DNA of 64,000 nt from Streptomyces deccanensis (lineage in GTDB: Bacteria > Actinomycetota > Actinomycetes > Streptomycetales > Streptomycetaceae), in the NCBI RefSeq assembly GCF_022385335.1, contig NZ_CP092431.1, forward strand, positions 5,952,001 through 6,016,000. The letters run 5' to 3'. This document shows positions 1 through 64,000 of this stretch, piece after piece (the first letter of the stretch is position 1; each line of letters begins with the position of its first letter). Below the pieces are notes generated by a model, which had not been told where the DNA came from, ran no database searches, and was given only the letters and a program-made list of their open reading frames with translations. Made by a program: the position numbers and the translations under genes.

Positions 1-28
1 AACCGCGGCGCCGAAAAGCGCCGCGGTT
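1..28 (-). terminator. Intrinsic terminator of the ATPase gene
   Basis: A perfect 11-bp inverted repeat (1-11 and 18-28) with loop CGAAAA touches the stop codon of the minus-strand ATPase gene. It could act on both strands, but the neighbour to the left is outside the window. Confidence 0.8.
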
Positions 29-546
29 CACCTACGGGCGGACGGGTGGCCCGGCGCCGGCTCCACCTGGAACAGCGCCCACACCACCTTGCCGCTGAGC
101 GCGCCGCCCAGCGGATGCCAGCCCCAGCTGTCCGCGAACGAGTCGACCAGGAACAGCCCTCGCCCCGACTCCGCCGCGAAGTCCTCGGAGTCGCCCGCGA
201 CCGGGCTGTCGTGACTGGGGTCGCGCACCGCGCACACCAACCGCTCGGTCCAGCGCATCAAGTGCAGCCGCACGGGCGGGTCCTGGGCCGGGTCCGCCCC
301 GTTGCCGACGGGCAGGCCGTGCCGCAGGGCGTTGGTGACGAGCTCCGAGACCACGAGGCAGACGTCGTCGAACCGTTCGTCCAACCGCCACTGGTCGAGG
401 GTGCCCCGGGTGAACTGCCGTGCCTCGCGCACCGCTTCGTAGCGGGGCGGCAGCGCGCAGGACGCGGCGTCGGACACGGTCGCGGGATCAAGTGGCGGAA
501 GTCCCTGCCGTAAGGGTTCGAGCATGGTCGATCCATTCGTCCCCAT
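28..546 (-). CDS. Anti-sigma-factor-type ATP-binding protein
   Basis: A 172-aa protein with a GHKL/HATPase_c fold of the RsbW/SpoIIAB type. The N box is SELVTNALRHG and the ATP-lid glycine region is SGRGLFLVDSFADSWG. Such single-domain ATPases bind sigma factors or anti-sigma antagonists, and Streptomyces has dozens. The ATG at 546 was chosen because homology only begins near there and GGGAG lies upstream; the frame stays open to 798 but that extension is low-complexity. It is divergent from an XRE/DUF5753 regulator, a common Streptomyces pairing related to the whiJ loci, although no DUF397 (BldB-like) gene is present here. The partner sigma factor cannot be named. Confidence 0.85.
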   Translation of the reverse strand: MGTNGSTMLEPLRQGLPPLDPATVSDAASCALPPRYEAVREARQFTRGTLDQWRLDERFDDVCLVVSELVTNALRHGLPVGNGADPAQDPPVRLHLMRWTERLVCAVRDPSHDSPVAGDSEDFAAESGRGLFLVDSFADSWGWHPLGGALSGKVVWALFQVEPAPGHPSARR

Positions 547-931
547 GCGAGGCACTCCCGGGAGTTCGCGGTCGTTGCGATGCAGCGGTGGCGCGGGACC
601 ATGGTTTCTGATGCGTACAGCAGATGCAAGGGCAGATGCACGTGCACGCGCCCGAATTGGACCTTCACATACCGCTTGCTGAACATTTCTTCTGTCGCCC
701 AGATCGCTTCCGTCGGGCTCCGGCTGACGATTTCCTGGCGACTTTCTGGCGATCTCCTGTGTCCGTGGGGTGTTCTTCGCGACGCATCTCGGCCACACTC
801 CCTTCTCTCCTCCCTCGTCTCATCCGTCTCAGAAGTTGAAGACTTTCCATTTCTGTAACCGGGCGAGTGCGGATCGGAGTGGATTAGTGGCAGACTGCGG
901 CCCCTGAAGAAGTTGGGGAGGCTGGACGAAC
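547..931. promoter_or_regulatory. Divergent intergenic region, 385 bp
   Basis: This region separates the ATPase and XRE genes and should hold both promoters. It contains a TGCACGTGCA palindrome (637-646) and three 11-bp tandem units (724-756: CTGACGATTTC, CTGGCGACTTT, CTGGCGATCTC). It is less GC-rich than the flanking genes. No clear sigma-70 hexamer pair was recognised. Confidence 0.45.
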
Positions 932-1795
932 GTGGGCGCCGGTGAATCGAGCGGGTCGGTGGTGAGGCGGATGCTGCTGGGCTCGCACCTCAGGCGGCTG
1001 CGCGAGTCGCAGGGGATCACCCGGGAGAAGGCCGGGTACTCGATCCGCTCCTCCGAGTCGAAGATCAGTCGGATGGAACTCGGCCGGGTCAGCTTCAAGA
1101 CCCGTGACGTGGAGGACCTGTTGACCCTCTACGGCGTCACCGACGAGACCGAGCGCACCTCGCTGCTCTCCCTGGCGAAGGAAGCCAACGTCGCGGGCTG
1201 GTGGCACAGTTACTCGGACGTCCTGCCCAGCTGGTTCCCCACCTACGTCGGCCTGGAAGCGGCGGCCCACCTCATCCGCAGCTACGAAGTCCAGTTCGTG
1301 CACGGTCTGTTGCAGACCGAGGCGTACGCCCACGCGGTCGTCTCCCGGGGCATGCGGGGCGCGAGCGAGGCCGAGATCGACAAGCGGGTCGCCCTGCGCA
1401 TGGAGCGCCAGAAGTACCTGGTGGCCGAGAGCGCCCCGGAGTTCCACTGCGTCCTCGACGAGGCCGCGCTGCGCCGGCCGTACGGCGACCGGGACGTGAT
1501 GCGGGGGCAGCTCCAGCATCTGATCGACATCTCGGAGCGCCCGAACGTGACGGTCCAGGTCATGCCGTTCAGCTTCGGCGGTCACTCCGGCGAGAGCGGT
1601 GCCTTCACCCTGTTGAGCTTCCCCGAGTCCGACCTCACCGACGTCGTCTATCTCGAACAGCTCACCAGCGCCCTCTACCTGGACAAGGCCGAGGACATCG
1701 CGCAGTACGAGCGGGCGATCAAGCGGCTCCAGGACGACAGCCCGTCCCCGGCCGAGAGCAGGGACCTGCTGCGGGGGCTCATCCAGCTCTCCTGA
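932..1795 (+). CDS. XRE-family regulator with DUF5753 domain
   Basis: A 287-aa protein. The N-terminal helix-turn-helix (about residues 13-70) includes LRRLRESQGITREKAGYSI and SESKISRMELGR. The remainder (about 95-280) is the DUF5753 ligand/effector domain, with FVHGLLQTEAYA, LRMERQ and the FHCVLDEAALRRP segment typical of the family. These WhiJ-like proteins act with neighbouring BldB-type or ATPase partners in Streptomyces development, but the specific role here is unknown. The GTG start is preceded by GGGGAGG. The next gene is on the same strand 122 bp downstream but looks independent. Confidence 0.9.
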   Translation: MGAGESSGSVVRRMLLGSHLRRLRESQGITREKAGYSIRSSESKISRMELGRVSFKTRDVEDLLTLYGVTDETERTSLLSLAKEANVAGWWHSYSDVLPSWFPTYVGLEAAAHLIRSYEVQFVHGLLQTEAYAHAVVSRGMRGASEAEIDKRVALRMERQKYLVAESAPEFHCVLDEAALRRPYGDRDVMRGQLQHLIDISERPNVTVQVMPFSFGGHSGESGAFTLLSFPESDLTDVVYLEQLTSALYLDKAEDIAQYERAIKRLQDDSPSPAESRDLLRGLIQLS

Positions 1796-1917
1796 GCGCT
1801 GAGTCCTGAGTGCCGCGAGTCTTCACAGAGTCTCCCGAGTAGCTCTCCAACTCCCTTTACCCACCAGTACGATGACGAGTGATCAATCTTGATCGATGCC
1901 GACTGATTGAGGATCAC

Positions 1918-3378
1918 ATGTCGTCCTACTTCACCGACCTGGCCCAGCAGTACATCGGCGGCGAGTGGCGCCCGGGCTCCGGCTCCTGGGACATCATCGA
2001 CTTCAACCCCTACGACGACGCGAAGCTCGCGTCGATCACCATCGCCACGGTCGACGAGGTGGACGAGGCCTACCGGGCCGCCCAGGCGGCCCAGAAGGAC
2101 TGGGCCGAGGTCAACGCCTATGCGCGTCGCGCGGTCTTCGAGAAGGCCCTGAAGGTCATCGAGGAGCGCGAGCAGGAGATCACCGAGGTGATCATCGCGG
2201 AGCTCGGCGGCACATATCTGAAGGCCGGGTTCGAACTGCACCTCGCCAAGGAGTTCCTGCGCGAATCGATTCAGCTGGCGCTGCGTCCCGAGGGCAGAAT
2301 CCTTCCGTCGCCGATCGACGGCAAGGAGAACCGCCTCTACCGCGTACCGGTCGGCGTCGTGGGCGTCATCAGCCCCTTCAACTTCCCCTTCCTGCTCTCC
2401 CTCAAGTCGGTCGCCCCCGCCCTCGCGCTCGGCAACGGCGTCGTGCTGAAGCCGCACCAGAACACCCCCATCACCGGTGGCACCCTGGTCGCGAAGATCT
2501 TCGAGGAGGCCGGCCTGCCCGGCGGGCTGCTCAACGTCGTCGTCACCGACATCGCCGAGATAGGCGACGCCTTCATCGAGCACCCGATCCCCAAGCTGAT
2601 CTCCTTCACCGGCTCCGACAAGGTCGGCCGCCACGTCGCCACCGTCGCCGCCGCGAACTTCAAGCGCACCATCCTCGAACTGGGCGGCAACAGCGCCCTG
2701 GTGGTCCTGGACGACGCGGACATCGACTACGCCGTCGACGCGGCCGTCTTCTCGCGCTACGTCCACCAGGGCCAGGTCTGCATGGCCGCCAACCGCGTGC
2801 TGGTCGACCGCGCGGTGCGGGCCGAGTTCACCGAGAAGTTCGTGGCCAAGGTGAAGTCCCTGAAGGTCGGCGACCCGAGCGACCCGAGCACGGTCATCGG
2901 CCCGGTGATCAACTCCTCGCAGGCGGACTCGCTCAAGTCCGTCGTCGAGCAGGCCCTCGCGGAGGGCGCCACCGCGCTCGTCCACGGCTCCACGACCGAC
3001 AACCTGGTCGAGCCGTCCGTCCTCACCGACGTCCCCGCCGGCTCCGCCCTCCTTCAGCAGGAGGTCTTCGGCCCGGTCGTCTTCCTCATCCCCTTCGACG
3101 GCGAGGAGGAGGCCGTCCGCATTGTCAACGACACCCCCTACGGCCTCAGCGGCGCCGTCCACACCGGCGACATCGAGCGGGGTGTCGCGTTCGCCAAGCA
3201 GATCGACACCGGCATGTTCCACGTCAACGACGGCACCGTCCACGACGAGCCCCTCGTCCCCTTCGGCGGCGAGAAGCACTCCGGCATCGGCCGCCTCAAC
3301 GGCGAGACCACGGTCGACGCCTTCACCACCCAGAAGTGGATCTCGGTCCAGCACAAGCGGAGCTTCTTCCCCTTCTGA
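1918..3378 (+). CDS. Aldehyde dehydrogenase (benzaldehyde/vanillin dehydrogenase-like)
   Basis: A 486-aa NAD(P)-dependent aldehyde dehydrogenase, oxidising an aldehyde to its acid. The catalytic base Glu254 is in LELGGN, the nucleophile Cys288 in QGQVCMAANR, and the cofactor segment GVISPFNFP is at about 149-157. The C-terminal PFGGEKHSGIGR motif is intact. Overall it most resembles the aromatic-aldehyde branch of the family, but the substrate is not fixed by sequence. The ATG at 1918 is preceded by GAGGA; the frame is open further upstream but the homology starts here. A strong hairpin follows at 3416-3452, so it is probably monocistronic. Confidence 0.9.
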   Translation: MSSYFTDLAQQYIGGEWRPGSGSWDIIDFNPYDDAKLASITIATVDEVDEAYRAAQAAQKDWAEVNAYARRAVFEKALKVIEEREQEITEVIIAELGGTYLKAGFELHLAKEFLRESIQLALRPEGRILPSPIDGKENRLYRVPVGVVGVISPFNFPFLLSLKSVAPALALGNGVVLKPHQNTPITGGTLVAKIFEEAGLPGGLLNVVVTDIAEIGDAFIEHPIPKLISFTGSDKVGRHVATVAAANFKRTILELGGNSALVVLDDADIDYAVDAAVFSRYVHQGQVCMAANRVLVDRAVRAEFTEKFVAKVKSLKVGDPSDPSTVIGPVINSSQADSLKSVVEQALAEGATALVHGSTTDNLVEPSVLTDVPAGSALLQQEVFGPVVFLIPFDGEEEAVRIVNDTPYGLSGAVHTGDIERGVAFAKQIDTGMFHVNDGTVHDEPLVPFGGEKHSGIGRLNGETTVDAFTTQKWISVQHKRSFFPF

Positions 3379-3415
3379 GGGCCACGCCCTTCCGGGGCCG
3401 AGGACCACGCGCGGA

Positions 3416-3452
3416 CAGACACGCACCCGGCCGAACCGTAGGTGCGTGTCTG
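3416..3452 (+). terminator. Terminator after aldehyde dehydrogenase
   Basis: Perfect 12-bp stem CAGACACGCACC / GGTGCGTGTCTG with a 13-nt loop, 38 bp after the stop codon. There is no T-run, as is usual in Streptomyces. Confidence 0.7.
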
Positions 3453-3533
3453 CCCCGTATCCCGTCGCGCCGGGCGCGGTCCGAGGCGCCGGGTGCGGGT
3501 CGGGGTGATCGCGGCTGGTTCTACGCTGGGCCC

Positions 3534-4175
3534 ATGTCAGCGATCCGTCTTCTCGTGCTCGGCGCCGTGCGCCAGCACGGGCGGGCCCACGGGTACCAGG
3601 TGCGCAACGACCTGGAGTACTGGGGCGCGCACGAGTGGTCCAACGCCAAGCCCGGCTCGATCTACCACGCCCTGAAGCAGATGGCGAAACAGGGCCTGCT
3701 GGTCGCGCACGAGATCGCCCCCTCCACGGCCGGCGGGCCGCCCCGCACGGAGTACACGATCACCGAGGCCGGCACCGAGGAGTTCTTCGGGCTGCTGCGG
3801 GAGTCCCTCGCCACCTACCACCAGAAGCCGGACGTGCTCTCCGCCGGGCTCGGCTTCATGGTCGACCTCGGCCGCGCGGAGGTGCTCGCCCTCCTGGAGG
3901 AGCGCGTGAAGGCCATCGGCGCCTGGCGCGAGGGCATCACCGAGTACTACGCCCCCGAGAAGGGCCCGGCCCAGTTCGGGCACATCGGCGAGATCATGAA
4001 CTTCTGGCTCGACTCCTCCGACAGCGGCGCCGAGTGGACCCGCAGCCTCATCGACCGCATCCGCGGCGGCGCCTACACCTTCGCGGGGGAGGGCGAGCCG
4101 TTCGTCGGCGTCCTCGCGGAGGGCCAGGACAACCCGTACGCGACCGGTGAGCGGCACCCGGGGGACGACCGCTAA
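3534..4175 (+). CDS. PadR-family transcriptional regulator
   Basis: A 213-aa PadR protein. The winged helix-turn-helix occupies about residues 1-85 (LLVLGAVRQHGRAHGYQVRN, the GSIYHALKQM recognition segment, and the wing RTEYTITEAG). A C-terminal dimerisation domain follows (about 90-190). PadR repressors often control an adjacent ABC exporter, and here a DrrAB-type pair starts 110 bp downstream on the same strand. The stop codon lies inside the first of two related 18-bp palindromic sites that flank the exporter promoter, which supports local control. The ATG start has no strong Shine-Dalgarno. Confidence 0.92.
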   Translation: MSAIRLLVLGAVRQHGRAHGYQVRNDLEYWGAHEWSNAKPGSIYHALKQMAKQGLLVAHEIAPSTAGGPPRTEYTITEAGTEEFFGLLRESLATYHQKPDVLSAGLGFMVDLGRAEVLALLEERVKAIGAWREGITEYYAPEKGPAQFGHIGEIMNFWLDSSDSGAEWTRSLIDRIRGGAYTFAGEGEPFVGVLAEGQDNPYATGERHPGDDR

Positions 4176-4189
4176 TCAAGTTTGACCAC
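4172..4189 (+). promoter_or_regulatory. Candidate PadR operator 1
   Basis: CTAATCAAGTTTGACCAC matches 15 of 18 bases of the perfect palindrome at 4218-4235. It overlaps the PadR stop codon and the -35 element TTGACC of the predicted exporter promoter. Confidence 0.65.
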
Positions 4190-4210
4190 GGGCCGTCGAG
4201 GGTTTACCTT
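4182..4210 (+). promoter_or_regulatory. Predicted promoter of the ABC exporter
   Basis: -35 TTGACC (4182-4187), 17-bp spacer, -10 TACCTT (4205-4210). Transcription would start near 4217, at the edge of operator 2. Confidence 0.65.
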
Positions 4211-4217
4211 CGTCGGT

Positions 4218-4235
4218 GTAGTCAAGTTTGACTAC
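4218..4235 (+). promoter_or_regulatory. Candidate PadR operator 2 (perfect palindrome)
   Basis: GTAGTCAA-GT-TTGACTAC is a perfect 8-bp inverted repeat with a 2-bp centre, placed at the predicted transcription start. Together with operator 1, 46 bp upstream, it brackets the promoter. Confidence 0.7.
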
Positions 4236-4285
4236 TGTGGTGGAGGTGAGCGGTGGAGCGGACAGCGACCGAGAGGAAGGCCCCG

Positions 4286-5284
4286 ATGACGGACGCGGCG
4301 ATCACGGTCGAAGGAGTGCGCAAGGTCTACGGCGGCGGGAAGAGCGGGAAGGGCGGGAAGAGCGCCAGGGGCGGCAAGGTCGCCCTCGACGGACTGGATC
4401 TCCGCGTGGCGCGCGGCACCGTGCACGGGATCCTCGGTCCCAACGGCGCGGGCAAGACGACCCTGGTCAGGATCCTGGCCACCCTGCTGCGGCCGGACGC
4501 GGGCCGGGTCGAGGTCGCGGGGCACGACGTGGTGGCGCACGCGCGCGAGGTGCGCTTCCGCATCGGCCTGCTCGGCCAGCATGCCGCACTCGACGAGGAG
4601 CTCGGCGGCCGGCAGAACCTGGAGATGTTCGGCCGTCTCCACCACCTGGGCGCCCGCCACGCACGCGTGCGGGCCGACGAACTCCTGGAGCGGTTCGGCC
4701 TCGGCGACACCGGCCGCAAGGCCGTCAAGCAGTACAGCGGCGGTATGCGGCGCCGCCTCGACCTCGCCGCGTCCCTCATCACCGAACCGGAGGTGCTCTT
4801 CCTGGACGAGCCGACGACCGGCCTCGACCCGCGCGGCCGCACCGAGGTCTGGGACTCCGTCCGCTCCCTGGTCGGCGGCGGTACGACGGTCCTGCTCACC
4901 ACCCAGTACCTGGAGGAGGCCGACCAGCTCGCCGACCGGATCTCCGTGGTCGACGGCGGCCGGGTCGTCGCCGACGGCACGGCGGACGAGCTCAAGCGCC
5001 TGACCGGCGGCGACCGCATCGACCTCGTCCTGCGCGACGCCGGGCAACTGGGCGCCGCCACGGCCCTGTTGCCGGTCCCCGAGGGCGACATCACGGTCGA
5101 CACCGACCGCCGCCGCCTCAGCGCCCCGGTCACCGACCGCATGAGGGCTCTCACCACGGTCGTCCGCGCCCTCGCCGACGCCGGCATCGAGGCCGAGGAC
5201 ATCGCCCTGCGCCGCCCGACCCTGGACGAGGTGTTCCTGCACCTCACCGGGGACGACCGTACGAAGGAGGCCGTACGAGCATGA
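4286..5284 (+). CDS. DrrA-type ABC transporter ATP-binding protein
   Basis: A 332-aa ATPase of the daunorubicin-resistance (DrrA) class, energising an efflux permease. Walker A is GPNGAGKTT, the signature [11 protein letters not shown], Walker [13 protein letters not shown], and the switch region TTQYLEEAD has Gln in place of the usual His, as is usual for DrrA proteins. A DrrA-type C-terminal extension follows (about 235-332). Odd feature: a Gly/Lys-rich insert (about residues 14-31, [18 protein letters not shown]) between the A-loop Tyr and Walker A. The ATG at 4286 follows AGAGGAAGG; a GTG at 4253 with GGAGG is a possible longer start. The permease start overlaps its stop (ATGA). Confidence 0.92.
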
Positions 5285-6078
5285 CCACCACGACACCGAC
5301 GACCGCGCACACGGCGGTGGGCGCGCACGCCCTGGCCGACTCCTGGACCATGACCCGTCGCGAACTCGCCCACTGGGCACGGCAACCGGTGCAGATGCTG
5401 GTCGGGCTGGTCTTCCCCGTGATGCTGCTGCTGATGTTCGGCTATCTGATCGGCGGCGGCCGCGGGGTGACCGGCAGCTACCTCGACTACCTGGTCCCCG
5501 GCATGCTCGCGCTCACCATGGCCTTCGGTCTTGAGGGCACGATGCTCGCCGTCACCCAGGACCTCAACAAGGGGGTGATCGACCGGTTCCGTTCGATGCC
5601 GATGACCAACGGGGCGGTCCTGGTGGGCCGTTCGGTCGCGGACATGCTCCAGTCGGCGGTGGGCCTGGCCGTCCTCATGGCCGTCGCGTTCGCGCTCGGC
5701 TGGCGCGCGCACGGCGGGCCCGCGGCCTTCCTCGGCGCGGTGGGCCTCCTGCTGCTCTTCCGCTTCGCGATGCTGTGGATCGGCATCCACCTCGCGATGC
5801 TGGCCGGCCGACCCGAACTCCTCACCGCCGTACAGATCCTCGTCTGGCCGATCGGCTTCCTCTCCAACGCCCTGGCCACCCCCGCCTCCATGCCCGACTG
5901 GCTCGGCACGGTCGTCGACTGGAACCCGATGTCCCACACGGCGACGGCGGTCCGCCACCTCTTCGGCACCCCGGGCGCCGAAGCGAACCACCTCTGGACA
6001 GCGATCGCCTGGCCCCTAGCGCTACTGGCGATCTTCTTCCCGCTGGCGGTACGCAAGTTCGCCGCCCTGAGCAAGTAG
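5281..6078 (+). CDS. DrrB-type ABC-2 transporter permease
   Basis: A 265-aa integral membrane protein with about six hydrophobic segments (for example 37-57, 109-135, 139-160, 165-180, 185-200 and 240-258) and the ABC-2 motif [16 protein letters not shown] on the cytoplasmic loop. It forms the channel half of the exporter with the ATPase encoded just upstream (4-bp overlap). DrrAB pairs usually export lipophilic drugs or natural products; the substrate here is unknown. Expression should follow the PadR-controlled promoter at 4182-4210. Confidence 0.9.
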
Positions 6079-6090
6079 CGGACCAGCACT

Positions 6091-6154
6091 GGAAGGCAGG
6101 GGCGAAGCCCCCGCCCTTCCAGGGGCGCGGGGAACCGCGCGACCAGCCCCCACC
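6091..6154 (+). repeat. Composite hairpin element copy 1 (terminator)
   Basis: A hairpin (6091-6120; GGAAGG...CCTTCC arms around GGGGC/GCCCC) is followed directly by a GCGCGGGGAACCGCGCG core. It lies between the convergent exporter and gad genes. A second small hairpin (AAGGGGC/GCCCCTT, 6175-6191) follows. Confidence 0.7.
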
Positions 6155-6250
6155 GGACGGACGCTTGGGGGTCGAAGGGGCACAGCCCCTTGCCGAGGAT
6201 GGGACGGGTAGGGGTGGCGGGGGGCGAAAGACCCTGCCCGCACCCCCTGA

Positions 6251-7690
6251 CTAGTGATGGAACCCGGTAGCCGCCCCCTTGTCCCGCACCGCCGGCCCCG
6301 ACTGCCGACGAAGCTCCGGCAGCAACCGCCCCAGATCCTCCAGGAACAACCCCGCCAGATCGGACGTGAACCCGTTCCGGCACACCACCCGCAGCACCGA
6401 CAGATCCTCCCGGTTCTCCGGAAACGTGTACGCCGGCACCAGCCACCCCCGCTCCCGCATCCGCCGAGCCACATCGAACACGTCGTACGAGGAGACCCCC
6501 TCCTCCGTCGTGAACGCGAACACCGGCAACTCGTCCCCCCGCGTCAGCAGCCGGAAGTCCCCGAGCTTCCCGACCTCCTCCGCGAGCCCGATCGCCACGT
6601 CCCGCGTCGACTGCTGCACGGCCCGGTACCCCTCCCGCCCGAGCCGCAGGAACGTGTAGTACTGCGCCACGACCTGCGCCCCCGGCCGGGAGAAGTTCAG
6701 CGCGAACGTGGGCATGTCCCCGCCCAGGTAGTTCACCCGGAACACCAGCTCCTCCGGCAGCTCCGCGGCGGACCGCCACAACGCCCAGCCCACGCCCGGA
6801 TACACCAACCCGTACTTGTGCCCGGAGGTGTTGATGGACGACACCCGCGGCAGCCGGAAGTCCCACACCAGCTCCTCGTCGAGGAAGGGCGCGACCATGG
6901 CCCCGGACGCCCCGTCGACATGCACGGGCACATCCAGCCCCGTACGCTCCTGAAGCTCGTCGAGCGCCGCGCACAGCTCCGCGATCGGCTCGTACGACCC
7001 GTCGAAGGTCGACCCGAGGACGCCCACCACCCCGATCGTGTTCTCGTCGCACAGCGCCGCGGCCGCCGCCGGATCGAGGTGGAACCGGTCGCCCTCCATG
7101 GGCACCTGCCGGGCCTCCACCTCCCAGAAAGTGCAGAACTTGTCCCAGCAGACTTGGACGTTGACCCCCATGACCAGATTGGGCCGGGCACCCGCAGACG
7201 GGTACCGGTCGGCGTTCCGCTGCGCCCACCGCCGCTTGAGGGCCATCCCGGCGAGCATGCAGGCCTCGCTGGACCCGGTGGTCGAGCAGCCGACGGCGGC
7301 GGTGGGATCCGGCGCGTTCCACAGATCGGCGAGCATCGAGACACACCGCCGCTCCAGCTCGGCCGTGCGCGGGTACTCGTCCTTGTCGATCATGTTCTTG
7401 TCCCGGCACTCGCCCATCAGCACCCCCGCCTCGGGCTCCATCCAGGTGGTGACGAAGGTGGCGAGGTTCAGCCGGGAGTTGCCGTCCAGCATGAGTTCGT
7501 CGTGGACCAGTTGGTACGCCGTCGACGGTGCCAGCGGCGCCTCGGGCAGCCGGTGTCTGGGCGGGGCCTCGGTCATGCCGCCCACCGGGTTGGCCTGGCC
7601 GTAGAAGGGGTTCACGGCGAGCTGGTGCCCGTCGTTGCGGTGGTGCCCGGGGTCCTGCGGGGCGTCGCTGTCCCATCGGTGCAGTGGCAT
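6251..7690 (-). CDS. gadB: Glutamate decarboxylase
   Basis: A 479-aa PLP enzyme converting L-glutamate to GABA and CO2, consuming a proton. The PLP lysine is Lys292 in TSGHKYGLVYPG, preceded by the cofactor-binding VHVDGASGA. The STTGSSEA phosphate/substrate region and NYLGG are conserved, and length matches the bacterial GAD family (about 466-480). The protein ends FHH, recalling the C-terminal His that closes the active site of E. coli GadB at neutral pH. ATG at 7690 is the conserved start; the frame stays open upstream. It is divergent from a PucR-like regulator. No GABA antiporter gene is adjacent. Confidence 0.93.
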   Translation of the reverse strand: MPLHRWDSDAPQDPGHHRNDGHQLAVNPFYGQANPVGGMTEAPPRHRLPEAPLAPSTAYQLVHDELMLDGNSRLNLATFVTTWMEPEAGVLMGECRDKNMIDKDEYPRTAELERRCVSMLADLWNAPDPTAAVGCSTTGSSEACMLAGMALKRRWAQRNADRYPSAGARPNLVMGVNVQVCWDKFCTFWEVEARQVPMEGDRFHLDPAAAAALCDENTIGVVGVLGSTFDGSYEPIAELCAALDELQERTGLDVPVHVDGASGAMVAPFLDEELVWDFRLPRVSSINTSGHKYGLVYPGVGWALWRSAAELPEELVFRVNYLGGDMPTFALNFSRPGAQVVAQYYTFLRLGREGYRAVQQSTRDVAIGLAEEVGKLGDFRLLTRGDELPVFAFTTEEGVSSYDVFDVARRMRERGWLVPAYTFPENREDLSVLRVVCRNGFTSDLAGLFLEDLGRLLPELRRQSGPAVRDKGAATGFHH

Positions 7691-7913
7691 GTCTTCGACG
7701 GTAGGTCCGCCGCCGGGGGCGCGCACCTCGCGGGTGTGCGGAGGGGTGCGGAGGGGGTGCGGGTGGCCCGTGATGACGATGTGTCGGTCGTATCGTCCGT
7801 CCATTACGCTGCCGAAAGCGCACTGTGCGCATCACGTATCACAAGAGCGAACACAGCAGGTGGAGTTGAGCGTCCCGCGGACCCACGTGCGTGACCGGGG
7901 AGGGACGGCGGAG
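7691..7913. promoter_or_regulatory. gad / PucR divergent control region
   Basis: A 223-bp region holding both promoters. The clearest site is the palindrome GCGCAC-T-GTGCGC at 7818-7830, a candidate operator for the divergent regulator. Confidence 0.5.
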
Positions 7914-10370
7914 TTGCCCACCCTTGACTATCTGATCAACGAGCGGCGGCAGCTGCGGCTGAGCTTCCTCCAGCCCGGCCACGCCTCCCGCCACGGGGCG
8001 ACCCGGATCGCCGAGGTCGTCGCCCGGCCGCTGACCGAGGCGCTGCACACGCTCGGCGACCTCTCCGCCGACACCCCGTTCGAGCCGTTCGAGAGCGGCA
8101 CGCTGGTTCTGGTCACCCTGGACGCGCCCCGGCCGACCCCGGCCCACATCCGGACGCTCGACCACCTGATCCGCGTCCTGGACCGGCGCAAGGCGGCCGG
8201 CCTGGTGATCGGCACCCCCGGCCACGACCTGCGCACCCTCCCCGACGCCACCCTCGCCGCCGCGAACCGCCTGGAACTGCCCCTGCTGACCACCTCAGCC
8301 GAGACCAGCGCCTGGGACCACGTCAACGAGGATCTGCGGCTGCGGCGCGCCCAGTTCGCGGAGCGCCAGGTCGAACACCTCGACGGCCTCCTCAGCCGGC
8401 TTCCGGCCCGCCTCGCCGATCCCACGGCCGTACGGCGCATCGCCGACTGGCTCTCGGTGGCCCTGGACGCCGAGGTCCTCGTCAGCTCGGCCCGGCGCGG
8501 CGTCCTCGCGGCGGCGCCCGACAGCGCGCCCGCGGGCCTGGCCCACGCCGTCATCACGGGCGCGCACGGCGCACACGACGCGCGCGGCGCTCATGACGGT
8601 CACGGCGCGCCCAGCGGCGCCATGCACACCCGGATCGTGTCGATCTCCCCGGGCGCCTCCGGGACCTCAGGACACCCGGGACACCCGGGACACCCGGGAC
8701 ACCCGGGACACCCGGGACACCCGGGATTGCCGGACGGCGAGGACGAGGCACGGCTGGCCATCGCCTCCCACGAACCCTTCGACAGCGCGGCCACGGCCCT
8801 GATCCAGCACGCGGCGAAGCTCCTCGGACTGTGCGACCAGGCCCGCCGCGAGCACCAGGCCAGGACCCGGACCCCACGGGCGGTGCGGCATGCCGCGTTC
8901 CAACTGCTCATGCGGGGCGAAACGGTTCTGGCGCAGGTGGTCTACACGGGCGCCGCGCAGGCCCTGCTGGACACGGACACCGCCCGTGTCTTCGTCGTCG
9001 ACACCGGACCGCAGGAGCGCGAGGCCACCCTCAGCTGGTGCGAGCGGGCCCTTGCGGAGGAGGCCATCGTGTCCCCGTGCCCGGGCAAGCCGAAGCACAT
9101 CCTCATCCTCGACCCCGTCCGGGAGGGCGACCGGGTCGAGACGGTCCTCAAGGAGCTGATCGCGGCCCGCGAGGGCCATCTGCTGGGCCAGAGCCGACCG
9201 CACCCGCTCGCCGAGACCGCGGTCGGCTACCTGGAGGCCCTGACGGCGGTGGGTGACGCGGCCGGCACCCCGCACCGCATCCGGCTGGGCGGCGCCAAGG
9301 CCAAGTTCGCCCCCCTGCTGCCCCGGCGGGCGGCCAAGGCCTGGGCGGCGGCCCTGATGTCCCCGCTCCTGGACGACTTCCCGGGCCGGGGCGACGAGCG
9401 GAAGCTGCTCCTCGAGACCCTGCCGACCGCCCTCAGCTTCAAGCACACCGAAGCCGCGGGCGGCCTGGGCGTCCACCGCAACACGGTCACCCAGCGCCTC
9501 ACCCGAGCCGGCAAGATCCTCTCCCTAGACCTCCGAGGCTCCGCCAACGACCGCATCCTGACCCTCCTGGCCCTCGACATCCTCGCCCTACCGGACCCAC
9601 CCGAGCCCCCGGCGCCGCATGGGACCCCGGCCCGGCACTCGGCCCCTGCCCCGGTCCCGCCGGGGACCCCGACCCCGCACCCGTCTCCCACCTCGGCCTC
9701 GCCCCAGGCCCCGGTCCCACACCCGGCCCCGGCGCCGCACATGGCTCCTGCCTCGGCCTCGCCCGAGGCCCCGGTCCCACACCCGGCCCCGGCGCCGCAC
9801 ATGGCTCCTGCCTCGGCCTCGCCCCAGGCCCCGGCTCCGCACCCGGCTCCGGACCCGCTCCCGCATGGGACCCCGGCCCCGAGCCCGGCTCCTACCTCGG
9901 CCTCGCCCGAGGGCCCGGTCCCACACCCGGCCCCGGCCCCGGCCCCGGCCCCGGTCCCACACGCGCACCCCGACACCCCAGCCCTCCCACACCCCGACGC
10001 CGAGACCCCCGCCCCTCCCCGGCCCCCCGACTTCGCCGCGCTGATGGCGCTCGCGGCAGAGGACGGCGGGCCCAAGGCCTGGGCGGAGGAGCGGCTGCGG
10101 CCGGTACGGGCGGATCAGCGCGACCTCGTCGAGACCCTGTGCGTCTGGCTGGAGAAGAACCTCAGCACCCGGGAGACCGCCCGCGCCCTCGGCCTCTCCG
10201 AGGCCACCGTCCGCAACCACACCCGCGACGCGGCCGCCCTCCTCGGCATGGACTTCTCCACGAAGATGGTCGGCATCACCGACACCGACGTGGTGACCGT
10301 GGCCGACATCGCCCTCGCCCTGCACGTCCTGCTGGGCCGCCCGGCCCTGACCCAGCCGCCCCGGCCCTGA
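7914..10370 (+). CDS. PucR-like regulator with two C-terminal HTH modules
   Basis: An 818-aa protein. The N-terminal part (about 1-240) resembles PucR sensory domains (PTLDYLINERRQLRLSFLQPG). A GHP tripeptide is repeated six times at about residue 253-270 (9-bp units, 8671-8724). A PucR-type helix-turn-helix near 515-560 (GGLGVHRNTVTQRLTRAGKIL) is followed by a His/Ala/Pro-rich linker (about 560-700) built from 60-bp (20-aa) repeats, then a second, separate HTH near 745-775 (STRETARALGLSEATVRNHTRD). The usual family member has one HTH, at the C terminus. TTG at 7914 follows GGAGGG; GTG at 7887 is the alternative. It is divergent from gad, so control of that gene is a reasonable inference. Confidence 0.82.
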   Translation: MPTLDYLINERRQLRLSFLQPGHASRHGATRIAEVVARPLTEALHTLGDLSADTPFEPFESGTLVLVTLDAPRPTPAHIRTLDHLIRVLDRRKAAGLVIGTPGHDLRTLPDATLAAANRLELPLLTTSAETSAWDHVNEDLRLRRAQFAERQVEHLDGLLSRLPARLADPTAVRRIADWLSVALDAEVLVSSARRGVLAAAPDSAPAGLAHAVITGAHGAHDARGAHDGHGAPSGAMHTRIVSISPGASGTSGHPGHPGHPGHPGHPGHPGLPDGEDEARLAIASHEPFDSAATALIQHAAKLLGLCDQARREHQARTRTPRAVRHAAFQLLMRGETVLAQVVYTGAAQALLDTDTARVFVVDTGPQEREATLSWCERALAEEAIVSPCPGKPKHILILDPVREGDRVETVLKELIAAREGHLLGQSRPHPLAETAVGYLEALTAVGDAAGTPHRIRLGGAKAKFAPLLPRRAAKAWAAALMSPLLDDFPGRGDERKLLLETLPTALSFKHTEAAGGLGVHRNTVTQRLTRAGKILSLDLRGSANDRILTLLALDILALPDPPEPPAPHGTPARHSAPAPVPPGTPTPHPSPTSASPQAPVPHPAPAPHMAPASASPEAPVPHPAPAPHMAPASASPQAPAPHPAPDPLPHGTPAPSPAPTSASPEGPVPHPAPAPAPAPVPHAHPDTPALPHPDAETPAPPRPPDFAALMALAAEDGGPKAWAEERLRPVRADQRDLVETLCVWLEKNLSTRETARALGLSEATVRNHTRDAAALLGMDFSTKMVGITDTDVVTVADIALALHVLLGRPALTQPPRP
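8671..8724 (+). repeat. Six perfect 9-bp tandem repeats in the PucR-like gene
   Basis: GACACCCGG repeated six times without a mismatch, encoding six GHP tripeptides. The period is a multiple of three, so copy-number change keeps the frame. Confidence 0.95.
9661..9960 (+). repeat. 60-bp tandem repeats encoding a His/Ala/Pro linker
   Basis: Two nearly identical 60-bp units (9701-9760 and 9761-9820) are flanked by degenerate copies. Each encodes a 20-aa block containing PHPAPAPHMAPASASP, joining the two HTH modules of the PucR-like protein. Confidence 0.9.
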
Positions 10371-10816
10371 CCCGGGGCCCGCACCGCCACCCGACGGTCA
10401 CGACACCCAACCCGTGCACGTGCCCCAACACGTGCACGGGCAGCCCCGAGACCCCCATCCGGATCGGCAAGGTCCGGCCCGCGACGTGACGCCCGGCCCA
10501 CACCCCCGTGCCGGGCCCGGCGTCCCGTCGACGGACCGCCCGTCCGTCGACGGACCCACCGTAGGAAAACCGCCGGGAGCGGGCCATTGCACAAGTGCAC
10601 AGTCCGCGCGCCCCGGCTTCGCGTTGTGCACAGTGAGACGTGTGTGACCCGCCGCCAGTGCGTTTCACCACCCCCACGCCTTGCGGAAGTGCACAGTCCG
10701 CTACGGCCCGGCACTGCCGGCCGCCCTGCCGCCCCGCCCGCCCCGCACAAAGGACTTGCACCTCACGCCACGTGAGGCCCCAGCCTGGAACACGTACCGA
10801 CAAGGGAGCGGAAGTC
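10371..10816. promoter_or_regulatory. tipA upstream region with multiple palindromes
   Basis: 446 bp without a gene. It holds a terminator-like hairpin (10411-10440), two CCGTCGACGG palindromes (10525-10534, and 10544-10553 inside GTCCGTCGACGGAC at 10542-10555), and GTGCACAGT three times (10595-10603, 10626-10634, 10689-10697). The first and third lie in a 15-bp direct repeat, AAGTGCACAGTCCGC (10593-10607 and 10687-10701). The tipA promoter should lie near its 3' end, but no clear hexamers were identified. Confidence 0.5.
10411..10440 (+). terminator. Terminator after the PucR-like gene
   Basis: Perfect 12-bp stem CCCGTGCACGTG / CACGTGCACGGG with a 6-nt loop, 41 bp after the stop codon. Confidence 0.75.
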
Positions 10817-11578
10817 ATGAGCCACACCGTGGGACAGGTCGCGGGCTACGCCGGGATCACGGTCCGCACGCTGCACCACTACGACGAGATCGGCCTCCTC
10901 GTACCGAGCGAGCGCACCCACGCGGGTCACCGCCGCTACGGGGACGGCGACCTCGACCGGCTCCAGCAGATCCTGTTCTACCGGGAGCTCGGCTTCCCCC
11001 TCGACGAGGTCGCGACCCTGCTCGACGACCCGGAGGTGGACCCGCGGGCCCACCTGCGCCGCCAGCACGAGCTGCTGACGGCCCGGATCGAGAGGCTGCA
11101 GAAGATGGCCGCGGCCGTGGAGCACGCCATGGAGGCACGCAAGATGGGCATCAACCTCACCCCCGAGGAACGCTTCGAGGTCTTCGGCGACAACGACCCC
11201 GAGCAGTACGCCGAGGAGGCGGAACAGCGCTGGGGCGGCACGGAGGCGTACGCCGAGTCGCAGCGCCGCGCCGCCACGTACACCAAGGACGACTGGAAGC
11301 GCATGCAGGACGAGGTGGCCGACTGGGGCGCGCGCTACGACGCCCTGATGGCCGCCGGCGAGGCCCCGACCGGCGAGGCGGCCATGGACATGGCCGAGGA
11401 ACACCGGCAGCACATCTGCACCTGGTTCTACGACTGCCCGTACGAGATGCACCAGGGTCTCGGCGAGATGTACGTCTCCGACGAGCGCTTCAAGACGTTC
11501 TACGACACCATGCGCCCCGGCCTCGCCGAACACCTGCGGGACGCGATCAACGCGAACGCGGCCCGCCGACGCCCCTGA
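10817..11578 (+). CDS. tipA: TipAL-type MerR regulator, thiopeptide sensor homologue
   Basis: A 253-aa protein, the same length as recalled for S. lividans TipAL. The MerR DNA-binding domain is at 1-75 (VGQVAGYAGITVRTLHHYDE, HRRYGDGDLDRLQQI), a coiled-coil linker at 76-109, and the TipAS ligand domain at 110-253. TipAL activates its own promoter when it binds thiopeptides such as thiostrepton, which become attached to Cys214. Here the equivalent segment reads YDCPYEMHQGLGEMY: Cys207 is kept but position 214 is Gly, and an extra Cys appears at 201. The ATG follows AAGGGAGCGGAAG. Covalent capture by Cys214 would therefore be lost, though non-covalent binding remains possible. Confidence 0.93.
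   Translation: MSHTVGQVAGYAGITVRTLHHYDEIGLLVPSERTHAGHRRYGDGDLDRLQQILFYRELGFPLDEVATLLDDPEVDPRAHLRRQHELLTARIERLQKMAAAVEHAMEARKMGINLTPEERFEVFGDNDPEQYAEEAEQRWGGTEAYAESQRRAATYTKDDWKRMQDEVADWGARYDALMAAGEAPTGEAAMDMAEEHRQHICTWFYDCPYEMHQGLGEMYVSDERFKTFYDTMRPGLAEHLRDAINANAARRRP
11144..11578 (+). other. tipA: Probable internal start producing TipAS
   Basis: ATG codon 110 of tipA (11144) is preceded by GGAG at 11131-11134 and begins MGINLTPEERFEVFG, the recalled start of the 144-aa TipAS product of S. lividans. The stand-alone ligand-binding domain is made in excess there and sequesters drug. Confidence 0.7.
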
Positions 11579-11669
11579 TCCCCCTCACCCCCTCCGGCCG
11601 CACCCCTGACCACACAGCTTGGTCTCAGTGCGGCCACAGGGCACTCTGGAGGAACCGGTGGAACCTCGT

Positions 11670-11703
11670 GGGGTGACCGTGCGTTGATAGCTTTGGTCAC
11701 CCC
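11670..11703 (+). promoter_or_regulatory. Inverted repeat upstream of the DedA gene
   Basis: GGGGTGACC (11670-11678) and GGTCACCCC (11695-11703) form a perfect 9-bp inverted repeat with a 16-nt spacer, between tipA and the DedA gene. It could be an operator or a weak terminator. Confidence 0.4.
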
Positions 11704-11790
11704 TATGGGTCCCACCCCCTGTGCGACCCGCCCTCGTGGGTCCCCACCCACAGGCGTTCACTCTTCCTCACCCCCCAGGAGCCCGGAACC

Positions 11791-12783
11791 GTGCAGACGA
11801 TCGCCCTCGGACCGAGCTGGCTGGATCCGGACTACCTGCTCAACTCTTTCGGCATCTGGGGCCTGCTCCTGATCGTGTTCGCCGAGTCCGGCCTGTTCTT
11901 CGGGTTCTTCCTGCCCGGTGACTCGCTGCTGTTCACGGCCGGCATGCTGATCACCTCCGACACGCTGGACTTCCCGCTGTGGCTGGCGATCGTGCTGATC
12001 TGCGTCTCGGCCATCCTGGGCGACCAGGTGGGGTACATGTTCGGCAAGAAGGTCGGCCCCTCGCTCTTCAGCCGTCCCGACTCCCGCTTCTTCAAGCAGG
12101 AGAACGTCACCAAGGCCCACGAGTTCTTCGAGAAGCACGGCCCGAAGTCCCTGATCCTGGCCCGCTTCGTGCCCATCGTGCGGACGTTCACGCCGATCAT
12201 CGCGGGCGTCAGCGGCATGCGCTACCGCACGTTCCTCGTCTTCAACGTCGTCGGCGCCATCCTCTGGGGCGCGGGCGTCACCCTCCTCGGATCCTGGCTC
12301 GGTCAGATCGAGTTCGTGCACAAGAACATCGAGGCGATGCTCATCCTCATCGTCTTCATCTCGGTGCTCCCGATCATCTTCGAGCTCCTCAAAGCGCGGA
12401 AGGCCAAGAAGAACCAGCCGCAGCAGCCCGAGCAGCAGCGGTCCGCCGCCGCCCCGGTCATGGACGACGCCACGACCCAGCTCCGCCGCATCCCGCCGAC
12501 CGACCAGCCCCAGCAGCAGTCGTACGACCAGAACCAGGGCTACGGCAACGAGGGCTACGGCAACCAGGGTTACGACAACCAGGGCTACCAGCAGCAGGGC
12601 TACCAGGAGGACTACGGCCACCAGCAGCCCCAACAGCAGCCCTACGCCCAGCAGTACCCGCAGAACGGCCAGTACCCCCAGGGTGGCCAGTACCCGCAGG
12701 GCGGTCAGTACCCGCAGGGCGGTCAGTACCCCCAGAACCAGAACCAGCAGGGCTACCAGGGCCAGGACCACCCGCGGTACTGA
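11791..12783 (+). CDS. DedA-family membrane protein with Gln/Tyr/Gly-rich tail
   Basis: A 330-aa protein. Residues 1-205 are a DedA/VTT-domain transporter core with four to five membrane segments. The reentrant-loop motif is FAESGLFFGFFLPGDSLLF, and the conserved GDQVGYMFGKKVG and FVPIVRTFTPIIAGVSGM motifs are present. DedA proteins move undecaprenyl phosphate or other phospholipids across the membrane. The C-terminal about 110 residues form a hydrophilic tail rich in Q, Y, G, N and P, ending in tandem GGQYPQ units (12667 onward). The GTG start follows CAGGAG. It is convergent with the ThrE-like gene; a 10-bp hairpin follows. Confidence 0.9.
   Translation: MQTIALGPSWLDPDYLLNSFGIWGLLLIVFAESGLFFGFFLPGDSLLFTAGMLITSDTLDFPLWLAIVLICVSAILGDQVGYMFGKKVGPSLFSRPDSRFFKQENVTKAHEFFEKHGPKSLILARFVPIVRTFTPIIAGVSGMRYRTFLVFNVVGAILWGAGVTLLGSWLGQIEFVHKNIEAMLILIVFISVLPIIFELLKARKAKKNQPQQPEQQRSAAAPVMDDATTQLRRIPPTDQPQQQSYDQNQGYGNEGYGNQGYDNQGYQQQGYQEDYGHQQPQQQPYAQQYPQNGQYPQGGQYPQGGQYPQGGQYPQNQNQQGYQGQDHPRY
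12667..12735 (+). repeat. 18-bp tandem repeats in the DedA tail
   Basis: Nearly four copies of an 18-bp unit (GGTCAGTACCCGCAGGGC in the third) encode GGQYPQ repeats. Confidence 0.9.
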
Positions 12784-12793
12784 CGACCAGGGT

Positions 12794-12821
12794 CCCGCGC
12801 CCCGCTTTCAAGGGGCGCGGG
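12794..12821. terminator. Terminator between DedA and ThrE-like genes
   Basis: Perfect 10-bp stem CCCGCGCCCC / GGGGCGCGGG with an 8-nt loop, between convergent genes, so it could serve both. The right arm matches the first half of the dispersed GGGGCGCGGGGAA core. Confidence 0.7.
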
Positions 12822-12920
12822 GCCGGGTCTGTTCGCGGCTCCGCCGCGTGGGCGCGATCAGCCACGACCGACCCGCGGCCGCCAACACTCGGCAGCCCCC
12901 GGGCCATTGGGCACCCGGCG

Positions 12921-14639
12921 CTAGAAGCCTCGCGTCCGCTTCGCGGCCTTACGGCCCGCCCGCGCGGCCCCCGGCAGGAACAACCGGAACAGCTCGGACC
13001 CCAGGTTTACCCCGATCGCGATGGCCATCGCCAGCGCCGCCGCCTTGGTGAGAGACACCAGCCCCGCGTCCACGTCGTTCTGCGCGAACCCCAACAACCC
13101 GAAGTACGTCGCCGAACCCGGCAGCAGCGGCCCGATCGCCGCGGTCGTATAGGGCAGCGCGGAGGCGAACCGGTACCGCGACAGCAACTGCCCGAACAGG
13201 CCCACCAGCCCGGCCGCCACCGCCGTGGAAGCCACCGGTGAGATCCCGCCCGCCTCGTGCATGGCCCCGTACACCGCCCAGGCCACACCGCCGTTGAGGG
13301 TCACCGCCAGCACGGTGGATCGTTCCTGCTGGAGCAGCAGCGCGAACGTCAACGACAGCAGCATCGACGCCCCGAGCTGCAGCAGCGGCCGGTCCGCGCT
13401 GCCGAGCGCCGCGTCCGGATGCAGCTCGGCGCCCAGCTTCACCCCGAAGTACAGGACGAGCAGCACGCCCACCACGATGCCCACGAAGAGGTACATGACC
13501 TCCAGGAGCCGCGCGGAGGCGGTGATGTAGAAGCCGGTCAGCCCGTCCTGCACACCCGCCACCAGCGCCCGCCCGGGCAACAGCGCGAACAGCCCACCGG
13601 TGATGACGGCGGACGCCTCCACGTCCACGTCCGCCACGGTCAGCGCCACCCCGATCGCCGCCGGGGGCATGGCCGCCACCAGGAACTGGTAGAACTCCGG
13701 CAGCCCCCGCCCCGAGCACAGCCAGGCCAGCCGGTCGCCGAGCATCGCGCCGAGCGCCGCCGCGACGAACACGACCACGCCACCGCCGACCAGCACGGAC
13801 GCGGCCCCCGCCAGCAGCCCGCTCGCCAGGGTCAGCGTCCAGCCGGGATACGGATGCCGGTTGCGTCGCATCTCCGCGAGCCGCCGGTACGCCTCCTCCA
13901 GGGAGATCGCGCTCTCCGGGTCGCTGAGGTCGTCCACCAGCCGGAAGACCGCCGCCAGCCGGGTGTAGTCGGTGGCCCGGCGCCGGACGATCCGGGACGC
14001 CGTGACCGGGTCGTCCACCAGCGACGGCTGGTAGGTGACCGACAACTGGGTGAAGGTCACCGTCGGCTCGCAGCGGTCGAGGCCGTAGGAGCGGCACACG
14101 GCGAACATCGCCGCCTCCACGTCCTCCGCGCCCTCACCGCCCGCGAGCAGCAGCTCGCCGATACGCAGTGTGAGGTCGAGCACACGCGGCACGGCGGGCC
14201 CCGACTCGCCCTCCACACGCGCCGTCGGCGACTCCGGCGCGGGCCGCTCCGCCACCGGCATCCGCAGCATCGTGCGCATCCGGTCCTGCCAGGGCACGTC
14301 CTTGGTCAGACTGACCGCCGGGATCCCGCCGGCCGGGGTGAACGCGGCGGGCGCGTGCCGCGCGCTGTAGGTCCGCGGCACACTGAACGCCGACCCCTCG
14401 TGCTCGTCCTGGACCCCCTCCGGCGGCGCCAGCCCCTCCGGCAGCGCGAACTCGGACGTCGTCTGCGCCTCCGCCTCCGCGGCCGGCACGTCCAGCCCCG
14501 CGGGGATCGCGAACTCCGAGGTCACCGACGCGTCCCCGTCGATCCCCAGAGCGAATCCCACGGGCGCGAAGGCACTGCCCGCCTCGTCCGACACCGGCTT
14601 GCGGTCCTCCACCTGCCCGCCGTCCCCGGGCTCCGTCAC
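12921..14639 (-). CDS. ThrE-type threonine/serine exporter family protein
   Basis: A 572-aa protein combining a ThrE/DUF1212 N-terminal domain (about 145-275: LRIGELLLAGGEGAEDVEAAM, YGLDRCEPTVTFTQLSVTY) with about ten C-terminal membrane segments (about 290-560). This fused arrangement is typical of actinobacterial ThrE. The first about 130 residues are a disordered cytoplasmic tail with a repeated TSEFA(I/L)P block. The GTG at 14639 is preceded by GGAG at good spacing; a GTG at 14669 is possible. Amino-acid export is inferred from the family; the substrate is not shown. The gene is divergent from nothing nearby and ends facing the DedA gene. Confidence 0.85.
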   Translation of the reverse strand: MTEPGDGGQVEDRKPVSDEAGSAFAPVGFALGIDGDASVTSEFAIPAGLDVPAAEAEAQTTSEFALPEGLAPPEGVQDEHEGSAFSVPRTYSARHAPAAFTPAGGIPAVSLTKDVPWQDRMRTMLRMPVAERPAPESPTARVEGESGPAVPRVLDLTLRIGELLLAGGEGAEDVEAAMFAVCRSYGLDRCEPTVTFTQLSVTYQPSLVDDPVTASRIVRRRATDYTRLAAVFRLVDDLSDPESAISLEEAYRRLAEMRRNRHPYPGWTLTLASGLLAGAASVLVGGGVVVFVAAALGAMLGDRLAWLCSGRGLPEFYQFLVAAMPPAAIGVALTVADVDVEASAVITGGLFALLPGRALVAGVQDGLTGFYITASARLLEVMYLFVGIVVGVLLVLYFGVKLGAELHPDAALGSADRPLLQLGASMLLSLTFALLLQQERSTVLAVTLNGGVAWAVYGAMHEAGGISPVASTAVAAGLVGLFGQLLSRYRFASALPYTTAAIGPLLPGSATYFGLLGFAQNDVDAGLVSLTKAAALAMAIAIGVNLGSELFRLFLPGAARAGRKAAKRTRGF

Positions 14640-14795
14640 TCCCACTCCGCCGCGCTCCCTGTACGACACCTCAGGTACGCCTCAGTATGCGCACCGACAC
14701 ACACGGATACGCGAACGGGCCACGCGCCCCTCCTGGGGACACGCGGCCCGTTCGCGGAATCGATCGGCAAGGCAGCCGAAGAACTCAGTCGGGGG

Positions 14796-15287
14796 TCAGT
14801 GACCGCCCTGCTCCTTGAAGCGCTTGTACGACTTCTCGACCTCGGCCTCGGCCTCGGCGCGGCCGACCCAGTCGGCGCCCTCGACGGACTTGCCGGGCTC
14901 CAGGTCCTTGTAGACCTCGAAGAAGTGCTGGATCTCCAGGCGGTCGAACTCCGAGACGTGGTGGATGTCACGCAGGTGCTCCACACGCGGGTCGGTCGCC
15001 GGGACGCACAGCAGCTTGTCGTCGCCGCCGGCCTCGTCCGTCATCCGGAACATGCCGATCGCGCGGCACTTGATGAGGCAGCCCGGGAAGGTCGGCTCGT
15101 CCAGGATGACCAGCGCGTCCAGCGGGTCGCCGTCCTCGCCGAGGGTGTTCTCGACGAAGCCGTAGTCGGTCGGGTAGGCGGTCGAGGTGAAGAGTCGACG
15201 GTCCAGGCGGATCCGACCGGTCTCGTGGTCCACCTCGTACTTGTTCCGCGAACCCTTCGGAATCTCGATCGTGACGTCGAACTCCAC
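14796..15287 (-). CDS. ppa: Inorganic pyrophosphatase
   Basis: A 163-aa family I soluble pyrophosphatase, cleaving PPi to two phosphates and pulling biosynthetic reactions forward. The metal-binding signature DGDPLDALV is present, as are the [18 protein letters not shown] entry motif, DYGFVE and [18 protein letters not shown] C-terminal residues (here [13 protein letters not shown]). Length equals that of mycobacterial Ppa. The GTG at 15287 ([12 protein letters not shown]) was chosen because GGAGGAG lies six bases upstream; an ATG at 15302 encodes residues overlapping that site. It is divergent from dacB with 79 bp between. Confidence 0.96.
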
Positions 15288-15366
15288 CGGTGACTCCTCC
15301 ATGATCAACACATAGTTCTGGTGGTTAAGTGTCCCTCACGCAGGTGTGTGATCGCGAAAGGGGCTG

Positions 15367-17019
15367 GTGGTCGTGCGGGAGCCGAAGGTCTGGCGGGCCG
15401 CGAGACCCCGTGTGGTGCGGGTGGTGCACGGCGTGAAACCGGGGATCGCGCGCGTCACACGCGCCGTGCAGCCCGGTGCCGCGCGCGTCGCGCAGGCGGT
15501 GAAACCCGGCGTCGTACGCGTCACGAGCGCCGTCACGGCACGCTCTTCGCAGCTCACGGGGAGAGCGAAGAAACTCACGACCCTCCAGTTCACCGCCGGC
15601 GCGGCCACCCTGGGGCTGGTGTTCTCGGCCGGCGCGGTGGCCGCCGCCGGACCCTGGGACTCCTCCGGTCAGCGTACGGCCGAGCGCGACTGGGCGGCAT
15701 CGCGCGAAGGCCAGGGTGGCGCAGATCACGGACGTAGTTCCGGTACGTCGTCCGGTAGCGCGGCGGGGGCGCCCAAGCCCGCGCCGAGCGCCCCCTCCGT
15801 CCTGGCCGGCCTCGGCGGCGCCTCGGGCGCGGGCTCCACGCCCGATTCCGCCGCCCTGTCGGCCCTCCTGGACCCGATCCTGAACTCCGCCGTCCTGGGC
15901 CCCCGCCGCGCGGCCTCCGTCGTCGACGTCGAGACCGGCGAGCAGCTGTACGCCCAGAACGCGGACGAGGCGCTGACGCCCGCCTCCACCACCAAGATCG
16001 CCACGGCCGCCGCGGCCCTCTCGGCGGTCGGCCCCGACCACCGCGTCAAGACCCGCACGGTGCTGAAGCCCGACTCCGCCGAGGTCGTCCTCGTCGGCGG
16101 CGGCGACCCCACCGTCACCGCCCACGAGGACACGGACGGGTACGCCAGCCTCCGCACCCTCGCCGACGAGACGGCCGCCGCCCTCGACAAGCGTCACCTG
16201 AACGAGATCACCCTCACCCACGACACCTCCCTCTACGAGGGCCCTGAGCAGCACACCATCGGCCCGAACCCCAACCTCGCCCTGGTCGTCCCGCTGATGG
16301 TCGACGAGGCCCGCCTCGACGACTCCTCCAGCGGCCAGGCGGACCGCGACCCGGACCCGGCGGGGGACGCGACCGCCGCGTTCGCGGACCTCCTGGAGGG
16401 CCGGGGCGTCAAGGTGAGGATCGAGGGCTCCACCACGGCCCCGAAGGACGCGAAGGAGCTCGCGGCGATCTCCTCCCCGCCCCTCTCCACCCTGGTCGAG
16501 CGCATGCTCACCCACAGCGACAACGACATCGCCGAGGCCCTCGCCCGCCAGGTCGCGCTCGCGACGGGCGAGCAGCCGAGCTTCGAGGGCGGCGCCGCGG
16601 CCATCAAGAAGGAACTGAAGAAGCTCGAAGTGCCCCTGGAGGGCGTCGAGTTCGCGGACGGCAGCGGCCTCAGCCGGGGCAACGCGCTGACCCCGGCCCT
16701 GCTCACCGCCCTGCTCGCCGAGTCCGCGGCCCCCGACCACCCCGAACTCCGCCCCGTCCTCACCGGCCTCCCGGTCGCCGGTTTCACCGGCACCCTGCGC
16801 GGCCGCTACCCCAGCGACGCCACCGGCACCGGCGTCGTCCGCGCCAAGACCGGCACCCTCAGCAACGTGAACACCCTCGCCGGCACCGTCGTCGACGCCG
16901 ACGGCCGCCTCCTCGCCTTCGCCTTCCTCGCCACGGAGACCCCCCTGGAGAACACAGACCCGGCCAAGAACCTCCTGACCGAAGCCACCTCGACCCTGGC
17001 CACCTGCGGCTGCCGCTGA
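15367..17019 (+). CDS. dacB: D-alanyl-D-alanine carboxypeptidase / endopeptidase (PBP4 type)
   Basis: A 550-aa class C penicillin-binding protein (peptidase S13) trimming D-Ala from peptidoglycan outside the membrane. Active-site motifs are S207-T-T-K210, SDN in LTHSDNDIAEAL, and KTGTL near residue 494. The region 170-545 is the catalytic domain. The N terminus is unusual: before the single membrane anchor (about 72-94) there are three 11-residue repeats, VKPGIARVTRA, VQPGAARVAQA and VKPGVVRVTSA (residues 23-55), basic and amphipathic, on the cytoplasmic side. GTG start after AAAGGGG. A composite terminator element follows. Confidence 0.92.
   Translation: MVVREPKVWRAARPRVVRVVHGVKPGIARVTRAVQPGAARVAQAVKPGVVRVTSAVTARSSQLTGRAKKLTTLQFTAGAATLGLVFSAGAVAAAGPWDSSGQRTAERDWAASREGQGGADHGRSSGTSSGSAAGAPKPAPSAPSVLAGLGGASGAGSTPDSAALSALLDPILNSAVLGPRRAASVVDVETGEQLYAQNADEALTPASTTKIATAAAALSAVGPDHRVKTRTVLKPDSAEVVLVGGGDPTVTAHEDTDGYASLRTLADETAAALDKRHLNEITLTHDTSLYEGPEQHTIGPNPNLALVVPLMVDEARLDDSSSGQADRDPDPAGDATAAFADLLEGRGVKVRIEGSTTAPKDAKELAAISSPPLSTLVERMLTHSDNDIAEALARQVALATGEQPSFEGGAAAIKKELKKLEVPLEGVEFADGSGLSRGNALTPALLTALLAESAAPDHPELRPVLTGLPVAGFTGTLRGRYPSDATGTGVVRAKTGTLSNVNTLAGTVVDADGRLLAFAFLATETPLENTDPAKNLLTEATSTLATCGCR
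15433..15531 (+). repeat. dacB: 33-bp tandem repeats in the dacB 5' end
   Basis: Three diverged 33-bp units encode the 11-residue V(K/Q)PGxxRVxxA repeats of the cytoplasmic tail. Confidence 0.85.
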
Positions 17020-17027
17020 AGCCGGGG

Positions 17028-17080
17028 GAGAAGCAAGGGGCGCAGCCCCTGCTTCTCAGGGGCGCGGGGAACTGCGCGAG
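17028..17080 (+). repeat. Composite hairpin element copy 2 (dacB terminator)
   Basis: The hairpin at 17028-17057 (arms GAGAAGCA / TGCTTCTC around GGGGC/GCCCC, one bulged A) is followed by the GCGCGGGGAACTGCGCG core at 17058-17080, starting 8 bp after the dacB stop. Confidence 0.75.
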
Positions 17081-17168
17081 CAACCACGACCCACCCGCAC
17101 GTGCCCACAGCCCTCAGGCACCCCCCACGGCCTGCCCCAAGCGGCAGCGCTCACGTACGGTTGACAAC

Positions 17169-18293
17169 ATGACTCGTATCGGTGGTGCCGAGATGGTCGA
17201 CTGGAATCTCGCGGTGGCGACCGCGACCCGGCTCGTGCGGCCGGGCCCCGAGGTGAGCCGCGACGAGGCCCGGGCCATCGTCGCCGAGCTCCGCCGGCAC
17301 GCGAAGGCCTCGGAGGAGCACGTCCGGGCCTTCACCCGGATGCTCCCCGACACGGGCGACGACACCCCCGTCCTCGTCGTCGACCGGCCCGGCTGGGTCC
17401 GGGCCAACGTCGCCGGCTTCCGGGAACTGCTGAAGCCGCTGCTCGACAAGATGCAGGAACGTCGCGGCAACACCCCCGGCGGAGCCGTCCTCGGCGCCGT
17501 CGGCGGCAAGGTCACCGGCGTGGAGCTGGGCATGCTCCTGTCCTTCCTGGCCTCCCGGGTCCTCGGCCAGTACGAGACCTTCGCCCCCGCGACCCGCGAA
17601 CTGCCCGCAGGTGAGAACGGCGGCGGCCGACTCCTGCTCGTCGCCCCGAACATCGTGCACGTGGAGCGCGAACTCGACGTGCAGCCCCACGACTTCCGCC
17701 TCTGGGTCTGTCTGCACGAGGAGACGCACCGCACGCAGTTCACGGCCGTCCCCTGGCTGCGGGACCACCTGGAGGGTGAAATCCAGTCGTTCCTGGGGGA
17801 GACCGAGGTCGACCCCTCGACCTTCCTGGAGCGCATCAGGGAGGCCGCCCAGTCACTCGCGGGGGGCCGCCCCGAGGGCGAGGTCGGCGACGACGGTCAC
17901 TCGATCGTGGAGTTGGTGCAGACCCCCGCCCAGCGCGAGATCCTCGGCCGGCTCACCGCCGTCATGTCCCTGCTGGAGGGCCACGCCGACTTCGTGATGG
18001 ACGGCGTCGGCCCGGCCGTCGTGCCCTCGGTCGCCGAGATCCGCGAGAAGTTCCAGCAGCGCCGCGCCAAGGGCGCCTCCCGCCTCGACCAGGCCCTGCG
18101 CAAGCTGCTCGGCCTCGACGCCAAACTCCGGCAGTACCGGGACGGCGAGCGGTTCGTACGGGCGGTCGTCGAACAGGTCGGCATGGACGGTTTCAACCGG
18201 GTGTGGACCTCCCCGAACACCCTGCCGACCAAGGCGGAGATCGCCAAACCGGCGGACTGGGTCGCGCGGGTGCATCGCAAGGCGGAGTCGTGA
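17169..18293 (+). CDS. Zinc-dependent metalloprotease-like protein, DUF2342
   Basis: A 374-aa protein of the DUF2342 family, sometimes annotated as coenzyme F420 biosynthesis-associated. It contains a zincin-like HEETH (in VCLHEETHRTQF) and a downstream EGHADFVMDG that could supply the third metal ligand. The segment FLASRVLGQYETFAP and the GMDGFNRVWTSP near the C terminus are family-conserved. Biochemical function is not established to my knowledge. It starts at ATG 17169 and lies 191 bp before tilS on the same strand, a conserved actinobacterial neighbourhood (dacB - DUF2342 - tilS - hpt - ftsH). Confidence 0.85.
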   Translation: MTRIGGAEMVDWNLAVATATRLVRPGPEVSRDEARAIVAELRRHAKASEEHVRAFTRMLPDTGDDTPVLVVDRPGWVRANVAGFRELLKPLLDKMQERRGNTPGGAVLGAVGGKVTGVELGMLLSFLASRVLGQYETFAPATRELPAGENGGGRLLLVAPNIVHVERELDVQPHDFRLWVCLHEETHRTQFTAVPWLRDHLEGEIQSFLGETEVDPSTFLERIREAAQSLAGGRPEGEVGDDGHSIVELVQTPAQREILGRLTAVMSLLEGHADFVMDGVGPAVVPSVAEIREKFQQRRAKGASRLDQALRKLLGLDAKLRQYRDGERFVRAVVEQVGMDGFNRVWTSPNTLPTKAEIAKPADWVARVHRKAES

Positions 18294-18484
18294 GCCGCGC
18301 GTGAGCGTGGTGAACGAATCCGGCCGACGGCAGGTGAACGCCCCTCCAATCACCCGTCCGAGGGACCGTGAGCGAGGGGTAGGCGTGCAATGCTCGGGGA
18401 ACGGCCCGTCTCTGTCACCATCTACACACTCTGAGTGACCGAGCTCGGGCTCACCCCCCGACAATTTCATGAAGGGAACCGGAC

Positions 18485-19675
18485 ATGGGTCCCCACCCCG
18501 CGGTCGCGGCGATACGCCTGGCGGTCCGCCGCGTACTCCACGACCTCCTCACCGAACACCACACGAACACCACCCTCCACGCGCCTGCCCACGCGCCTGC
18601 CCACGCGCCCGCCCACGCGCTCCCGGGCGCGCCCGCGGACCCGGGCGCACCACCGGTGCCCACGCCCCCCACGGCCGTACCCCCCGTGGCCGTGCCCGTC
18701 GAGGTCAGGCGTGGCGGTTCCGCGCGCCAGGGCGCCGCACGCGCGGGCTCCGGCGCGCACGAGCAGCCGCTCGTGCTCGTGGCGTGCTCCGGCGGCGCCG
18801 ACTCCATGGCGCTCGCCTCCGCCCTCGCCTTCGAGGCACCCAAGCTCGGCGTCCGCGCCGGCGGCATCACCGTCGACCACGGTCTGCAGCCCGGCTCCGA
18901 CCTGCGCGCCGAGGAAGTCGCCCTGCGCCTGCGGGAACTCGGCCTCGACCCGGTCGAGTCCGTCGCCGTCACCGTCGGCCGCGACGGCGGCCCCGAGGCC
19001 GCCGCCCGCGACGCCCGCTACGCCGCCCTGGACGCCGCGCTGGAACGCCACGGCGCCACCGCCGTCCTCCTCGGCCACACCCGCGACGACCAGGCCGAGA
19101 CCGTCCTCCTCGGGCTGGCCCGCGGCTCCGGCATCCGCTCCCTGTCCGGGATGGCCGCGGTCTCGGGGGCCGACGGCCGCTACCGGCGCCCCTTCCTCCA
19201 GCTCGACCGGCAGACCGCCCGCAAGGCCTGCATGGTCCAGTCGCTGCCCGTCTGGGACGACCCGCACAACGCCGACCCCGCCTACACCCGCTCCCGGCTC
19301 CGCCACGAGGGCCTGCCCGCCCTGGAGAAGGCGCTCGGCAAGGGCGTCGTCGAGGCCCTCGCCCGTACGGCCCAGCTCTCCCGGGACGACGCCGACGCCC
19401 TCGACACCTGGGCCCGCCAGGCCGACCCCGCCGTCCGCGACGCCGCGGGCCAGCTGGAGTGCGCCAAGCTCTACGCCCTGCCGCCCGCGGTACGCCGCCG
19501 GATCCTGCGCCGGGCCGCCATCGAGGCCGGAGCCCCGGCGGGTTCCCTCTTCGCCCGGCACATCGAGGAGATCGACCGTCTCATCACCGGCTGGCGCGGT
19601 CAGGGAGCCATCAATCTCCCCGGCCGGGTCGTCGCCCGGCGGCAGGGTGGCAGACTGGTGATTCGGCAAGGCTGA
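18485..19675 (+). CDS. tilS: tRNA(Ile)-lysidine synthase
   Basis: A 396-aa ATP pyrophosphatase-family enzyme that converts C34 of the CAU-anticodon isoleucine tRNA to lysidine, so that it reads AUA codons. The PP-loop is SGGADSMAL (about residue 102-110), followed by VDHGLQPGS and the [21 protein letters not shown] motif. A poorly conserved Ala/Pro/His-rich insert (about 30-85) separates the first helix from the PP-loop and includes three HAPA units from a 12-bp repeat (18577-18612). ATG start after GAAGGGAA. hpt follows after a small hairpin. Confidence 0.93.
18577..18612 (+). repeat. tilS: 12-bp tandem repeat in tilS
   Basis: Three copies of CCACGCGCCTGC (last copy one mismatch) encode HAPA units in a non-conserved N-terminal insert. 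Confidence 0.9.
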
Positions 19676-19689
19676 ATCCGGACGCCGAC

Positions 19690-19710
19690 GGGGCCCGCGC
19701 GACGGGCCCC
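19690..19710 (+). terminator. Short hairpin between tilS and hpt
   Basis: Perfect 8-bp stem GGGGCCCG / CGGGCCCC with a 5-nt loop, 14 bp after the tilS stop. It may attenuate rather than separate the two genes. Confidence 0.5.
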
Positions 19711-19766
19711 TGGCCCCCCGCACGCGACGCGGGCGTCCGGGAGCGGCCCTGGGACGACCGAAAGTG

Positions 19767-20327
19767 ATGCGGGTGGACGCGAAAGACATGGGCACCGACC
19801 TCAAAGAGGTGCTCATCACCAAGGAAGAGATCGACGCGAAGCTGGCCGAGCTGGCCGCGAAGATCGACACGGAGTACGCGGGCAAGGACCTGCTGATCGT
19901 CGGTGTCCTCAAGGGCGCGGTGATGGTCATGGCGGACCTGGCCCGGGCCCTGTCCACCCCGGTCACCATGGACTGGATGGCTGTGTCCTCCTACGGCGCG
20001 GGCACCCAGTCCTCGGGTGTGGTGCGGATCCTCAAGGACCTCGACACCGACATCAAGGGCAAGCACGTCCTGATCGTCGAGGACATCATCGACTCGGGTC
20101 TCACCCTGTCCTGGCTGATCTCCAACCTCGGCTCCCGCGAGCCCGAGTCCCTGAAGATCTGCACGCTGCTGCGCAAGCCCGACGCCGCCAAGGTCGCCAT
20201 CGACGTGGAGTGGGTCGGCTTCGACATCCCCAACGAGTTCGTCGTGGGCTACGGCCTCGACTACGCCGAGAAGTACCGCAACCTCCCGTTCGTCGGTACG
20301 CTCGCGCCCCACGTCTACGGCGGCTGA
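19767..20327 (+). CDS. hpt: Hypoxanthine phosphoribosyltransferase
   Basis: A 186-aa purine-salvage enzyme joining hypoxanthine or guanine to PRPP to give IMP or GMP. The PRPP loop is [15 protein letters not shown] (about 107-121), the catalytic flexible-loop [11 protein letters not shown] is at about 71-81, and [15 protein letters not shown] is the conserved C-terminal motif. ATG at 19767; GTG at 19764 is adjacent and equally possible. The order tilS-hpt-ftsH is conserved in many bacteria. Confidence 0.95.
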
Positions 20328-20394
20328 ACCAACCCCCGTAAGACGCTCGGGAACCCCAGCGGGTTTCGCGCCGTTGGAGCATGCGAGGACGGTA

Positions 20395-20400
20395 TTGACA
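20395..20400 (+). promoter_or_regulatory. Consensus -35 element upstream of ftsH
   Basis: TTGACA lies about 110 bp upstream of ftsH; no good -10 hexamer was found at 16-18 bp, so the promoter call is tentative. Confidence 0.4.
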
Positions 20401-20506
20401 TCAGTCCGCTGCGGCTTCGTGTGACAAAGCTGGGGTACCGTCCGAAGAACAGTCTTTTATCAAACTCACTATGGCAGGAGGGACGGGGCGGCACCGCTCC
20501 GTATGG

Positions 20507-22522
20507 ATGGACGTGAAGCGATACTTCCGTGGGCCAGTCATGTGGATCGTGCTGGCCGTCCTTGCCGTGGTCGTGTTGATGCAGGTCGTCGGCTCGTCCG
20601 GCGGCTACAAGACGGTGGACACCGGCCAGGTGGTCCAGGCGATCAATGACAACAAGGTCAAAGAAGCCAAGCTGACCACCGGCGAAGAGTCGACCATCAA
20701 GGTTCAGCTCAAGGACGGCCAGAAGATCGAGGGCAGCTCGAAGATCCAGGCGAGCTATATCGGCGACCAGGGCGTCACCCTCGCCAACACCCTGCAGGAC
20801 AAGTTCCAGAACAAGCAGATCCCCGACGGTTACACGGTCTCCCCGACCAAGCAGAACGCTTTCGTCGGCATCCTGCTGTCTCTGCTCCCCTTCGTCCTCA
20901 TCGTGGTCGTCTTCCTGTTCCTGATGAACCAGATGCAGGGCGGCGGCTCCCGGGTCATGAACTTCGGGAAGTCCAAGGCCAAGCTCATCACCAAGGACAC
21001 CCCGAAGACGACGTTCTCCGACGTCGCCGGCGCGGACGAGGCCGTCGAGGAGCTCCACGAGATCAAGGAGTTCCTGCAGGAGCCGGCCAAGTTCCAGGCC
21101 GTCGGCGCCAAGATCCCCAAGGGCGTGCTGCTGTACGGCCCGCCCGGTACGGGCAAGACGCTCCTCGCGCGCGCCGTCGCCGGCGAGGCGGGCGTCCCCT
21201 TCTACTCGATCTCCGGTTCCGACTTCGTCGAGATGTTCGTCGGTGTCGGTGCCTCCCGGGTCCGTGACCTCTTCGAGCAGGCCAAGGCGAACGCCCCGGC
21301 GATCGTCTTCGTCGACGAGATCGACGCGGTCGGCCGTCACCGCGGCGCCGGCCTCGGCGGCGGTCACGACGAGCGCGAGCAGACGCTGAACCAGCTGCTC
21401 GTCGAGATGGACGGCTTCGACGTCAAGGGCGGTGTGATCCTCATCGCCGCGACGAACCGCCCGGACATCCTCGACCCGGCCCTCCTGCGCCCCGGCCGTT
21501 TCGACCGCCAGATCGCGGTCGACCGCCCGGACATGCAGGGCCGTCTGGAGATCCTCAAGGTCCACCAGAAGGGCAAGCCGGTCGCGCCCGACGTCGACCT
21601 GGGCGCCGTCGCCCGCCGCACCCCCGGAATGACGGGTGCCGATCTCTCCAACGTCCTGAACGAGGCCGCGCTCCTCACGGCCCGCAGCGACAAGAAGCTG
21701 ATCGACAACCACATGCTGGACGAGGCGATCGACCGTGTGGTCGCGGGCCCGCAGAAGCGGACCCGGATCATGTCGGACAAGGAGAAGAAGATCACCGCGT
21801 ACCACGAGGGCGGACACGCCCTGGTCGCGGCGGCCTCACCGAACTCCGACCCGGTCCACAAGATCACGATCTTGTCGAGAGGCCGTGCCCTCGGCTACAC
21901 GATGGTCCTGCCGGACGAGGACAAGTACTCGACCACCCGCAACGAGATGCTCGACCAGCTCGGGTACATGATGGGTGGCCGCGCCGCCGAGGAACTGGTC
22001 TTCCACGACCCGACCACGGGTGCCTCGAACGACATCGAGAAGGCCACCAACCTGGCCCGGGCGATGGTCACGCAGTACGGCATGACCGAGCGTCTCGGCG
22101 CCATCAAGTTCGGCGGCGACAACAGCGAGCCGTTCCTCGGACGTGAGATGGCTCACCAGCGCGACTACTCGGAAGAGGTCGCCGCGCTGGTGGACGAGGA
22201 AGTCAAGAAGCTCATCGAGAACGCGCACAACGAGGCCTGGGAGATCCTGGTCGAGAACCGCGACGTCCTCGACAACCTCGTGCTGCAGCTGCTGGAGAAG
22301 GAGACGCTGGGCAAGGAGGAGATCGCCGAGATCTTCGCCCCCATCGTCAAGCGTCCGCCCCGGCCCGCCTGGACCGGCTCCTCCCGCCGCACCCCGTCCA
22401 CCCGTCCGCCGGTGCTCTCCCCCAAGGAGCTCGCACTGACGAACGGCGCCAACGGCGCGGCTCCCGCGATCACCACCAAGGCGCCCGCCGAGGCGACCCC
22501 GGAGGAGAGCCCGGAGAGCTGA
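20507..22522 (+). CDS. ftsH: ATP-dependent zinc metalloprotease FtsH
   Basis: A 671-aa membrane-anchored AAA protease that degrades misfolded membrane proteins and selected regulators. Membrane segments are at about 12-28 and 118-140. Walker A is GPPGTGKT (211-218), Walker B FVDEID (268-273), the SRH region [20 protein letters not shown], and the zinc site H433EGGH437. The C-terminal about 60 residues form a Pro/Ser/Ala-rich tail. ATG at 20507 ([10 protein letters not shown]) is chosen from memory of homologues although its ribosome site is weak; ATG at 20471 would add 12 residues. Two hairpins follow the stop. Confidence 0.95.
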
Positions 22523-22544
22523 CGCCACCGACGAGAACCGGCCA

Positions 22545-22566
22545 CCGGGAGCCCCTCGGCTCCCGG
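22545..22566 (+). terminator. First hairpin after ftsH
   Basis: Perfect 9-bp stem CCGGGAGCC / GGCTCCCGG with a 4-nt loop, 22 bp after the stop. Confidence 0.6.
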
Positions 22567-22597
22567 CCCGGTCCGCCTCGTCAGGCCCGGAATGATT

Positions 22598-22637
22598 GCC
22601 GCGCCCCCCTGGTTCTAGCCTGGGGGGCGCGGCATTT
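22598..22637 (+). terminator. Second hairpin after ftsH
   Basis: Perfect 12-bp stem GCCGCGCCCCCC / GGGGGGCGCGGC with a 12-nt loop, followed by ATTTTC. This is one of the few hairpins here with a U-run, and is likely the main ftsH terminator. Confidence 0.8.
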
Positions 22638-22722
22638 TCGTATGGCCGAAAGAGGGCCGCAAGAAGGCCGAGGACGAGACGCGTCATCCGTACGTGTCAC
22701 AGGCTCAGGAGCGAGGCACGAC

Positions 22723-23328
22723 ATGACCGACCCCGTGACGCTGGACGGCGAGGGCACCATCGGCGAGTTCGACGAGAAGCGCGCCGAGAACGCCATCCGC
22801 GAACTGTTGATCGCCGTCGGCGAGGATCCCGACCGGGAGGGCCTCCGGGAGACGCCGGGGCGGGTGGCGCGTGCGTACAAGGAGATCTTCGCGGGGCTGT
22901 GGCAGCAGCCGGAGGACGTGCTGACCACCACGTTCGACCTCGGTCACGACGAGATGGTGCTGGTCAAGGACATCGAGGTGTACAGCACCTGCGAGCATCA
23001 CCTGGTCCCGTTCCGGGGTGTCGCCCATGTCGGCTACATCCCGTCCACCAGCGGCAAGATCACCGGGCTGTCGAAGCTGGCGCGGCTCGTGGACGTCTAC
23101 GCCAGACGCCCGCAGGTGCAGGAGCGGATGACGACGCAGATCGCCGACTCGCTGATGGAGATCCTGGAGCCGCGCGGGGTGATCGTGGTCGTGGAGTGCG
23201 AGCACATGTGCATGTCGATGCGGGGCATCCGCAAGCCGGGCGCGAAGACCATAACGTCGGCGGTGCGCGGTCAGCTCAGGGACGCGGCGACCCGCAACGA
23301 GGCGATGAGCCTCATCATGGCCCACTGA
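22723..23328 (+). CDS. folE: GTP cyclohydrolase I
   Basis: A 201-aa enzyme converting GTP to 7,8-dihydroneopterin triphosphate, the first step of folate synthesis. The zinc and active-site motifs are intact: [20 protein letters not shown] and [15 protein letters not shown] (zinc ligands Cys, His, Cys), with RPQVQERMT and NEAMSLI at the C terminus. ATG at 22723 follows AGGAG; an upstream ATG at 22642 lacks a site. It heads the folate cluster folE-folP-SnoaL-like-folB-folK. Confidence 0.96.
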
Positions 23329-23388
23329 CCCTCCCCCAGTCCCGGGAGCGGAGGACCGCGGCCGCTGCCGGGGGCCTAGGCTTGACGC

Positions 23389-24255
23389 ATGAGCAAGCAG
23401 AACCGGCGTGGGCGCGTGGCCGGAATGCCCGGGTGGGACCGCTGCGCGGTCATGGGTGTCGTCAACGTCACCCCGGACTCCTTCTCCGACGGCGGCCACT
23501 TCTTCGACACCACGGCGGCGGTCAAGCACGGCCTGGACATGGTCGGGGAGGGCGCGGACCTGGTGGACGTCGGCGGTGAGTCGACCCGCCCCGGTGCCGC
23601 CCGCGTCGACGAGGCGGAGGAACTGCGTCGGGTCGTCCCGGTCGTCCGGGGGCTGGCCTCCGAGGGCGTCACCGTGTCCGTGGACACCATGCGCGCGTCC
23701 GTGGCCGAGCAGGCCCTCGCCGCCGGTGCGGCCCTCGTCAACGACGTCAGCGGCGGACTGGCCGATCCCGCGATGATCCCGGTCGTCGCCGACGCGGGCG
23801 CCCCCTTCGTGGTGATGCACTGGCGCGGCTTCCTGGAGGGCGGCAACGTCAAGGGCGTCTACGAGGACGTCGTCGCCGAGGTGCTCCAGGAACTGCGCGC
23901 GCGTGTGGAGGCCGTGCTGGAGGGCGGTGTCGCGGCGGACCGGATCGTCGTCGATCCGGGCCTGGGCTTCTCCAAGGACGCCGAGCACGACCTCGCCCTC
24001 CTCGCGCACCTCGACCGGCTGCACGGGCTCGGCCACCCCCTGCTGGTCGCCGCCTCCCGCAAGCGGTTCCTCGGGCGGGTGCTGGCGGGCTCCGAGGGGG
24101 CCCCGCCGCCCGCGCGGGAACGGGACGCCGCCACCGCCGCCGTGTCGGCCCTGGCCGCGCAGCAGGGCGCCTGGGCGGTCCGCGTGCACGAGGTCCGCGC
24201 CACTGCCGACGCGGTCCGCGTGACCCGCGCCATCGAAGGGGCCCGGGAGCGGTGA
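23389..24255 (+). CDS. folP: Dihydropteroate synthase
   Basis: A 288-aa enzyme condensing 6-hydroxymethyl-dihydropterin pyrophosphate with p-aminobenzoate; it is the sulfonamide target. Conserved motifs are MGVVNVTPDSFSDGG (about 23-37), DVGGESTRPGA (about 62-72), NDVSGGLAD, VVMHWRG, DPGLGFSKDAEHDL and AASRKRFLG. The C terminus LAAQQGAWAVRVHEVRATADAVRV is typical. The last 4 bp overlap the following GTG (GTGA), implying translational coupling with the SnoaL-like gene. Confidence 0.95.
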   Translation: MSKQNRRGRVAGMPGWDRCAVMGVVNVTPDSFSDGGHFFDTTAAVKHGLDMVGEGADLVDVGGESTRPGAARVDEAEELRRVVPVVRGLASEGVTVSVDTMRASVAEQALAAGAALVNDVSGGLADPAMIPVVADAGAPFVVMHWRGFLEGGNVKGVYEDVVAEVLQELRARVEAVLEGGVAADRIVVDPGLGFSKDAEHDLALLAHLDRLHGLGHPLLVAASRKRFLGRVLAGSEGAPPPARERDAATAAVSALAAQQGAWAVRVHEVRATADAVRVTRAIEGARER

Positions 24256-24755
24256 GCGCTCCCCACACCGACGTCGAACAGGTCGAACTCGCCAACCGGG
24301 CCTTCTACGAGGCTCTGGAACAGGGCGACTTCGAGACGCTCTCCTCGCTCTGGCTGGTCCCGGCCGACGTGGGAGTGGACGAGGAGTGGCACGACCCCGC
24401 CGAGACCGGCGTGATCTCCTGCGTCCACCCCGGCTGGCCGGTCCTCACCGGGCGCGGCGAGGTGCTGCGGTCGTACGCGCTGATCATGGCCAACACGGAG
24501 TACATCCAGTTCTTCCTGACCGATGTGCATGTCTCGGTCACCGGGGACACCGCGCTCGTCACCTGCACCGAGAACATTCTCAGCGGGGGACCGGCGCCGG
24601 ACGGCGGTGACGAGCTGGGGCCGCTCGTGGGGCAGCTGGTGGTCGCCACGAATGTGTTCCGTCGCACATCCGACGGCTGGAAGCTCTGGTCGCACCACGG
24701 GTCCCCGGTCCTGACGGAATCCGACGACGACGAGGGCGAGGAGTCACCTTCCTGA
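24252..24755 (+). CDS. SnoaL/NTF2-like domain protein in the folate cluster
   Basis: A 167-aa protein with an NTF2-like fold: ELANRAFYEALEQGDFETLSSLW near the start, a central GRGEVLRSYALIMANT, and the terminal strand VVATNVFRRTSDGWKLWSHHGSPV. Such domains bind small ligands or act as subunits; no catalytic residue assignment is possible. The C terminus is highly acidic (DDDEGEE). It overlaps the folP stop by 4 bp and is followed by 254 bp before folB. A role in folate or pterin metabolism is inferred only from position. Confidence 0.8.
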   Translation: MSAPHTDVEQVELANRAFYEALEQGDFETLSSLWLVPADVGVDEEWHDPAETGVISCVHPGWPVLTGRGEVLRSYALIMANTEYIQFFLTDVHVSVTGDTALVTCTENILSGGPAPDGGDELGPLVGQLVVATNVFRRTSDGWKLWSHHGSPVLTESDDDEGEESPS

Positions 24756-25009
24756 GTGGGCGGGCGGTCTGTGGGGCCCAAGGGGTGATTGGGGACACGG
24801 GTGCGCGGGTAGGGGCGGCTTCCGACCCGTGAGCCGCGGCGTTCCCTGGGGAAACGCTCGATGAACCCTGTCCGTACGGAAGTGGAATCGAGCCTTCCGT
24901 CGGTGAGTACTGTCAGTGCCCGCAGGTAGATTCGAAGGTGGCCGGCGTGCCGACCGTGCTCGGACACGGAGGACGTCGGCCGTTCCCGACGACTGCAGGA
25001 GTGATTCGC
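24756..25009 (+). promoter_or_regulatory. Spacer upstream of folB
   Basis: A 254-bp gap inside the folate cluster, likely carrying a separate folB-folK promoter. GAGTACTGTC around 24905 is a possible element, but no hexamer pair is convincing. Confidence 0.25.
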
Positions 25010-25369
25010 GTGGATCGTGTCGCGCTGCGCGGCCTCAGGGCCCGTGGGTACCACGGGGTGTTCCCGGGCGAACGCGAGGAGGGCCAGACCTTCGTCGTGG
25101 ACCTCACGCTCGGGCTGGACACCCGGCCGGCCGCGGCCGACGACGACCTGGCGAAGACCGTGCACTACGGGATCGTGGCGGAGGAGGTCGTCGCCATCGT
25201 CGCCGGCGAGCCGGTGAATCTCATCGAGACGCTCGCCGAGCGCATCGCGCAGGCCTGTCTGCGGCATGAGGTGGTCCAGGAGGTCGAGGTCACCGTCCAC
25301 AAGCCGAACGCGCCGATCACGGTCCCCTTCGACGACACGACCGTCACCATCACCCGGAGCCGAGTATGA
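25010..25369 (+). CDS. folB: Dihydroneopterin aldolase
   Basis: A 119-aa enzyme cleaving 7,8-dihydroneopterin to 6-hydroxymethyl-7,8-dihydropterin and glycolaldehyde. Key elements are the substrate-binding GYHGVFPGEREEGQTFVVD, the Glu in NLIETLAERIA, and the catalytic Lys in VTVHKPNAPI. The GTG at 25010 has AGGAG eight bases upstream; an in-frame GTG at 25001 abuts that site and is unlikely. It overlaps folK by ATGA. Confidence 0.95.
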   Translation: MDRVALRGLRARGYHGVFPGEREEGQTFVVDLTLGLDTRPAAADDDLAKTVHYGIVAEEVVAIVAGEPVNLIETLAERIAQACLRHEVVQEVEVTVHKPNAPITVPFDDTTVTITRSRV

Positions 25370-25977
25370 CCGCGTTCTTCACCGGGGGTCAGAGCGACCC
25401 GACCGTCCAGCCGGTACCGGCCTCCGTCGTGCAGAAGGTGGACGAGGCCGACACGACCCTGCACAACCCCCGCCGGGCCGTGATCTCCATCGGCTCCAAC
25501 CTCGGCAACCGGCTGGAGAACCTCCAGGGCGCCGTCGACGCCCTGGAGGACACCCCGGGCGTGCGCATCAAGGCCGTGTCGCCGGTGTACGAGACCGAGC
25601 CGTGGGGTGTGGCGCCGGGCAGCCAGCCCTCGTACTTCAACGCGGTGGTGGTCCTGAAGACCACCCTGCCGCCCTCCTCGCTGCTGGAGCGGGCCCAGGC
25701 CGTCGAGGAGGCCTTCCACCGGGTGCGGGACGAGCGGTGGGGCCCGCGCACGCTGGACGTCGACATCGTGGCGTACGCGGACGTCGTCTCCGACGACCCG
25801 GCCCTGACCCTGCCGCACCCGCGCGCGCACGAGCGGGCGTTCGTCCTCGCGCCGTGGCACGACGTGGAGCCGGAGGCCCAGCTCGCCGGCCGCGGTCCGG
25901 TCGCCCTCCTCCTCGACGGCATCACCCGCGAGGGTGTGTCGCCCCGCGCCGACCTGGAACTCCAGCTGCCCGAGTAG
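25366..25977 (+). CDS. folK: 2-amino-4-hydroxy-6-hydroxymethyldihydropteridine pyrophosphokinase
   Basis: A 203-aa kinase transferring pyrophosphate from ATP to 6-hydroxymethyl-dihydropterin, the step feeding FolP. The signatures are ISIGSNLGNRLENLQGAVDAL, VSPVYETEPWG, RWGPRTLDVDIVAYA (catalytic Asp pair) and LPHPRAHERAFVLAPW. The N-terminal about 35 residues before the IGSN motif are longer than in E. coli HppK. The start overlaps the folB stop. The DUF3180 gene follows after 121 bp. Confidence 0.95.
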   Translation: MTAFFTGGQSDPTVQPVPASVVQKVDEADTTLHNPRRAVISIGSNLGNRLENLQGAVDALEDTPGVRIKAVSPVYETEPWGVAPGSQPSYFNAVVVLKTTLPPSSLLERAQAVEEAFHRVRDERWGPRTLDVDIVAYADVVSDDPALTLPHPRAHERAFVLAPWHDVEPEAQLAGRGPVALLLDGITREGVSPRADLELQLPE

Positions 25978-26098
25978 TCGTTAAGGTCTACCGGGTCGGG
26001 ATCATCCCCGACGGCGTCGGGACCACCGGCCGGGCCGACCACCCGGTGCCCGTGGGGCCCGGCGTTCCGTGGACCATCGGGCTCGTCGAAGGGGCATC

Positions 26099-26584
26099 GT
26101 GAAAGAGCTGCGCATCAGGACGCTGGCCGCGGTGTTCGTGGTGGCGGGGGTGCTGTCCTGGGCCGGGGCCCGGCTGTGGAACTCGGTGGACACCCTGCCG
26201 AGCGTCCCGCTGGCCGCTCCCATCGTGCTCGCCCTGATCGCCGTCGTCCTGACGGCCACCGCGCTGTCGCTGCGCAGCCGGCTCAAGGCCCAGCGGGAGC
26301 GCCGGCCGGAGGCGAAGGGCGTCGACCCGCTGATGGCCGCCCGCGCCGTCGTCTTCGGCCAGGCCAGCGCTCTCGTCGCCGCCCTCGTCGCCGGGATGTA
26401 CGGCGGGGTCGGCGTCTTCCTCCTGGAGTCCCTGGAGGTCCCGGCCCGCCGCGACCAGGCCATCTACGCCGGGTTCTCCGTCCTCGCGGGCATCGGCGTC
26501 ATAGTGGCCGCCTTCTTCCTGGAGCGCGTCTGCAAGCTTCCGGAGGACGACGACACGGGCGGCGGGGCGGCGCGGGCGACGTAG
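26099..26584 (+). CDS. DUF3180 integral membrane protein
   Basis: A 161-aa protein with four predicted membrane segments (about 6-24, 38-58, 82-104 and 120-142) and short charged loops. DUF3180 proteins are actinobacterial and nearly always sit directly after folK; their function is unknown. GTG at 26099 follows AAGGGG. It ends 51 bp from the convergent aminoacyltransferase gene. Confidence 0.85.
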   Translation: MKELRIRTLAAVFVVAGVLSWAGARLWNSVDTLPSVPLAAPIVLALIAVVLTATALSLRSRLKAQRERRPEAKGVDPLMAARAVVFGQASALVAALVAGMYGGVGVFLLESLEVPARRDQAIYAGFSVLAGIGVIVAAFFLERVCKLPEDDDTGGGAARAT

Positions 26585-26635
26585 CCGGGCGGGGGAGCGG
26601 GGCGGTGCGGCCGACCCGTGAGCCGGCCGCGCCGT

Positions 26636-28534
26636 TCACGCGGCGCTGCGCGCCGAGTGTTCCGACGAGCGCACCGCGTGGGCGCAGGGGGCCGGAGCCT
26701 TCGCGCGGCGGCGCAGCAGGCGGGGCAGGGCGAGGTTGACGAAGCCCTCGGCCTGCATCGCGGCCAGGCCGATGCGGGGGAGGTCGCGGGACGTGGCGTA
26801 GACGACGAAGCGGGGCTCCCAGCGCGGCCGGAACTTGGCGTTGAACTTGTAGAGGGACTCGATCTGGAACCAGCGCGAGAGGAAGACCAGCAGGCCGCGC
26901 CAGGCGCGCAGCACCGGGCCGGCGCCGATCTTCTCGCCGCGGGCCAGGGCCGAGCGGAACATCGCGAAGTTCAGGGAGACCTGGCGGACGCCCAGGCGGG
27001 GGGCCGCCTGGAGGGCCGCGACGATGAGGAGTTCGTTCATGCCGGGGTCGGCGGAGCGGTCGCGGCGCATCAGGTCCAGCGAGGCGCCGTCCGGCCCCCA
27101 GGGCACGAAGTGGAGAACGGCCTTGAGGTCGCCGTACGGGCCGGGGGTCTCGTCGGCCTTGTGCGCGGTGGCGATGAGACAGTCCCCGTCGCCCGGGTCG
27201 CCGATGCGGCCCAGCGCCATCGAGAAGCCGCGCTCGGTGTCGGTGCCGCGCCAGTCCTCGGCGGCCCGGCGGATCCGGTCCAGCTCGGCCTCCCCGAGGT
27301 CACGGACGCGCCGTACCCGGGTCTCGTAACCGAGGCGCTCGATGCGCTTCACCATTTGACGCACGTTGCGCATCGCACGTCCGGCGAGGGAGAAATCCGC
27401 GACGTCCACCACCGCCTCGTCGCCCAGTTCGAGGGCGTCCAGGCCGGTCTCGCGGGTCCAGACCTCCGCGCCGGTCTCCGAGCAGCCCATGACGGCCGGG
27501 GTCCAGGAGTGGGCCCTGGCCTCGTCCATGAAGCGTTCGATCGCGCCGGGCCAGGCCTCGACGTCGCCGATCGGGTCGCCGCTGGCGAGCATCACCCCGG
27601 AGACGACGCGGTACGTCACCGCCGCCTTGCCGCTCGGGGAGAAGACGACCGCCTTGTCCCGGCGGAGCGCGAAGTGGCCGAGTGAGTCGCGGCCACCGTG
27701 CCGGTCGAGCAGGGCGCGCAGCCGCACCTCGTCGTCGTCGGTGAGGCGGGCCGCCGGGTGTTCGGGGCGGAACGCCAGGTAGATGGTGGTGACGGCGGTC
27801 AGCAGACCGAGGGCGCCGAGCGAGAAGGCCACCGTCCAGGACGTGGAACCGGCGTAGTCGACCGGGCCCTCGAAGCCGAACAGGCCGTAGATGACGTGTT
27901 CGAGCCGGTCGGCGAGGCTCGGGTCGCCCACCATGCGCCCGGGGTGGGCGCTGACGACGACCAGACCGAGGACGATCGAACCGGCGCCCATCAGCACGAA
28001 GTTGGCGAGCGCCCGCCAGCGGCTGGTGGGGTCGGGCAGGGCGCGGAACTCGTCCCGGTGCCGCAGGAGGGGGACGAGCAGCGCGAGCGAGACGAGCACA
28101 CCGACGAGCGAGTGCCGGTAGGTGAACTGGGCGATGGCCCCGGCCGGGAGCAGGACCACGGCCGCGCGCCAGGCCCGCCGTTTGCGCCGGCGCAGACCGT
28201 GGGCGAGCAGGAGCAGCAGGACGCCCACGCTCAGGGACAGCGCCGCCGCGAACGGGCCGAGCGCGCCGGGGAGCACCTCGGCCAGGGCGTGCATACGGCT
28301 GTTGCGGAAGCGGGGGAACACCCCCGCGGCGATGTCCACGAGCCCGACGAGCGTGCAGGCCCTGGCGACCAGGGCGGGCACGGCCTCGGGGCGCGGGCCG
28401 CGCAGTACGCCGCGCAGGGCGCCCTGCATCGCGCCCCGGCGCGCGCCCTTCAGCGGCCGGTCGGCGCTCGGCGCGAGTCGGTCCGACCGGACCGGAACCG
28501 CACCCGACATTTCCCCATCTGTCCTGACAGACAT
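26636..28534 (-). CDS. MprF/LysX-like aminoacyl-phosphatidylglycerol synthase (DUF2156)
   Basis: About 632 aa. The N-terminal half has about seven membrane segments (about 55-290); the C-terminal half (about 300-600) is the DUF2156 GNAT-fold transferase of MprF, with KAVVFSPSGKAAVTYRVVSGVMLASGDPIGD, SLDLMRRD and SLYKFNAKFRPRWEPRF. It resembles the membrane part of actinobacterial LysX but lacks a lysyl-tRNA synthetase domain. MprF enzymes move an amino acid from aminoacyl-tRNA to phosphatidylglycerol and lower surface charge, protecting from cationic peptides. The start is uncertain (ATG at 28585, 28534 or 28510). It is divergent from a secreted-type hydrolase. Confidence 0.85.
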   Translation of the reverse strand: MSVRTDGEMSGAVPVRSDRLAPSADRPLKGARRGAMQGALRGVLRGPRPEAVPALVARACTLVGLVDIAAGVFPRFRNSRMHALAEVLPGALGPFAAALSLSVGVLLLLLAHGLRRRKRRAWRAAVVLLPAGAIAQFTYRHSLVGVLVSLALLVPLLRHRDEFRALPDPTSRWRALANFVLMGAGSIVLGLVVVSAHPGRMVGDPSLADRLEHVIYGLFGFEGPVDYAGSTSWTVAFSLGALGLLTAVTTIYLAFRPEHPAARLTDDDEVRLRALLDRHGGRDSLGHFALRRDKAVVFSPSGKAAVTYRVVSGVMLASGDPIGDVEAWPGAIERFMDEARAHSWTPAVMGCSETGAEVWTRETGLDALELGDEAVVDVADFSLAGRAMRNVRQMVKRIERLGYETRVRRVRDLGEAELDRIRRAAEDWRGTDTERGFSMALGRIGDPGDGDCLIATAHKADETPGPYGDLKAVLHFVPWGPDGASLDLMRRDRSADPGMNELLIVAALQAAPRLGVRQVSLNFAMFRSALARGEKIGAGPVLRAWRGLLVFLSRWFQIESLYKFNAKFRPRWEPRFVVYATSRDLPRIGLAAMQAEGFVNLALPRLLRRRAKAPAPCAHAVRSSEHSARSAA

Positions 28535-28703
28535 CGCATCCCGTAGTTCCGCGAGAGAGCTTGGATCCGGTGCCTTTTCCGGCATCCGGCGACATTGCGC
28601 CCTCTAGGACGGTGCCTCGGCGGGGGAGGTTCACTCTCCATCGGAAAGCTGAACCAAAGGGCAGGGAAAGACAAGGAAAGAAAGGGCGGCGGGCGACGGT
28701 CCG

Positions 28704-29828
28704 ATGGGTCTTACGAGCAACAAGGTGCTGGTGCTGGCGGTGCTCTCCGCCGTGCTGCTGTTCATCGGGACGGTGTGGCTGTGGCCGCGCCTGGCCCGGC
28801 GCGGGTGGCGGGCCGTCAGCGGTCGGATCGTCATACTGCTGGCCACGCAGGTCGCCGTCTTCGTGGCGGTCGGCCTCGCCGCCAACCAGGCCTTCGGCTT
28901 CTACGCCAGCTGGGCCGACCTCCTCGGCAGGGAGACCGGTCAGGGGGTGGTCGTCGACCATGACGGGGTGGAGACCGGGGGCCCGTTGCGGGTCGTCGAC
29001 ACCCAGCAGGTGAACGTGGCGGGCGGCGGGCGTCCCGAGGTCGGCGGCCAGATCCAGAAGGTCGAGATCGTCGGCCGTACGAGCCGGATCGCGAGCCCGG
29101 CGTACGTGTATCTGCCGCCGGAGTACTTCCAGCCCCGGTACCGCACCCGCAGTTTCCCCGCCGCGGTCGTCCTCACCGGCTACCCGGGCACCGCCGAGGC
29201 GCTCATCAAGGGGCTCCACTTTCCGCAGACGGCCCACGCGTTGGCCCGGGACGGGAAGGCCCAGCCGATGATCCTGGTCATGCTGCGGCCGACGGTGGCA
29301 CCACCGCGCGACACCGAGTGCGTGGACGTCCCGGGCGGGCCGCAGACCGAGACGTTCTTCGCCCGGGATCTGCCGGACGCCGTGGGCCACCACTACAGGG
29401 TCGGCAAGAGGCCCGGCAGTTGGGGCGTCATCGGCGACTCGACCGGTGGCTACTGCGCGCTGAAACTCGCCATGCACCACCCCGGGGTGTTCGCCGCCGG
29501 CGCGGGCCTCTCGCCGTACTACAAGGCGCCGATCGACCCGACGACCGGTGATCTCTTCCAAGGGAACAAGACGCTGCGGAACGAGGCGGACCTGTTCTGG
29601 TATCTGAAGCACCGTCCGGCGCCGGACACCTCTCTGCTGGTCACCAGCAGCAAACAGGGGGAGACCAACTACAAGGCCACGCTGAAGTTCATCGAACAGG
29701 TGAAGGAGATCCGGCCGACGCGGATCTCCTCGATCATCCTCGACAGCGGCGGGCACAACTTCAACACGTGGCGCCGGGAGATCCCGGCGACGTTGCAGTG
29801 GGTCAGCGGGCGGTTGAGCGATCGGTGA
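28704..29828 (+). CDS. Membrane-anchored alpha/beta hydrolase (esterase D / Ag85-like)
   Basis: A 374-aa protein with two N-terminal membrane segments (about 7-28 and 40-62), after which the catalytic domain should face outside. The nucleophile is in VIGDSTGGYCALKLA (GxSxG form GDSTG), and the C-terminal His is in DSGGHNFNTWR, giving a triad with a probable Asp between them. The fold class is that of esterase D and mycolyltransferases; streptomycetes have no mycolates. It is divergent from an MprF-like synthase, which suggests aminoacyl-lipid hydrolysis as one possible role. The ATG has only a distant purine-rich site. Confidence 0.85.
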   Translation: MGLTSNKVLVLAVLSAVLLFIGTVWLWPRLARRGWRAVSGRIVILLATQVAVFVAVGLAANQAFGFYASWADLLGRETGQGVVVDHDGVETGGPLRVVDTQQVNVAGGGRPEVGGQIQKVEIVGRTSRIASPAYVYLPPEYFQPRYRTRSFPAAVVLTGYPGTAEALIKGLHFPQTAHALARDGKAQPMILVMLRPTVAPPRDTECVDVPGGPQTETFFARDLPDAVGHHYRVGKRPGSWGVIGDSTGGYCALKLAMHHPGVFAAGAGLSPYYKAPIDPTTGDLFQGNKTLRNEADLFWYLKHRPAPDTSLLVTSSKQGETNYKATLKFIEQVKEIRPTRISSIILDSGGHNFNTWRREIPATLQWVSGRLSDR

Positions 29829-30145
29829 AGTCGGCCGGTTGACGGGCGGGGCGGTCACGGTCCGGCGACGGGGCGGCGACGAGTTCGGTAACGGTTCGGG
29901 GGTGGCTCCGGGGCGAGTTCGGGGCGCGTTCGGCAATTCGGGGAATTCGGCGGCGGGGAAAGAGACGGATGCGGCCAAGGCGTATCCGGATTCAATGAGG
30001 TTGATCCAGTCGAGGAGTCGCCGGTGGGCGCATTGCCGCCCCCGCGGCGGGCACGCTTGTGAAGGCGTGTGAGAGGTGAGAGGGGCGGCTGAGTTTTTGC
30101 GGCCCGGGGCACCATCATTCGCCTACGCGCGGTAAGTTTCTGGCC
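29829..30145 (+). promoter_or_regulatory. Gene-free region upstream of the coiled-coil membrane protein
   Basis: 317 bp with no convincing gene. TAAGTT at 30133-30138 sits seven bases before the ATG and could be the -10 of a leaderless transcript, but no -35 match was found. Confidence 0.3.
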
Positions 30146-31894
30146 ATGCCACGTGGACGTCACCGCCATTCACCGCCTCTGCACAGGCTGCTGCCCCCCA
30201 CGGCGATCGCAGGCGTCTCGCTCGTCTGCGCCCTTGGGCCATGGATGTTCTCCGAACCGTCGGTGCTGCGGGTCACCGCCGCCGTCGCAGCGGCGACCGC
30301 GGCCGTGGGCGCGGCGGTCATGCGCCGCTGGGACGTCGAGGCGGGCAAACGCGTCGCCGACCTCACGCGCGCGCGGGCGAGCGACGAGTGGCGTCACGAG
30401 GAGAAGGTCGCCGAACTGGAGACCGACCTCGACGAGTCCCGTGAGCTGCGCACCAAGCTGGAGCACAAGCTTCGCGCCAAGCGCACCGAACTGGCCAACC
30501 TCCGCAACGAGCACGCGGCGCTGCTGCGGCGCTATGCCACCGCCGAGACCGAGCGGGCCAGCGCCCTGGAGGGCCGCCGTCTGCTGGAGATCGAGGCGAC
30601 CGGCCCCGAGGACGCGCGGGCGCTGCCGGCGGCCGACGCGGACGCGGGTGACGGCGACGGCGACAGGGCCACGGCGGCGTCCCGGACCTCTACGGTGCCG
30701 CCCCAGGGGGTGCCTGTGCAGGGTGCGCCCTGGGCCTCGTGGGAGACGGCGTCCAAGGCCGCGGCGGCGAAGGCGGCGGCACGGGACGCTACGGGCGGGG
30801 CGGGTACGGGGACTTCGGCCGAAAAGGGTGCGGAGGGCGACGCCAAGGCGGAGAAGTCGGTCACCTCGGTGTTCTCGCCGACCGGTTCGTCTCTCTTCCT
30901 GCGCGCGAACTCGGCGTTGGACCGGATCATCACGCAGCGGGGCGCGGAGGAGGCCGGGGCGGACGAGGAGGGTGCCGCCGAGTCCGTAGCGACCGGGGCC
31001 GAGGAGGAGACCGCGTCCGAGGGCTTCGAACCCGAGGGGTCCGACTCCGGGGACTCCAGCGCTGAGGAGCCCAGCACCGAGCACTCCAGCACGGAGGCCG
31101 GGGGCGAGCCCGCCGGTGATCCGGTCGCTGAGCCGAGCGATGAGCCGTCCGAAGAGCTCATCGGCGAATCGGTGGACGAACTGGGGGGCGAGCCGGTCGA
31201 GACGTCCACCGAGCCCGCTCCGTCCACCGAGCCCGCCGATGAAACGGCCAAGGGGGAGGGGGCGAAGGGGAGCGGTTCCCCGAAGGGTCCTTCTCCCAAG
31301 GGTGATCCGGACGGGCCGACGGACGGGGGCACGCGGCAGGGACGTTCCGCCGAGGCGGAGGAGGAGCCGGTTCCGGTGCTCACCGCCGAGGAGGGCGACG
31401 CGGTGGGGAGGTCGGCGGCGCCCCAGGGGCACGAGCGCGCGGCCGGTGGCCCCGTACCCGTGGCGGCCGCGCCGGCCGACTCGACGGGGGTCGGGGAGTT
31501 GACCCGCGTGGCGCCCTCGGGCCGTGTGGAGCACGGACAGCAGGCGGGGCCGGTGGTGCAGGCGGCGCTGCCCGCGCTTCCGCCGGCCGGTCACTTCACG
31601 GTGCCCACGGCCGTGGCGGTCGTTCCGGCGGCGCCGCAGCGGAAGACGGCCGTCGAGGGAGGGTTCGACTTCTTCGGTACGCAGAAGGAGGCGGACGCCC
31701 TGGACGCCGTACAGAACGAGGACCTCGCGGACGTGGTCGGCCAGGAGGCGCTCGCGCTCCACAAGGCCGAGTCGGAGGCCCGGTTCAAGCGCGCCGACGA
31801 GGCCGCCCGAGGCATCGGCCAGGTCATCGACCTCACGGCGCACGACGAGACGGAACAGATCGACCTCCAGGGACTGCGCACGGCGGCGTCCTAG
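30146..31894 (+). CDS. Membrane-anchored coiled-coil protein with long acidic region
   Basis: A 582-aa protein not assigned to a characterised family. Two hydrophobic segments (about 18-35 and 41-59) are followed by a heptad-rich coiled coil (about 62-150, KVAELETDLDESRELRTKLE). Then comes a low-complexity stretch of about 280 residues rich in Ala, Glu, Ser and Pro (about 160-450), and a C-terminal conserved-looking block (about 515-582) containing GGFDFFGTQKEADALD, LHKAESEARFKRADEAARGIGQVIDLT and a final ETEQIDLQGLRTAAS. The layout suggests a scaffold or cell-division-type protein with a terminal interaction domain, but that is inference. Confidence 0.75.
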   Translation: MPRGRHRHSPPLHRLLPPTAIAGVSLVCALGPWMFSEPSVLRVTAAVAAATAAVGAAVMRRWDVEAGKRVADLTRARASDEWRHEEKVAELETDLDESRELRTKLEHKLRAKRTELANLRNEHAALLRRYATAETERASALEGRRLLEIEATGPEDARALPAADADAGDGDGDRATAASRTSTVPPQGVPVQGAPWASWETASKAAAAKAAARDATGGAGTGTSAEKGAEGDAKAEKSVTSVFSPTGSSLFLRANSALDRIITQRGAEEAGADEEGAAESVATGAEEETASEGFEPEGSDSGDSSAEEPSTEHSSTEAGGEPAGDPVAEPSDEPSEELIGESVDELGGEPVETSTEPAPSTEPADETAKGEGAKGSGSPKGPSPKGDPDGPTDGGTRQGRSAEAEEEPVPVLTAEEGDAVGRSAAPQGHERAAGGPVPVAAAPADSTGVGELTRVAPSGRVEHGQQAGPVVQAALPALPPAGHFTVPTAVAVVPAAPQRKTAVEGGFDFFGTQKEADALDAVQNEDLADVVGQEALALHKAESEARFKRADEAARGIGQVIDLTAHDETEQIDLQGLRTAAS

Positions 31895-31921
31895 CCGACG
31901 GAGGTCACCGCGTCCCCCTTG

Positions 31922-31951
31922 CGGCCGCCCACCCCTTCTGGTGGGCGGCCG
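31922..31951. terminator. Bidirectional terminator
   Basis: Perfect 12-bp stem CGGCCGCCCACC / GGTGGGCGGCCG with a 6-nt loop, between convergent genes. Confidence 0.8.
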
Positions 31952-32049
31952 TAGGTCTGTCCGGGCGGTTCAGGATCTCCCCGCCCCGGCAGACACCGGC
32001 TTCCTGATGCGCGCCCCATCCCCGCCAAGTCCCCCGTCCCCGCCGTGTC

Positions 32050-33420
32050 CTACGCCATCCACCGGTCCGGCAGCGCCTCCCGGCGGCCCGTTCGGGAGCG
32101 TTCCGCCTGGGCCCGCAGCAGGGCCGCCGCCTCGTCCGCGTCGCGCAGTCGCGCCGTCACCGTCTTGTTGGCGCCGGTGTCGACGTGCACGTCGGCGAGC
32201 CGCTTGTGCCGCTTCCAGGGCCCCTGGGACAGCCGCACGCTCTGCACCTTCGCATGCGGTACGAGGTCGAGCCGGCGGCGCAGCAGCCCGTGCCGCGCCG
32301 CGAACACCTTGTCGTCGACGGCCAGCCCGTACCCCCGCCACCACCACGGCACGCACCATCGCGCGCGCCCCGGCGGCCGTACGAGCGCCGTCGCGCCCGG
32401 CACGTCCACCCCCGGCAGCACCCGCGCGATCACCGACTCGGCCACCTCACGCGGCGCGACCGGCAGCAGGACGGAGTTGGTCGAGCCCGCCACGTCCAGC
32501 TCGACCCGGACCCACCCGCGGCGCCGCCACAACAGCGGTTCGACGAGGCGCACGGTCTGCACGCGCCCGGGCGGCACCGTCTCGTGGGCCCGGTCGAGGA
32601 GCCCGTGGTCGATGCGGAGCCCGTCGGGGGAGTCGCCCACCGTCCAGTCGTACTCCGCGACGAACCGTCCCACGCTGCTCGCCCCGGCGGCGCCGAGGAG
32701 CGGCAGCGCGGTCGCGAGGACGGTCCACACGCTCTCCGTGGCGAACCACAGCACGGACGGGACGACGACCGCGGCCACCAAGGTCCCCCACGTGGCGCCG
32801 GTCAGGACGAGGGACATCGCCAGCACGCCCGCCGGGACCTTCAGCAACTGCCGTACGGGCGCCTCGCCGACCTCGTGCGCGGTGTCCGGCGCGAAACCGG
32901 CCGCGCGGGCCAGGAGTTCGGCCCGCAGCGCGCCGGCGTGCGCCTCGCCGAGATACGCCAGCTCGTCCTTCTTGTCGGTGCCGACGACATCGAGTCTGAG
33001 TTTGGCCACGCCCACGATCCGGGCCAGCAGCGGGCGGGTGACGTCGATGGCCTGAATGCGTTCGAGACGGATGTGGGCCGTGCGGCGGAACAACAGGCCC
33101 GTACGGATGCGCAGTTCGCTGTCCGTCACCGCGAAGTGGGTGAACCACCAGGTCAGGAAGCCGTAGAGAGCGGCGGCCGGGAGGAACACCGCGAGCCCGA
33201 TCAGCAGGGTCGTCGTGTCGAGCCGCAGCAGCTGCCGCTGTGCGCCGTCCGGATCGTGCACCCCCCATCCGATCAGTACGGCCACCGGTGCCCAGGCCCG
33301 CCGCAACGGCGTCACCGGATGCAGCCGATGCTCGACGACCGGCTTCTCCGCCCCCGCTCCGTCGACCCCCACCGCGTCGTCCCCCAGCGCCCCGCCCGCG
33401 TCCTGTGCCGACACCGTCAC
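32050..33420 (-). CDS. Bacterial PH-domain (bPH2/YdbT-like) membrane protein
   Basis: A 456-aa protein with paired membrane hairpins (about 56-80, 188-225 and 240-265) and repeated bacterial PH-like domains. These show as [32 protein letters not shown] (split here: start at about 92), [18 protein letters not shown] and [32 protein letters not shown]. It resembles Bacillus YdbT, whose operon confers bacteriocin tolerance; function in Streptomyces is unknown. GTG at 33420 overlaps the stop of the upstream partner (GTGA), so the two are translationally coupled. Confidence 0.85.
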
Positions 33421-33932
33421 AGCCCCGCCGATCGGGCCTCGCCCAGCTGGGTCAGGTGGTCGCGCAGGCGTTCCGCCTCGGCCGGGTCGAGGCCCGGGAT
33501 GCAGGCGTCCGTGGCGGCCGCGGCCGTGTGCAGCTGCACGCTCGCCAGGTTGAAGTGCCGCTCGACGGGACCGGAGGTCACCTCGACCAGCTGCATGCGC
33601 CCGTACGGCACCACGGTCTCCTCGCGCCAGAGCACGCCTCGGCTGATCAGCAGGTCGTCGGCCCGTTCGGCGTACCGCCACGACCGCCAGTTGCGGCCCA
33701 GCATCGACCACCCCCAGAGCAGCAGCCCCAGGGGCAGAAGCGCGAACGCCGCCCACGGCGGCCCCGCCAGCCAGCCCAGCAGGGCGGCCGTACCGGCGGT
33801 GATCGGCACCAGCCACACCACCAGCAGCAGCCGTCTCATCCGCAGCAGGCCGGGCGGCAGGCCCGTCCAGACCGGCTCGTCCTCCGCCGGTCCGGCGCCG
33901 TCCTCGAAGGTCCCCAAGCTCCCCGTCTCCAT
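33417..33932 (-). CDS. Bacterial PH-domain (bPH2/YdbS-like) membrane protein
   Basis: A 171-aa partner of the YdbT-like protein. Two adjacent membrane segments (about 33-72) are followed by a single PH-like domain with [32 protein letters not shown] and a C-terminal [22 protein letters not shown], the usual YdbS pattern. The first gene of a two-gene operon. ATG at 33932 lies 31 bp from the divergent nuoD2 start, so promoters overlap with the start region. Confidence 0.85.
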
Positions 33933-33963
33933 TCCGAAAGCGTACGTACGACAGACTGTGCCC

Positions 33964-35124
33964 ATGACCCCCCCGACGGAGACCCGAGAGACGACGGTCG
34001 GTATCGGCGGTGCCGCCGAGAGCACGGACATGGTGCTGAACATCGGCCCGCAACATCCGTCCACGCACGGCGTGCTGCGGCTTCGGCTGGTCCTCGACGG
34101 CGAGCGCATCCAGCACGCCGAGCCGGTGATCGGCTATATGCACCGGGGCGCGGAGAAGCTCTTCGAGGCGCGTGACTACCGCCAGATCATCATGCTCGCC
34201 AACCGCCACGACTGGCTCTCCGCCTTCTCCAACGAACTCGGCGTCGTCCTCGGCGTCGAACGCATGCTCGGCATGGAGGTCCCGGAGCGCGCGGTCTGGA
34301 TGCGCACGCTCCTCGCCGAGCTGAACCGGGTCCTGAACCACCTGATGTTCCTCGGCTCGTACCCGCTGGAGCTCGGCGGCATCACCCCGGTCTTCTACGC
34401 CTTCCGGGAGCGCGAGGAGCTCCAGAACGTGATGGAGGAGATCTCCGGCGGGCGGATGCACTACATGTTCAACCGGGTGGGCGGTCTGAAGGAGGACCTG
34501 CCGGCGGGGTGGACCGCACGCGCGCGTGCGGCCGTCGCCGACGTCCGCTCCCGGATGGACGTCTTCGACGACCTGGTGCTCGGCAACGAGATCTTCCGGG
34601 GGCGTACGCGGGACGTGGGCGTCCTCACGCCGGAGACCGTGCACGCGTACGGGGTCAGCGGCCCGATCGCCCGCGCCTCCGGTGTCGACTTCGACCTGCG
34701 CCGCGACGAGCCGTACCTGGCGTACGGCGACCTCCAGGACGTCCTGCGGGTCGTCACCCGGGACGAGGGCGACTGCCTCGCCCGCTTCGAGTGCCTGCTG
34801 GAGCAGACGCACAACGCCCTCGCCCTCGCCGACGCCTGCCTGGACCGGCTGGCCGACCTCCCGCCCGGCCCCGTCAACCAGCGTCTGCCGAAGGTCCTCA
34901 AGGCCCCCGAGGGGCACACCTACGCCTGGACCGAGAACCCCCTCGGCATCAACGGCTACTACCTCGTCAGCAAGGGCGAGAAGACCCCGTACCGCCTCAA
35001 GCTCCGCTCCGCCTCGTACAACAACATCCAGGCCCTCACGGAACTGCTGCCGGGCACGCTGGTGGCCGACATGGTGGCGATCCTGGGCTCGCTGTTCTTC
35101 GTGGTGGGGGACATCGACAAGTAG
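33964..35124 (+). CDS. nuoD2: Orphan NADH-quinone oxidoreductase subunit D homologue
   Basis: A 386-aa homologue of the 49-kDa (NuoD/NDUFS2) subunit of complex I, which helps form the quinone site. Conserved motifs include [14 protein letters not shown] (about 26-39), [27 protein letters not shown] and the C-terminal LAVGDIDK-like FFVVGDIDK. It stands outside any nuo operon; the main 14-gene nuo cluster is not in this window. Its neighbour, tail-to-tail 14 bp away, is a MidA/NDUFAF7-like methyltransferase. ATG at 33964; no strong ribosome site. Confidence 0.92.
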
Positions 35125-35138
35125 GGCGGCCTGCCTTC

Positions 35139-36227
35139 CTAGTCGCGGGGCAGCGGGTTCGGGATGCCGACCGGTTGCAGCAGCCACCCGAAGTCGCCCA
35201 GGCCGCCCGGCGCGGTCAGCTCGGCGGCCTCGCCCGCGCCCGCGAGGGCCCGTACGTACGCCGCCGGGTCGCTGGTCGCCAGGGAGAGCGGTGGACGGCC
35301 GCCGGTGACACCCAGGGCGCGCAGGGCCTCCCGCTGGGTGAGCAGCCGGGCCCCCGGCAGAGCGCACGCGTCCAGTGCCACATGCGCGGTGATGTCGCAC
35401 GACCCGTCCGGGACCGGCGTGGTCTCCCGCCCGTCCCGGAACCCGGTGAGCGTCCCGAAGGGCGGCCGGGAGCCCGCCAGGTGCGCGTAGTCGACGGCGA
35501 CGGCGAGCCCCCGCTCGACGCCCGCCACGGCGGCGGCCCACGCCCGGTCCCGGGGCAGCCCGACCTCGGCCCGCAGCCCCTCCTCCGGGGCGAGCGGCCA
35601 CCACCGGCCCAGCCACTCCGCCTCGGCCCCGCCGACGGGCGCCCCGAGCGTCTCGCCGCCGTCCTCCGCCACGAGCACCAGCCGCGCCACGCCCGCCGCG
35701 TCCACCTCGACGACGTCCACGGGCACGTTGTCCAGCCACTCGTTGGCGAACAGCAGCCCGCGGATCCCCGTCGGCGGCTCGGCCGTCCACTCGATGCGGT
35801 GATCGAGACCGGGGGGCCGGTCGGCCAGTTCGACGGCGTACGCGCGCGTGCGGGACGCGACATCGGCGGGCAGCGCGTCCAGCACCCCGCCCACCAGCTC
35901 CCCGTGCCCGGCCGCCATGTCCACGAAGTCCAGCTCCCCGGGCCGCCCCAACACCTCGTCCACCCGGCACAGCAGCCGGGCCACGGCGGCGGCGAAGAGC
36001 GCGGAGGCGTGCACGGAGGTGCGAAAGTGCGCGGAGGGCCCGTCCGGCCGCAGATAGAAGCCCCCCGGCCCGTACAGCGCCTCCTCGGCCGCCGCCCGCC
36101 ACGGCCGCGCCCCCTCAGGGGAGCGGGACCCTGACGTATGCGTCTCCGCCGCGTGGGCGTGACCGGTCCCACATGACCCGCAGCCGCGAACCGACGCACC
36201 CTCCCGGACTCCTGGACGATCCCTCAT
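35139..36227 (-). CDS. MidA/NDUFAF7-like SAM-dependent methyltransferase (DUF185)
   Basis: About 362 aa. The SAM-binding motif is [19 protein letters not shown] (about 99-117); other family motifs are [23 protein letters not shown] near residue 53 and [19 protein letters not shown] around 160. The mitochondrial homologue NDUFAF7 methylates an arginine of NDUFS2, the homologue of NuoD. Here the neighbour, ending 14 bp away on the other strand, is exactly a NuoD homologue. The N-terminal about 45 residues are not conserved; start at ATG 36227 or GTG 36230, both with weak sites. Confidence 0.85.
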
Positions 36228-36345
36228 CACGCCAGGCTAAGCGGAACGGCCAAGGCCGCCTCCACCTTGGGGAGTACATGCCCCCGTCATGGATCGGCCC
36301 TCCGGTTGACCCGGGCACACCGCGCGCTTCCCTACGCTGGGTTAC

Positions 36346-37548
36346 GTGCAGCGCCTCTATGACTTCCTCCGCCGACACCCGACCTGGGTCGACAGCTTCT
36401 GGGCCGTCGTCCTGCTCGCGGTGACCATGGCCGGCGGAGCGATCGACCCCGACTACGCGACCGGCATGAACGAGACCGCCTTCGTGGTGATCTCGCTCGT
36501 GCTCTGTCTGTCGATCGCCCTGCGGCGCCGTATGCCCGAGAAGATGCTGATGCTGGCCGCCGCGGCGGGCATCGCGCAGCTCATCCTCGACGTGCCTCGC
36601 ATCCCGGCCGACTTCGCGATGCTCGTGGTCATCTACACGGTCGCGGCGAACGGCGCCCGCTGGGCCTCCTGGTTCGCCCTGGGCGGCGGCCTCTGCGCGG
36701 CGACGCTGGGGCAGCTGCGCTGGACCGAGGACGACACGAGCACGATGGGCAACGCGGTGCTCGCGCTGTTCCTGACCGTGCCCTTCGCCCTCGCCTGGGT
36801 CCTCGGCGACTCGCTACGGACCCGCCGCGCGTACTTCGCGCAGCTGGAGGAGCGCGCCGCCCGCCTGGAGAAGGAGCGCGAGGCACAGGCCAAGGTCGCG
36901 GTCGCCGCCGAGCGGGCCCGGATCGCCCGTGAGCTGCACGACGTCGTCGCGCACAACGTGTCCGTGATGGTCGTCCAGGCCGACGGCGCCGCGTACGTCC
37001 TCGACGCCGCCCCCGACCAGGCGAAGAAGGCCCTGGAGACGATCTCCTCCACCGGCCGCCAGGCCCTCGCCGAGATGCGCCGCCTGCTGGGCGTGCTGCG
37101 CACCGGCGAGCACAAGGAGGTCGGCGAGTACGTCCCGCAGCCCGACGTCGAGCAGATCGACGACCTGGTCGAGCAGTGCCGGGTGGCCGGGCTGCCTGTC
37201 GACTTCAAGATCGAGGGCACCCCGCGCCCGCTGCCCAGCGGTGTGGAGCTGACGGCGTACCGCATCGTCCAGGAGGCCCTCACCAACACCCGCAAGCACG
37301 GCGGCCCGAACGCCGGTGCGAGTGTCCGGCTGGTCTACTTCGACGACGGCCTAGGTCTGCTCGTCGAGGACGACGGCAAGGGCGCGCCCCACGAGCTGTA
37401 CGAGGAGGGCGGCGCCGACGGTCAGGGGCACGGCCTCATCGGGATGCGGGAGCGCGTCGGTATGGTCGGCGGCACGCTGGACGCGGGCCCCCGCCCCGGC
37501 GGCGGCTTCCGGATCAGCGCCCTGCTGCCCCTGAAGCCCGCGCACTGA
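36346..37548 (+). CDS. NarL-type sensor histidine kinase
   Basis: A 400-aa HisKA_3 kinase. Five or six membrane segments fill residues 17-155, then a coiled-coil dimerisation helix carries the phospho-acceptor His198 in RIARELHDVVAHNVSVMVVQ. The ATPase domain (about 290-397) has the N box EALTNTRKHGG and G box GQGHGLIGMRERVGMVGG. No extracellular sensor loop of size is visible, so it probably senses within the membrane. GTG start. It is 44 bp upstream of its response-regulator gene and forms a two-gene operon with it. Confidence 0.93.
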   Translation: MQRLYDFLRRHPTWVDSFWAVVLLAVTMAGGAIDPDYATGMNETAFVVISLVLCLSIALRRRMPEKMLMLAAAAGIAQLILDVPRIPADFAMLVVIYTVAANGARWASWFALGGGLCAATLGQLRWTEDDTSTMGNAVLALFLTVPFALAWVLGDSLRTRRAYFAQLEERAARLEKEREAQAKVAVAAERARIARELHDVVAHNVSVMVVQADGAAYVLDAAPDQAKKALETISSTGRQALAEMRRLLGVLRTGEHKEVGEYVPQPDVEQIDDLVEQCRVAGLPVDFKIEGTPRPLPSGVELTAYRIVQEALTNTRKHGGPNAGASVRLVYFDDGLGLLVEDDGKGAPHELYEEGGADGQGHGLIGMRERVGMVGGTLDAGPRPGGGFRISALLPLKPAH

Positions 37549-37592
37549 CCAGGCCTGACGGCCGCTGACACCTGTAGACGGAAGAGGAACCG

Positions 37593-38264
37593 ATGGCGAT
37601 CCGCGTGATGCTCGTCGACGACCAGGTGCTGCTGCGCACCGGGTTCCGGATGGTGCTGGCGGCCCAGCCGGACATGGAGGTCGTGGCGGAGGCGGGCGAC
37701 GGCGTCGAGGCCCTCCAGGTCGTACGGTCGACCGAGGTGGACGTGGTCCTCATGGACGTCCGGATGCCCAAGCTGGACGGGGTCGAGGCCACGCGTCGCA
37801 TCTGCGCGGAGCCCGAGCCGCCGAAGGTGCTCATCCTGACCACCTTCGACCTCGACGAGTACGCCTTCTCCGGGCTGAAGGCGGGCGCCTCCGGCTTCAT
37901 GCTCAAGGACGTGCCGCCCGGCGAACTGCTGGCCGCGATCCGTGCCGTGCACAGCGGGGACGCGGTCGTCGCGCCCTCCACGACCCGGCGGCTGCTCGAC
38001 CGGTTCGCGCCGATGCTCCCGGGCACCGGCTCGGAGCCCCGGCACAAGGAGCTGGAGCGGCTCACCGAACGTGAGCGCGAGGTCATGATCCTCGTCGCCC
38101 AGGGGCTCTCCAACGGCGAGATCGCCGCCCGCCTCGTCCTCTCCGAGGCCACGGTCAAGACCCACGTCGGCCGCATCCTCACCAAGCTGGGCCTGCGCGA
38201 CCGGGTCCAGGTGGTCGTCCTGGCGTACGAGACCGGGTTGGTACGGGCGGGGGGACACGGCTGA
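37593..38264 (+). CDS. NarL/LuxR-type response regulator
   Basis: A 223-aa regulator. Receiver domain 1-120 with acidic pocket Asp9-Asp10, phospho-acceptor Asp55 (VVLMDVRMP) and the KDVPPG lysine near 105. The LuxR-type HTH (about 155-215) is LTEREREVMILVAQGLSNGEIAARLVLSEATVKTHVGRILTKLGL. It is phosphorylated by the upstream kinase. ATG follows GGAAGAGGAA. Its stop codon lies in the first unit of a 20-bp tandem repeat array. Confidence 0.94.
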   Translation: MAIRVMLVDDQVLLRTGFRMVLAAQPDMEVVAEAGDGVEALQVVRSTEVDVVLMDVRMPKLDGVEATRRICAEPEPPKVLILTTFDLDEYAFSGLKAGASGFMLKDVPPGELLAAIRAVHSGDAVVAPSTTRRLLDRFAPMLPGTGSEPRHKELERLTEREREVMILVAQGLSNGEIAARLVLSEATVKTHVGRILTKLGLRDRVQVVVLAYETGLVRAGGHG

Positions 38265-38360
38265 GGCGGTCGGCTCAGGGCTGAGACGGTCGGCTCAGGG
38301 CTGAGACGGTCGGCGTACGGGCGAGGTGGCCGGCGCGGGGCCGAGGTAGTCGGCGTACGG
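38261..38360 (+). repeat. Five degenerate 20-bp tandem repeats
   Basis: Units CTGAGGCGGTCGGCTCAGGG, CTGAGACGGTCGGCTCAGGG, CTGAGACGGTCGGCGTACGG and two more diverged ones start within the response-regulator stop codon and fill the convergent gap to the ArsR-like gene. Inverted CTGAG/CTCAG arms within the first two could form small hairpins. Confidence 0.85.
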
Positions 38361-38377
38361 CTCCTCGGTACGGCCCG

Positions 38378-39514
38378 TCATCTGAGCAGGCCCTCCAGGA
38401 AGTCGCTCCCCAGCCGGGCCACCACCGCCACGTCCAGCTGGTGGAGCACGTACCGGCCCCGGCGGCGCGTCGTGAGGAGGCCCGCCTTCTTGAGGACGGC
38501 CAGGTGCCGGGATATCTCCGGCGGGGTCATGCCGAGCATCTGGGCCAGCTCGCCCGTGGTGTTCGCGCTGCGGGCCAGATTGCGGCACAGACGCATCCGC
38601 ACGGGGTGGGCCAGCGCGGTCATGCGCAGGGCGAGCTGCTCGACCGGGAGCGGGGCGGCGGGCTCGGCCGCGCTCACGGGGTATTGGATCACCGGCTGCC
38701 AGCCGAACCGGTGCAGGACGGTGAGATGGGGCCGGCCCAGGCTGGTCGGCACGAGCAGCAGACCGCCGTCACCGGTGTGCGTACGGCCCTCGACCAGCTT
38801 GTCCACCACGATCCGCCCCGCAGCCCCGTCCGCGCCCTCCACGCCGTCCCCGTCCAGGGTGAGTGACGGCGAGACGGCCCCCAACGCCCCGGCGAGCCCC
38901 TTGTGCCGCAGCAGCTCGGTCTTGTGGCGGGCGTCCGCCGCGAGCGGGTGGCACAGCCGTGACCAGGTCTCGGCGAAGAAGGCCTCGTCGCAGTCCTCCA
39001 GGAACTGCCGCAGCCAGGCCCGCACTCCGGGCGGGTCCGCCAGCAGCCGCCGGGCGAACAGCAGTTGCCGCGGGCCGCGCGCGGCGGCCAGCTCCAGGGC
39101 GCGGCGCCGCATCTCCGGATCGGCCAGCGGACCGGGCCGCCGCGAGTCGTAGGCGTACCCGGGGGAGCAGACGAACTCCAGCCCGGCGTCGACGAACTGG
39201 TCGTCCGTCAGTTTGTCCAGCAGATCGAGGTCGTCGGCGAGGGTCGCGCCCGGGAGGGTGTCCAGACCGGGGATCCCGGCGAAGGGCATGAACAGGTCCG
39301 AGAACGACGTACGCCACAGGAAGTCCGCCTCGGACATCCGGTCGGCGAGATGCGCGTCGAGCCGGGCGGTCACCCCCGTCACCCAGCCCTGCAGCCCCGG
39401 GTGGTGCCCGGGCTCGGACAGCACGTGCAGCGCCATGCCGAGCTCGGCCAACGGCGACGGCACGACGGCCACCTTCTCCCGCCGCAGCCCGGTGATGTCG
39501 ATGCGCACACTCAT
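38378..39514 (-). CDS. ArsR-like winged-helix regulator with DUF5937 domain
   Basis: A 378-aa regulator. The N-terminal about 260 residues (RIDITGLRREKVAVVPSPLAELGMALHVLSEPGHHPGLQGW) form the DUF5937-type domain common in actinobacteria. The ArsR-type winged helix is C-terminal (about 295-365: LRMTALAHPVRMRLCRNLARSANTTGELAQMLGMTPPEISRHLAVLKKAGLL). No metal-binding Cys pair typical of ArsR is visible in the recognition helix. The target is unknown; no co-oriented partner gene is adjacent. Confidence 0.85.
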   Translation of the reverse strand: MSVRIDITGLRREKVAVVPSPLAELGMALHVLSEPGHHPGLQGWVTGVTARLDAHLADRMSEADFLWRTSFSDLFMPFAGIPGLDTLPGATLADDLDLLDKLTDDQFVDAGLEFVCSPGYAYDSRRPGPLADPEMRRRALELAAARGPRQLLFARRLLADPPGVRAWLRQFLEDCDEAFFAETWSRLCHPLAADARHKTELLRHKGLAGALGAVSPSLTLDGDGVEGADGAAGRIVVDKLVEGRTHTGDGGLLLVPTSLGRPHLTVLHRFGWQPVIQYPVSAAEPAAPLPVEQLALRMTALAHPVRMRLCRNLARSANTTGELAQMLGMTPPEISRHLAVLKKAGLLTTRRRGRYVLHQLDVAVVARLGSDFLEGLLR

Positions 39515-39608
39515 GCCCCCATGGTGCCCCCGACCACTGACAACGCCCCCACCTCCGAGAGTCCCCGAGTCCGTCCCCCGTCACCGGACCCGCGGCCGCC
39601 GCACGGGC

Positions 39609-40826
39609 CTACTCGCGGGCCACCTTCTCCCCCAGCCCCACGAAGTCCGCCACGGCCGCGTGGACATCGTCGACCGTCCACTCCAGGGCCGCGGCCCGCA
39701 CCTCGATCTCCGTGACGGCCAGGCCCGGTCCGCCCTGGTCCCACGGGCGGGCGAAGAGCAGCGTGTTCGTCTGCTCGCCCTGCCGGACCGCGGCCTCCGC
39801 GGCGACGTCGACCTCGTACGGCAGCCAGACCTGGAACTCGTGGGTGTGGGGCTCCCCGGGGTGCACACGGGCCCACGGCACCCCCGCCGCCGCGAACCCG
39901 TCGCGCAGCGCGGCCGCGACCACGCGCGCGTGGCGGACGTACTCCGGCAGCCGGGGCAACTCGCGCTCCAGGCCCACGAGGGCCGACAGGGCGGTGGGGA
40001 ACTGCTGGAAGAGCTGCCCGCCGTACCGGTGCCGCCACGCCTTCGCCTCGTCGATCAGGGTCCTCGGCCCGGCGATCGCGGCACCGCCGTAGGCGCCCAG
40101 CGACTTGTAGTACGACACGTAGACGCTGTCGGCGAGGGCCGCGATCTCGTCCACGGGACGGCCGAAGTGCTCGGTGGACTCCCACAGCCGGGCCCCGTCG
40201 AAGTGGACGACCGCCTCGCGCGCGCGTGCCGCCTCGGTGACCTCCTCCAGCTCCTCCCAGGAGGGGAGCAGGAAACCGGCCTCCCTGAGGGGCAGTTCGA
40301 GCATCAGCGCGCCGAAGGGCTCGTCGAGACCGCGTACCTCCTCGGCGGTCGGCTGCCTCGGCTCGCTCGTCAGCCGCACCGGCCGCAGGCCGCTGACCTG
40401 GCTGAACGCATGACGCTCGTACATCTCGGGGTGGGACAGGGCGTGCAGGGCGACGGCCGGGTTCCCGGTGCGGGCCGCCCAGCAGCGCAGCGCCACCTGC
40501 TGGGCCATCGTGCCGGTCGGGAAGAACGCGGCCGCCTCCATGCCGAGCAGCGCTGCCGTCCGCTCCTCCAGGGTCTCGACGACTCCGTTGCCGTAGATGT
40601 CGGCGGTCTCGTCCAGGTCGTACACGTCCCCGGCGGCGTCCAGGAGCGCCAGGCGCTCCCGGACCGTGGCCAGCGCGCTCGTCCGCGCCAGCACCCGCTC
40701 GGCCGCCCGCTGGGCGACCTGGCGCCGCCGGTACCGCAGAGCCGCCGAGGACCCCTCGGTCGCCTCCCCCCGCGAGACCGTCCCCGTCGTGTCCGCCGCC
40801 CGCGCCGTGTCCGCCGTTTCACTCAT
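39609..40826 (-). CDS. Threonine aldolase-like PLP enzyme
   Basis: A 405-aa fold-type I PLP enzyme of the beta-eliminating lyase/threonine aldolase family. Cofactor motifs are FFPTGTMAQQVALR (about 100-113), VVHFDGARLWES (Asp binding the pyridine) and SVYVSYYKSLGAYGGAA, where the Lys should form the Schiff base. Low-specificity threonine aldolases cleave L-threonine to glycine and acetaldehyde. The first about 60 residues are an extra, poorly conserved segment. The reading could also fit a related lyase, so substrate is inferred. Confidence 0.85.
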   Translation of the reverse strand: MSETADTARAADTTGTVSRGEATEGSSAALRYRRRQVAQRAAERVLARTSALATVRERLALLDAAGDVYDLDETADIYGNGVVETLEERTAALLGMEAAAFFPTGTMAQQVALRCWAARTGNPAVALHALSHPEMYERHAFSQVSGLRPVRLTSEPRQPTAEEVRGLDEPFGALMLELPLREAGFLLPSWEELEEVTEAARAREAVVHFDGARLWESTEHFGRPVDEIAALADSVYVSYYKSLGAYGGAAIAGPRTLIDEAKAWRHRYGGQLFQQFPTALSALVGLERELPRLPEYVRHARVVAAALRDGFAAAGVPWARVHPGEPHTHEFQVWLPYEVDVAAEAAVRQGEQTNTLLFARPWDQGGPGLAVTEIEVRAAALEWTVDDVHAAVADFVGLGEKVARE

Positions 40827-41049
40827 CCCGGGATCATCCCCCGGCCCGTCCGGCCAGGCACCCCGATTTCGCGACGGACGGCCCCCACACCCGGCCCACG
40901 CGCGCGCACGCTCAGACCGCGACCTGCGGAAACGCGCCGCGGCCGCCCACAGCCTGTGGACAACCGAACGTCCCTCGAACCAATCGCGTTAACATGACGA
41001 GAAATCGTCCGGTACCCAGAGCGGACTGGAACGGGAAGGCCGCCACCGA
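40827..41049 (+). promoter_or_regulatory. Divergent region upstream of the cofactor operon
   Basis: 223 bp between the aldolase-like gene and the pantothenate/NAD operon. GTTAACATG near 40987-40996 is the only AT-rich segment and may include the operon -10. No recognised NAD- or CoA-regulator site was found. Confidence 0.35.
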
Positions 41050-42006
41050 GTGAGTACATTCCAGCAACCAGACCCGAAGGACCGCCCCGCCCGGCTCACC
41101 GTCGGTGTCGTCGGCGCCGGCCGGGTCGGCCCCGCGCTGGCAGCGTCGCTGCGACTGGCCGGGCACCGCCCGGTGGCCGTCTCCGGGGTCTCCGACGCGT
41201 CCAGGCGCCGCGCCGCCGAGCTGCTGCCCGACGTCCCGCTGATGCCGCCCGCCGATGTGCTGCGCCACGCCGACCTGGTCCTGCTGACCGTCCCCGACGA
41301 CGCCCTGCCGGGGCTGGTCGAGGGGCTCGCGGAGACCGGCTCCGTACGGCCGGGGCAGCTCCTCGTGCACACCTCCGGGCGGTACGGCGCGAAGGTGCTG
41401 GACCCGGCACTCAGGGCCGGGGCACTGCCGCTGGCGCTGCACCCCGCGATGACGTTCACGGGGACCCAGGTCGACGTGCAGCGGCTCGCCGGATGCTCCT
41501 TCGGGGTCACGGCCCCGGACGAACTGCGGCTGGCCGCCGAGGCGCTGGTGATCGAGATGGGCGGCGAGCCCGAGTGGATCGCCGAGGAGAACCGCCCGCT
41601 GTACCACGCGGCCCTCGCCCTGGGCGCCAACCACCTGGTCACCCTGGTCGCCCAGTCCATGGAGCTGCTGCGCACGGCCGGGGTCACCGCCCCCGACCGC
41701 ATGCTCGGCCCGCTGCTCGGCGCCGCCCTGGACAACGCCCTGCGCTCGGGCGACGCGGCCCTCACCGGCCCCGTCGCGCGCGGGGACGCCGGCACGGTCG
41801 CCGCGCACGTCGCCGAGTTGCGCGCGCACGCCCCCGCCACCGTCGCCGGTTATCTGGCGATGGCCCGCGCGACCGCCGACCGGGCCCTCGCCCACGGCCT
41901 GCTCAAGCCGGAGCTGGCCGAGGATCTGCTCGGCGTGCTCGCGGGCGGGACGGACCGCGCCACCGGAGCGGGCGGCACCGACGGGACCGAAGGGAACGCC
42001 CGATGA
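41050..42006 (+). CDS. Rossmann / DUF2520 oxidoreductase, candidate PanG-type ketopantoate reductase
   Basis: A 318-aa protein. The N-terminal Rossmann motif is [17 protein letters not shown] (about 18-34), with [16 protein letters not shown] after the second strand. The C-terminal DUF2520 helical domain (about 150-290) includes [24 protein letters not shown]. As recalled, Francisella PanG, an alternative ketopantoate reductase, has the same architecture. It overlaps panC by 4 bp, so supplying pantoate to PanC is a reasonable inference. GTG start. Confidence 0.85.
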
Positions 42007-42995
42007 CCATCACCGTGCTGCGCACCGCCGACGAACTGCACGCACGCGCGCGTACGGGACGCCGGGCCGTCGTGATGACGATGGGCGCCCTGCACGAGGG
42101 CCACGCCACCCTGGTCCGAACCGCGCGCGAGATCGCCGGCGACGCGGGCGAGGTCGTCGTGACCGTCTTCGTCAACCCCCTCCAGTTCGGCGCGGGCGAG
42201 GACCTCGACCGCTACCCGCGCACCCTGGACGCCGACGTCAAGCTCGCCGAACAGGCGGGCGCGGACGTGGTGTTCGCCCCGTCCGTGGACGAGGTCTACC
42301 CGGGCGGCGAACCCCAGGTCCGGATCACCGCCGGGCCCATGGGGGAACGCCTGGAGGGCGCCTCCCGCCCCGGGCACTTCGACGGCATGCTCACCGTCGT
42401 CGCCAAGCTGCTCCACCTCACCCGCCCCGACGTGGCGCTCTACGGCCAGAAGGACGCCCAGCAGCTCGCCCTGATCCGCCGCATGGTCCGCGACCTGAAC
42501 TTCGGCATGGAGATCGTCGGCGTCCCGACGGTCCGCGAGCCCGACGGACTGGCCCTGTCCAGCCGTAACCGGTACCTGTCCACCGAGGAGCGCCGCACCG
42601 CCCTGGCGCTCTCCCAGGCGCTGTTCGCGGGCCGCGACCGGCACGCCGCCCAGGAGGCGCTCCGCGCGCGTGCCCGCGAGGTGCCCGCCACGCGCGCGCG
42701 TGCCGAGGCGTTGAGCGCGATCGGCGAGTCCCGCGCCGCCGCCGACGCGCACGCCATGGCCAAGTCCGCCCCCGGCGGCCCCGCCGCCGTCCGTGCGGCG
42801 GCCCGGCTGGTCCTCGACGAGGCACTGCGCATGAAGCCGCCACTCACCCTGGACTACCTGGCCCTGGTGGACCCCTCCGACTTCACCGACATCCCCGACG
42901 ACTTCACCGGCGAAGCCGTCCTCGCCGTCGCGGCCCGGGTGGGGACGACCCGGCTGATCGACAACATTCCCCTGACCTTCGGAGCCGCCTCGTGA
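42003..42995 (+). CDS. panC: Pantoate--beta-alanine ligase (pantothenate synthetase)
   Basis: A 330-aa ATP-dependent ligase joining pantoate and beta-alanine. The nucleotide-binding HIGH-like motif is [15 protein letters not shown] (about 25-39); [38 protein letters not shown] and the KMSKS-equivalent [10 protein letters not shown] are present. The C terminus (DYLALVDP...) is complete. It is the second gene of the operon with 4-bp overlaps on both sides. panB and panD are not in the window. Confidence 0.96.
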
Positions 42996-44707
42996 CCAGC
43001 ACAGGCATACGACTGCACGCGCCCGCACCGGGCTGGTCCATCGACGCCGACGTGGTCGTCGTCGGCTCGGGCGTCGCCGGCCTCACCGCCGCGCTGCGCT
43101 GCGAGGCCGCCGGCCTGACCACGGTCGTCGTCACCAAGGCCCGCCTCGACGACGGCTCCACCCGCTGGGCCCAGGGCGGCATCGCCGCGGCCCTCGGCGA
43201 GGGCGACACCCCCGAACAGCACCTGGACGACACCCTGGTGGCCGGCGCGGGCCTGTGCGACGAGGACGCCGTACGGCTGCTGGTCACCGAGGGCCCCGAC
43301 GCCGTACGCCGACTGATCGCGACCGGCGCCCACTTCGACGAGTCGGAGGAGGGCGGCCTGGAGCTGACCCGCGAGGGCGGCCACCACCGCCGCCGCATCG
43401 CCCACGCGGGCGGCGACGCCACCGGCGCCGAGATCTCCCGGGCCCTCGTCGAGGCCGTACGCGCGCGGGGACTGCGCACGGTCGAGAACGCGCTCGTCCT
43501 GGACCTCCTGACGGACGCCGAGGGCCGCACCGCCGGTGTCACCCTGCACGTCATGGGCGAGGGCCAGCACGACGGCGTGGGAGCCGTGCACGCCCCCGCG
43601 GTCGTCCTCGCGACGGGCGGCATGGGCCAGGTCTTCTCCGCCACCACCAACCCCTCGGTGTCGACGGGCGACGGCGTGGCCCTCGCCCTGCGCGCCGGGG
43701 CGGAGGTCTCCGACCTCGAATTCGTGCAGTTCCACCCGACGGTGCTGTTCCTCGGCGCGGACGCGGAGGGCCAGCAGCCCCTGGTCTCCGAGGCCGTCCG
43801 CGGCGAGGGCGCCCACCTGGTCGACGCCGGCGGCACCCGCTTCATGCTCGGGCAGCACGAACTGGCCGAACTGGCGCCCCGGGACATCGTCGCCAAGGGC
43901 ATCATGCGCCGCATGCAGGAACAGGGCGCGGAGCACATGTACCTGGACGCCCGGCACTTCGGCGCGCACATGTGGGAGCACCGCTTCCCGACGATCCTCG
44001 CCGCCTGCCGCACCCACGGCCTCGACCCGGTCACCGAGCCCATCCCGGTCGCCCCGGCCGCCCACTACGCCTCCGGAGGCGTCCGCACCGACTCCCACGG
44101 CCGCACCACCGTCCCCGGCCTGTACGCCTGCGGCGAGGTCGCCTGCACCGGCGTCCACGGCGCCAACCGGCTCGCCTCCAACTCCCTCCTGGAGGGCCTG
44201 GTCTACGCCGAGCGCATCGTCGCCGACATCGCCGCCACCCACGCCGGGAACGGCCTCCACGCGCGCGTGCCCCAGCCCGTCCCGCCCGCGGAGCAGCCCG
44301 CGCACCCGCTGCTCGCCCCGGAGATACGGTTCGCGATCCAGCGAACCATGACCGAGGGCGCCGGCGTCCTGCGTTCCGAGGCGTCCCTGGCCACCGCCGC
44401 GGCCGCCCTGGACCGGCTGCACGCCCAGGCCCGCGACGCCCTCGCCGAGAACGGCAAGACGGCCGAGCCCGGCGTCGACACCTGGGAGACCACCAACCTC
44501 CTGTGCGTGGCCCGCGTCCTGGTCGCCGCCGCCCGGCTGCGCGAGGAGACCCGCGGCTGCCACTGGCGCGAGGACCGCGCCGAGCGCGACGACACCGCCT
44601 GGCGCCGCCACATCGTCGTACGGCTGAATCCGGACCGGACGCTCGCCGTACACACCACGGATACCGCAGACTTCCCCCCGACCCGGCAGCACCAGCAGGA
44701 GCAGTGA
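42992..44707 (+). CDS. nadB: L-aspartate oxidase
   Basis: A 571-aa FAD enzyme converting L-aspartate to iminoaspartate for quinolinate synthesis. The FAD dinucleotide motif is [22 protein letters not shown] (split by position: about 18-39). The active-site segments [29 protein letters not shown], and [28 protein letters not shown] follow, and the C-terminal helical domain spans about 420-540. It overlaps panC by GTGA. The usual partner quinolinate synthase nadA is not adjacent; nadC follows directly. Confidence 0.95.
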
Positions 44708-44712
44708 CAGAC

Positions 44713-45696
44713 GTGAGCACCCCCGACCTTCCCCTCGCCCAGAGCGGCGGCTGCGGCGACGGCTGCGCCTGCGGCGCGGACGACGGCCTCAGCGAGGAAT
44801 ACCTGGAGTGCGGGCTCGATCCCGCGCTCGCCCAGCTCCTGGCCGACGCCGGACTCGACCCCGTGGAGGTCGAGGACATCGCCAACGTCGCCATCCAGGA
44901 GGACCTCGACCACGGCGTGGACGTGACCACCGTCGCCACGATCCCCGAGGACGCGCGCGCCACCGCCGACTTCACCGCCCGCGAGGGCGGCGTCGTGGCG
45001 GGCCTGAGAATCGCCGAGGCGGTCCTCTCGGTGGCCTGCTCCGACGAGTTCGAGGTCGAGCGGCACGTCGACGACGGTGACCGGGTGGAGGAGGGGCAGA
45101 AGCTCCTCAGCGTCACCGGCGCCACCCGCGACCTGCTCACCGCCGAGCGCAGCGCCCTGAACCTGCTGTGCCGCCTCTCCGGCATCGCGACCGCCACGCG
45201 CGCGTGGGCGGACACCCTGGAGGGCACGAAGGCGAAGGTGCGCGACACCCGCAAGACGACGCCGGGACTGCGTTCTCTGGAGAAGTTCGCGGTCCGCTGC
45301 GGCGGCGGGATCAACCACCGCATGTCCCTGTCGGACGCGGCCCTCGTCAAGGACAACCACGTGGTCGCCGCGGGCGGCGTCGCGCAGGCCTTCGAGGCCG
45401 TCCGCGCGATGTTCCCCGAGGTGCCCATCGAGGTCGAGGTCGACACCCTGCACCAGCTGCGCGAGGTCGTCGACGCGGGCGCCGATCTGATCCTCCTGGA
45501 CAACTTCACCCCGCTCGAGTGCGAGGAGGCCGTCTCGCTCGTCGACGGCCGCGCCCTCCTGGAGGCCTCGGGCCGGCTGACCCTCACCAACGCGAAGGCG
45601 TACGCGGACACGGGCGTCGACTTCCTGGCCGTCGGGGCCCTGACCCACTCGTCCCCGATCCTCGACATCGGCCTCGACCTGCGCGCGGCCGAGTAG
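44713..45696 (+). CDS. nadC: Nicotinate-nucleotide diphosphorylase (carboxylating)
   Basis: A 327-aa enzyme converting quinolinate and PRPP to nicotinate mononucleotide. The quinolinate-binding and catalytic motifs are TARDFTAREGG-like region, LLTAERSALNLLCRLSGIATATR, VRDTRKTTPGLRSLEKFAVRCGGGINHRMSLSDAALVKDNH (about 175-215) and EVEVDTL...LLDNFTP. An unusual N-terminal extension holds a Cys cluster, GGCGDGCACG (about residues 12-21; CxxxCxC), absent from E. coli NadC. GTG at 44713 has AGGAG 11 bases upstream; GTG at 44704 is possible. Confidence 0.95.
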   Translation: MSTPDLPLAQSGGCGDGCACGADDGLSEEYLECGLDPALAQLLADAGLDPVEVEDIANVAIQEDLDHGVDVTTVATIPEDARATADFTAREGGVVAGLRIAEAVLSVACSDEFEVERHVDDGDRVEEGQKLLSVTGATRDLLTAERSALNLLCRLSGIATATRAWADTLEGTKAKVRDTRKTTPGLRSLEKFAVRCGGGINHRMSLSDAALVKDNHVVAAGGVAQAFEAVRAMFPEVPIEVEVDTLHQLREVVDAGADLILLDNFTPLECEEAVSLVDGRALLEASGRLTLTNAKAYADTGVDFLAVGALTHSSPILDIGLDLRAAE

Positions 45697-45710
45697 GACG
45701 GGGACGGGCC

Positions 45711-46508
45711 ATGCTGCTGACCATCGACGTGGGCAACACCCACACCGTCCTCGGTCTGTTCGACGGCGAGGACATCGTCGAACACTGGCGCATCTCCACG
45801 GACGCGCGCCGCACCGCCGACGAACTGGCGGTCCTCCTCCAGGGTCTCATGGGCATGCACCCGCTGCTGGGCGAGGAGCTGGGCGACGGCATCGACGGCA
45901 TCGCGATCTGCGCGACCGTGCCGTCGGTGCTGCACGAACTGCGCGAGGTGACCCGCCGCTACTACGGCGACGTCCCCGCGGTCCTCGTCGAGCCGGGGGT
46001 GAAGACGGGCGTCCCGATCCTCACCGACAACCCCAAGGAGGTCGGCGCCGACCGCATCATCAACGCCGTCGCCGCCGTCGAGCTGTACGGCGGGCCGGCC
46101 GTCGTCGTGGACTTCGGTACGGCGACGACGTTCGACGCGGTCAGCGCGCGCGGTGAGTACGTCGGCGGGGTCATCGCGCCGGGCATCGAGATCTCCGTCG
46201 AGGCGCTCGGCGTCAAGGGCGCCCAGCTCCGCAAGATCGAGGTCGCCCGGCCGCGCAGCGTCATCGGCAAGAACACGGTCGAGGCCATGCAGTCCGGCAT
46301 CGTCTACGGGTTCGCCGGGCAGGTCGACGGCGTGGTGAGCCGCATGGTCCGCGAACTGGCCGACGACCCCGAGGACGTGACGGTCATCGCCACGGGCGGG
46401 CTCGCGCCGATGGTGCTGGGTGAGTCCTCGGTGATCGACGAACACGAGCCGTGGCTGACCCTGATCGGCCTCCGCCTGGTCTACGAACGCAACGCGTCAC
46501 GCCTCTGA
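45711..46508 (+). CDS. coaX: Type III pantothenate kinase
   Basis: A 265-aa ASKHA-fold kinase, phosphorylating pantothenate to begin CoA synthesis. Motifs: the phosphate loop DVGNTHTVLGLFDG (6-19), EVGADRIINAVAAVELYG, the catalytic-Asp segment VVVDFGTATTFDAVS, and the late IATGGLAPMVLGESS. It requires a monovalent cation and resists CoA feedback, as known for the family. It closes the pantothenate/NAD operon and is followed by a composite terminator element. Confidence 0.96.
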   Translation: MLLTIDVGNTHTVLGLFDGEDIVEHWRISTDARRTADELAVLLQGLMGMHPLLGEELGDGIDGIAICATVPSVLHELREVTRRYYGDVPAVLVEPGVKTGVPILTDNPKEVGADRIINAVAAVELYGGPAVVVDFGTATTFDAVSARGEYVGGVIAPGIEISVEALGVKGAQLRKIEVARPRSVIGKNTVEAMQSGIVYGFAGQVDGVVSRMVRELADDPEDVTVIATGGLAPMVLGESSVIDEHEPWLTLIGLRLVYERNASRL

Positions 46509-46512
46509 GGGG

Positions 46513-46559
46513 GCAGTTCCCCGCCCCCTGTTTCTCAGGGGCGCGGGGAACTGCGCGAG
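46513..46559 (+). repeat. Composite hairpin element copy 3 (coaX terminator)
   Basis: GCAGTTCCCCGC and GCGGGGAACTGC arms (46513-46524 and 46543-46554) enclose a CCCCTG/CAGGGG inner stem. The core GCGCGGGGAACTGCGCG is at 46537-46559, starting 5 bp after the coaX stop. Confidence 0.75.
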
Positions 46560-46674
46560 AAGCCCCACCGGCCCGCAGCCGACCGACACGAAACGCCCCC
46601 CACGCGGGTGGAACCGACGGCGCCACGCCCTCTCATCACATCTGTTTTGTCTGATTAGCGCGTATCGTCGCCGC

Positions 46675-47406
46675 ATGCCCACGCCCCACGGAACCCGCGG
46701 CGGCATGGCGTTCGGCGCCGAGGAGCTGCGTGTGCTCCGCCGTGCCCTCGCCCTCGCCCTCAACCCCAGTCCCGTCTCGGCGGAGGAGGTGCAGGACTGC
46801 CTCCGGCTCGCCGAGTCCGTCGACGAGGCGGCCCGCGAGGACGCCCGTCTGAGGGCCTTCCTGCTGGCCGACCTCGCCCGGTACCGCGCCGCGCTCCCCG
46901 GCACGGTCACGGGCTACGCGGCCCTCCTGACGCAGGCCCTGGACGCCGGGTACCGCCCCCTCCCGGACGACCTCGCCGCCCTGCGAGCCCTGCGCGGCAA
47001 CCCCACCGCCGCGGCCCTCCTGGAGCGCTGCCGCCCGCTCGTCGCACAGGACGTGCGCGCCCGTTTCGCGGGGTGCGCGGCCGCCTCGGCCGTCGTCGTC
47101 CCCGCCTCCCGCTCGGCCTCGGGCCGCTCGCGCCTCCGGCTCACGGCGCTCCCCGGCGGACTTGCGGAGCAGGACACGTGGCACGCCCCCGCGCGCGCCG
47201 CCGGCGAGCCCGCCCGGCCGAAGCCCGCGCGGCCGTCCCGCCCCGCCGAACCCGCCGAGCCAGCCGACAAGCCCGGTCCGGTGCCCCGCCCCGACGCCCC
47301 GCGCCCGGCCCGCCGCCCCATCCCCACCCCCGGCGAGGTCTTCCCGCCCAAGCGGAAACCGGCCGCCCCGCCCGCGAACCCGCCCCAACAGCTGGCCGCC
47401 GTCTAG
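46675..47406 (+). CDS. Hypothetical protein with Pro/Ala-rich C terminus
   Basis: A 243-aa protein of unknown function. The N-terminal about 140 residues are predicted helical (EELRVLRRALALALNPSPVSAEEVQDCLRLAESVDEAAREDARLRAF, in pieces), a pattern I recall only from streptomycete hypotheticals. The last about 85 residues are Pro-rich and probably unstructured. ATG at 46675; TCTGTTTTGT and CGTATCGTCG just upstream may form part of the promoter. Confidence 0.7.
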   Translation: MPTPHGTRGGMAFGAEELRVLRRALALALNPSPVSAEEVQDCLRLAESVDEAAREDARLRAFLLADLARYRAALPGTVTGYAALLTQALDAGYRPLPDDLAALRALRGNPTAAALLERCRPLVAQDVRARFAGCAAASAVVVPASRSASGRSRLRLTALPGGLAEQDTWHAPARAAGEPARPKPARPSRPAEPAEPADKPGPVPRPDAPRPARRPIPTPGEVFPPKRKPAAPPANPPQQLAAV

Positions 47407-47425
47407 CCCTGGCTACCCTGGACGC

Positions 47426-47617
47426 ATGGACTACGTCTCCGCGCTGCTGCCCCCCTTCGTGATGGCCGTGCTGTTCATCAGCGTCATCCGGGTGATCGTG
47501 AAGACCCAGGGCGGCCCCAACAAGGCCAAGGAGGACGCGGTGGTCGACGCGGCCCTCGCCCGCGCGGAGCACACCCGCCAGGCCGGCGGCGACGGCTCCC
47601 GGGGCCCCGGCGCCTGA
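47426..47617 (+). CDS. Small single-span membrane protein
   Basis: A 63-aa protein: N-terminal membrane helix (about 4-25, VSALLPPFVMAVLFISVIRV) followed by a charged C-terminal tail (KTQGGPNKAKEDAVVDAALARAE in part). Conserved-looking but of unknown function. ATG at 47426, 19 bp after the preceding stop, so likely co-transcribed. A strong terminator follows. Confidence 0.75.
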   Translation: MDYVSALLPPFVMAVLFISVIRVIVKTQGGPNKAKEDAVVDAALARAEHTRQAGGDGSRGPGA

Positions 47618-47638
47618 CCCGCACCGCTCCGCACCATC

Positions 47639-47679
47639 GGCGTACGACTCGTGTGTTTTTCGAGTCGTACGCCCTTTTT
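47639..47679 (+). terminator. Intrinsic terminator with U-run
   Basis: Perfect 13-bp stem GGCGTACGACTCG / CGAGTCGTACGCC (47639-47651 and 47661-47673), 9-nt loop, then CTTTTT. Confidence 0.9.
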
Positions 47680-47709
47680 GTTCCAACTCTCCGGATAGTG
47701 TGCGGAACT

Positions 47710-48207
47710 GTGCCTCGCCCATTGGGAGAACTCGAAGACGCGGTCATGACGCGGGTGTGGAAGTGGAACCGCCCGGTGACGGTTCGGGAAGTCCTGGAAG
47801 ACCTTCAGCGGGAACGGTCCATCGCCTACACCACCGTGATGACCGTTCTGGACAATCTCCATCAGAAGGGCTGGGTGCGCCGGGAGGCGGAGGGCCGGGC
47901 CTATCGATATGAGGCGGTCTCCACTCGCGCCGCCTACGCGGCCGCACTCATGAACGAAGCCTGGTCGCAGAGCGACAACCCCGCCGCCGCGCTCGTCGCC
48001 TTCTTCGGGATGATGAGCGAGGAACAGCGACAGGCGCTCACCGACGCCGTACGCATCGTGCAGGGCCCGCCCCCAGGCAAACCCGAACCCGCCGCGCCCG
48101 CCGCCCCCGTCCGCGAAACCCCTGTTGAAACCGCCGACGAATCCGTCGAATCGTCCGGTGAAACACAGGGGACCCCCGGCGAATCACCGGATCTCCCCGG
48201 GCGATAG
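47710..48207 (+). CDS. BlaI/MecI/CopY-family regulator
   Basis: A 165-aa protein. The winged-helix domain (1-78) reads LGELEDAVMTRVWKWNRPVTVREVLEDL, then YTTVMTVLDNLHQKGWVRREAEGRAYRYEAV, the MecI/BlaI pattern. A dimerisation helix follows (about 80-125), with a Pro/Glu-rich tail. No BlaR1-like sensor protease gene is adjacent. Such solo BlaI regulators are common in Streptomyces. GTG at 47710 is preferred because homology begins there; the frame is open to 47653. Confidence 0.88.
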   Translation: MPRPLGELEDAVMTRVWKWNRPVTVREVLEDLQRERSIAYTTVMTVLDNLHQKGWVRREAEGRAYRYEAVSTRAAYAAALMNEAWSQSDNPAAALVAFFGMMSEEQRQALTDAVRIVQGPPPGKPEPAAPAAPVRETPVETADESVESSGETQGTPGESPDLPGR

Positions 48208-48216
48208 CGTCCGCTC

Positions 48217-48750
48217 ATGCCAGCAACGAGTCCCGAAGCCACCACAAAAGCCATCACCGTCAGGCGGGCTCGGACCAGCGATGTCCCGCACGTGCGCGAC
48301 CTCCTCGACTCCTACGTCCAGCGCCGCATCCTGCTCGACAAAGCCACGGTCACGCTTTACGAGGACATCCAGGAGTTCTGGGTCGCGGAACGGGACGACA
48401 ACGCCCAGGTCGTGGGCTGCGGCGCCCTGCACGTCATGTGGGAAGACCTCGCGGAAGTCCGCACTCTCGCGGTGAACCCGGACGCCAAGGGTCTCGGCGT
48501 CGGTCACCAGTTGCTGGAGAAGTTGCTGCACACCGCTCGCTGGCTGGGTGTTCGACGGGTTTTCTGTCTGACCTTCGAAGTCGAGTTCTTCGCGAAGCAC
48601 GGGTTCGTGGAGATCGGTGAGACTCCCGTCGACACCGATGTCTACGCGGAGCTGCTGCGTTCCTATGACGAGGGCGTCGCGGAGTTCCTCGGTCTCGAAC
48701 GAGTGAAACCGAACACCTTGGGCAACAGCCGGATGCTTCTGCATCTGTGA
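48217..48750 (+). CDS. ArgA-type amino-acid N-acetyltransferase (GNAT)
   Basis: A 177-aa GNAT protein. Residues 12-60 give the N-terminal strand-helix, and the acetyl-CoA pyrophosphate loop appears as VNPDAKGLGVGHQLLEKLL (about 86-104). VRRVFCLTFEVEFFAKHGFVEIGETPVDTDVYAELLRSYDEGVAEFLGLERVKPNTLGNSRMLLHL (positions about 112-177) resembles the short ArgA of Mycobacterium (N-acetylglutamate synthase). It probably acetylates glutamate in arginine synthesis. It begins 9 bp after the regulator gene, but the two need not be functionally linked. Confidence 0.85.
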   Translation: MPATSPEATTKAITVRRARTSDVPHVRDLLDSYVQRRILLDKATVTLYEDIQEFWVAERDDNAQVVGCGALHVMWEDLAEVRTLAVNPDAKGLGVGHQLLEKLLHTARWLGVRRVFCLTFEVEFFAKHGFVEIGETPVDTDVYAELLRSYDEGVAEFLGLERVKPNTLGNSRMLLHL

Positions 48751-49054
48751 TCGCCGACGGAGACCAATTCCGGTGAGACGTTCCCGGGTGACGTTCCGGG
48801 AGAGCTTCCGGTGAGGGTCGCCTTGCCCACGGGGTCTATGTCCGAAACGCACATGTTTCCGGTCTTCCCCGGGCTCCTCGTCCTCTCCGGGGTCTCTCCC
48901 CGGTCTCTCCTCGGTCTCTCCCAGGGGTTTGTGTTTTTCCTGGAAAAGCGGTTTGCTTTCCGACGTACTGCAGTACTGCATATAACAGGGGACGTGAAAC
49001 AGCGGCGCTCGCCGCACGCCCTCGGCCCTGAAGTTATCGATGAAAGGAAATCCG
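48751..49054 (+). promoter_or_regulatory. lsr2 upstream region
   Basis: 304 bp, unusually AT-rich at its 3' end. A likely -10, TATAAC, lies at 48981-48986, directly after two tandem 8-bp units GTACTGCA (48965-48980) that include the 12-bp palindrome GTACTGCAGTAC (48965-48976). A pyrimidine-rich stretch with repeated CGGTCTCTCC lies upstream. Confidence 0.55.
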
Positions 49055-49390
49055 GTGGCACAGAAGGTTCAGGTCCTTCTTGTCGACGACCTCGACGGCG
49101 GCGAGGCGGACGAGACCGTGACGTTCGCGCTGGACGGCAAGACGTACGAGATCGACCTCACGACCGCCAACGCGGACAAGCTCCGTGGCCTTCTCGACCC
49201 CTACGTCAAGGGTGGTCGGCGTACCGGAGGCCGTGCGGCGGGTGGGCGCGGCAAGGCCCGTGCCGCTTCCGGCGGCAGCCAGGACACCGCGGCCATCCGC
49301 GCCTGGGCGAAGGAGAACGGCTACGACGTCAACGACCGCGGTCGCGTCCCCGCCTCCATCCGCGAGGCCTACGAGAAGGCCAACGGCTGA
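49055..49390 (+). CDS. lsr2: Lsr2 nucleoid-associated xenogeneic silencer
   Basis: A 111-aa H-NS-like protein that binds AT-rich DNA and silences acquired and specialised-metabolite genes. The N-terminal oligomerisation domain (1-60) has VQVLLVDDLDGGEADETVTFALDGKTYEIDL; a Gly/Arg-rich linker (61-80) follows. The C-terminal DNA-binding domain (81-111) contains AIRAWAKENGYDVNDRGRVPASIREAYEKA with the AT-hook-like RGR. GTG at 49055 follows AAAGGAA. It overlaps the convergent gene on the other strand by 22 bp. Confidence 0.96.
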   Translation: MAQKVQVLLVDDLDGGEADETVTFALDGKTYEIDLTTANADKLRGLLDPYVKGGRRTGGRAAGGRGKARAASGGSQDTAAIRAWAKENGYDVNDRGRVPASIREAYEKANG

Positions 49391-50025
49391 GATTCCGACG
49401 GCCCGGTGCTCGCGCGCCGCAGCCGGACGCGGTGGCAGTGCGTCGCCACCGTGTCCACCACTCGCACGAGGTCGGGGGCGCCCCCACCGCCCCCCAACGC
49501 CGAGATGCTCGGCAGCGAGGGTTCGACCTCGCACCCCGGCTCGGGGGGCCGCACCCACTCGGCGGCCCCCTGTGAACCGTCCGCCCCGCGCACGCCCCCA
49601 CCCCTTTCGGCTCCGCCCGGAGGCGTCGGCGCGACCAGGTGACCGCCCGTTCCGACGGCAGTGAGGTCCAGGTCGAGGCCGCCCCAGTCCAGCCACTGCA
49701 ACAGCCCCGGCAGCTCCTCCGCGCTCCCGGCGGCGACCAGCAGCAGCATCCGCCCGCCGCACAGCGCCACCGGTGAACCCGGACCGGGCACCGGCCCCAG
49801 ATGCCGGAGCGCCGCGACCCCCGCTTCCGCGGGGACGTCGAGCACATCGAAGCGCAGCCCCGTAATGAGATGCAGGGGCGTCCCGGGCACGGTCGCCCAG
49901 CCGAGATCGTTCTCGTACCACCACCGCACCGCGTCGCACGGGCCCTCACCCGGAACATCGCGTGGGGCGACGGCCGAGGAAGCGCTCGGGTCGAGCGGTC
50001 GGCGGGGAAGGGGGACGATGGCCAT
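49369..50025 (-). CDS. Primase/polymerase-like domain protein, function unknown
   Basis: A 218-aa protein. The segment AVRWWYENDLGWATVPGTPLHLITGLRFDVLDVP (about 32-65) and WGGLDLDLTAVGTGGHLVAPTP resemble the N-terminal part of bifunctional primase/polymerase (prim-pol) domain proteins, but the catalytic acidic residues are not clearly present. Function is unknown. The last 22 bp overlap the 3' end of lsr2 on the opposite strand, a conserved neighbourhood in the genus as recalled. ATG at 50025 was chosen over a TTG at 50127. Confidence 0.7.
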   Translation of the reverse strand: MAIVPLPRRPLDPSASSAVAPRDVPGEGPCDAVRWWYENDLGWATVPGTPLHLITGLRFDVLDVPAEAGVAALRHLGPVPGPGSPVALCGGRMLLLVAAGSAEELPGLLQWLDWGGLDLDLTAVGTGGHLVAPTPPGGAERGGGVRGADGSQGAAEWVRPPEPGCEVEPSLPSISALGGGGGAPDLVRVVDTVATHCHRVRLRRASTGPSESQPLAFS

Positions 50026-50131
50026 GTCAGGAGCAACCGGGCGAAGGGGCCCAGAGTTACGCTGGGTGTCGGCCCGGATGCAGGGAGTGCCGGGAAAGGG
50101 GGCGTTCCACGGTGTGCGGTGACGCAAGGAT

Positions 50132-50145
50132 GTTCGCCCTTAGCG
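50132..50145 (+). promoter_or_regulatory. Candidate ClgR operator 1 upstream of clpC
   Basis: GTTCGC-CCTTA-GCG matches the GTTCGC-N5-GCG consensus recalled for the Streptomyces ClgR activator of clp and lon genes. Confidence 0.6.
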
Positions 50146-50237
50146 GAGGGAACCGGTGCATCCGGCATGGAGTGTCAGTCCCTACGGGTAAGACATCCCT
50201 AGTGGGAGGGGGCGACACGCAGGAAAGGCCGTCTCAC

Positions 50238-50251
50238 GTTCGCCATCGGCG
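50238..50251 (+). promoter_or_regulatory. Candidate ClgR operator 2 upstream of clpC
   Basis: GTTCGC-CATCG-GCG also matches the consensus, 106 bp after the first site and about 205 bp before the clpC start. The 430-bp region 50026-50455 holds no gene. Confidence 0.6.
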
Positions 50252-50455
50252 TACTGATGGTGGGGGTAACTGCCTGGCCTGCGGGAACATCGTCTCGCAC
50301 CATCGGGTTGGAGCAGATGTCGGCGTTCGGGGTCAGGAGGCCAAGGACGGTGTCGGCAGTTGGAATGAGCGGTCCCCGCTTGCGGGACTAAGCTGCGGAA
50401 GGACAGCGAGGGGAGCGTCCCCTCACTGCCTGACCGCTCTGAGGAGCGATTAACG

Positions 50456-52981
<2,526 letters not shown>

Positions 52982-53009
52982 CCGCTGCGCTCGGCCTGAG
53001 CGAGCAGAG

Positions 53010-53049
53010 AAGGGGCGGCCCCGGGACTTCGGTCCCGGGGCCGCCCCTT
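53010..53049 (+). terminator. clpC terminator
   Basis: A perfect 18-bp stem (53010-53027 and 53032-53049) closed by a TTCG tetraloop, 28 bp after the stop. Among the strongest hairpins in the window. Confidence 0.93.
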
Positions 53050-53153
53050 TGTCGTGCCGTGACACCCCGGAAATGAGTGACGCGGACCTCGTAGTCGGCG
53101 TCACATTCGCGCGTTCTTCACGGCCGGTATCGGTGACGTGCCGCACAGGTCAT

Positions 53154-53449
53154 TTGTCCGGTACTAGGTGGAATAGTGGCGAAGGACTAGCGGGCAAAAC
53201 GGACATTCGGGCCTGAGGGTGAGGGATTCAGGTCCTGCTGTGCAGGTGAGGGGTGGTTTGGGGGCGAGTGTCAATGAGAGGTGGGATTTGCTGACACCTA
53301 CGACTTTCGGTCGTAGGTCACATGTTTGGGGGGTTTTGGGACGTCGGGGTACCAAGGGTTGTCCCATTCGGCGGCCGCAGATGTGTGCCGGGTGGGATTC
53401 GTGCCCGCCGAGGCACGTTCCCTGTCTCCGTCCCCCCGTGAGGTACTCC
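53154..53449 (+). promoter_or_regulatory. Structured leader of the M23 peptidase gene
   Basis: About 300 bp without a gene, less GC-rich than the surroundings. Stems: 53209-53216 with 53228-53235; CCTGC/GCAGG (53234-53238 with 53242-53246), which shares bases with the first; ACCTACGA/TCGTAGGT (53296-53303 with 53311-53318); and a hairpin at 53385-53416 near the ribosome site. This looks like a long regulated 5' UTR, but it does not match the c-di-AMP (ydaO) riboswitch motif. Confidence 0.45.
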
Positions 53450-54052
53450 ATGTCGCAGCGTGTTCGCACTCCCCGCACCCGTACGTCCCAGCTCCGTGTC
53501 CGCGCCGCCGTGATGGCCGTGGGCGTGGGTGTCTCGGGAGTGCTGGGCGCCGGGGTCGCGGCCGCCGCCGGTGGTGCTCAGGCCGCGAGCGCCGGCACCG
53601 CCACCGTCCAGACCGCCGCCGCCAAGAAGGCCGCCTCCTGGGTCAGCCCCGTCAAGGGCTACAAGCTGAGCGCGCGGTTCGCGCAGGCCGGCAACATGTG
53701 GTCCGCCAAGCACAGCGGCCAGGACTTCGCCGTCAAGAGCGGTACGGCCGTCGCCGCGGCCCACGGCGGTACCGTCGTGAAGGCCGGCGGCAACGGCGCC
53801 GGTGACGGCCCGGCGTACGGCAACGCCGTCGTCATCAAGCACGGCAACGGCACGTTCTCGCAGTACGCCCACCTGGCCAAGGTGCACGTGAAGGCCGGGC
53901 AGGTCGTCAAGACCGGGCAGCGCATAGCCCTCTCCGGCAACACCGGTAACTCCAGCGGGCCGCACCTGCACTTCGAGATCCGTACGACCGCGAACTACGG
54001 CTCCGCCATCGACCCGGTCGCCTTCCTGCGGGCCAAGGGCGTCGGCGTCTGA
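53450..54052 (+). CDS. Secreted M23-family (LytM-like) peptidase
   Basis: A 200-aa exported protein. A Tat/Sec-like signal (1-45) has RVRTPRTRTSQLRVRAAVMAVGVGVSGVLGAGVAAAA in parts, with cleavage after an Ala-rich stretch. The M23 domain (about 60-197) has zinc ligands in HSGQDFAVKSG (His, Asp) and HLHFEIR (His), with YGNAVVIKHGNGTFSQYAHLAK between them. It should cut peptide cross-links in peptidoglycan, or bind it if inactive. ATG at 53450 follows GTGAGG. It sits downstream of a long structured leader and upstream of a terminator hairpin. Confidence 0.92.
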   Translation: MSQRVRTPRTRTSQLRVRAAVMAVGVGVSGVLGAGVAAAAGGAQAASAGTATVQTAAAKKAASWVSPVKGYKLSARFAQAGNMWSAKHSGQDFAVKSGTAVAAAHGGTVVKAGGNGAGDGPAYGNAVVIKHGNGTFSQYAHLAKVHVKAGQVVKTGQRIALSGNTGNSSGPHLHFEIRTTANYGSAIDPVAFLRAKGVGV

Positions 54053-54079
54053 GTCGCTCGTGCGTGACGCCGTGGCCGA

Positions 54080-54268
54080 TCAGCACGGGCCGTAGTCCTG
54101 GCCCGTGCCGCACATCGGAGTGTCGGCGTAGTAGTCGTTGAAGAAAGCGATGAGGACCAGCATCGCGATCACGACCGCCACGGAAGCGGCCAGTGCGATG
54201 CGGTGGCTTCTGCGGTCGTGGGCGGCGCGCTCCTCGTCGGTCATCCGGGCGTGGTCGTCGGCGTTCAC
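54080..54268 (-). CDS. Small single-span membrane protein with C-terminal Cys pair
   Basis: A 62-aa protein. An acidic N terminus (DDHARMTDEERAAHDRRSH) precedes one membrane helix (about 24-43). The outer tail ends MCGTGQDYGPC, with two Cys that could form a disulfide. Function unknown. The GTG start has GGGGAGG at ideal spacing, which supports a real gene. It is antisense to the peptidase terminator (54083-54108), whose hairpin sequence encodes part of the tail. Confidence 0.7.
   Translation of the reverse strand: MNADDHARMTDEERAAHDRRSHRIALAASVAVVIAMLVLIAFFNDYYADTPMCGTGQDYGPC
54083..54108 (+). terminator. Terminator after the M23 peptidase gene
   Basis: Perfect 9-bp stem GCACGGGCC / GGCCCGTGC, 8-nt loop, 31 bp after the stop codon; inside the antisense 62-aa gene. 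Confidence 0.65.
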
Positions 54269-54338
54269 GCGGGCCTCCCCGTGCGGATGTCCGGGAGGTT
54301 CCCGAAAGCTCTGAGGGTCTACCCGGGTACGACGCGCC

Positions 54339-54959
54339 TCAAGAGCCCTGGGTTGCGGCGTGGGCCTGCGTCACCAGGTCGATGGCGACCTCCAGGACTG
54401 CCTCGCGCTTCTCCTCGGGGTCGCCTTCGATGTCGCGGAGGACGAACATGCCGGCGTGCATGGTGAACAGGGCGCTCGTGCAGCGGACCTGGTCGGTCAG
54501 GGCGGCGTCCGGTTCCTTGATGGTGTCGATCAGCCGGATCATGCGGTCCTTGAACGTCTCGCCGATGCTCAGCTCACGCACCGTGGCCTGGTTCTCCTGC
54601 ATGAAGCGGAAGAGCGGGGCGACGTCGGCCAGGGCCACGCTGTAACGGCGCAGGATCTCCCGCTTGGTGTCGAGAGTGCGCGGCTGGGTGCCGGCCCACT
54701 CGATCAGTTCGTCGATCGGGCGCTGCAGGTCCTGGAAGAGGCTGATGAGGATGTCTTCCTTGGTCTTGAAGTGGTAGTACAGCGCCGCCTTCGTCACGTC
54801 GAGGCGTTCGGCGATCTCCCGTAGCGAGGTCTTCTCGTAGCCCTGCTCGGCGAAGAGTTCGAGGGCGATGTCCTGGATGCGCTGACGGGTGTCGCCGCGA
54901 CGCTGCCGCTTCGGAGCCGCGTCCGCCGCGCCCGGCTCGCCCTCTGTCGTGCCGCTCAT
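54339..54959 (-). CDS. TetR-family repressor
   Basis: A 206-aa TetR protein. The HTH (about 20-68) is TRQRIQDIALELFAEQGYEKTSLREIAERLDVTKAALYYHFKTKEDIL. The C-terminal ligand/dimer domain is divergent, as usual. It is transcribed away from an EmrB/QacA-type MFS efflux gene; the 166-bp gap holds a 23-bp nearly perfect inverted repeat placed over the predicted promoters, so it very likely represses both genes and is released by an exported compound. Confidence 0.94.
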   Translation of the reverse strand: MSGTTEGEPGAADAAPKRQRRGDTRQRIQDIALELFAEQGYEKTSLREIAERLDVTKAALYYHFKTKEDILISLFQDLQRPIDELIEWAGTQPRTLDTKREILRRYSVALADVAPLFRFMQENQATVRELSIGETFKDRMIRLIDTIKEPDAALTDQVRCTSALFTMHAGMFVLRDIEGDPEEKREAVLEVAIDLVTQAHAATQGS

Positions 54960-55019
54960 CCTCGTACTCCTCGCCGCTCGGATGGCCCGGGTCGGTCAAG
55001 CCTCGGCCAAGCCCGTTGA

Positions 55020-55092
55020 ACTTACTTGACGCCCGGCTAGTTAGGGGCCTAGCTTCCCTAAGTGTAGACAACTAGCCGGTCGGCAAGTAAGT
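55020..55092. promoter_or_regulatory. TetR operator: long inverted repeat
   Basis: The left arm 55020-55042 and right arm 55070-55092 match as an inverted repeat at 21 of 23 bases; each includes CGGCTAGTT. An inner inverted TTAGGG/CCCTAA pair lies between them. A plus-strand promoter, TTGACG (55026-55031) with TAGCTT (55050-55055) and an 18-bp spacer, overlaps the left arm. A minus-strand TACTTG with TACACT overlaps the right arm. Confidence 0.8.
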
Positions 55093-55125
55093 GCTCGGGA
55101 GCTCCGGGGGGAGTGGAGGACCGCA

Positions 55126-56751
55126 ATGGACGCGGAGAAGAAGAACGAAGTGAGCGGTGAAGCCGAGACGGACGGGCCGCGGCCGCGCAGTGTGCGGGTC
55201 GTGCTGCTCGCGCTCATGATCGCCATGCTGCTCGCGATGCTCGACAACATGATCATCGGGACCGCGATGCCGACGATCGTGGGCGAGCTGGGCGGCCTCG
55301 AACATCTGTCGTGGGTCGTCACCGCGTACACGCTCGCGACCGCCGCCTCCACTCCCATCTGGGGCAAGCTCGGCGACCTCTACGGCCGCAAGCGGGTCTT
55401 CATGACCTCGATCGTGATCTTCCTGATCGGGTCGGCGCTGAGCGGGATGGCCCAGGACATGGGCCAGCTCATCGGCTTCCGCGCGGTGCAGGGTCTCGGC
55501 GCCGGCGGTCTGATGGTCGGGGTCATGGCGATCATCGGTGACCTGATACCGCCCCGGGAGCGCGGCAAGTACCAGGGCATGATGGCCGGGGTGATGGCCC
55601 TCGCCATCATCGCCGGACCGCTGGTGGGCGGGTCCATCACGGACCACTGGGGCTGGCGCTGGTCCTTCTACATCAACCTGCCGCTCGGGATCGTGGCGCT
55701 GATCGCCGTCAGCGCCGTACTGCACCTGCCGAAGCCGTCCCGTGAGGGGCGGTCGGCGCGGAACATCGACTATCTGGGCGCGGCGCTGCTGACCGTCGGC
55801 ATCACGGCGATCGTGCTGGTCACGACGTGGGGCGGGACCGAGTACGCCTGGGGGTCGGCCGTCATCATGGAGCTGATCGCGCTCGGGGTGACCTCGCTGG
55901 TCGGGTTCGTGTTCGTGCAGAAGCGGGCGGCCGAGCCGGTGATCCCGCTGCACATCTTCCGCAGCCGGAACTTCACGCTGATGTCCGTGATCGGGTTCTT
56001 CACCGGGTTCGTGATGTTCGGCGCGGTGCTGTTCCTGCCGCTGTACCAGCAGTCCGTGCAGGGCGCGTCCGCGACGAACTCCGGGCTGTTGCTGCTGCCG
56101 ATGCTGGGGGCGATGCTCGCGGTGTCGATGGTGGCCGGGCGGGTGACCACGAACAGCGGCCGTTACAAGGTCTTCCCGGTCGTCGGGAGCGTCCTGATGA
56201 TCGTGGGGCTGTTCCTGCTGGCGCAGATGGACACGGGGACGAGCCGGGTGACGTCCGGGGTGTTCATGGCCGTGCTGGGTGCCGGTATGGGATGCCTGAT
56301 GCAGATCACCATGCTGGTCGCGCAGAACAGCGTCGAGATGAAGGACATGGGCGTCGCGTCCTCGACCACCACGCTGGCCCGGACGCTCGGGTCGTCGTTC
56401 GGGGTCGCGATCATGGGTGCGCTGTTCAACAGCCGGGTGCAGGACGTGATGGCCGAGCGGGCCGGGGCGCTGGGGTCCAAGGTGACCGAGCAGTCCGCGC
56501 AGTTGGACGCGCCGAGTATGGCGAAGCTCCCGGAGGCGGTGCGGGAGGCGTACCAGTACGCGGTGTCCTCCGGGACGCACTCGGCGTTCTTGCTGGGGGC
56601 GGTGGTGTCCGTGGTGGCGCTGGTGGCTGCGGTGTTCGTGAAGGAGGTGCCGTTGCGGGGGGCGGGGGCCTCCGGCGCGGGCGGGGTTGAGGGGGCTGGG
56701 GCGCCTGGGGTCGGCGGGGAGGCCGGGGCGAAGGAGGCTGCGGCCGTCTGA
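55126..56751 (+). CDS. MFS drug exporter, DHA2 (EmrB/QacA) type
   Basis: A 541-aa antiporter with about 14 membrane segments from residue 24 to 520. Family motifs are LDNMIIGTAMPTIVGELGG (motif D1), LGDLYGRKRVF (motif A) and the GPLVGGSITDHWGWRWSFYINLP motif C region. It exports drugs using the proton gradient. The C-terminal about 35 residues are Gly/Ala-rich. The ATG follows GTGGAGGACC. It is divergent from its probable TetR repressor. Confidence 0.93.
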   Translation: MDAEKKNEVSGEAETDGPRPRSVRVVLLALMIAMLLAMLDNMIIGTAMPTIVGELGGLEHLSWVVTAYTLATAASTPIWGKLGDLYGRKRVFMTSIVIFLIGSALSGMAQDMGQLIGFRAVQGLGAGGLMVGVMAIIGDLIPPRERGKYQGMMAGVMALAIIAGPLVGGSITDHWGWRWSFYINLPLGIVALIAVSAVLHLPKPSREGRSARNIDYLGAALLTVGITAIVLVTTWGGTEYAWGSAVIMELIALGVTSLVGFVFVQKRAAEPVIPLHIFRSRNFTLMSVIGFFTGFVMFGAVLFLPLYQQSVQGASATNSGLLLLPMLGAMLAVSMVAGRVTTNSGRYKVFPVVGSVLMIVGLFLLAQMDTGTSRVTSGVFMAVLGAGMGCLMQITMLVAQNSVEMKDMGVASSTTTLARTLGSSFGVAIMGALFNSRVQDVMAERAGALGSKVTEQSAQLDAPSMAKLPEAVREAYQYAVSSGTHSAFLLGAVVSVVALVAAVFVKEVPLRGAGASGAGGVEGAGAPGVGGEAGAKEAAAV

Positions 56752-56830
56752 TCGTGCGGTGGGCCCCCTGAGTTCGCGGTTGAGCTCGGGGGGTTCGGTG
56801 CGTCGGCGGGTGCGGGTCTGTGGGGGCTGG

Positions 56831-56955
56831 TCGCGCAGTTCCCCGCGCCCCTGAAAAGCAGGGGCTGCGCCCCGTGCTTTTCCGGCCCGCCGCCGGTCGC
56901 CTTTCAGGGCCACGGGGGCCTGCCTGGTCTTTCAGGGGCGCGGGGAACTGCGCGA
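56831..56955. repeat. Composite hairpin elements copies 4 and 5, inverted pair
   Basis: Copy 4 (core on the minus strand at 56831-56852, hairpin 56853-56882) and copy 5 (core 56934-56955) face each other. Together they form a perfect 26-bp inverted repeat (56831-56856 with 56930-56955) in the convergent gap between the MFS and cseC genes, a likely bidirectional terminator. Confidence 0.8.
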
Positions 56956-57003
56956 GAAGCCCGACGCACCCGCAGCCGAAGAACCGGCCCCCGCACGCCA
57001 GGG

Positions 57004-58452
57004 CTACGTGTCGGTCGTCAGCGGGAGCATCGGGTAGCTCCCCGTGTTCGTCGGGGCGTGTTCCGGGAGCCAGAGGACGGCGACCGCGCCCTCCGCAGGG
57101 ACCGTGTGCGGGGAACCGGGCGGGCGGATGTTGCGGAAGGTGAGGCGGGCGCCGAGGACGCGGGCCTGGCCGGCGGCGATGGTGAGGCCGAGGCCGTGCC
57201 CCTGGCCCGCCCGGTCGGACGCACCGGTGCGGAAGCGGCGGGGCCCCTCGGCGAGCAGCTCCTCCGGGAAGCCGGGCCCATGGTCGCGGACCCGGATGAC
57301 GCGACCCTCGACGGACACCTCGATCGGCGGCCGACCGTGCTTCGCCGCGTTGGCCAGCAGGTTCAGCAGCACCCGTTCCAGACGGCGGGGGTCGGTCGTC
57401 ACCTCGGACTCGTGCACCACCCGCACCCGCACGTCCGCGTTCTTCGCCGCCACCCGCCGCGCCACGAACTCACCCAGCATGATGTCCTGCAACTCGGCCC
57501 GCTCGGAGGCCCCGTCCAGGCGGGCCACCTCCAGCACGTCCTCGACGAGCGTGCGCATCGCCTGGGCCCGGTCCCGGACCAGCTCGGAGGGGCGCCCCGG
57601 AGGCAGCAGTTCCGCGGCCGTCAGCAGCCCCGTCACCGGCGTACGCAGCTCGTGGGCGATGTCCGCCGTCACCCGGCGCTCCGCCTCGATGCGCTGCCGC
57701 AGGGTGTCGGCCATGGCGTCCACGGCCCGCGCCAGCTCCGCGGTCTCGTCGCGTACGACACCGCCGATCGCGTCCTGCACCCGTACGTCCGACTCGCCCT
57801 TGGCCACCTCGTGCGCGGCGGCCGCCGCCTTGCGCAGCCGGCGGGACATCTGGCCGCCGATGAGGACGCCGAGGGCCGAGCCGCCGAAGACGACCGCGAT
57901 CGAGCCGATGAGCAGCGCCTGGTCGAGGTCCCGCATCACCGCCGAGCTGTGGTCGGTGAAATCGGTGTGCAGGGACAGGACCCGCTTGTCCTTCAGCGGG
58001 ACCGCCGCCCAGATGTCGGGCACCCCGTTCTCGCCCTCGGACACGTACGTGGCCCGACGCCCCTCGCTGACCTTGGCCAGCAGGTCCTTCGGGATGTCGG
58101 GGTCGTCGAGCTTCACCCCGAAGGCGCCCGACTTCAGCGGGCGGCCCGACTCGTACATGCGCTGGGCGACCTGGATGCGCTCGTCGGCCAGGTCGCGTGA
58201 GTTGTCGAGCATCGAGACGCGCGCCGCGTTGTGCACCACCAGGCTCAGCGCGACCGCCACCAGCGCGCCGACCAGGGCGATCGCCGCGCTCAACTGCCAG
58301 CGCAACCCGGTCCGGATGCCCGAGGCCGACCCCGAGGCCGCCCCTGACGCCCGCTCCGAGGCGGGCCCCGAGGCGGGCCTCGTGCCGGACGGGCGGTCGG
58401 GGGCGCGGGTCGCCTCCGGCGCCGGCCCTCTGCGTATCCCCCTCAGCTCCAT
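57004..58452 (-). CDS. cseC: Sensor histidine kinase CseC
   Basis: A 482-aa kinase of the cell-envelope stress system. Two membrane segments (about 52-74 and 180-200) enclose an outer sensor domain of about 105 residues. HAMP follows (about 200-252), then the phospho-acceptor His267 in ADIAHELRTPVTG. N box LLNLLANAAKHG and G boxes DHGPGFP and GQGHGLGLTIAAG are intact. It responds to cell-wall damage and phosphorylates CseB. The N-terminal about 45 residues are Ala/Pro-rich. It ends the sigE-cseA-cseB-cseC operon. Confidence 0.94.
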   Translation of the reverse strand: MELRGIRRGPAPEATRAPDRPSGTRPASGPASERASGAASGSASGIRTGLRWQLSAAIALVGALVAVALSLVVHNAARVSMLDNSRDLADERIQVAQRMYESGRPLKSGAFGVKLDDPDIPKDLLAKVSEGRRATYVSEGENGVPDIWAAVPLKDKRVLSLHTDFTDHSSAVMRDLDQALLIGSIAVVFGGSALGVLIGGQMSRRLRKAAAAAHEVAKGESDVRVQDAIGGVVRDETAELARAVDAMADTLRQRIEAERRVTADIAHELRTPVTGLLTAAELLPPGRPSELVRDRAQAMRTLVEDVLEVARLDGASERAELQDIMLGEFVARRVAAKNADVRVRVVHESEVTTDPRRLERVLLNLLANAAKHGRPPIEVSVEGRVIRVRDHGPGFPEELLAEGPRRFRTGASDRAGQGHGLGLTIAAGQARVLGARLTFRNIRPPGSPHTVPAEGAVAVLWLPEHAPTNTGSYPMLPLTTDT

Positions 58453-58469
58453 GTCGGTCCCGTCCCCGC

Positions 58470-59186
58470 TCAGGCCTTGAGCTTGTAGCCGAAGCCGCGG
58501 ACCGTCTCGATCCGGTCCTGGCCGATCTTCGCGCGCAGCCGCTGGACGTGGACGTCGACGACCCGGGTGTCACCGCCCCAGCCGTAGTCCCACACGCGTT
58601 CGAGCAGCTTGTCGCGGGAGAGAACCGTGCCCGGGGCGGAGGAGAACTCCAGCAGCAGGCGCATCTCGGTCGGTGTCAGGGCCACCGGCTCCCCGGACTT
58701 CCGTACCTCCATGCCCACGGTGTCGATCACCAGTTCACCGAGTTCGCCGAAGGTGAGCACCCCGCCGGTGCCCGCGGCGCCCGCCTCCTCCGCCTTGGCG
58801 TCACCGCCGCTCGCGTGGCCGAAGCGGCGCAGCACCGCGCGGATCCGGGCGACCAGGACGGCACCGTCGAACGGCTTGGTCACGTAGTCGTCGGCGCCCG
58901 CCTCCAGGCCCAGCACCACGTCGATGGAGTCGGCGCGCGCGGAGAGCATGATCACCGGGACGGTCGACTCGTCACGGATGCGGCGACACAGGGAGACCCC
59001 GTCCAGGCCCGGGACCATCACGTCGAGGAGGGCGATGTCGGGCCGGTCCGCACGGAACGCCTCCAGCCCCGACAGCCCGTCGGGCATGGCCGTGACCGCG
59101 AAGCCGTCCCGCTCCAGGGCGAGCTGGGTGGCCTCGCGGATGACGTCGTCGTCCTCGACGAACAGGACATGGGTCTGCTCTGCCAT
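58470..59186 (-). CDS. cseB: Response regulator CseB
   Basis: A 238-aa OmpR-type regulator that activates the sigE promoter. Receiver 1-120: acidic pocket Asp12-Asp14, phospho-acceptor Asp55 (ALLDVMVPG), Lys104 in VTKPFDG. The winged-helix domain (about 145-235) has ALTPTEMRLLLEFSSAPGTVLSRDKLLERVWDY and TRVVDVHVQRLRAKI. An Ala/Gly-rich linker (about 124-142) joins them. ATG at 59186; it is 66 bp downstream of cseA and 17 bp upstream of cseC. Confidence 0.95.
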   Translation of the reverse strand: MAEQTHVLFVEDDDVIREATQLALERDGFAVTAMPDGLSGLEAFRADRPDIALLDVMVPGLDGVSLCRRIRDESTVPVIMLSARADSIDVVLGLEAGADDYVTKPFDGAVLVARIRAVLRRFGHASGGDAKAEEAGAAGTGGVLTFGELGELVIDTVGMEVRKSGEPVALTPTEMRLLLEFSSAPGTVLSRDKLLERVWDYGWGGDTRVVDVHVQRLRAKIGQDRIETVRGFGYKLKA

Positions 59187-59252
59187 CCGGTGATCTCGCT
59201 CGCTCTCGGTAGAAGGGGGGCCGCCGGTGTCGTGACGGCGGGCGGGCCCGGC

Positions 59253-59936
59253 TCAGCCCTGCTCGGGGGTCGCCGACTCCGCGCCGCCCACCGCGGTGCT
59301 GTACTCGGTGCGCGTGCTGGAGCGCTGGACGAAGTCGTCCTTGATCCAGCGGTAGGTGGTGACTTCCTCGCTGGACGGATACGAGGACGGGTCGCCATTC
59401 TCGTACAGCTGCCGGGTGACCAGGAGGTCGCCCCGGTCGATGTCCGCGTAGACGGGGGGCTGTTCGGACAGGAAGACGCTCCGGTACGTCCCCTTCTCCG
59501 CGCGGTACACGTACGACGCCACACCGACGGCGTCCGCACACGTCATCACATTGACCACGAGGTCGTCGGACGAACCCCCGGTCAGGTCCCCGTACGTCAC
59601 GTCCACCGGGTACTCGTCGGCCACGCACGGCTTGAGGTCGCTCTTGACCGCCTTGCTGACCTCCGGGTCCGCGCGGACCATCTTGACGACCTCGCCGACG
59701 CTCGGGTGGTCGCCGCCCGCGTCGGCGTCGGCCGAACCGGAGGCGGAGGGGGTGGCCGCGCCCGCCGCGAGGGAGTCGCTGTCGGCCGGTCCCTCGTCAC
59801 GGGCGCCGGTGCCGCCCGTGCCGCAGGCGGACACGGAAAGGGCGAGGGCGGCGAGCACGGCCACCGCCGTGATCACCGCCTTCGAGGCCCGCCTGACCCC
59901 CGGACGGGGGCCGGCCGCTGTGCTCAGGCCGCGCAA
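59253..59936 (-). CDS. cseA: CseA lipoprotein, negative regulator of the SigE system
   Basis: A 227-aa extracytoplasmic lipoprotein that dampens sigE expression, presumably through CseC. The signal peptide ends in the lipobox LSVSAC, with Cys38 as the lipid site, followed by a Ser/Ala/Gly-rich linker and a domain (about 75-220) including DLVVNVMTCADAVGVASYVYRAEKG. No in-frame ATG or GTG gives a full signal peptide; TTG at 59936 overlaps the sigE 3' end by 13 bp, with AGGAG upstream, and is the best start. It is translationally coupled to sigE. Confidence 0.9.
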   Translation of the reverse strand: MRGLSTAAGPRPGVRRASKAVITAVAVLAALALSVSACGTGGTGARDEGPADSDSLAAGAATPSASGSADADAGGDHPSVGEVVKMVRADPEVSKAVKSDLKPCVADEYPVDVTYGDLTGGSSDDLVVNVMTCADAVGVASYVYRAEKGTYRSVFLSEQPPVYADIDRGDLLVTRQLYENGDPSSYPSSEEVTTYRWIKDDFVQRSSTRTEYSTAVGGAESATPEQG

Positions 59937-60475
59937 CGCTCCTGCTCCTCGCTCGCTTCGAGCGCACGGGCGGCGCGCTCTTCGTGGTCCCGCGACTCCA
60001 GCTCCTCGCGGAGCCGGGCCAGGGCACGGTGCAGCGTGCTCTTGACCGTGCCGGCCGACATGCCGAGGGCGGCGGCCGTCTCCTCCGTGGACATCTGCTC
60101 CCAGTGTCGCAGCACCACGACACTGCGCTGCTTGGGTGCCAGCACCTTCATGATGTCCATCAGGAGGGCGCGGTCCGCGTGCTGCTCGGTGGAGTCGTCG
60201 ATGCAGGCGTCCGGCAGCTGCTCGGTCGGGACCTCCTCCAGCTTGCGGGCCCGCCACCACTCCGTCCGCGTGTTGATCATGACCCGGCGCAGATAGGCGT
60301 CCGCCAGGCGCTTGTCCGCGATGCCGTCCCAGCGGCCGAACGTCCGCGCCAGCGCCGTCTGCAGCAGATCCTGGGCGTCCACCGGGTCCGGCACGAGCCG
60401 GCGGGCGCTGCGCAGGAGCGCGTCCTGCCGGGTACGGACGTACTCCTCGAATTCGAGCACCTCGCCGTGCGCCAT
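59924..60475 (-). CDS. sigE: ECF sigma factor SigE
   Basis: A 183-aa ECF sigma factor directing RNA polymerase to cell-envelope-stress promoters. Sigma-2 (about 8-75) includes DAQDLLQTALARTFGRW and DAYLRRVMINTRTEWWRARK; sigma-4 (about 105-158) includes LAPKQRSVVVLRHWEQMSTEETAAALGMSAGTVKSTLHRALARL (helix-turn-helix). No anti-sigma gene follows; control is through CseABC, as known for Streptomyces. ATG at 60475 has GGAGG at 8 bases. It heads the operon. Confidence 0.96.
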   Translation of the reverse strand: MAHGEVLEFEEYVRTRQDALLRSARRLVPDPVDAQDLLQTALARTFGRWDGIADKRLADAYLRRVMINTRTEWWRARKLEEVPTEQLPDACIDDSTEQHADRALLMDIMKVLAPKQRSVVVLRHWEQMSTEETAAALGMSAGTVKSTLHRALARLREELESRDHEERAARALEASEEQERCAA

Positions 60476-60760
60476 GATCAACCGCCTCCGTTCCCCGTTT
60501 CCGACGTCCGCGCTGTGGCGCGGTGCCGGTTGTCCGCCGCTTCGTGTGGTGGTGCGCTCCGCTGGATCCGCTGGTTCGTTTCGCGGGTTCCTGCGGTACG
60601 CCAATGAAGCTACGGAGGGGTTGTCACGGAGACGTCCGAGGCAGCCTGCGGAGAACGCTCGGCTGTCCGTCGGTTGTGTAACAGAAGTAGGAACGGGGTA
60701 AAGCGGGGTGGGTTTTGGGGCGGTGATGGGCCGGTTTACCCCGTCGGGAATGCCTCGGAG
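60476..60760 (-). promoter_or_regulatory. sigE: sigE promoter region
   Basis: A 285-bp intergenic region between sigE and mutY, both on the minus strand. The CseB-dependent sigE promoter should lie here. I see no confident -10/-35 pair or direct-repeat CseB box. Confidence 0.4.
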
Positions 60761-60808
60761 TCAGGTGAGGAGTCAGGTGAGGAGTCAGGTGAGGAGTCAG
60801 GTGAGGGG
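60761..60808. repeat. Four 12-bp tandem repeats at the mutY stop codon
   Basis: TCAGGTGAGGAG is repeated at 60761, 60773 and 60785, then TCAGGTGAGGGG at 60797. On the minus strand each unit carries TGA in the mutY frame, giving four consecutive in-frame stops. Confidence 0.95.
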
Positions 60809-61762
60809 GAGGCGGTAGAGGCCGCCCGGGAGGGGTTCCACCAGTCCGTCGGAGACCAGGCCGTCGAGGGCTCGGGCCCGCTGCACCGGTTCGTCCCACA
60901 CCCGGTCGAGGACCGCCTGCGGCACCGGCGCGATCGCGTCCCGCAGGACGGCGAGAAGCTTGCCCCGGACCTGGCGGTCGGTACCGGCGTACGTCTGACC
61001 GCGCCGCGCCGGCCCCTCGTGCGCGGGCTTCCCGGCCAGCCGCCAGGCGCACTGTCCGGCGATCGGACAGCGCCCGCACGTCTCGTTCTTCGCCGTGCAC
61101 ACCAGCGCGCCCAGCTCCATCGACGCGGCCGCCCACCGGGACGCCGTGTCGTCGTCCTCGGGCAGCAGGGCGCGGGCGAGCTTCCGCTCGGCGGCCGTGG
61201 TCGCGTTCGGCGGGTACTGCGTGCCGCTCACCGCGCGGGCGAAGACCCGCCGCACGTTCGTGTCGAGCACGGCGTGCCGCTGGCCGTACGCGAAGGACGC
61301 GACCGCGGCGGCCGTGTACTCGCCGATTCCGGGCAGCGCGAGCAGTTGGGCGTGGTCGCGGGGTACGTCTCCGCCGTGTCGTTCCGTTATGGCGACCGCG
61401 GCGCCGTGGAGCCGTAGGGCGCGGCGGGGGTAACCGAGTCGGCCCCATGCGCGTACCGCCTCGCCGGGGGGTTCCTTCGCGAGGTCCGCCGGGCGGGGCC
61501 AGCGGGCCAACCACTGCTCGTAGACGGGCAGGACGCGGTTGACCGGGGTCTGCTGGAGCATGAACTCGCTGACCATCACGCCCCAGGGGCCGGCTTCCGG
61601 TCGCCGCCAGGGCAGATCACGGGCGTGCGTCTCGAACCAGGCGATCACGGGGGTGTGGAGGGTGGTGGGCGCCGGGGTGGGGGTGGCTGTGGGGGCGCCT
61701 GTGGGGGTGGGGGTGGGGATTGCGTCGGCAGGGCTGCTCTGGGGTTTCGTGGGTGCAGTCAT
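60797..61762 (-). CDS. mutY: A/G-specific adenine DNA glycosylase
   Basis: A 321-aa base-excision repair enzyme removing adenine mispaired with 8-oxoguanine. The catalytic Glu is in VSEFMLQQTPVNRVLPVYEQW, the helix-hairpin-helix is LPGIGEYTAAAVASFAYG, and the catalytic Asp is in AVLDTNVRRVFAR. The [4Fe-4S] ligands are C-x6-C-x2-C-x5-C in CTAKNETCGRCPIAGQC. The C-terminal NUDIX-like domain is short (family usual about 350 aa). The N-terminal about 35 residues are a Thr/Pro/Ala-rich tail. ATG at 61762. Confidence 0.94.
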   Translation of the reverse strand: MTAPTKPQSSPADAIPTPTPTGAPTATPTPAPTTLHTPVIAWFETHARDLPWRRPEAGPWGVMVSEFMLQQTPVNRVLPVYEQWLARWPRPADLAKEPPGEAVRAWGRLGYPRRALRLHGAAVAITERHGGDVPRDHAQLLALPGIGEYTAAAVASFAYGQRHAVLDTNVRRVFARAVSGTQYPPNATTAAERKLARALLPEDDDTASRWAAASMELGALVCTAKNETCGRCPIAGQCAWRLAGKPAHEGPARRGQTYAGTDRQVRGKLLAVLRDAIAPVPQAVLDRVWDEPVQRARALDGLVSDGLVEPLPGGLYRLPLT

Positions 61763-61871
61763 GGCACGGTCGATCCTGCCATGCGGGGTGTGGTGGGGGC
61801 GGGTTCTGGTGGGGGGTGTCTGGGGTCGGGTGTCTGGGGTCGGTCGGCCGGGTGCGGGTGGGTGGGGCTAC

Positions 61872-61923
61872 TCGCGCAGTTCCCCGCGCCCCTGAAAAGC
61901 AGGGGCTGCGCCCCGTGCTTTTC
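61872..61923 (-). repeat. Composite hairpin element copy 6
   Basis: Minus-strand core at 61872-61893 and hairpin at 61894-61923 (arms GAAAAGCAGGGG / CCCCGTGCTTTTC). The same sequence as copy 4 near 56831. It lies in the gap between the two minus-strand genes mutY and the oxidoreductase gene. Confidence 0.75.
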
Positions 61924-62270
61924 GGCCCCGGCCGTCGTCCCTCGGCCCCGGCCGTCGTCCCTCGGCCCCGGCCGTCGTCCCTCGGCCCCGGCCGTCGGCC
62001 CCGGCCGTCGTCCCTCAGCCCGGCCGATGTCTTTGAGTCCGCCCGTCGGCTGTCACTTCGCCTGCCGTCTTCAGGTCGGCCGCCATTTTCATCCCCGGCC
62101 GCCGACTTTGAGCCCGCCTGCCGTCTCTCGCCCCGCCCGCCGTCGTCTTTCACCCCGGCCGTGGTCTTTCAGCCCGCCTGCCATTTCTTGTCTCGGTCGT
62201 CGACCCTTACTCCGGGCATCGTCTTTCAGCCCGTTGCGCTGTCTTCGTTCAGGCCCGGCCGCTTCGGCTG
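61917..62270. repeat. Degenerate short-period repeat array
   Basis: The array begins with 20-bp units CTCGGCCCCGGCCGTCGTCC (61921-62018, about four to five copies) and decays into about a dozen loosely related 17-22-bp units of the form CTTTCAGCCCGCCTGCCGT. No coding frame with support was found. The 653-bp gap 61763-62415 also holds composite element copy 6 and a partial copy 7 at 62334-62355. Confidence 0.75.
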
Positions 62271-62333
62271 TGGCTCTGTGAGCTATTTGGGCCGCCTTGC
62301 TTTGTCTTTTGGGAGTGGCCGGGGCTGGGCTTC

Positions 62334-62355
62334 GGGGGCGTGGGGAACTGCGCGG
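62334..62355 (+). repeat. Partial composite element copy 7
   Basis: GGCGTGGGGAACTGCGCGG matches the core with one substitution, without the upstream hairpin. Confidence 0.55.
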
Positions 62356-62415
62356 GGAGGCTCTGTGGGGCTGTAGTCGCCGACGGTCCTCGCCCCCCCG
62401 AGTTCTCACGGGGTG

Positions 62416-63507
62416 TCAGGCGGAGGGGTGCCAGCCCAGGGTTGGGCCTAGGTTTGTTGCGATGTCCGTCAGGATTTGGACGTAGTCCTCGTGTTCGAAG
62501 GTGAACGGCAGGGCGAAGGCCACCTCGTCGATCTCACGGAACGCGACGTGGGCCCGTAGCCGCTCGGCGATCTCCGCGGACGTGCCCACCAGGTCCGGCG
62601 CGAACAGGAGCCGCCCCGGCCCCTGCGGCGCGGTGGTCCGGGGCAACCGCTTCGCCGCGTACGCCTCGTACTTGGCGCGCTGCTCCGAGCTCGCCGAGTC
62701 GGTGGGGATGACGACGAGACCCTGCGAGACCCGGGCCCGCTCGCCGTCGGGATGGTGCGCCCGGAACTCCCGGATGTGCGAGCGCTGGATCTCGGCGAAG
62801 TCGATCGCCGCCGACCCCGGTTCCGCCGCCACCGCGCCCTCCAGCGGCTCCTCCACCTTCACCACGCTGCTGGTCAGGAAGTTCATCCCGTTCTCCCCGG
62901 CCCACCGCGCCGACCGGACGCTGCCACCGCCGTACCACGTCCGCGCGCCCAGCCCGGGGGAGTGCGGCTGGACCCGGTCGGAGAAGACCTCGAACCCCTC
63001 GGTGCCGCTGAAGTCCGTGACCGCCTCGCCGCGTACGAAGCGCAGCAGCCGCCGGACCCGCTCGAAGCCGAAGTCCTCCGCGTCGGCGGTGTCCGGATAG
63101 AGCGCCCCCTTGACGGTGTCGTAGTGCATCGGCGGTCCGACGCTGATCCCCGGGTTGAGCCGGCCGCCGGACAGGAGGTCGACCGTGGCCAGGTCCTCGG
63201 CCAGCCGCAGCGGGTTCTCCCAGCCCAACGGGATGACCGCGGTGCCCAGTTCGATACGGGACGTGCGCTGCGAGGCGGCCGCCAACACCGCGACGGGGGA
63301 GGAGATGCCGTACTGCAGATGACGATGGCGCAGCCACGCGCTGTCGAAGCCGAGCCGCTCGCCCAGTTCGATGATCTCCAGCGTCGACTCGTGGCCCCGG
63401 CGCGGGTCGGCCTCGTCGAACAGCCCGATGGTCAGGAACCCCAGCTTCCGCAACGGCCTCGCCGCCGGTGCGCTGACGCCGTTCTCCACGTTCTCGGATC
63501 CGGCCAT
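62416..63507 (-). CDS. LLM-class flavin-dependent oxidoreductase
   Basis: A 363-aa luciferase-like TIM-barrel protein using FMN or F420. Family motifs: LGFLTIGLFDEADPRRGHESTLEIIELGERLGFDSAWLRHRH near the N terminus, TSRIELGTAVIPLGWENPLRLAEDLATVDLLSGGRLNPGISVG (about 85-125), and the later VGTSAEIAERLRAH. The substrate is unknown. The ATG at 63507 follows GGAG; a TTG at 63519 could add four residues. It is divergent from the truncated membrane-protein gene at the right edge. Confidence 0.88.
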   Translation of the reverse strand: MAGSENVENGVSAPAARPLRKLGFLTIGLFDEADPRRGHESTLEIIELGERLGFDSAWLRHRHLQYGISSPVAVLAAASQRTSRIELGTAVIPLGWENPLRLAEDLATVDLLSGGRLNPGISVGPPMHYDTVKGALYPDTADAEDFGFERVRRLLRFVRGEAVTDFSGTEGFEVFSDRVQPHSPGLGARTWYGGGSVRSARWAGENGMNFLTSSVVKVEEPLEGAVAAEPGSAAIDFAEIQRSHIREFRAHHPDGERARVSQGLVVIPTDSASSEQRAKYEAYAAKRLPRTTAPQGPGRLLFAPDLVGTSAEIAERLRAHVAFREIDEVAFALPFTFEHEDYVQILTDIATNLGPTLGWHPSA

Positions 63508-63828
63508 CGTCTTCTCCAAGTCCTGCGGCGCGCTTCGGTGGTGGGGACGATTGTGGCAGGTGGGTCCTGGGAGGTGCCGAGTGGACTCGGTGCCGGCGGT
63601 GAGTGTGTTCCGTGAACGGGCGTACGGAGCCGGGGAGTTGCCGCTGGTCGTGCGACCTGAACTCGGTTACGGAACGTGCTGGTGCGGGCTCTGTCATCAC
63701 ACACCGCGATCATGGGGCGCCCAGCCGGGACGATCACGGGAACGACCGGGATGATGATCCGGAAAAGTTGAGGTTTCGGGCGGCGGGTGGGGCCAGCGAA
63801 GTGCCGGATCTCTCGTACAGTTTGCGCC
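63508..63828. promoter_or_regulatory. Divergent intergenic region near the right edge
   Basis: 321 bp between the oxidoreductase gene and the truncated gene. TACAGT at 63816-63821 may be a -10 for the rightward gene, but no -35 fits. I see nothing else. Confidence 0.3.
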
Positions 63829-64000
63829 GTGGGATCTCTGCGCAATCCGATCGGGCCGCTTCCCTCCACCATCTACTGGCGACGGAGGGCCGTTCTGCTG
63901 ACCGTCGTCGGTCTGCTCGCGATCCTCGTCGTGTGGGTCGTCACCGGCGGTGGCGGAGACGGCGACAACAACGCGGGTGGGCCCGACGGAAAGAATCCCG
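63829..64000 (+). CDS. Truncated membrane protein (runs off the right edge)
   Basis: 57 codons visible from GTG 63829. A basic N terminus (GSLRNPIGPLPSTIYWRRR) precedes one membrane segment (about 20-40), then a Gly/Asp/Asn-rich linker. It resembles streptomycete proteins with a cytoplasmic tail, one helix and an extracellular domain, but the domain itself is missing, so function cannot be assigned. Confidence 0.7.
   Translation, partial: MGSLRNPIGPLPSTIYWRRRAVLLTVVGLLAILVVWVVTGGGGDGDNNAGGPDGKNP

Follow-up and report, generated by a model that had tools for sequence, protein, structure and literature searches.

A MidA-like methyltransferase gene accompanies the Arg-type NuoD of a second complex I in Streptomyces and probably encodes a NuoD2-modifying enzyme

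INTRODUCTION

Why does the second nuoD gene of Streptomyces deccanensis lie tail to tail with a gene for a putative protein methyltransferase? This arrangement is found in a stretch of 64,000 nucleotides of the genome (here called the window), where a homolog of the 49-kDa/NuoD subunit of complex I is encoded next to a homolog of MidA/NDUFAF7. A sequence-only reading of the window had proposed that the neighbor is an enzyme dedicated to the modification of NuoD2. Here we report a computational analysis of this proposal.

The characterized enzyme NDUFAF7 targets the arginine of an HRG motif in NDUFS2 (PMC3829151, PMC3750175). In the bovine 49-kDa subunit, the dimethylated residue is Arg85, which is part of the mapped peptide KCDPHIGLLHRGTEK (PMC3750175), and the mark on the HRG arginine is also present in human, Pichia, and Paracoccus, where it is carried by Arg65 (PMC3750175, PMC3829151). 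For Nqo4 of Paracoccus denitrificans, the modification of Arg65 is a symmetric dimethylation (PMC3750175). The equivalent arginine of NuoCD from Escherichia coli is unmodified, and the NuoD homolog of Thermus has Thr at the Arg85-equivalent position (PMC3750175, PMC3829151).

The same position takes part in a switch between two subunits. In Yarrowia, Arg121 of NDUFS2 is paired with Thr122 of NDUFS7, and in Thermus, Thr64 of Nqo4 is paired with Arg83 of Nqo6, such that both arginines fill the same space beside cluster N2 (PMC8042128). Mutants of the arginine cannot separate a role in assembly from tuning of N2 (PMC8042128). Streptomycetes are known to carry a second set of nuo genes (nuo2) that is devoid of nuoE, nuoF, and nuoG and is clustered with the exception of nuoD2 (PMC8388888, PMC3765725).

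RESULTS

A short NuoD and a MidA-like protein are encoded end to end

Both genes are arranged as the sequence-only reading had described, with a short gap between convergent stop codons (Table 1). The nuoD2 product matches the Pfam profile Complex1_49kDa in two stretches (E 2e-70), with part of the profile missing, and the neighboring product matches Methyltransf_28, the MidA family (PF02636), with 57.2 bits against a cutoff of 23.3 (E 2e-15). Only two genes in the S. deccanensis genome match PF00346 (three rows, two of which are pieces of nuoD2), and the midA-like gene is the single match to PF02636. The main nuoD gene is located about 175 kb from nuoD2 in an operon that was followed from nuoA up to the beginning of nuoM, where the fetched stretch ends. 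The pair is flanked by a gene for a bacterial PH-domain protein and, at its other end, by a two-component system. The PH-domain gene (window positions 33417-33932) is divergent from nuoD2, and gene clusters c12 and c18, whose members often separate midA from nuoD2 in other families, may correspond to such PH-domain genes.

Table 1. Features of the nuoD2/midA locus, in window coordinates
Feature	Positions	Strand	Remarks
nuoD2, 49-kDa/NuoD homolog, short form	33964..35124	+	386 aa; ATG 33964 to TAG 35124; Pfam match
GPQHPSTHG motif named by the sequence-only reading	34045..34071	+	Holds no Arg85 counterpart
Arg61 codon CGG in GYMHRGAEK	34144..34146	+	Equivalent of Arg85 in the bovine and human proteins and of Arg65 in Paracoccus; Thr in main NuoD
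Trp84 codon TGG	34213..34215	+	At the position of quinone-site Tyr87 of Thermus Nqo4
Gap between convergent stop codons	35125..35138	.	14 bp
midA-like SAM-dependent methyltransferase gene (PF02636)	35139..36227	-	362 aa; ATG 36227; stop 35139
NEWLD, MidA residues 162-166	35730..35744	-	Aligned with AQEFFD of Dictyostelium MidA
SAM loop, MidA residues 101-111	35895..35927	-	Contains position 103 (D or E) and G109

Arg61 of NuoD2 is the counterpart of the mitochondrial target

Because Arg85 falls in KCDPHIGLLHRGTEK, which matches GYMHRGAEK of NuoD2, Arg61 is its counterpart. The sequence-only reading had looked for the target just after the GPxHPxxHG motif, at Arg39 or Arg41. That segment is indeed kept, but the assignment to these residues was wrong. 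The main NuoD reads GYLHTGIEK at the site and has Thr in place of the arginine; therefore, only NuoD2 can be a substrate at this site in S. deccanensis. Arg61 is conserved in all 39 aligned NuoD2 proteins, and an arginine is present in each of the 80 best loci, out of 580, from a named collection. Among the matches listed, every NuoD row that lacks the arginine has Thr when read by eye.

Other features of NuoD2 set it partly apart from its paralog. The residues around N2 that are expected of a NuoD protein (H60, R61, E64, and R81) are invariant among 20 aligned sequences. The quinone-site tyrosine that is characteristic of NuoD/49-kDa subunits is absent: Trp84 occupies this position in 39/39 aligned NuoD2 proteins, whereas the main NuoD has Tyr. 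The residue numbered His38 is missing in 4 of the 39, and toward the C terminus, NuoD2 lacks approximately 41 alignment columns that the main NuoD fills. NuoD2 matches membrane-bound hydrogenase (6cfw), formate hydrogenlyase (7z0s), structure 6u8y, and an NDH subunit from chloroplasts (9grx), in a single stretch in each case. These matches are in accord with NuoD2 being a shorter form of the subunit.

The MidA-like protein retains the residues expected of a methyltransferase

A search with the single MidA-like sequence recovered Dictyostelium MidA only at E 0.04, but a profile of the MidA family matched the structure of Dictyostelium MidA/NDUFAF7 (5ztz) at E 1e-14 and the bacterial structures 4f3n and 1zkd at E 3e-29 and E 3e-19, respectively. 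The MidA-like protein and Dictyostelium MidA share a Pfam family at low similarity, and they also share an aligned SAM loop, an (N/Q)E..D..P motif, and a DY motif. The SAM-binding loop and the conserved E, D, and DY residues are all present, with correspondence to the Dictyostelium protein established by alignment. Among 29 NuoD2-linked MidA proteins that were read, E163, D166, D246, Y247, and T280 are invariant, position 103 is always D or E, and G109 is kept in 28. A structure predicted for MidA from an alignment of 16 close relatives, with the seven-beta-strand methyltransferase fold in view, was poor (mean pLDDT 35). Over the 29 loci, distances between MidA proteins and between NuoD2 proteins are correlated (r 0.73), as would be expected from shared descent alone. 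A 2018 paper in Cell Reports reportedly concerns a proteobacterial origin of MidA.

NuoD2 and MidA co-occur across Actinomycetes

The distribution of both genes was assessed in 196 Actinomycetes genomes, 19 of which are from the same genus (Streptomyces). Initial counts relied on PF02636 matches and on a 27-base pattern for the Arg-type NuoD motif. PF02636 was found in 71 genomes and the motif in 76, with 68 genomes having both, three MidA only, eight the motif only, and 117 neither. Where both were present, they were less than 10 kb apart in 64 genomes, 11 kb apart in one, and on different contigs in three. This pairing exceeds chance because 64 of the 68 genomes have the two genes within 10 kb. 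For the 65 pairs that share a contig, the genes are on the same strand in 49, convergent in 14 (all from the same genus), and divergent in two. The convergent order, found in 14/19 genomes of the genus as well as in the window, means that the genes do not form an operon there.

Inspection of the exceptions changed the counts modestly. Four genomes counted as having the motif only did have MidA, in two of them as a fragment where a contig ends, two with MidA only did have NuoD2, and genome G102 was rejected because its pattern match was not a NuoD. After 40 fetched loci had been inspected, the sets comprised 77 genomes with NuoD2 and 75 with MidA, of which 74 were shared. Profile searches of the 196 genomes were then scored with cutoffs. 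NuoD2 proteins had at least 388 bits, and other NuoD proteins among the matches listed had at most 244 bits; MidA was accepted at 72 bits or more, which dropped genome G004 (41.9 bits) and rows below 30 bits. The final counts were 80 genomes with NuoD2 and 77 with MidA, including 74 with both, six with NuoD2 only, and three with MidA only, whereas 113 had neither. Co-occurrence of the two genes, which had been proposed as a check of the original idea, is therefore borne out. Fisher's exact test on counts taken by eye from the tables gave p 1e-42; the species share ancestry, so the events behind this value are not independent. Families of mixed content nevertheless show joint absence: by eye, one family (f15) has eight genomes with both genes and ten with neither, and another (f28) has three with both and one with neither.

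The same association was seen in the named collection. Of 580 loci there that carry a NuoD2 signature, the 80 best were taken, 78 of which are titled Streptomyces, and 76 of the 80 have MidA. Among these 76, the MidA gene is convergent in 59, upstream on the same strand in 16, and divergent in one. For each of the four remaining loci, the contig is short or ends nearby. A literature search that covered mainly papers available without subscription found none linking a MidA-family gene to nuoD2 in Actinobacteria.

Exceptions to the pairing

The three genomes with MidA above the cutoff and no NuoD2 (G059, G066, and G146) all differ at D166, Y247, and T280. The changes in G059 are D166N, Y247L, and T280I, and the proteins of G066 and G146 additionally carry D103L, E163D, and D246E. 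MidA looks decayed where NuoD2 was not found, since the altered residues are among those invariant in 29/29 linked proteins. The contig of G059 stops soon after MidA, and NuoD2 could lie in an assembly gap. G004, which also lacks NuoD2, has its MidA-like fragment at a contig edge, where the conserved residues cannot be judged. In family f22, MidA-like proteins at two loci without NuoD2 (L196:7965-8759 and L197:8570-9394) have lost the acidic residue of the SAM loop and differ at other conserved residues; it is possible that these are pseudoenzymes.

Conversely, six NuoD2 genomes with Arg61 (G100, G110, G120, G138, G156, and G182) gave no MidA match in the profile search. The arginine can thus persist without the enzyme, as in E. 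coli, which had no PF02636 match among our 14 control genomes. MidA is dispensable in some lineages, which fits the situation in E. coli and weakens any strict requirement. We also considered whether a change from HRG to HRS is a consequence of MidA loss, but this idea was dropped because G147 has HRS together with a MidA gene interrupted by a run of N.

nuoD2 supplies the D subunit that the nuo2 cluster lacks

The nuo2 cluster of S. deccanensis (G000:C1:6.232-6.243 Mb) contains nuoA2, B2, H2, I2, J2, K2, L2, M2, and N2, with letters assigned by eye and the order confirmed. The cluster also encodes NuoC2 (PF00329, E 5e-33), which is missing from the nuo2 gene lists in the available parts of PMC8388888 and PMC3765725. 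With NuoC2 and NuoD2 included, nuo2 has 11 subunits (A2, B2, C2, D2, H2, I2, J2, K2, L2, M2, and N2) and no NADH module. It has no other nuoD, because only two genes match PF00346. The sequence-only reading had called NuoD2 an orphan, which is misleading: published descriptions make it a member of nuo2 (PMC8388888, PMC3765725), and the Thr/Arg switch described below ties it to NuoB2.

NuoC2 is encoded between nuoB2 and nuoH2 (L011:9332-10842, near 6.233 Mb of G000). It was found in 11 of 11 Streptomyces clusters read and has a tail of RRxRSAxEGSASQ-like repeats. The core and the repeat tail are in different frames in S. deccanensis, whereas a single frame continues to approximately the start of nuoH2 in nine of ten related clusters. 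Tail length is very variable among ten Streptomyces nuo2 clusters (L278-L287), and the tail is probably disordered.

A korAB gene pair for a 2-oxoacid:ferredoxin oxidoreductase (identified by eye) is located about 4 kb from the nuo2 cluster, with two histidine-kinase-like genes and a regulator between them. From this gene neighborhood, nuo2 is probably fed by ferredoxin that is reduced by the nearby-encoded KorAB.

NuoD2 is matched to NuoB2 and often accompanies a minimal B2-C2-I2 module

At the switch position, NuoB1 has Arg in 17/17 proteins read (our own and those from 16 loci), whereas NuoB2 has Thr in all 20 that were readable (our own and 19 of 20 fetched; L145 has no readable frame). 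This defines matching pairs in which NuoD1 (Thr) goes with NuoB1 (Arg) and NuoD2 (Arg) goes with NuoB2 (Thr). NuoB2 retains all N2 cysteines, and both ferredoxin-type motifs are present in 18/18 NuoI2 proteins.

Orthologs of NuoH2 (at least 60% identity) were found in 49 genomes, all of which have NuoD2 and MidA. However, NuoD2 does not strictly follow nuo2, since 28 of 77 NuoD2 genomes have no NuoH2 ortholog, and none of the three further NuoD2 genomes from the later profile search is in the NuoH2 list. This H2-less class was defined by the NuoH2 search of genomes; the other membrane subunits were judged within fetched stretches. A search with NuoB2 gave at least two NuoB matches in 27 of the 28 genomes and one in G169. 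Such counts were rejected as a diagnostic because, by eye, at least two matches also occur in 12 genomes without NuoD2 and a single match occurs in three with it.

Among 18 fetched H2-less loci, 15 show B2-C2-I2 with no nuo2-type membrane genes in the stretch. Of the other three, L149 (G026) has broken H2 pieces beside B2-C2, and L144 and L161 are cut by contig ends; two further fetched loci served as controls with H2. If our own locus is included, 13 of 21 loci have korAB no more than 9 kb from nuoB2, one of them (L148) as fragments only. Of the 20 fetched loci (L142-L161), 12 have the B2-C2-I2 cluster near korAB, and in 10 the cluster comes shortly after the end of the main nuo operon. At L142:10852-14990 (G141), about 4 kb without any nuo match separate nuoC2 from nuoI2; no NuoH2 ortholog was found in this genome, and its cluster may be broken.

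DISCUSSION

The genes nuoD2 and midA probably work as a pair, because the arginine known to be methylated in mitochondria is present in the second NuoD but not in the main one. Our preferred explanation, to which we assign a probability of about 0.73, is that the MidA-like enzyme methylates Arg61 of NuoD2, the D subunit of the N-module-free nuo2 complex, beside cluster N2. A dedicated NuoD2-modifying enzyme, as first suggested from the window, is the best reading, with support from co-occurrence and from the Thr in the main NuoD. The proposed mechanism can be outlined as follows. In this scheme, nuo2 is a second complex I devoid of the NADH-oxidizing module, with NuoD2 as its D subunit, and KorAB would reduce ferredoxin, which in turn would feed nuo2. 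Before assembly, the MidA-like enzyme would transfer methyl groups from SAM to Arg61, presumably yielding a symmetric dimethylarginine. The residue would then pack against N2 in NuoB2 and help to lock NuoD2 to NuoB2. The main complex would need no methylase because Arg of NuoB1 fills this space and NuoD1 has Thr.

An unlikely explanation is that the two genes are neighbors through old, inherited gene order and that the MidA-like enzyme modifies some other substrate. The wider neighborhood is indeed common, with a panC-like cluster in 26/41 loci and a nadB-like cluster in 20/41 (names assigned by eye), and in many families other genes lie between midA and nuoD2. Because this neighborhood is shared across families, the linkage is in part inherited gene order. 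Inherited order does not explain why both genes are jointly absent within families f15 and f28, or why the three MidA proteins without NuoD2 have altered residues that are otherwise invariant. Furthermore, only NuoD2 has the known target residue of the enzyme family in S. deccanensis.

Somewhat more doubtful is the idea that MidA acts elsewhere on nuo2, either on another residue of NuoD2 or on a subunit such as NuoB2 or NuoC2. The arginine-rich repeat tail of Streptomyces NuoC2 could be seen as a candidate substrate. Nevertheless, the characterized enzyme targets the HRG arginine of NDUFS2 (PMC3829151, PMC3750175), which is invariant here. MidA also tracks NuoD2 rather than nuoH2, given that 26 of 75 MidA genomes have no NuoH2 ortholog.

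It is very unlikely that MidA methylates the main NuoD and that its position next to nuoD2 is incidental. Both proteins are NuoD homologs and the genome has one PF02636 match, but Thr stands at the Arg61 position of the main NuoD, as in all non-Arg rows among the matches listed (read by eye), and of 116 genomes without NuoD2 only three have MidA above the cutoff, all with altered conserved residues. Methylation of Arg39 or Arg41 after the GPxHPxxHG motif is hardly credible, because mapping of the 49-kDa subunit placed the modified residue in KCDPHIGLLHRGTEK (PMC3750175) and neither position is Arg in all 20 aligned NuoD2 proteins.

We also offer a broader and decidedly tentative proposal. MidA may serve a portable, ferredoxin-fed Q-module composed of NuoB2, C2, D2, and I2 that is often encoded near KorAB. 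In Streptomyces and some others, the module would have its own membrane arm. Many Actinomycetes lack NuoH2; these might attach the module to the membrane arm that serves the main complex I, or deploy it as a soluble enzyme that passes electrons from N2 to a non-quinone acceptor, which would explain the Trp in place of the quinone-site Tyr. The Thr/Arg switch, together with the methylation of Arg61, could then act as an identity key that prevents the two Q-modules of one cell from swapping subunits.

A dedicated NuoD2 methylase, a proposal that is well supported by the sequence comparisons, would be a variant of the known MidA/NDUFAF7-NuoD system. As with NDUFAF7 and Dictyostelium MidA, the likely client is a NuoD homolog with an HRG arginine. 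Unlike those systems, the Streptomyces gene lies beside one of two NuoD paralogs, of which the main one lacks the target residue, and the client complex has no NADH module. A bacterial precedent is Nqo4 of P. denitrificans, a NuoD protein whose homologous arginine is symmetrically dimethylated (PMC3750175). In that case the mark is on the Nqo4 of its complex I, whereas the Streptomyces mark would be on a second NuoD that belongs to a complex with no NADH module.

Other comparisons concern the complex itself. The 11-subunit NuoABCDHIJKLMN enzyme of Desulfitobacterium, for which ferredoxin is the proposed donor (PMC11238625), has the same subunits as nuo2 with NuoC2 and NuoD2 and likewise lacks NuoEFG. 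In contrast to that enzyme, the Streptomyces D subunit is encoded apart, beside a methylase gene, and has Trp at the quinone Tyr, and many relatives of Streptomyces show only B2-C2-I2 together. The main Streptomyces complex resembles that of Thermus thermophilus (Thr in NuoD and Arg in NuoB), whereas NuoD2 and NuoB2 have the opposite arrangement, as in Yarrowia (PMC8042128). KorAB of Mycobacterium tuberculosis is a two-gene 2-oxoacid:ferredoxin oxidoreductase that is widespread in Actinobacteria (PMC2773412). The korAB genes near nuo2, identified by eye, look alike, and the available part of PMC2773412 makes no link to nuo genes.

If our preferred explanation is correct, then one cell would hold a complex that should be methylated and another that cannot be methylated at this site, together with a single candidate enzyme, and the system would carry its own internal control. 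It would also offer a rule for other phyla, in which a genome with an intact MidA would be expected to have an Arg-type NuoD and, as its partner, a Thr-type NuoB. More generally, these findings suggest that electrons can enter respiration by a second route, free of the N-module and with its genes near those for KorAB, in a large group of antibiotic producers.
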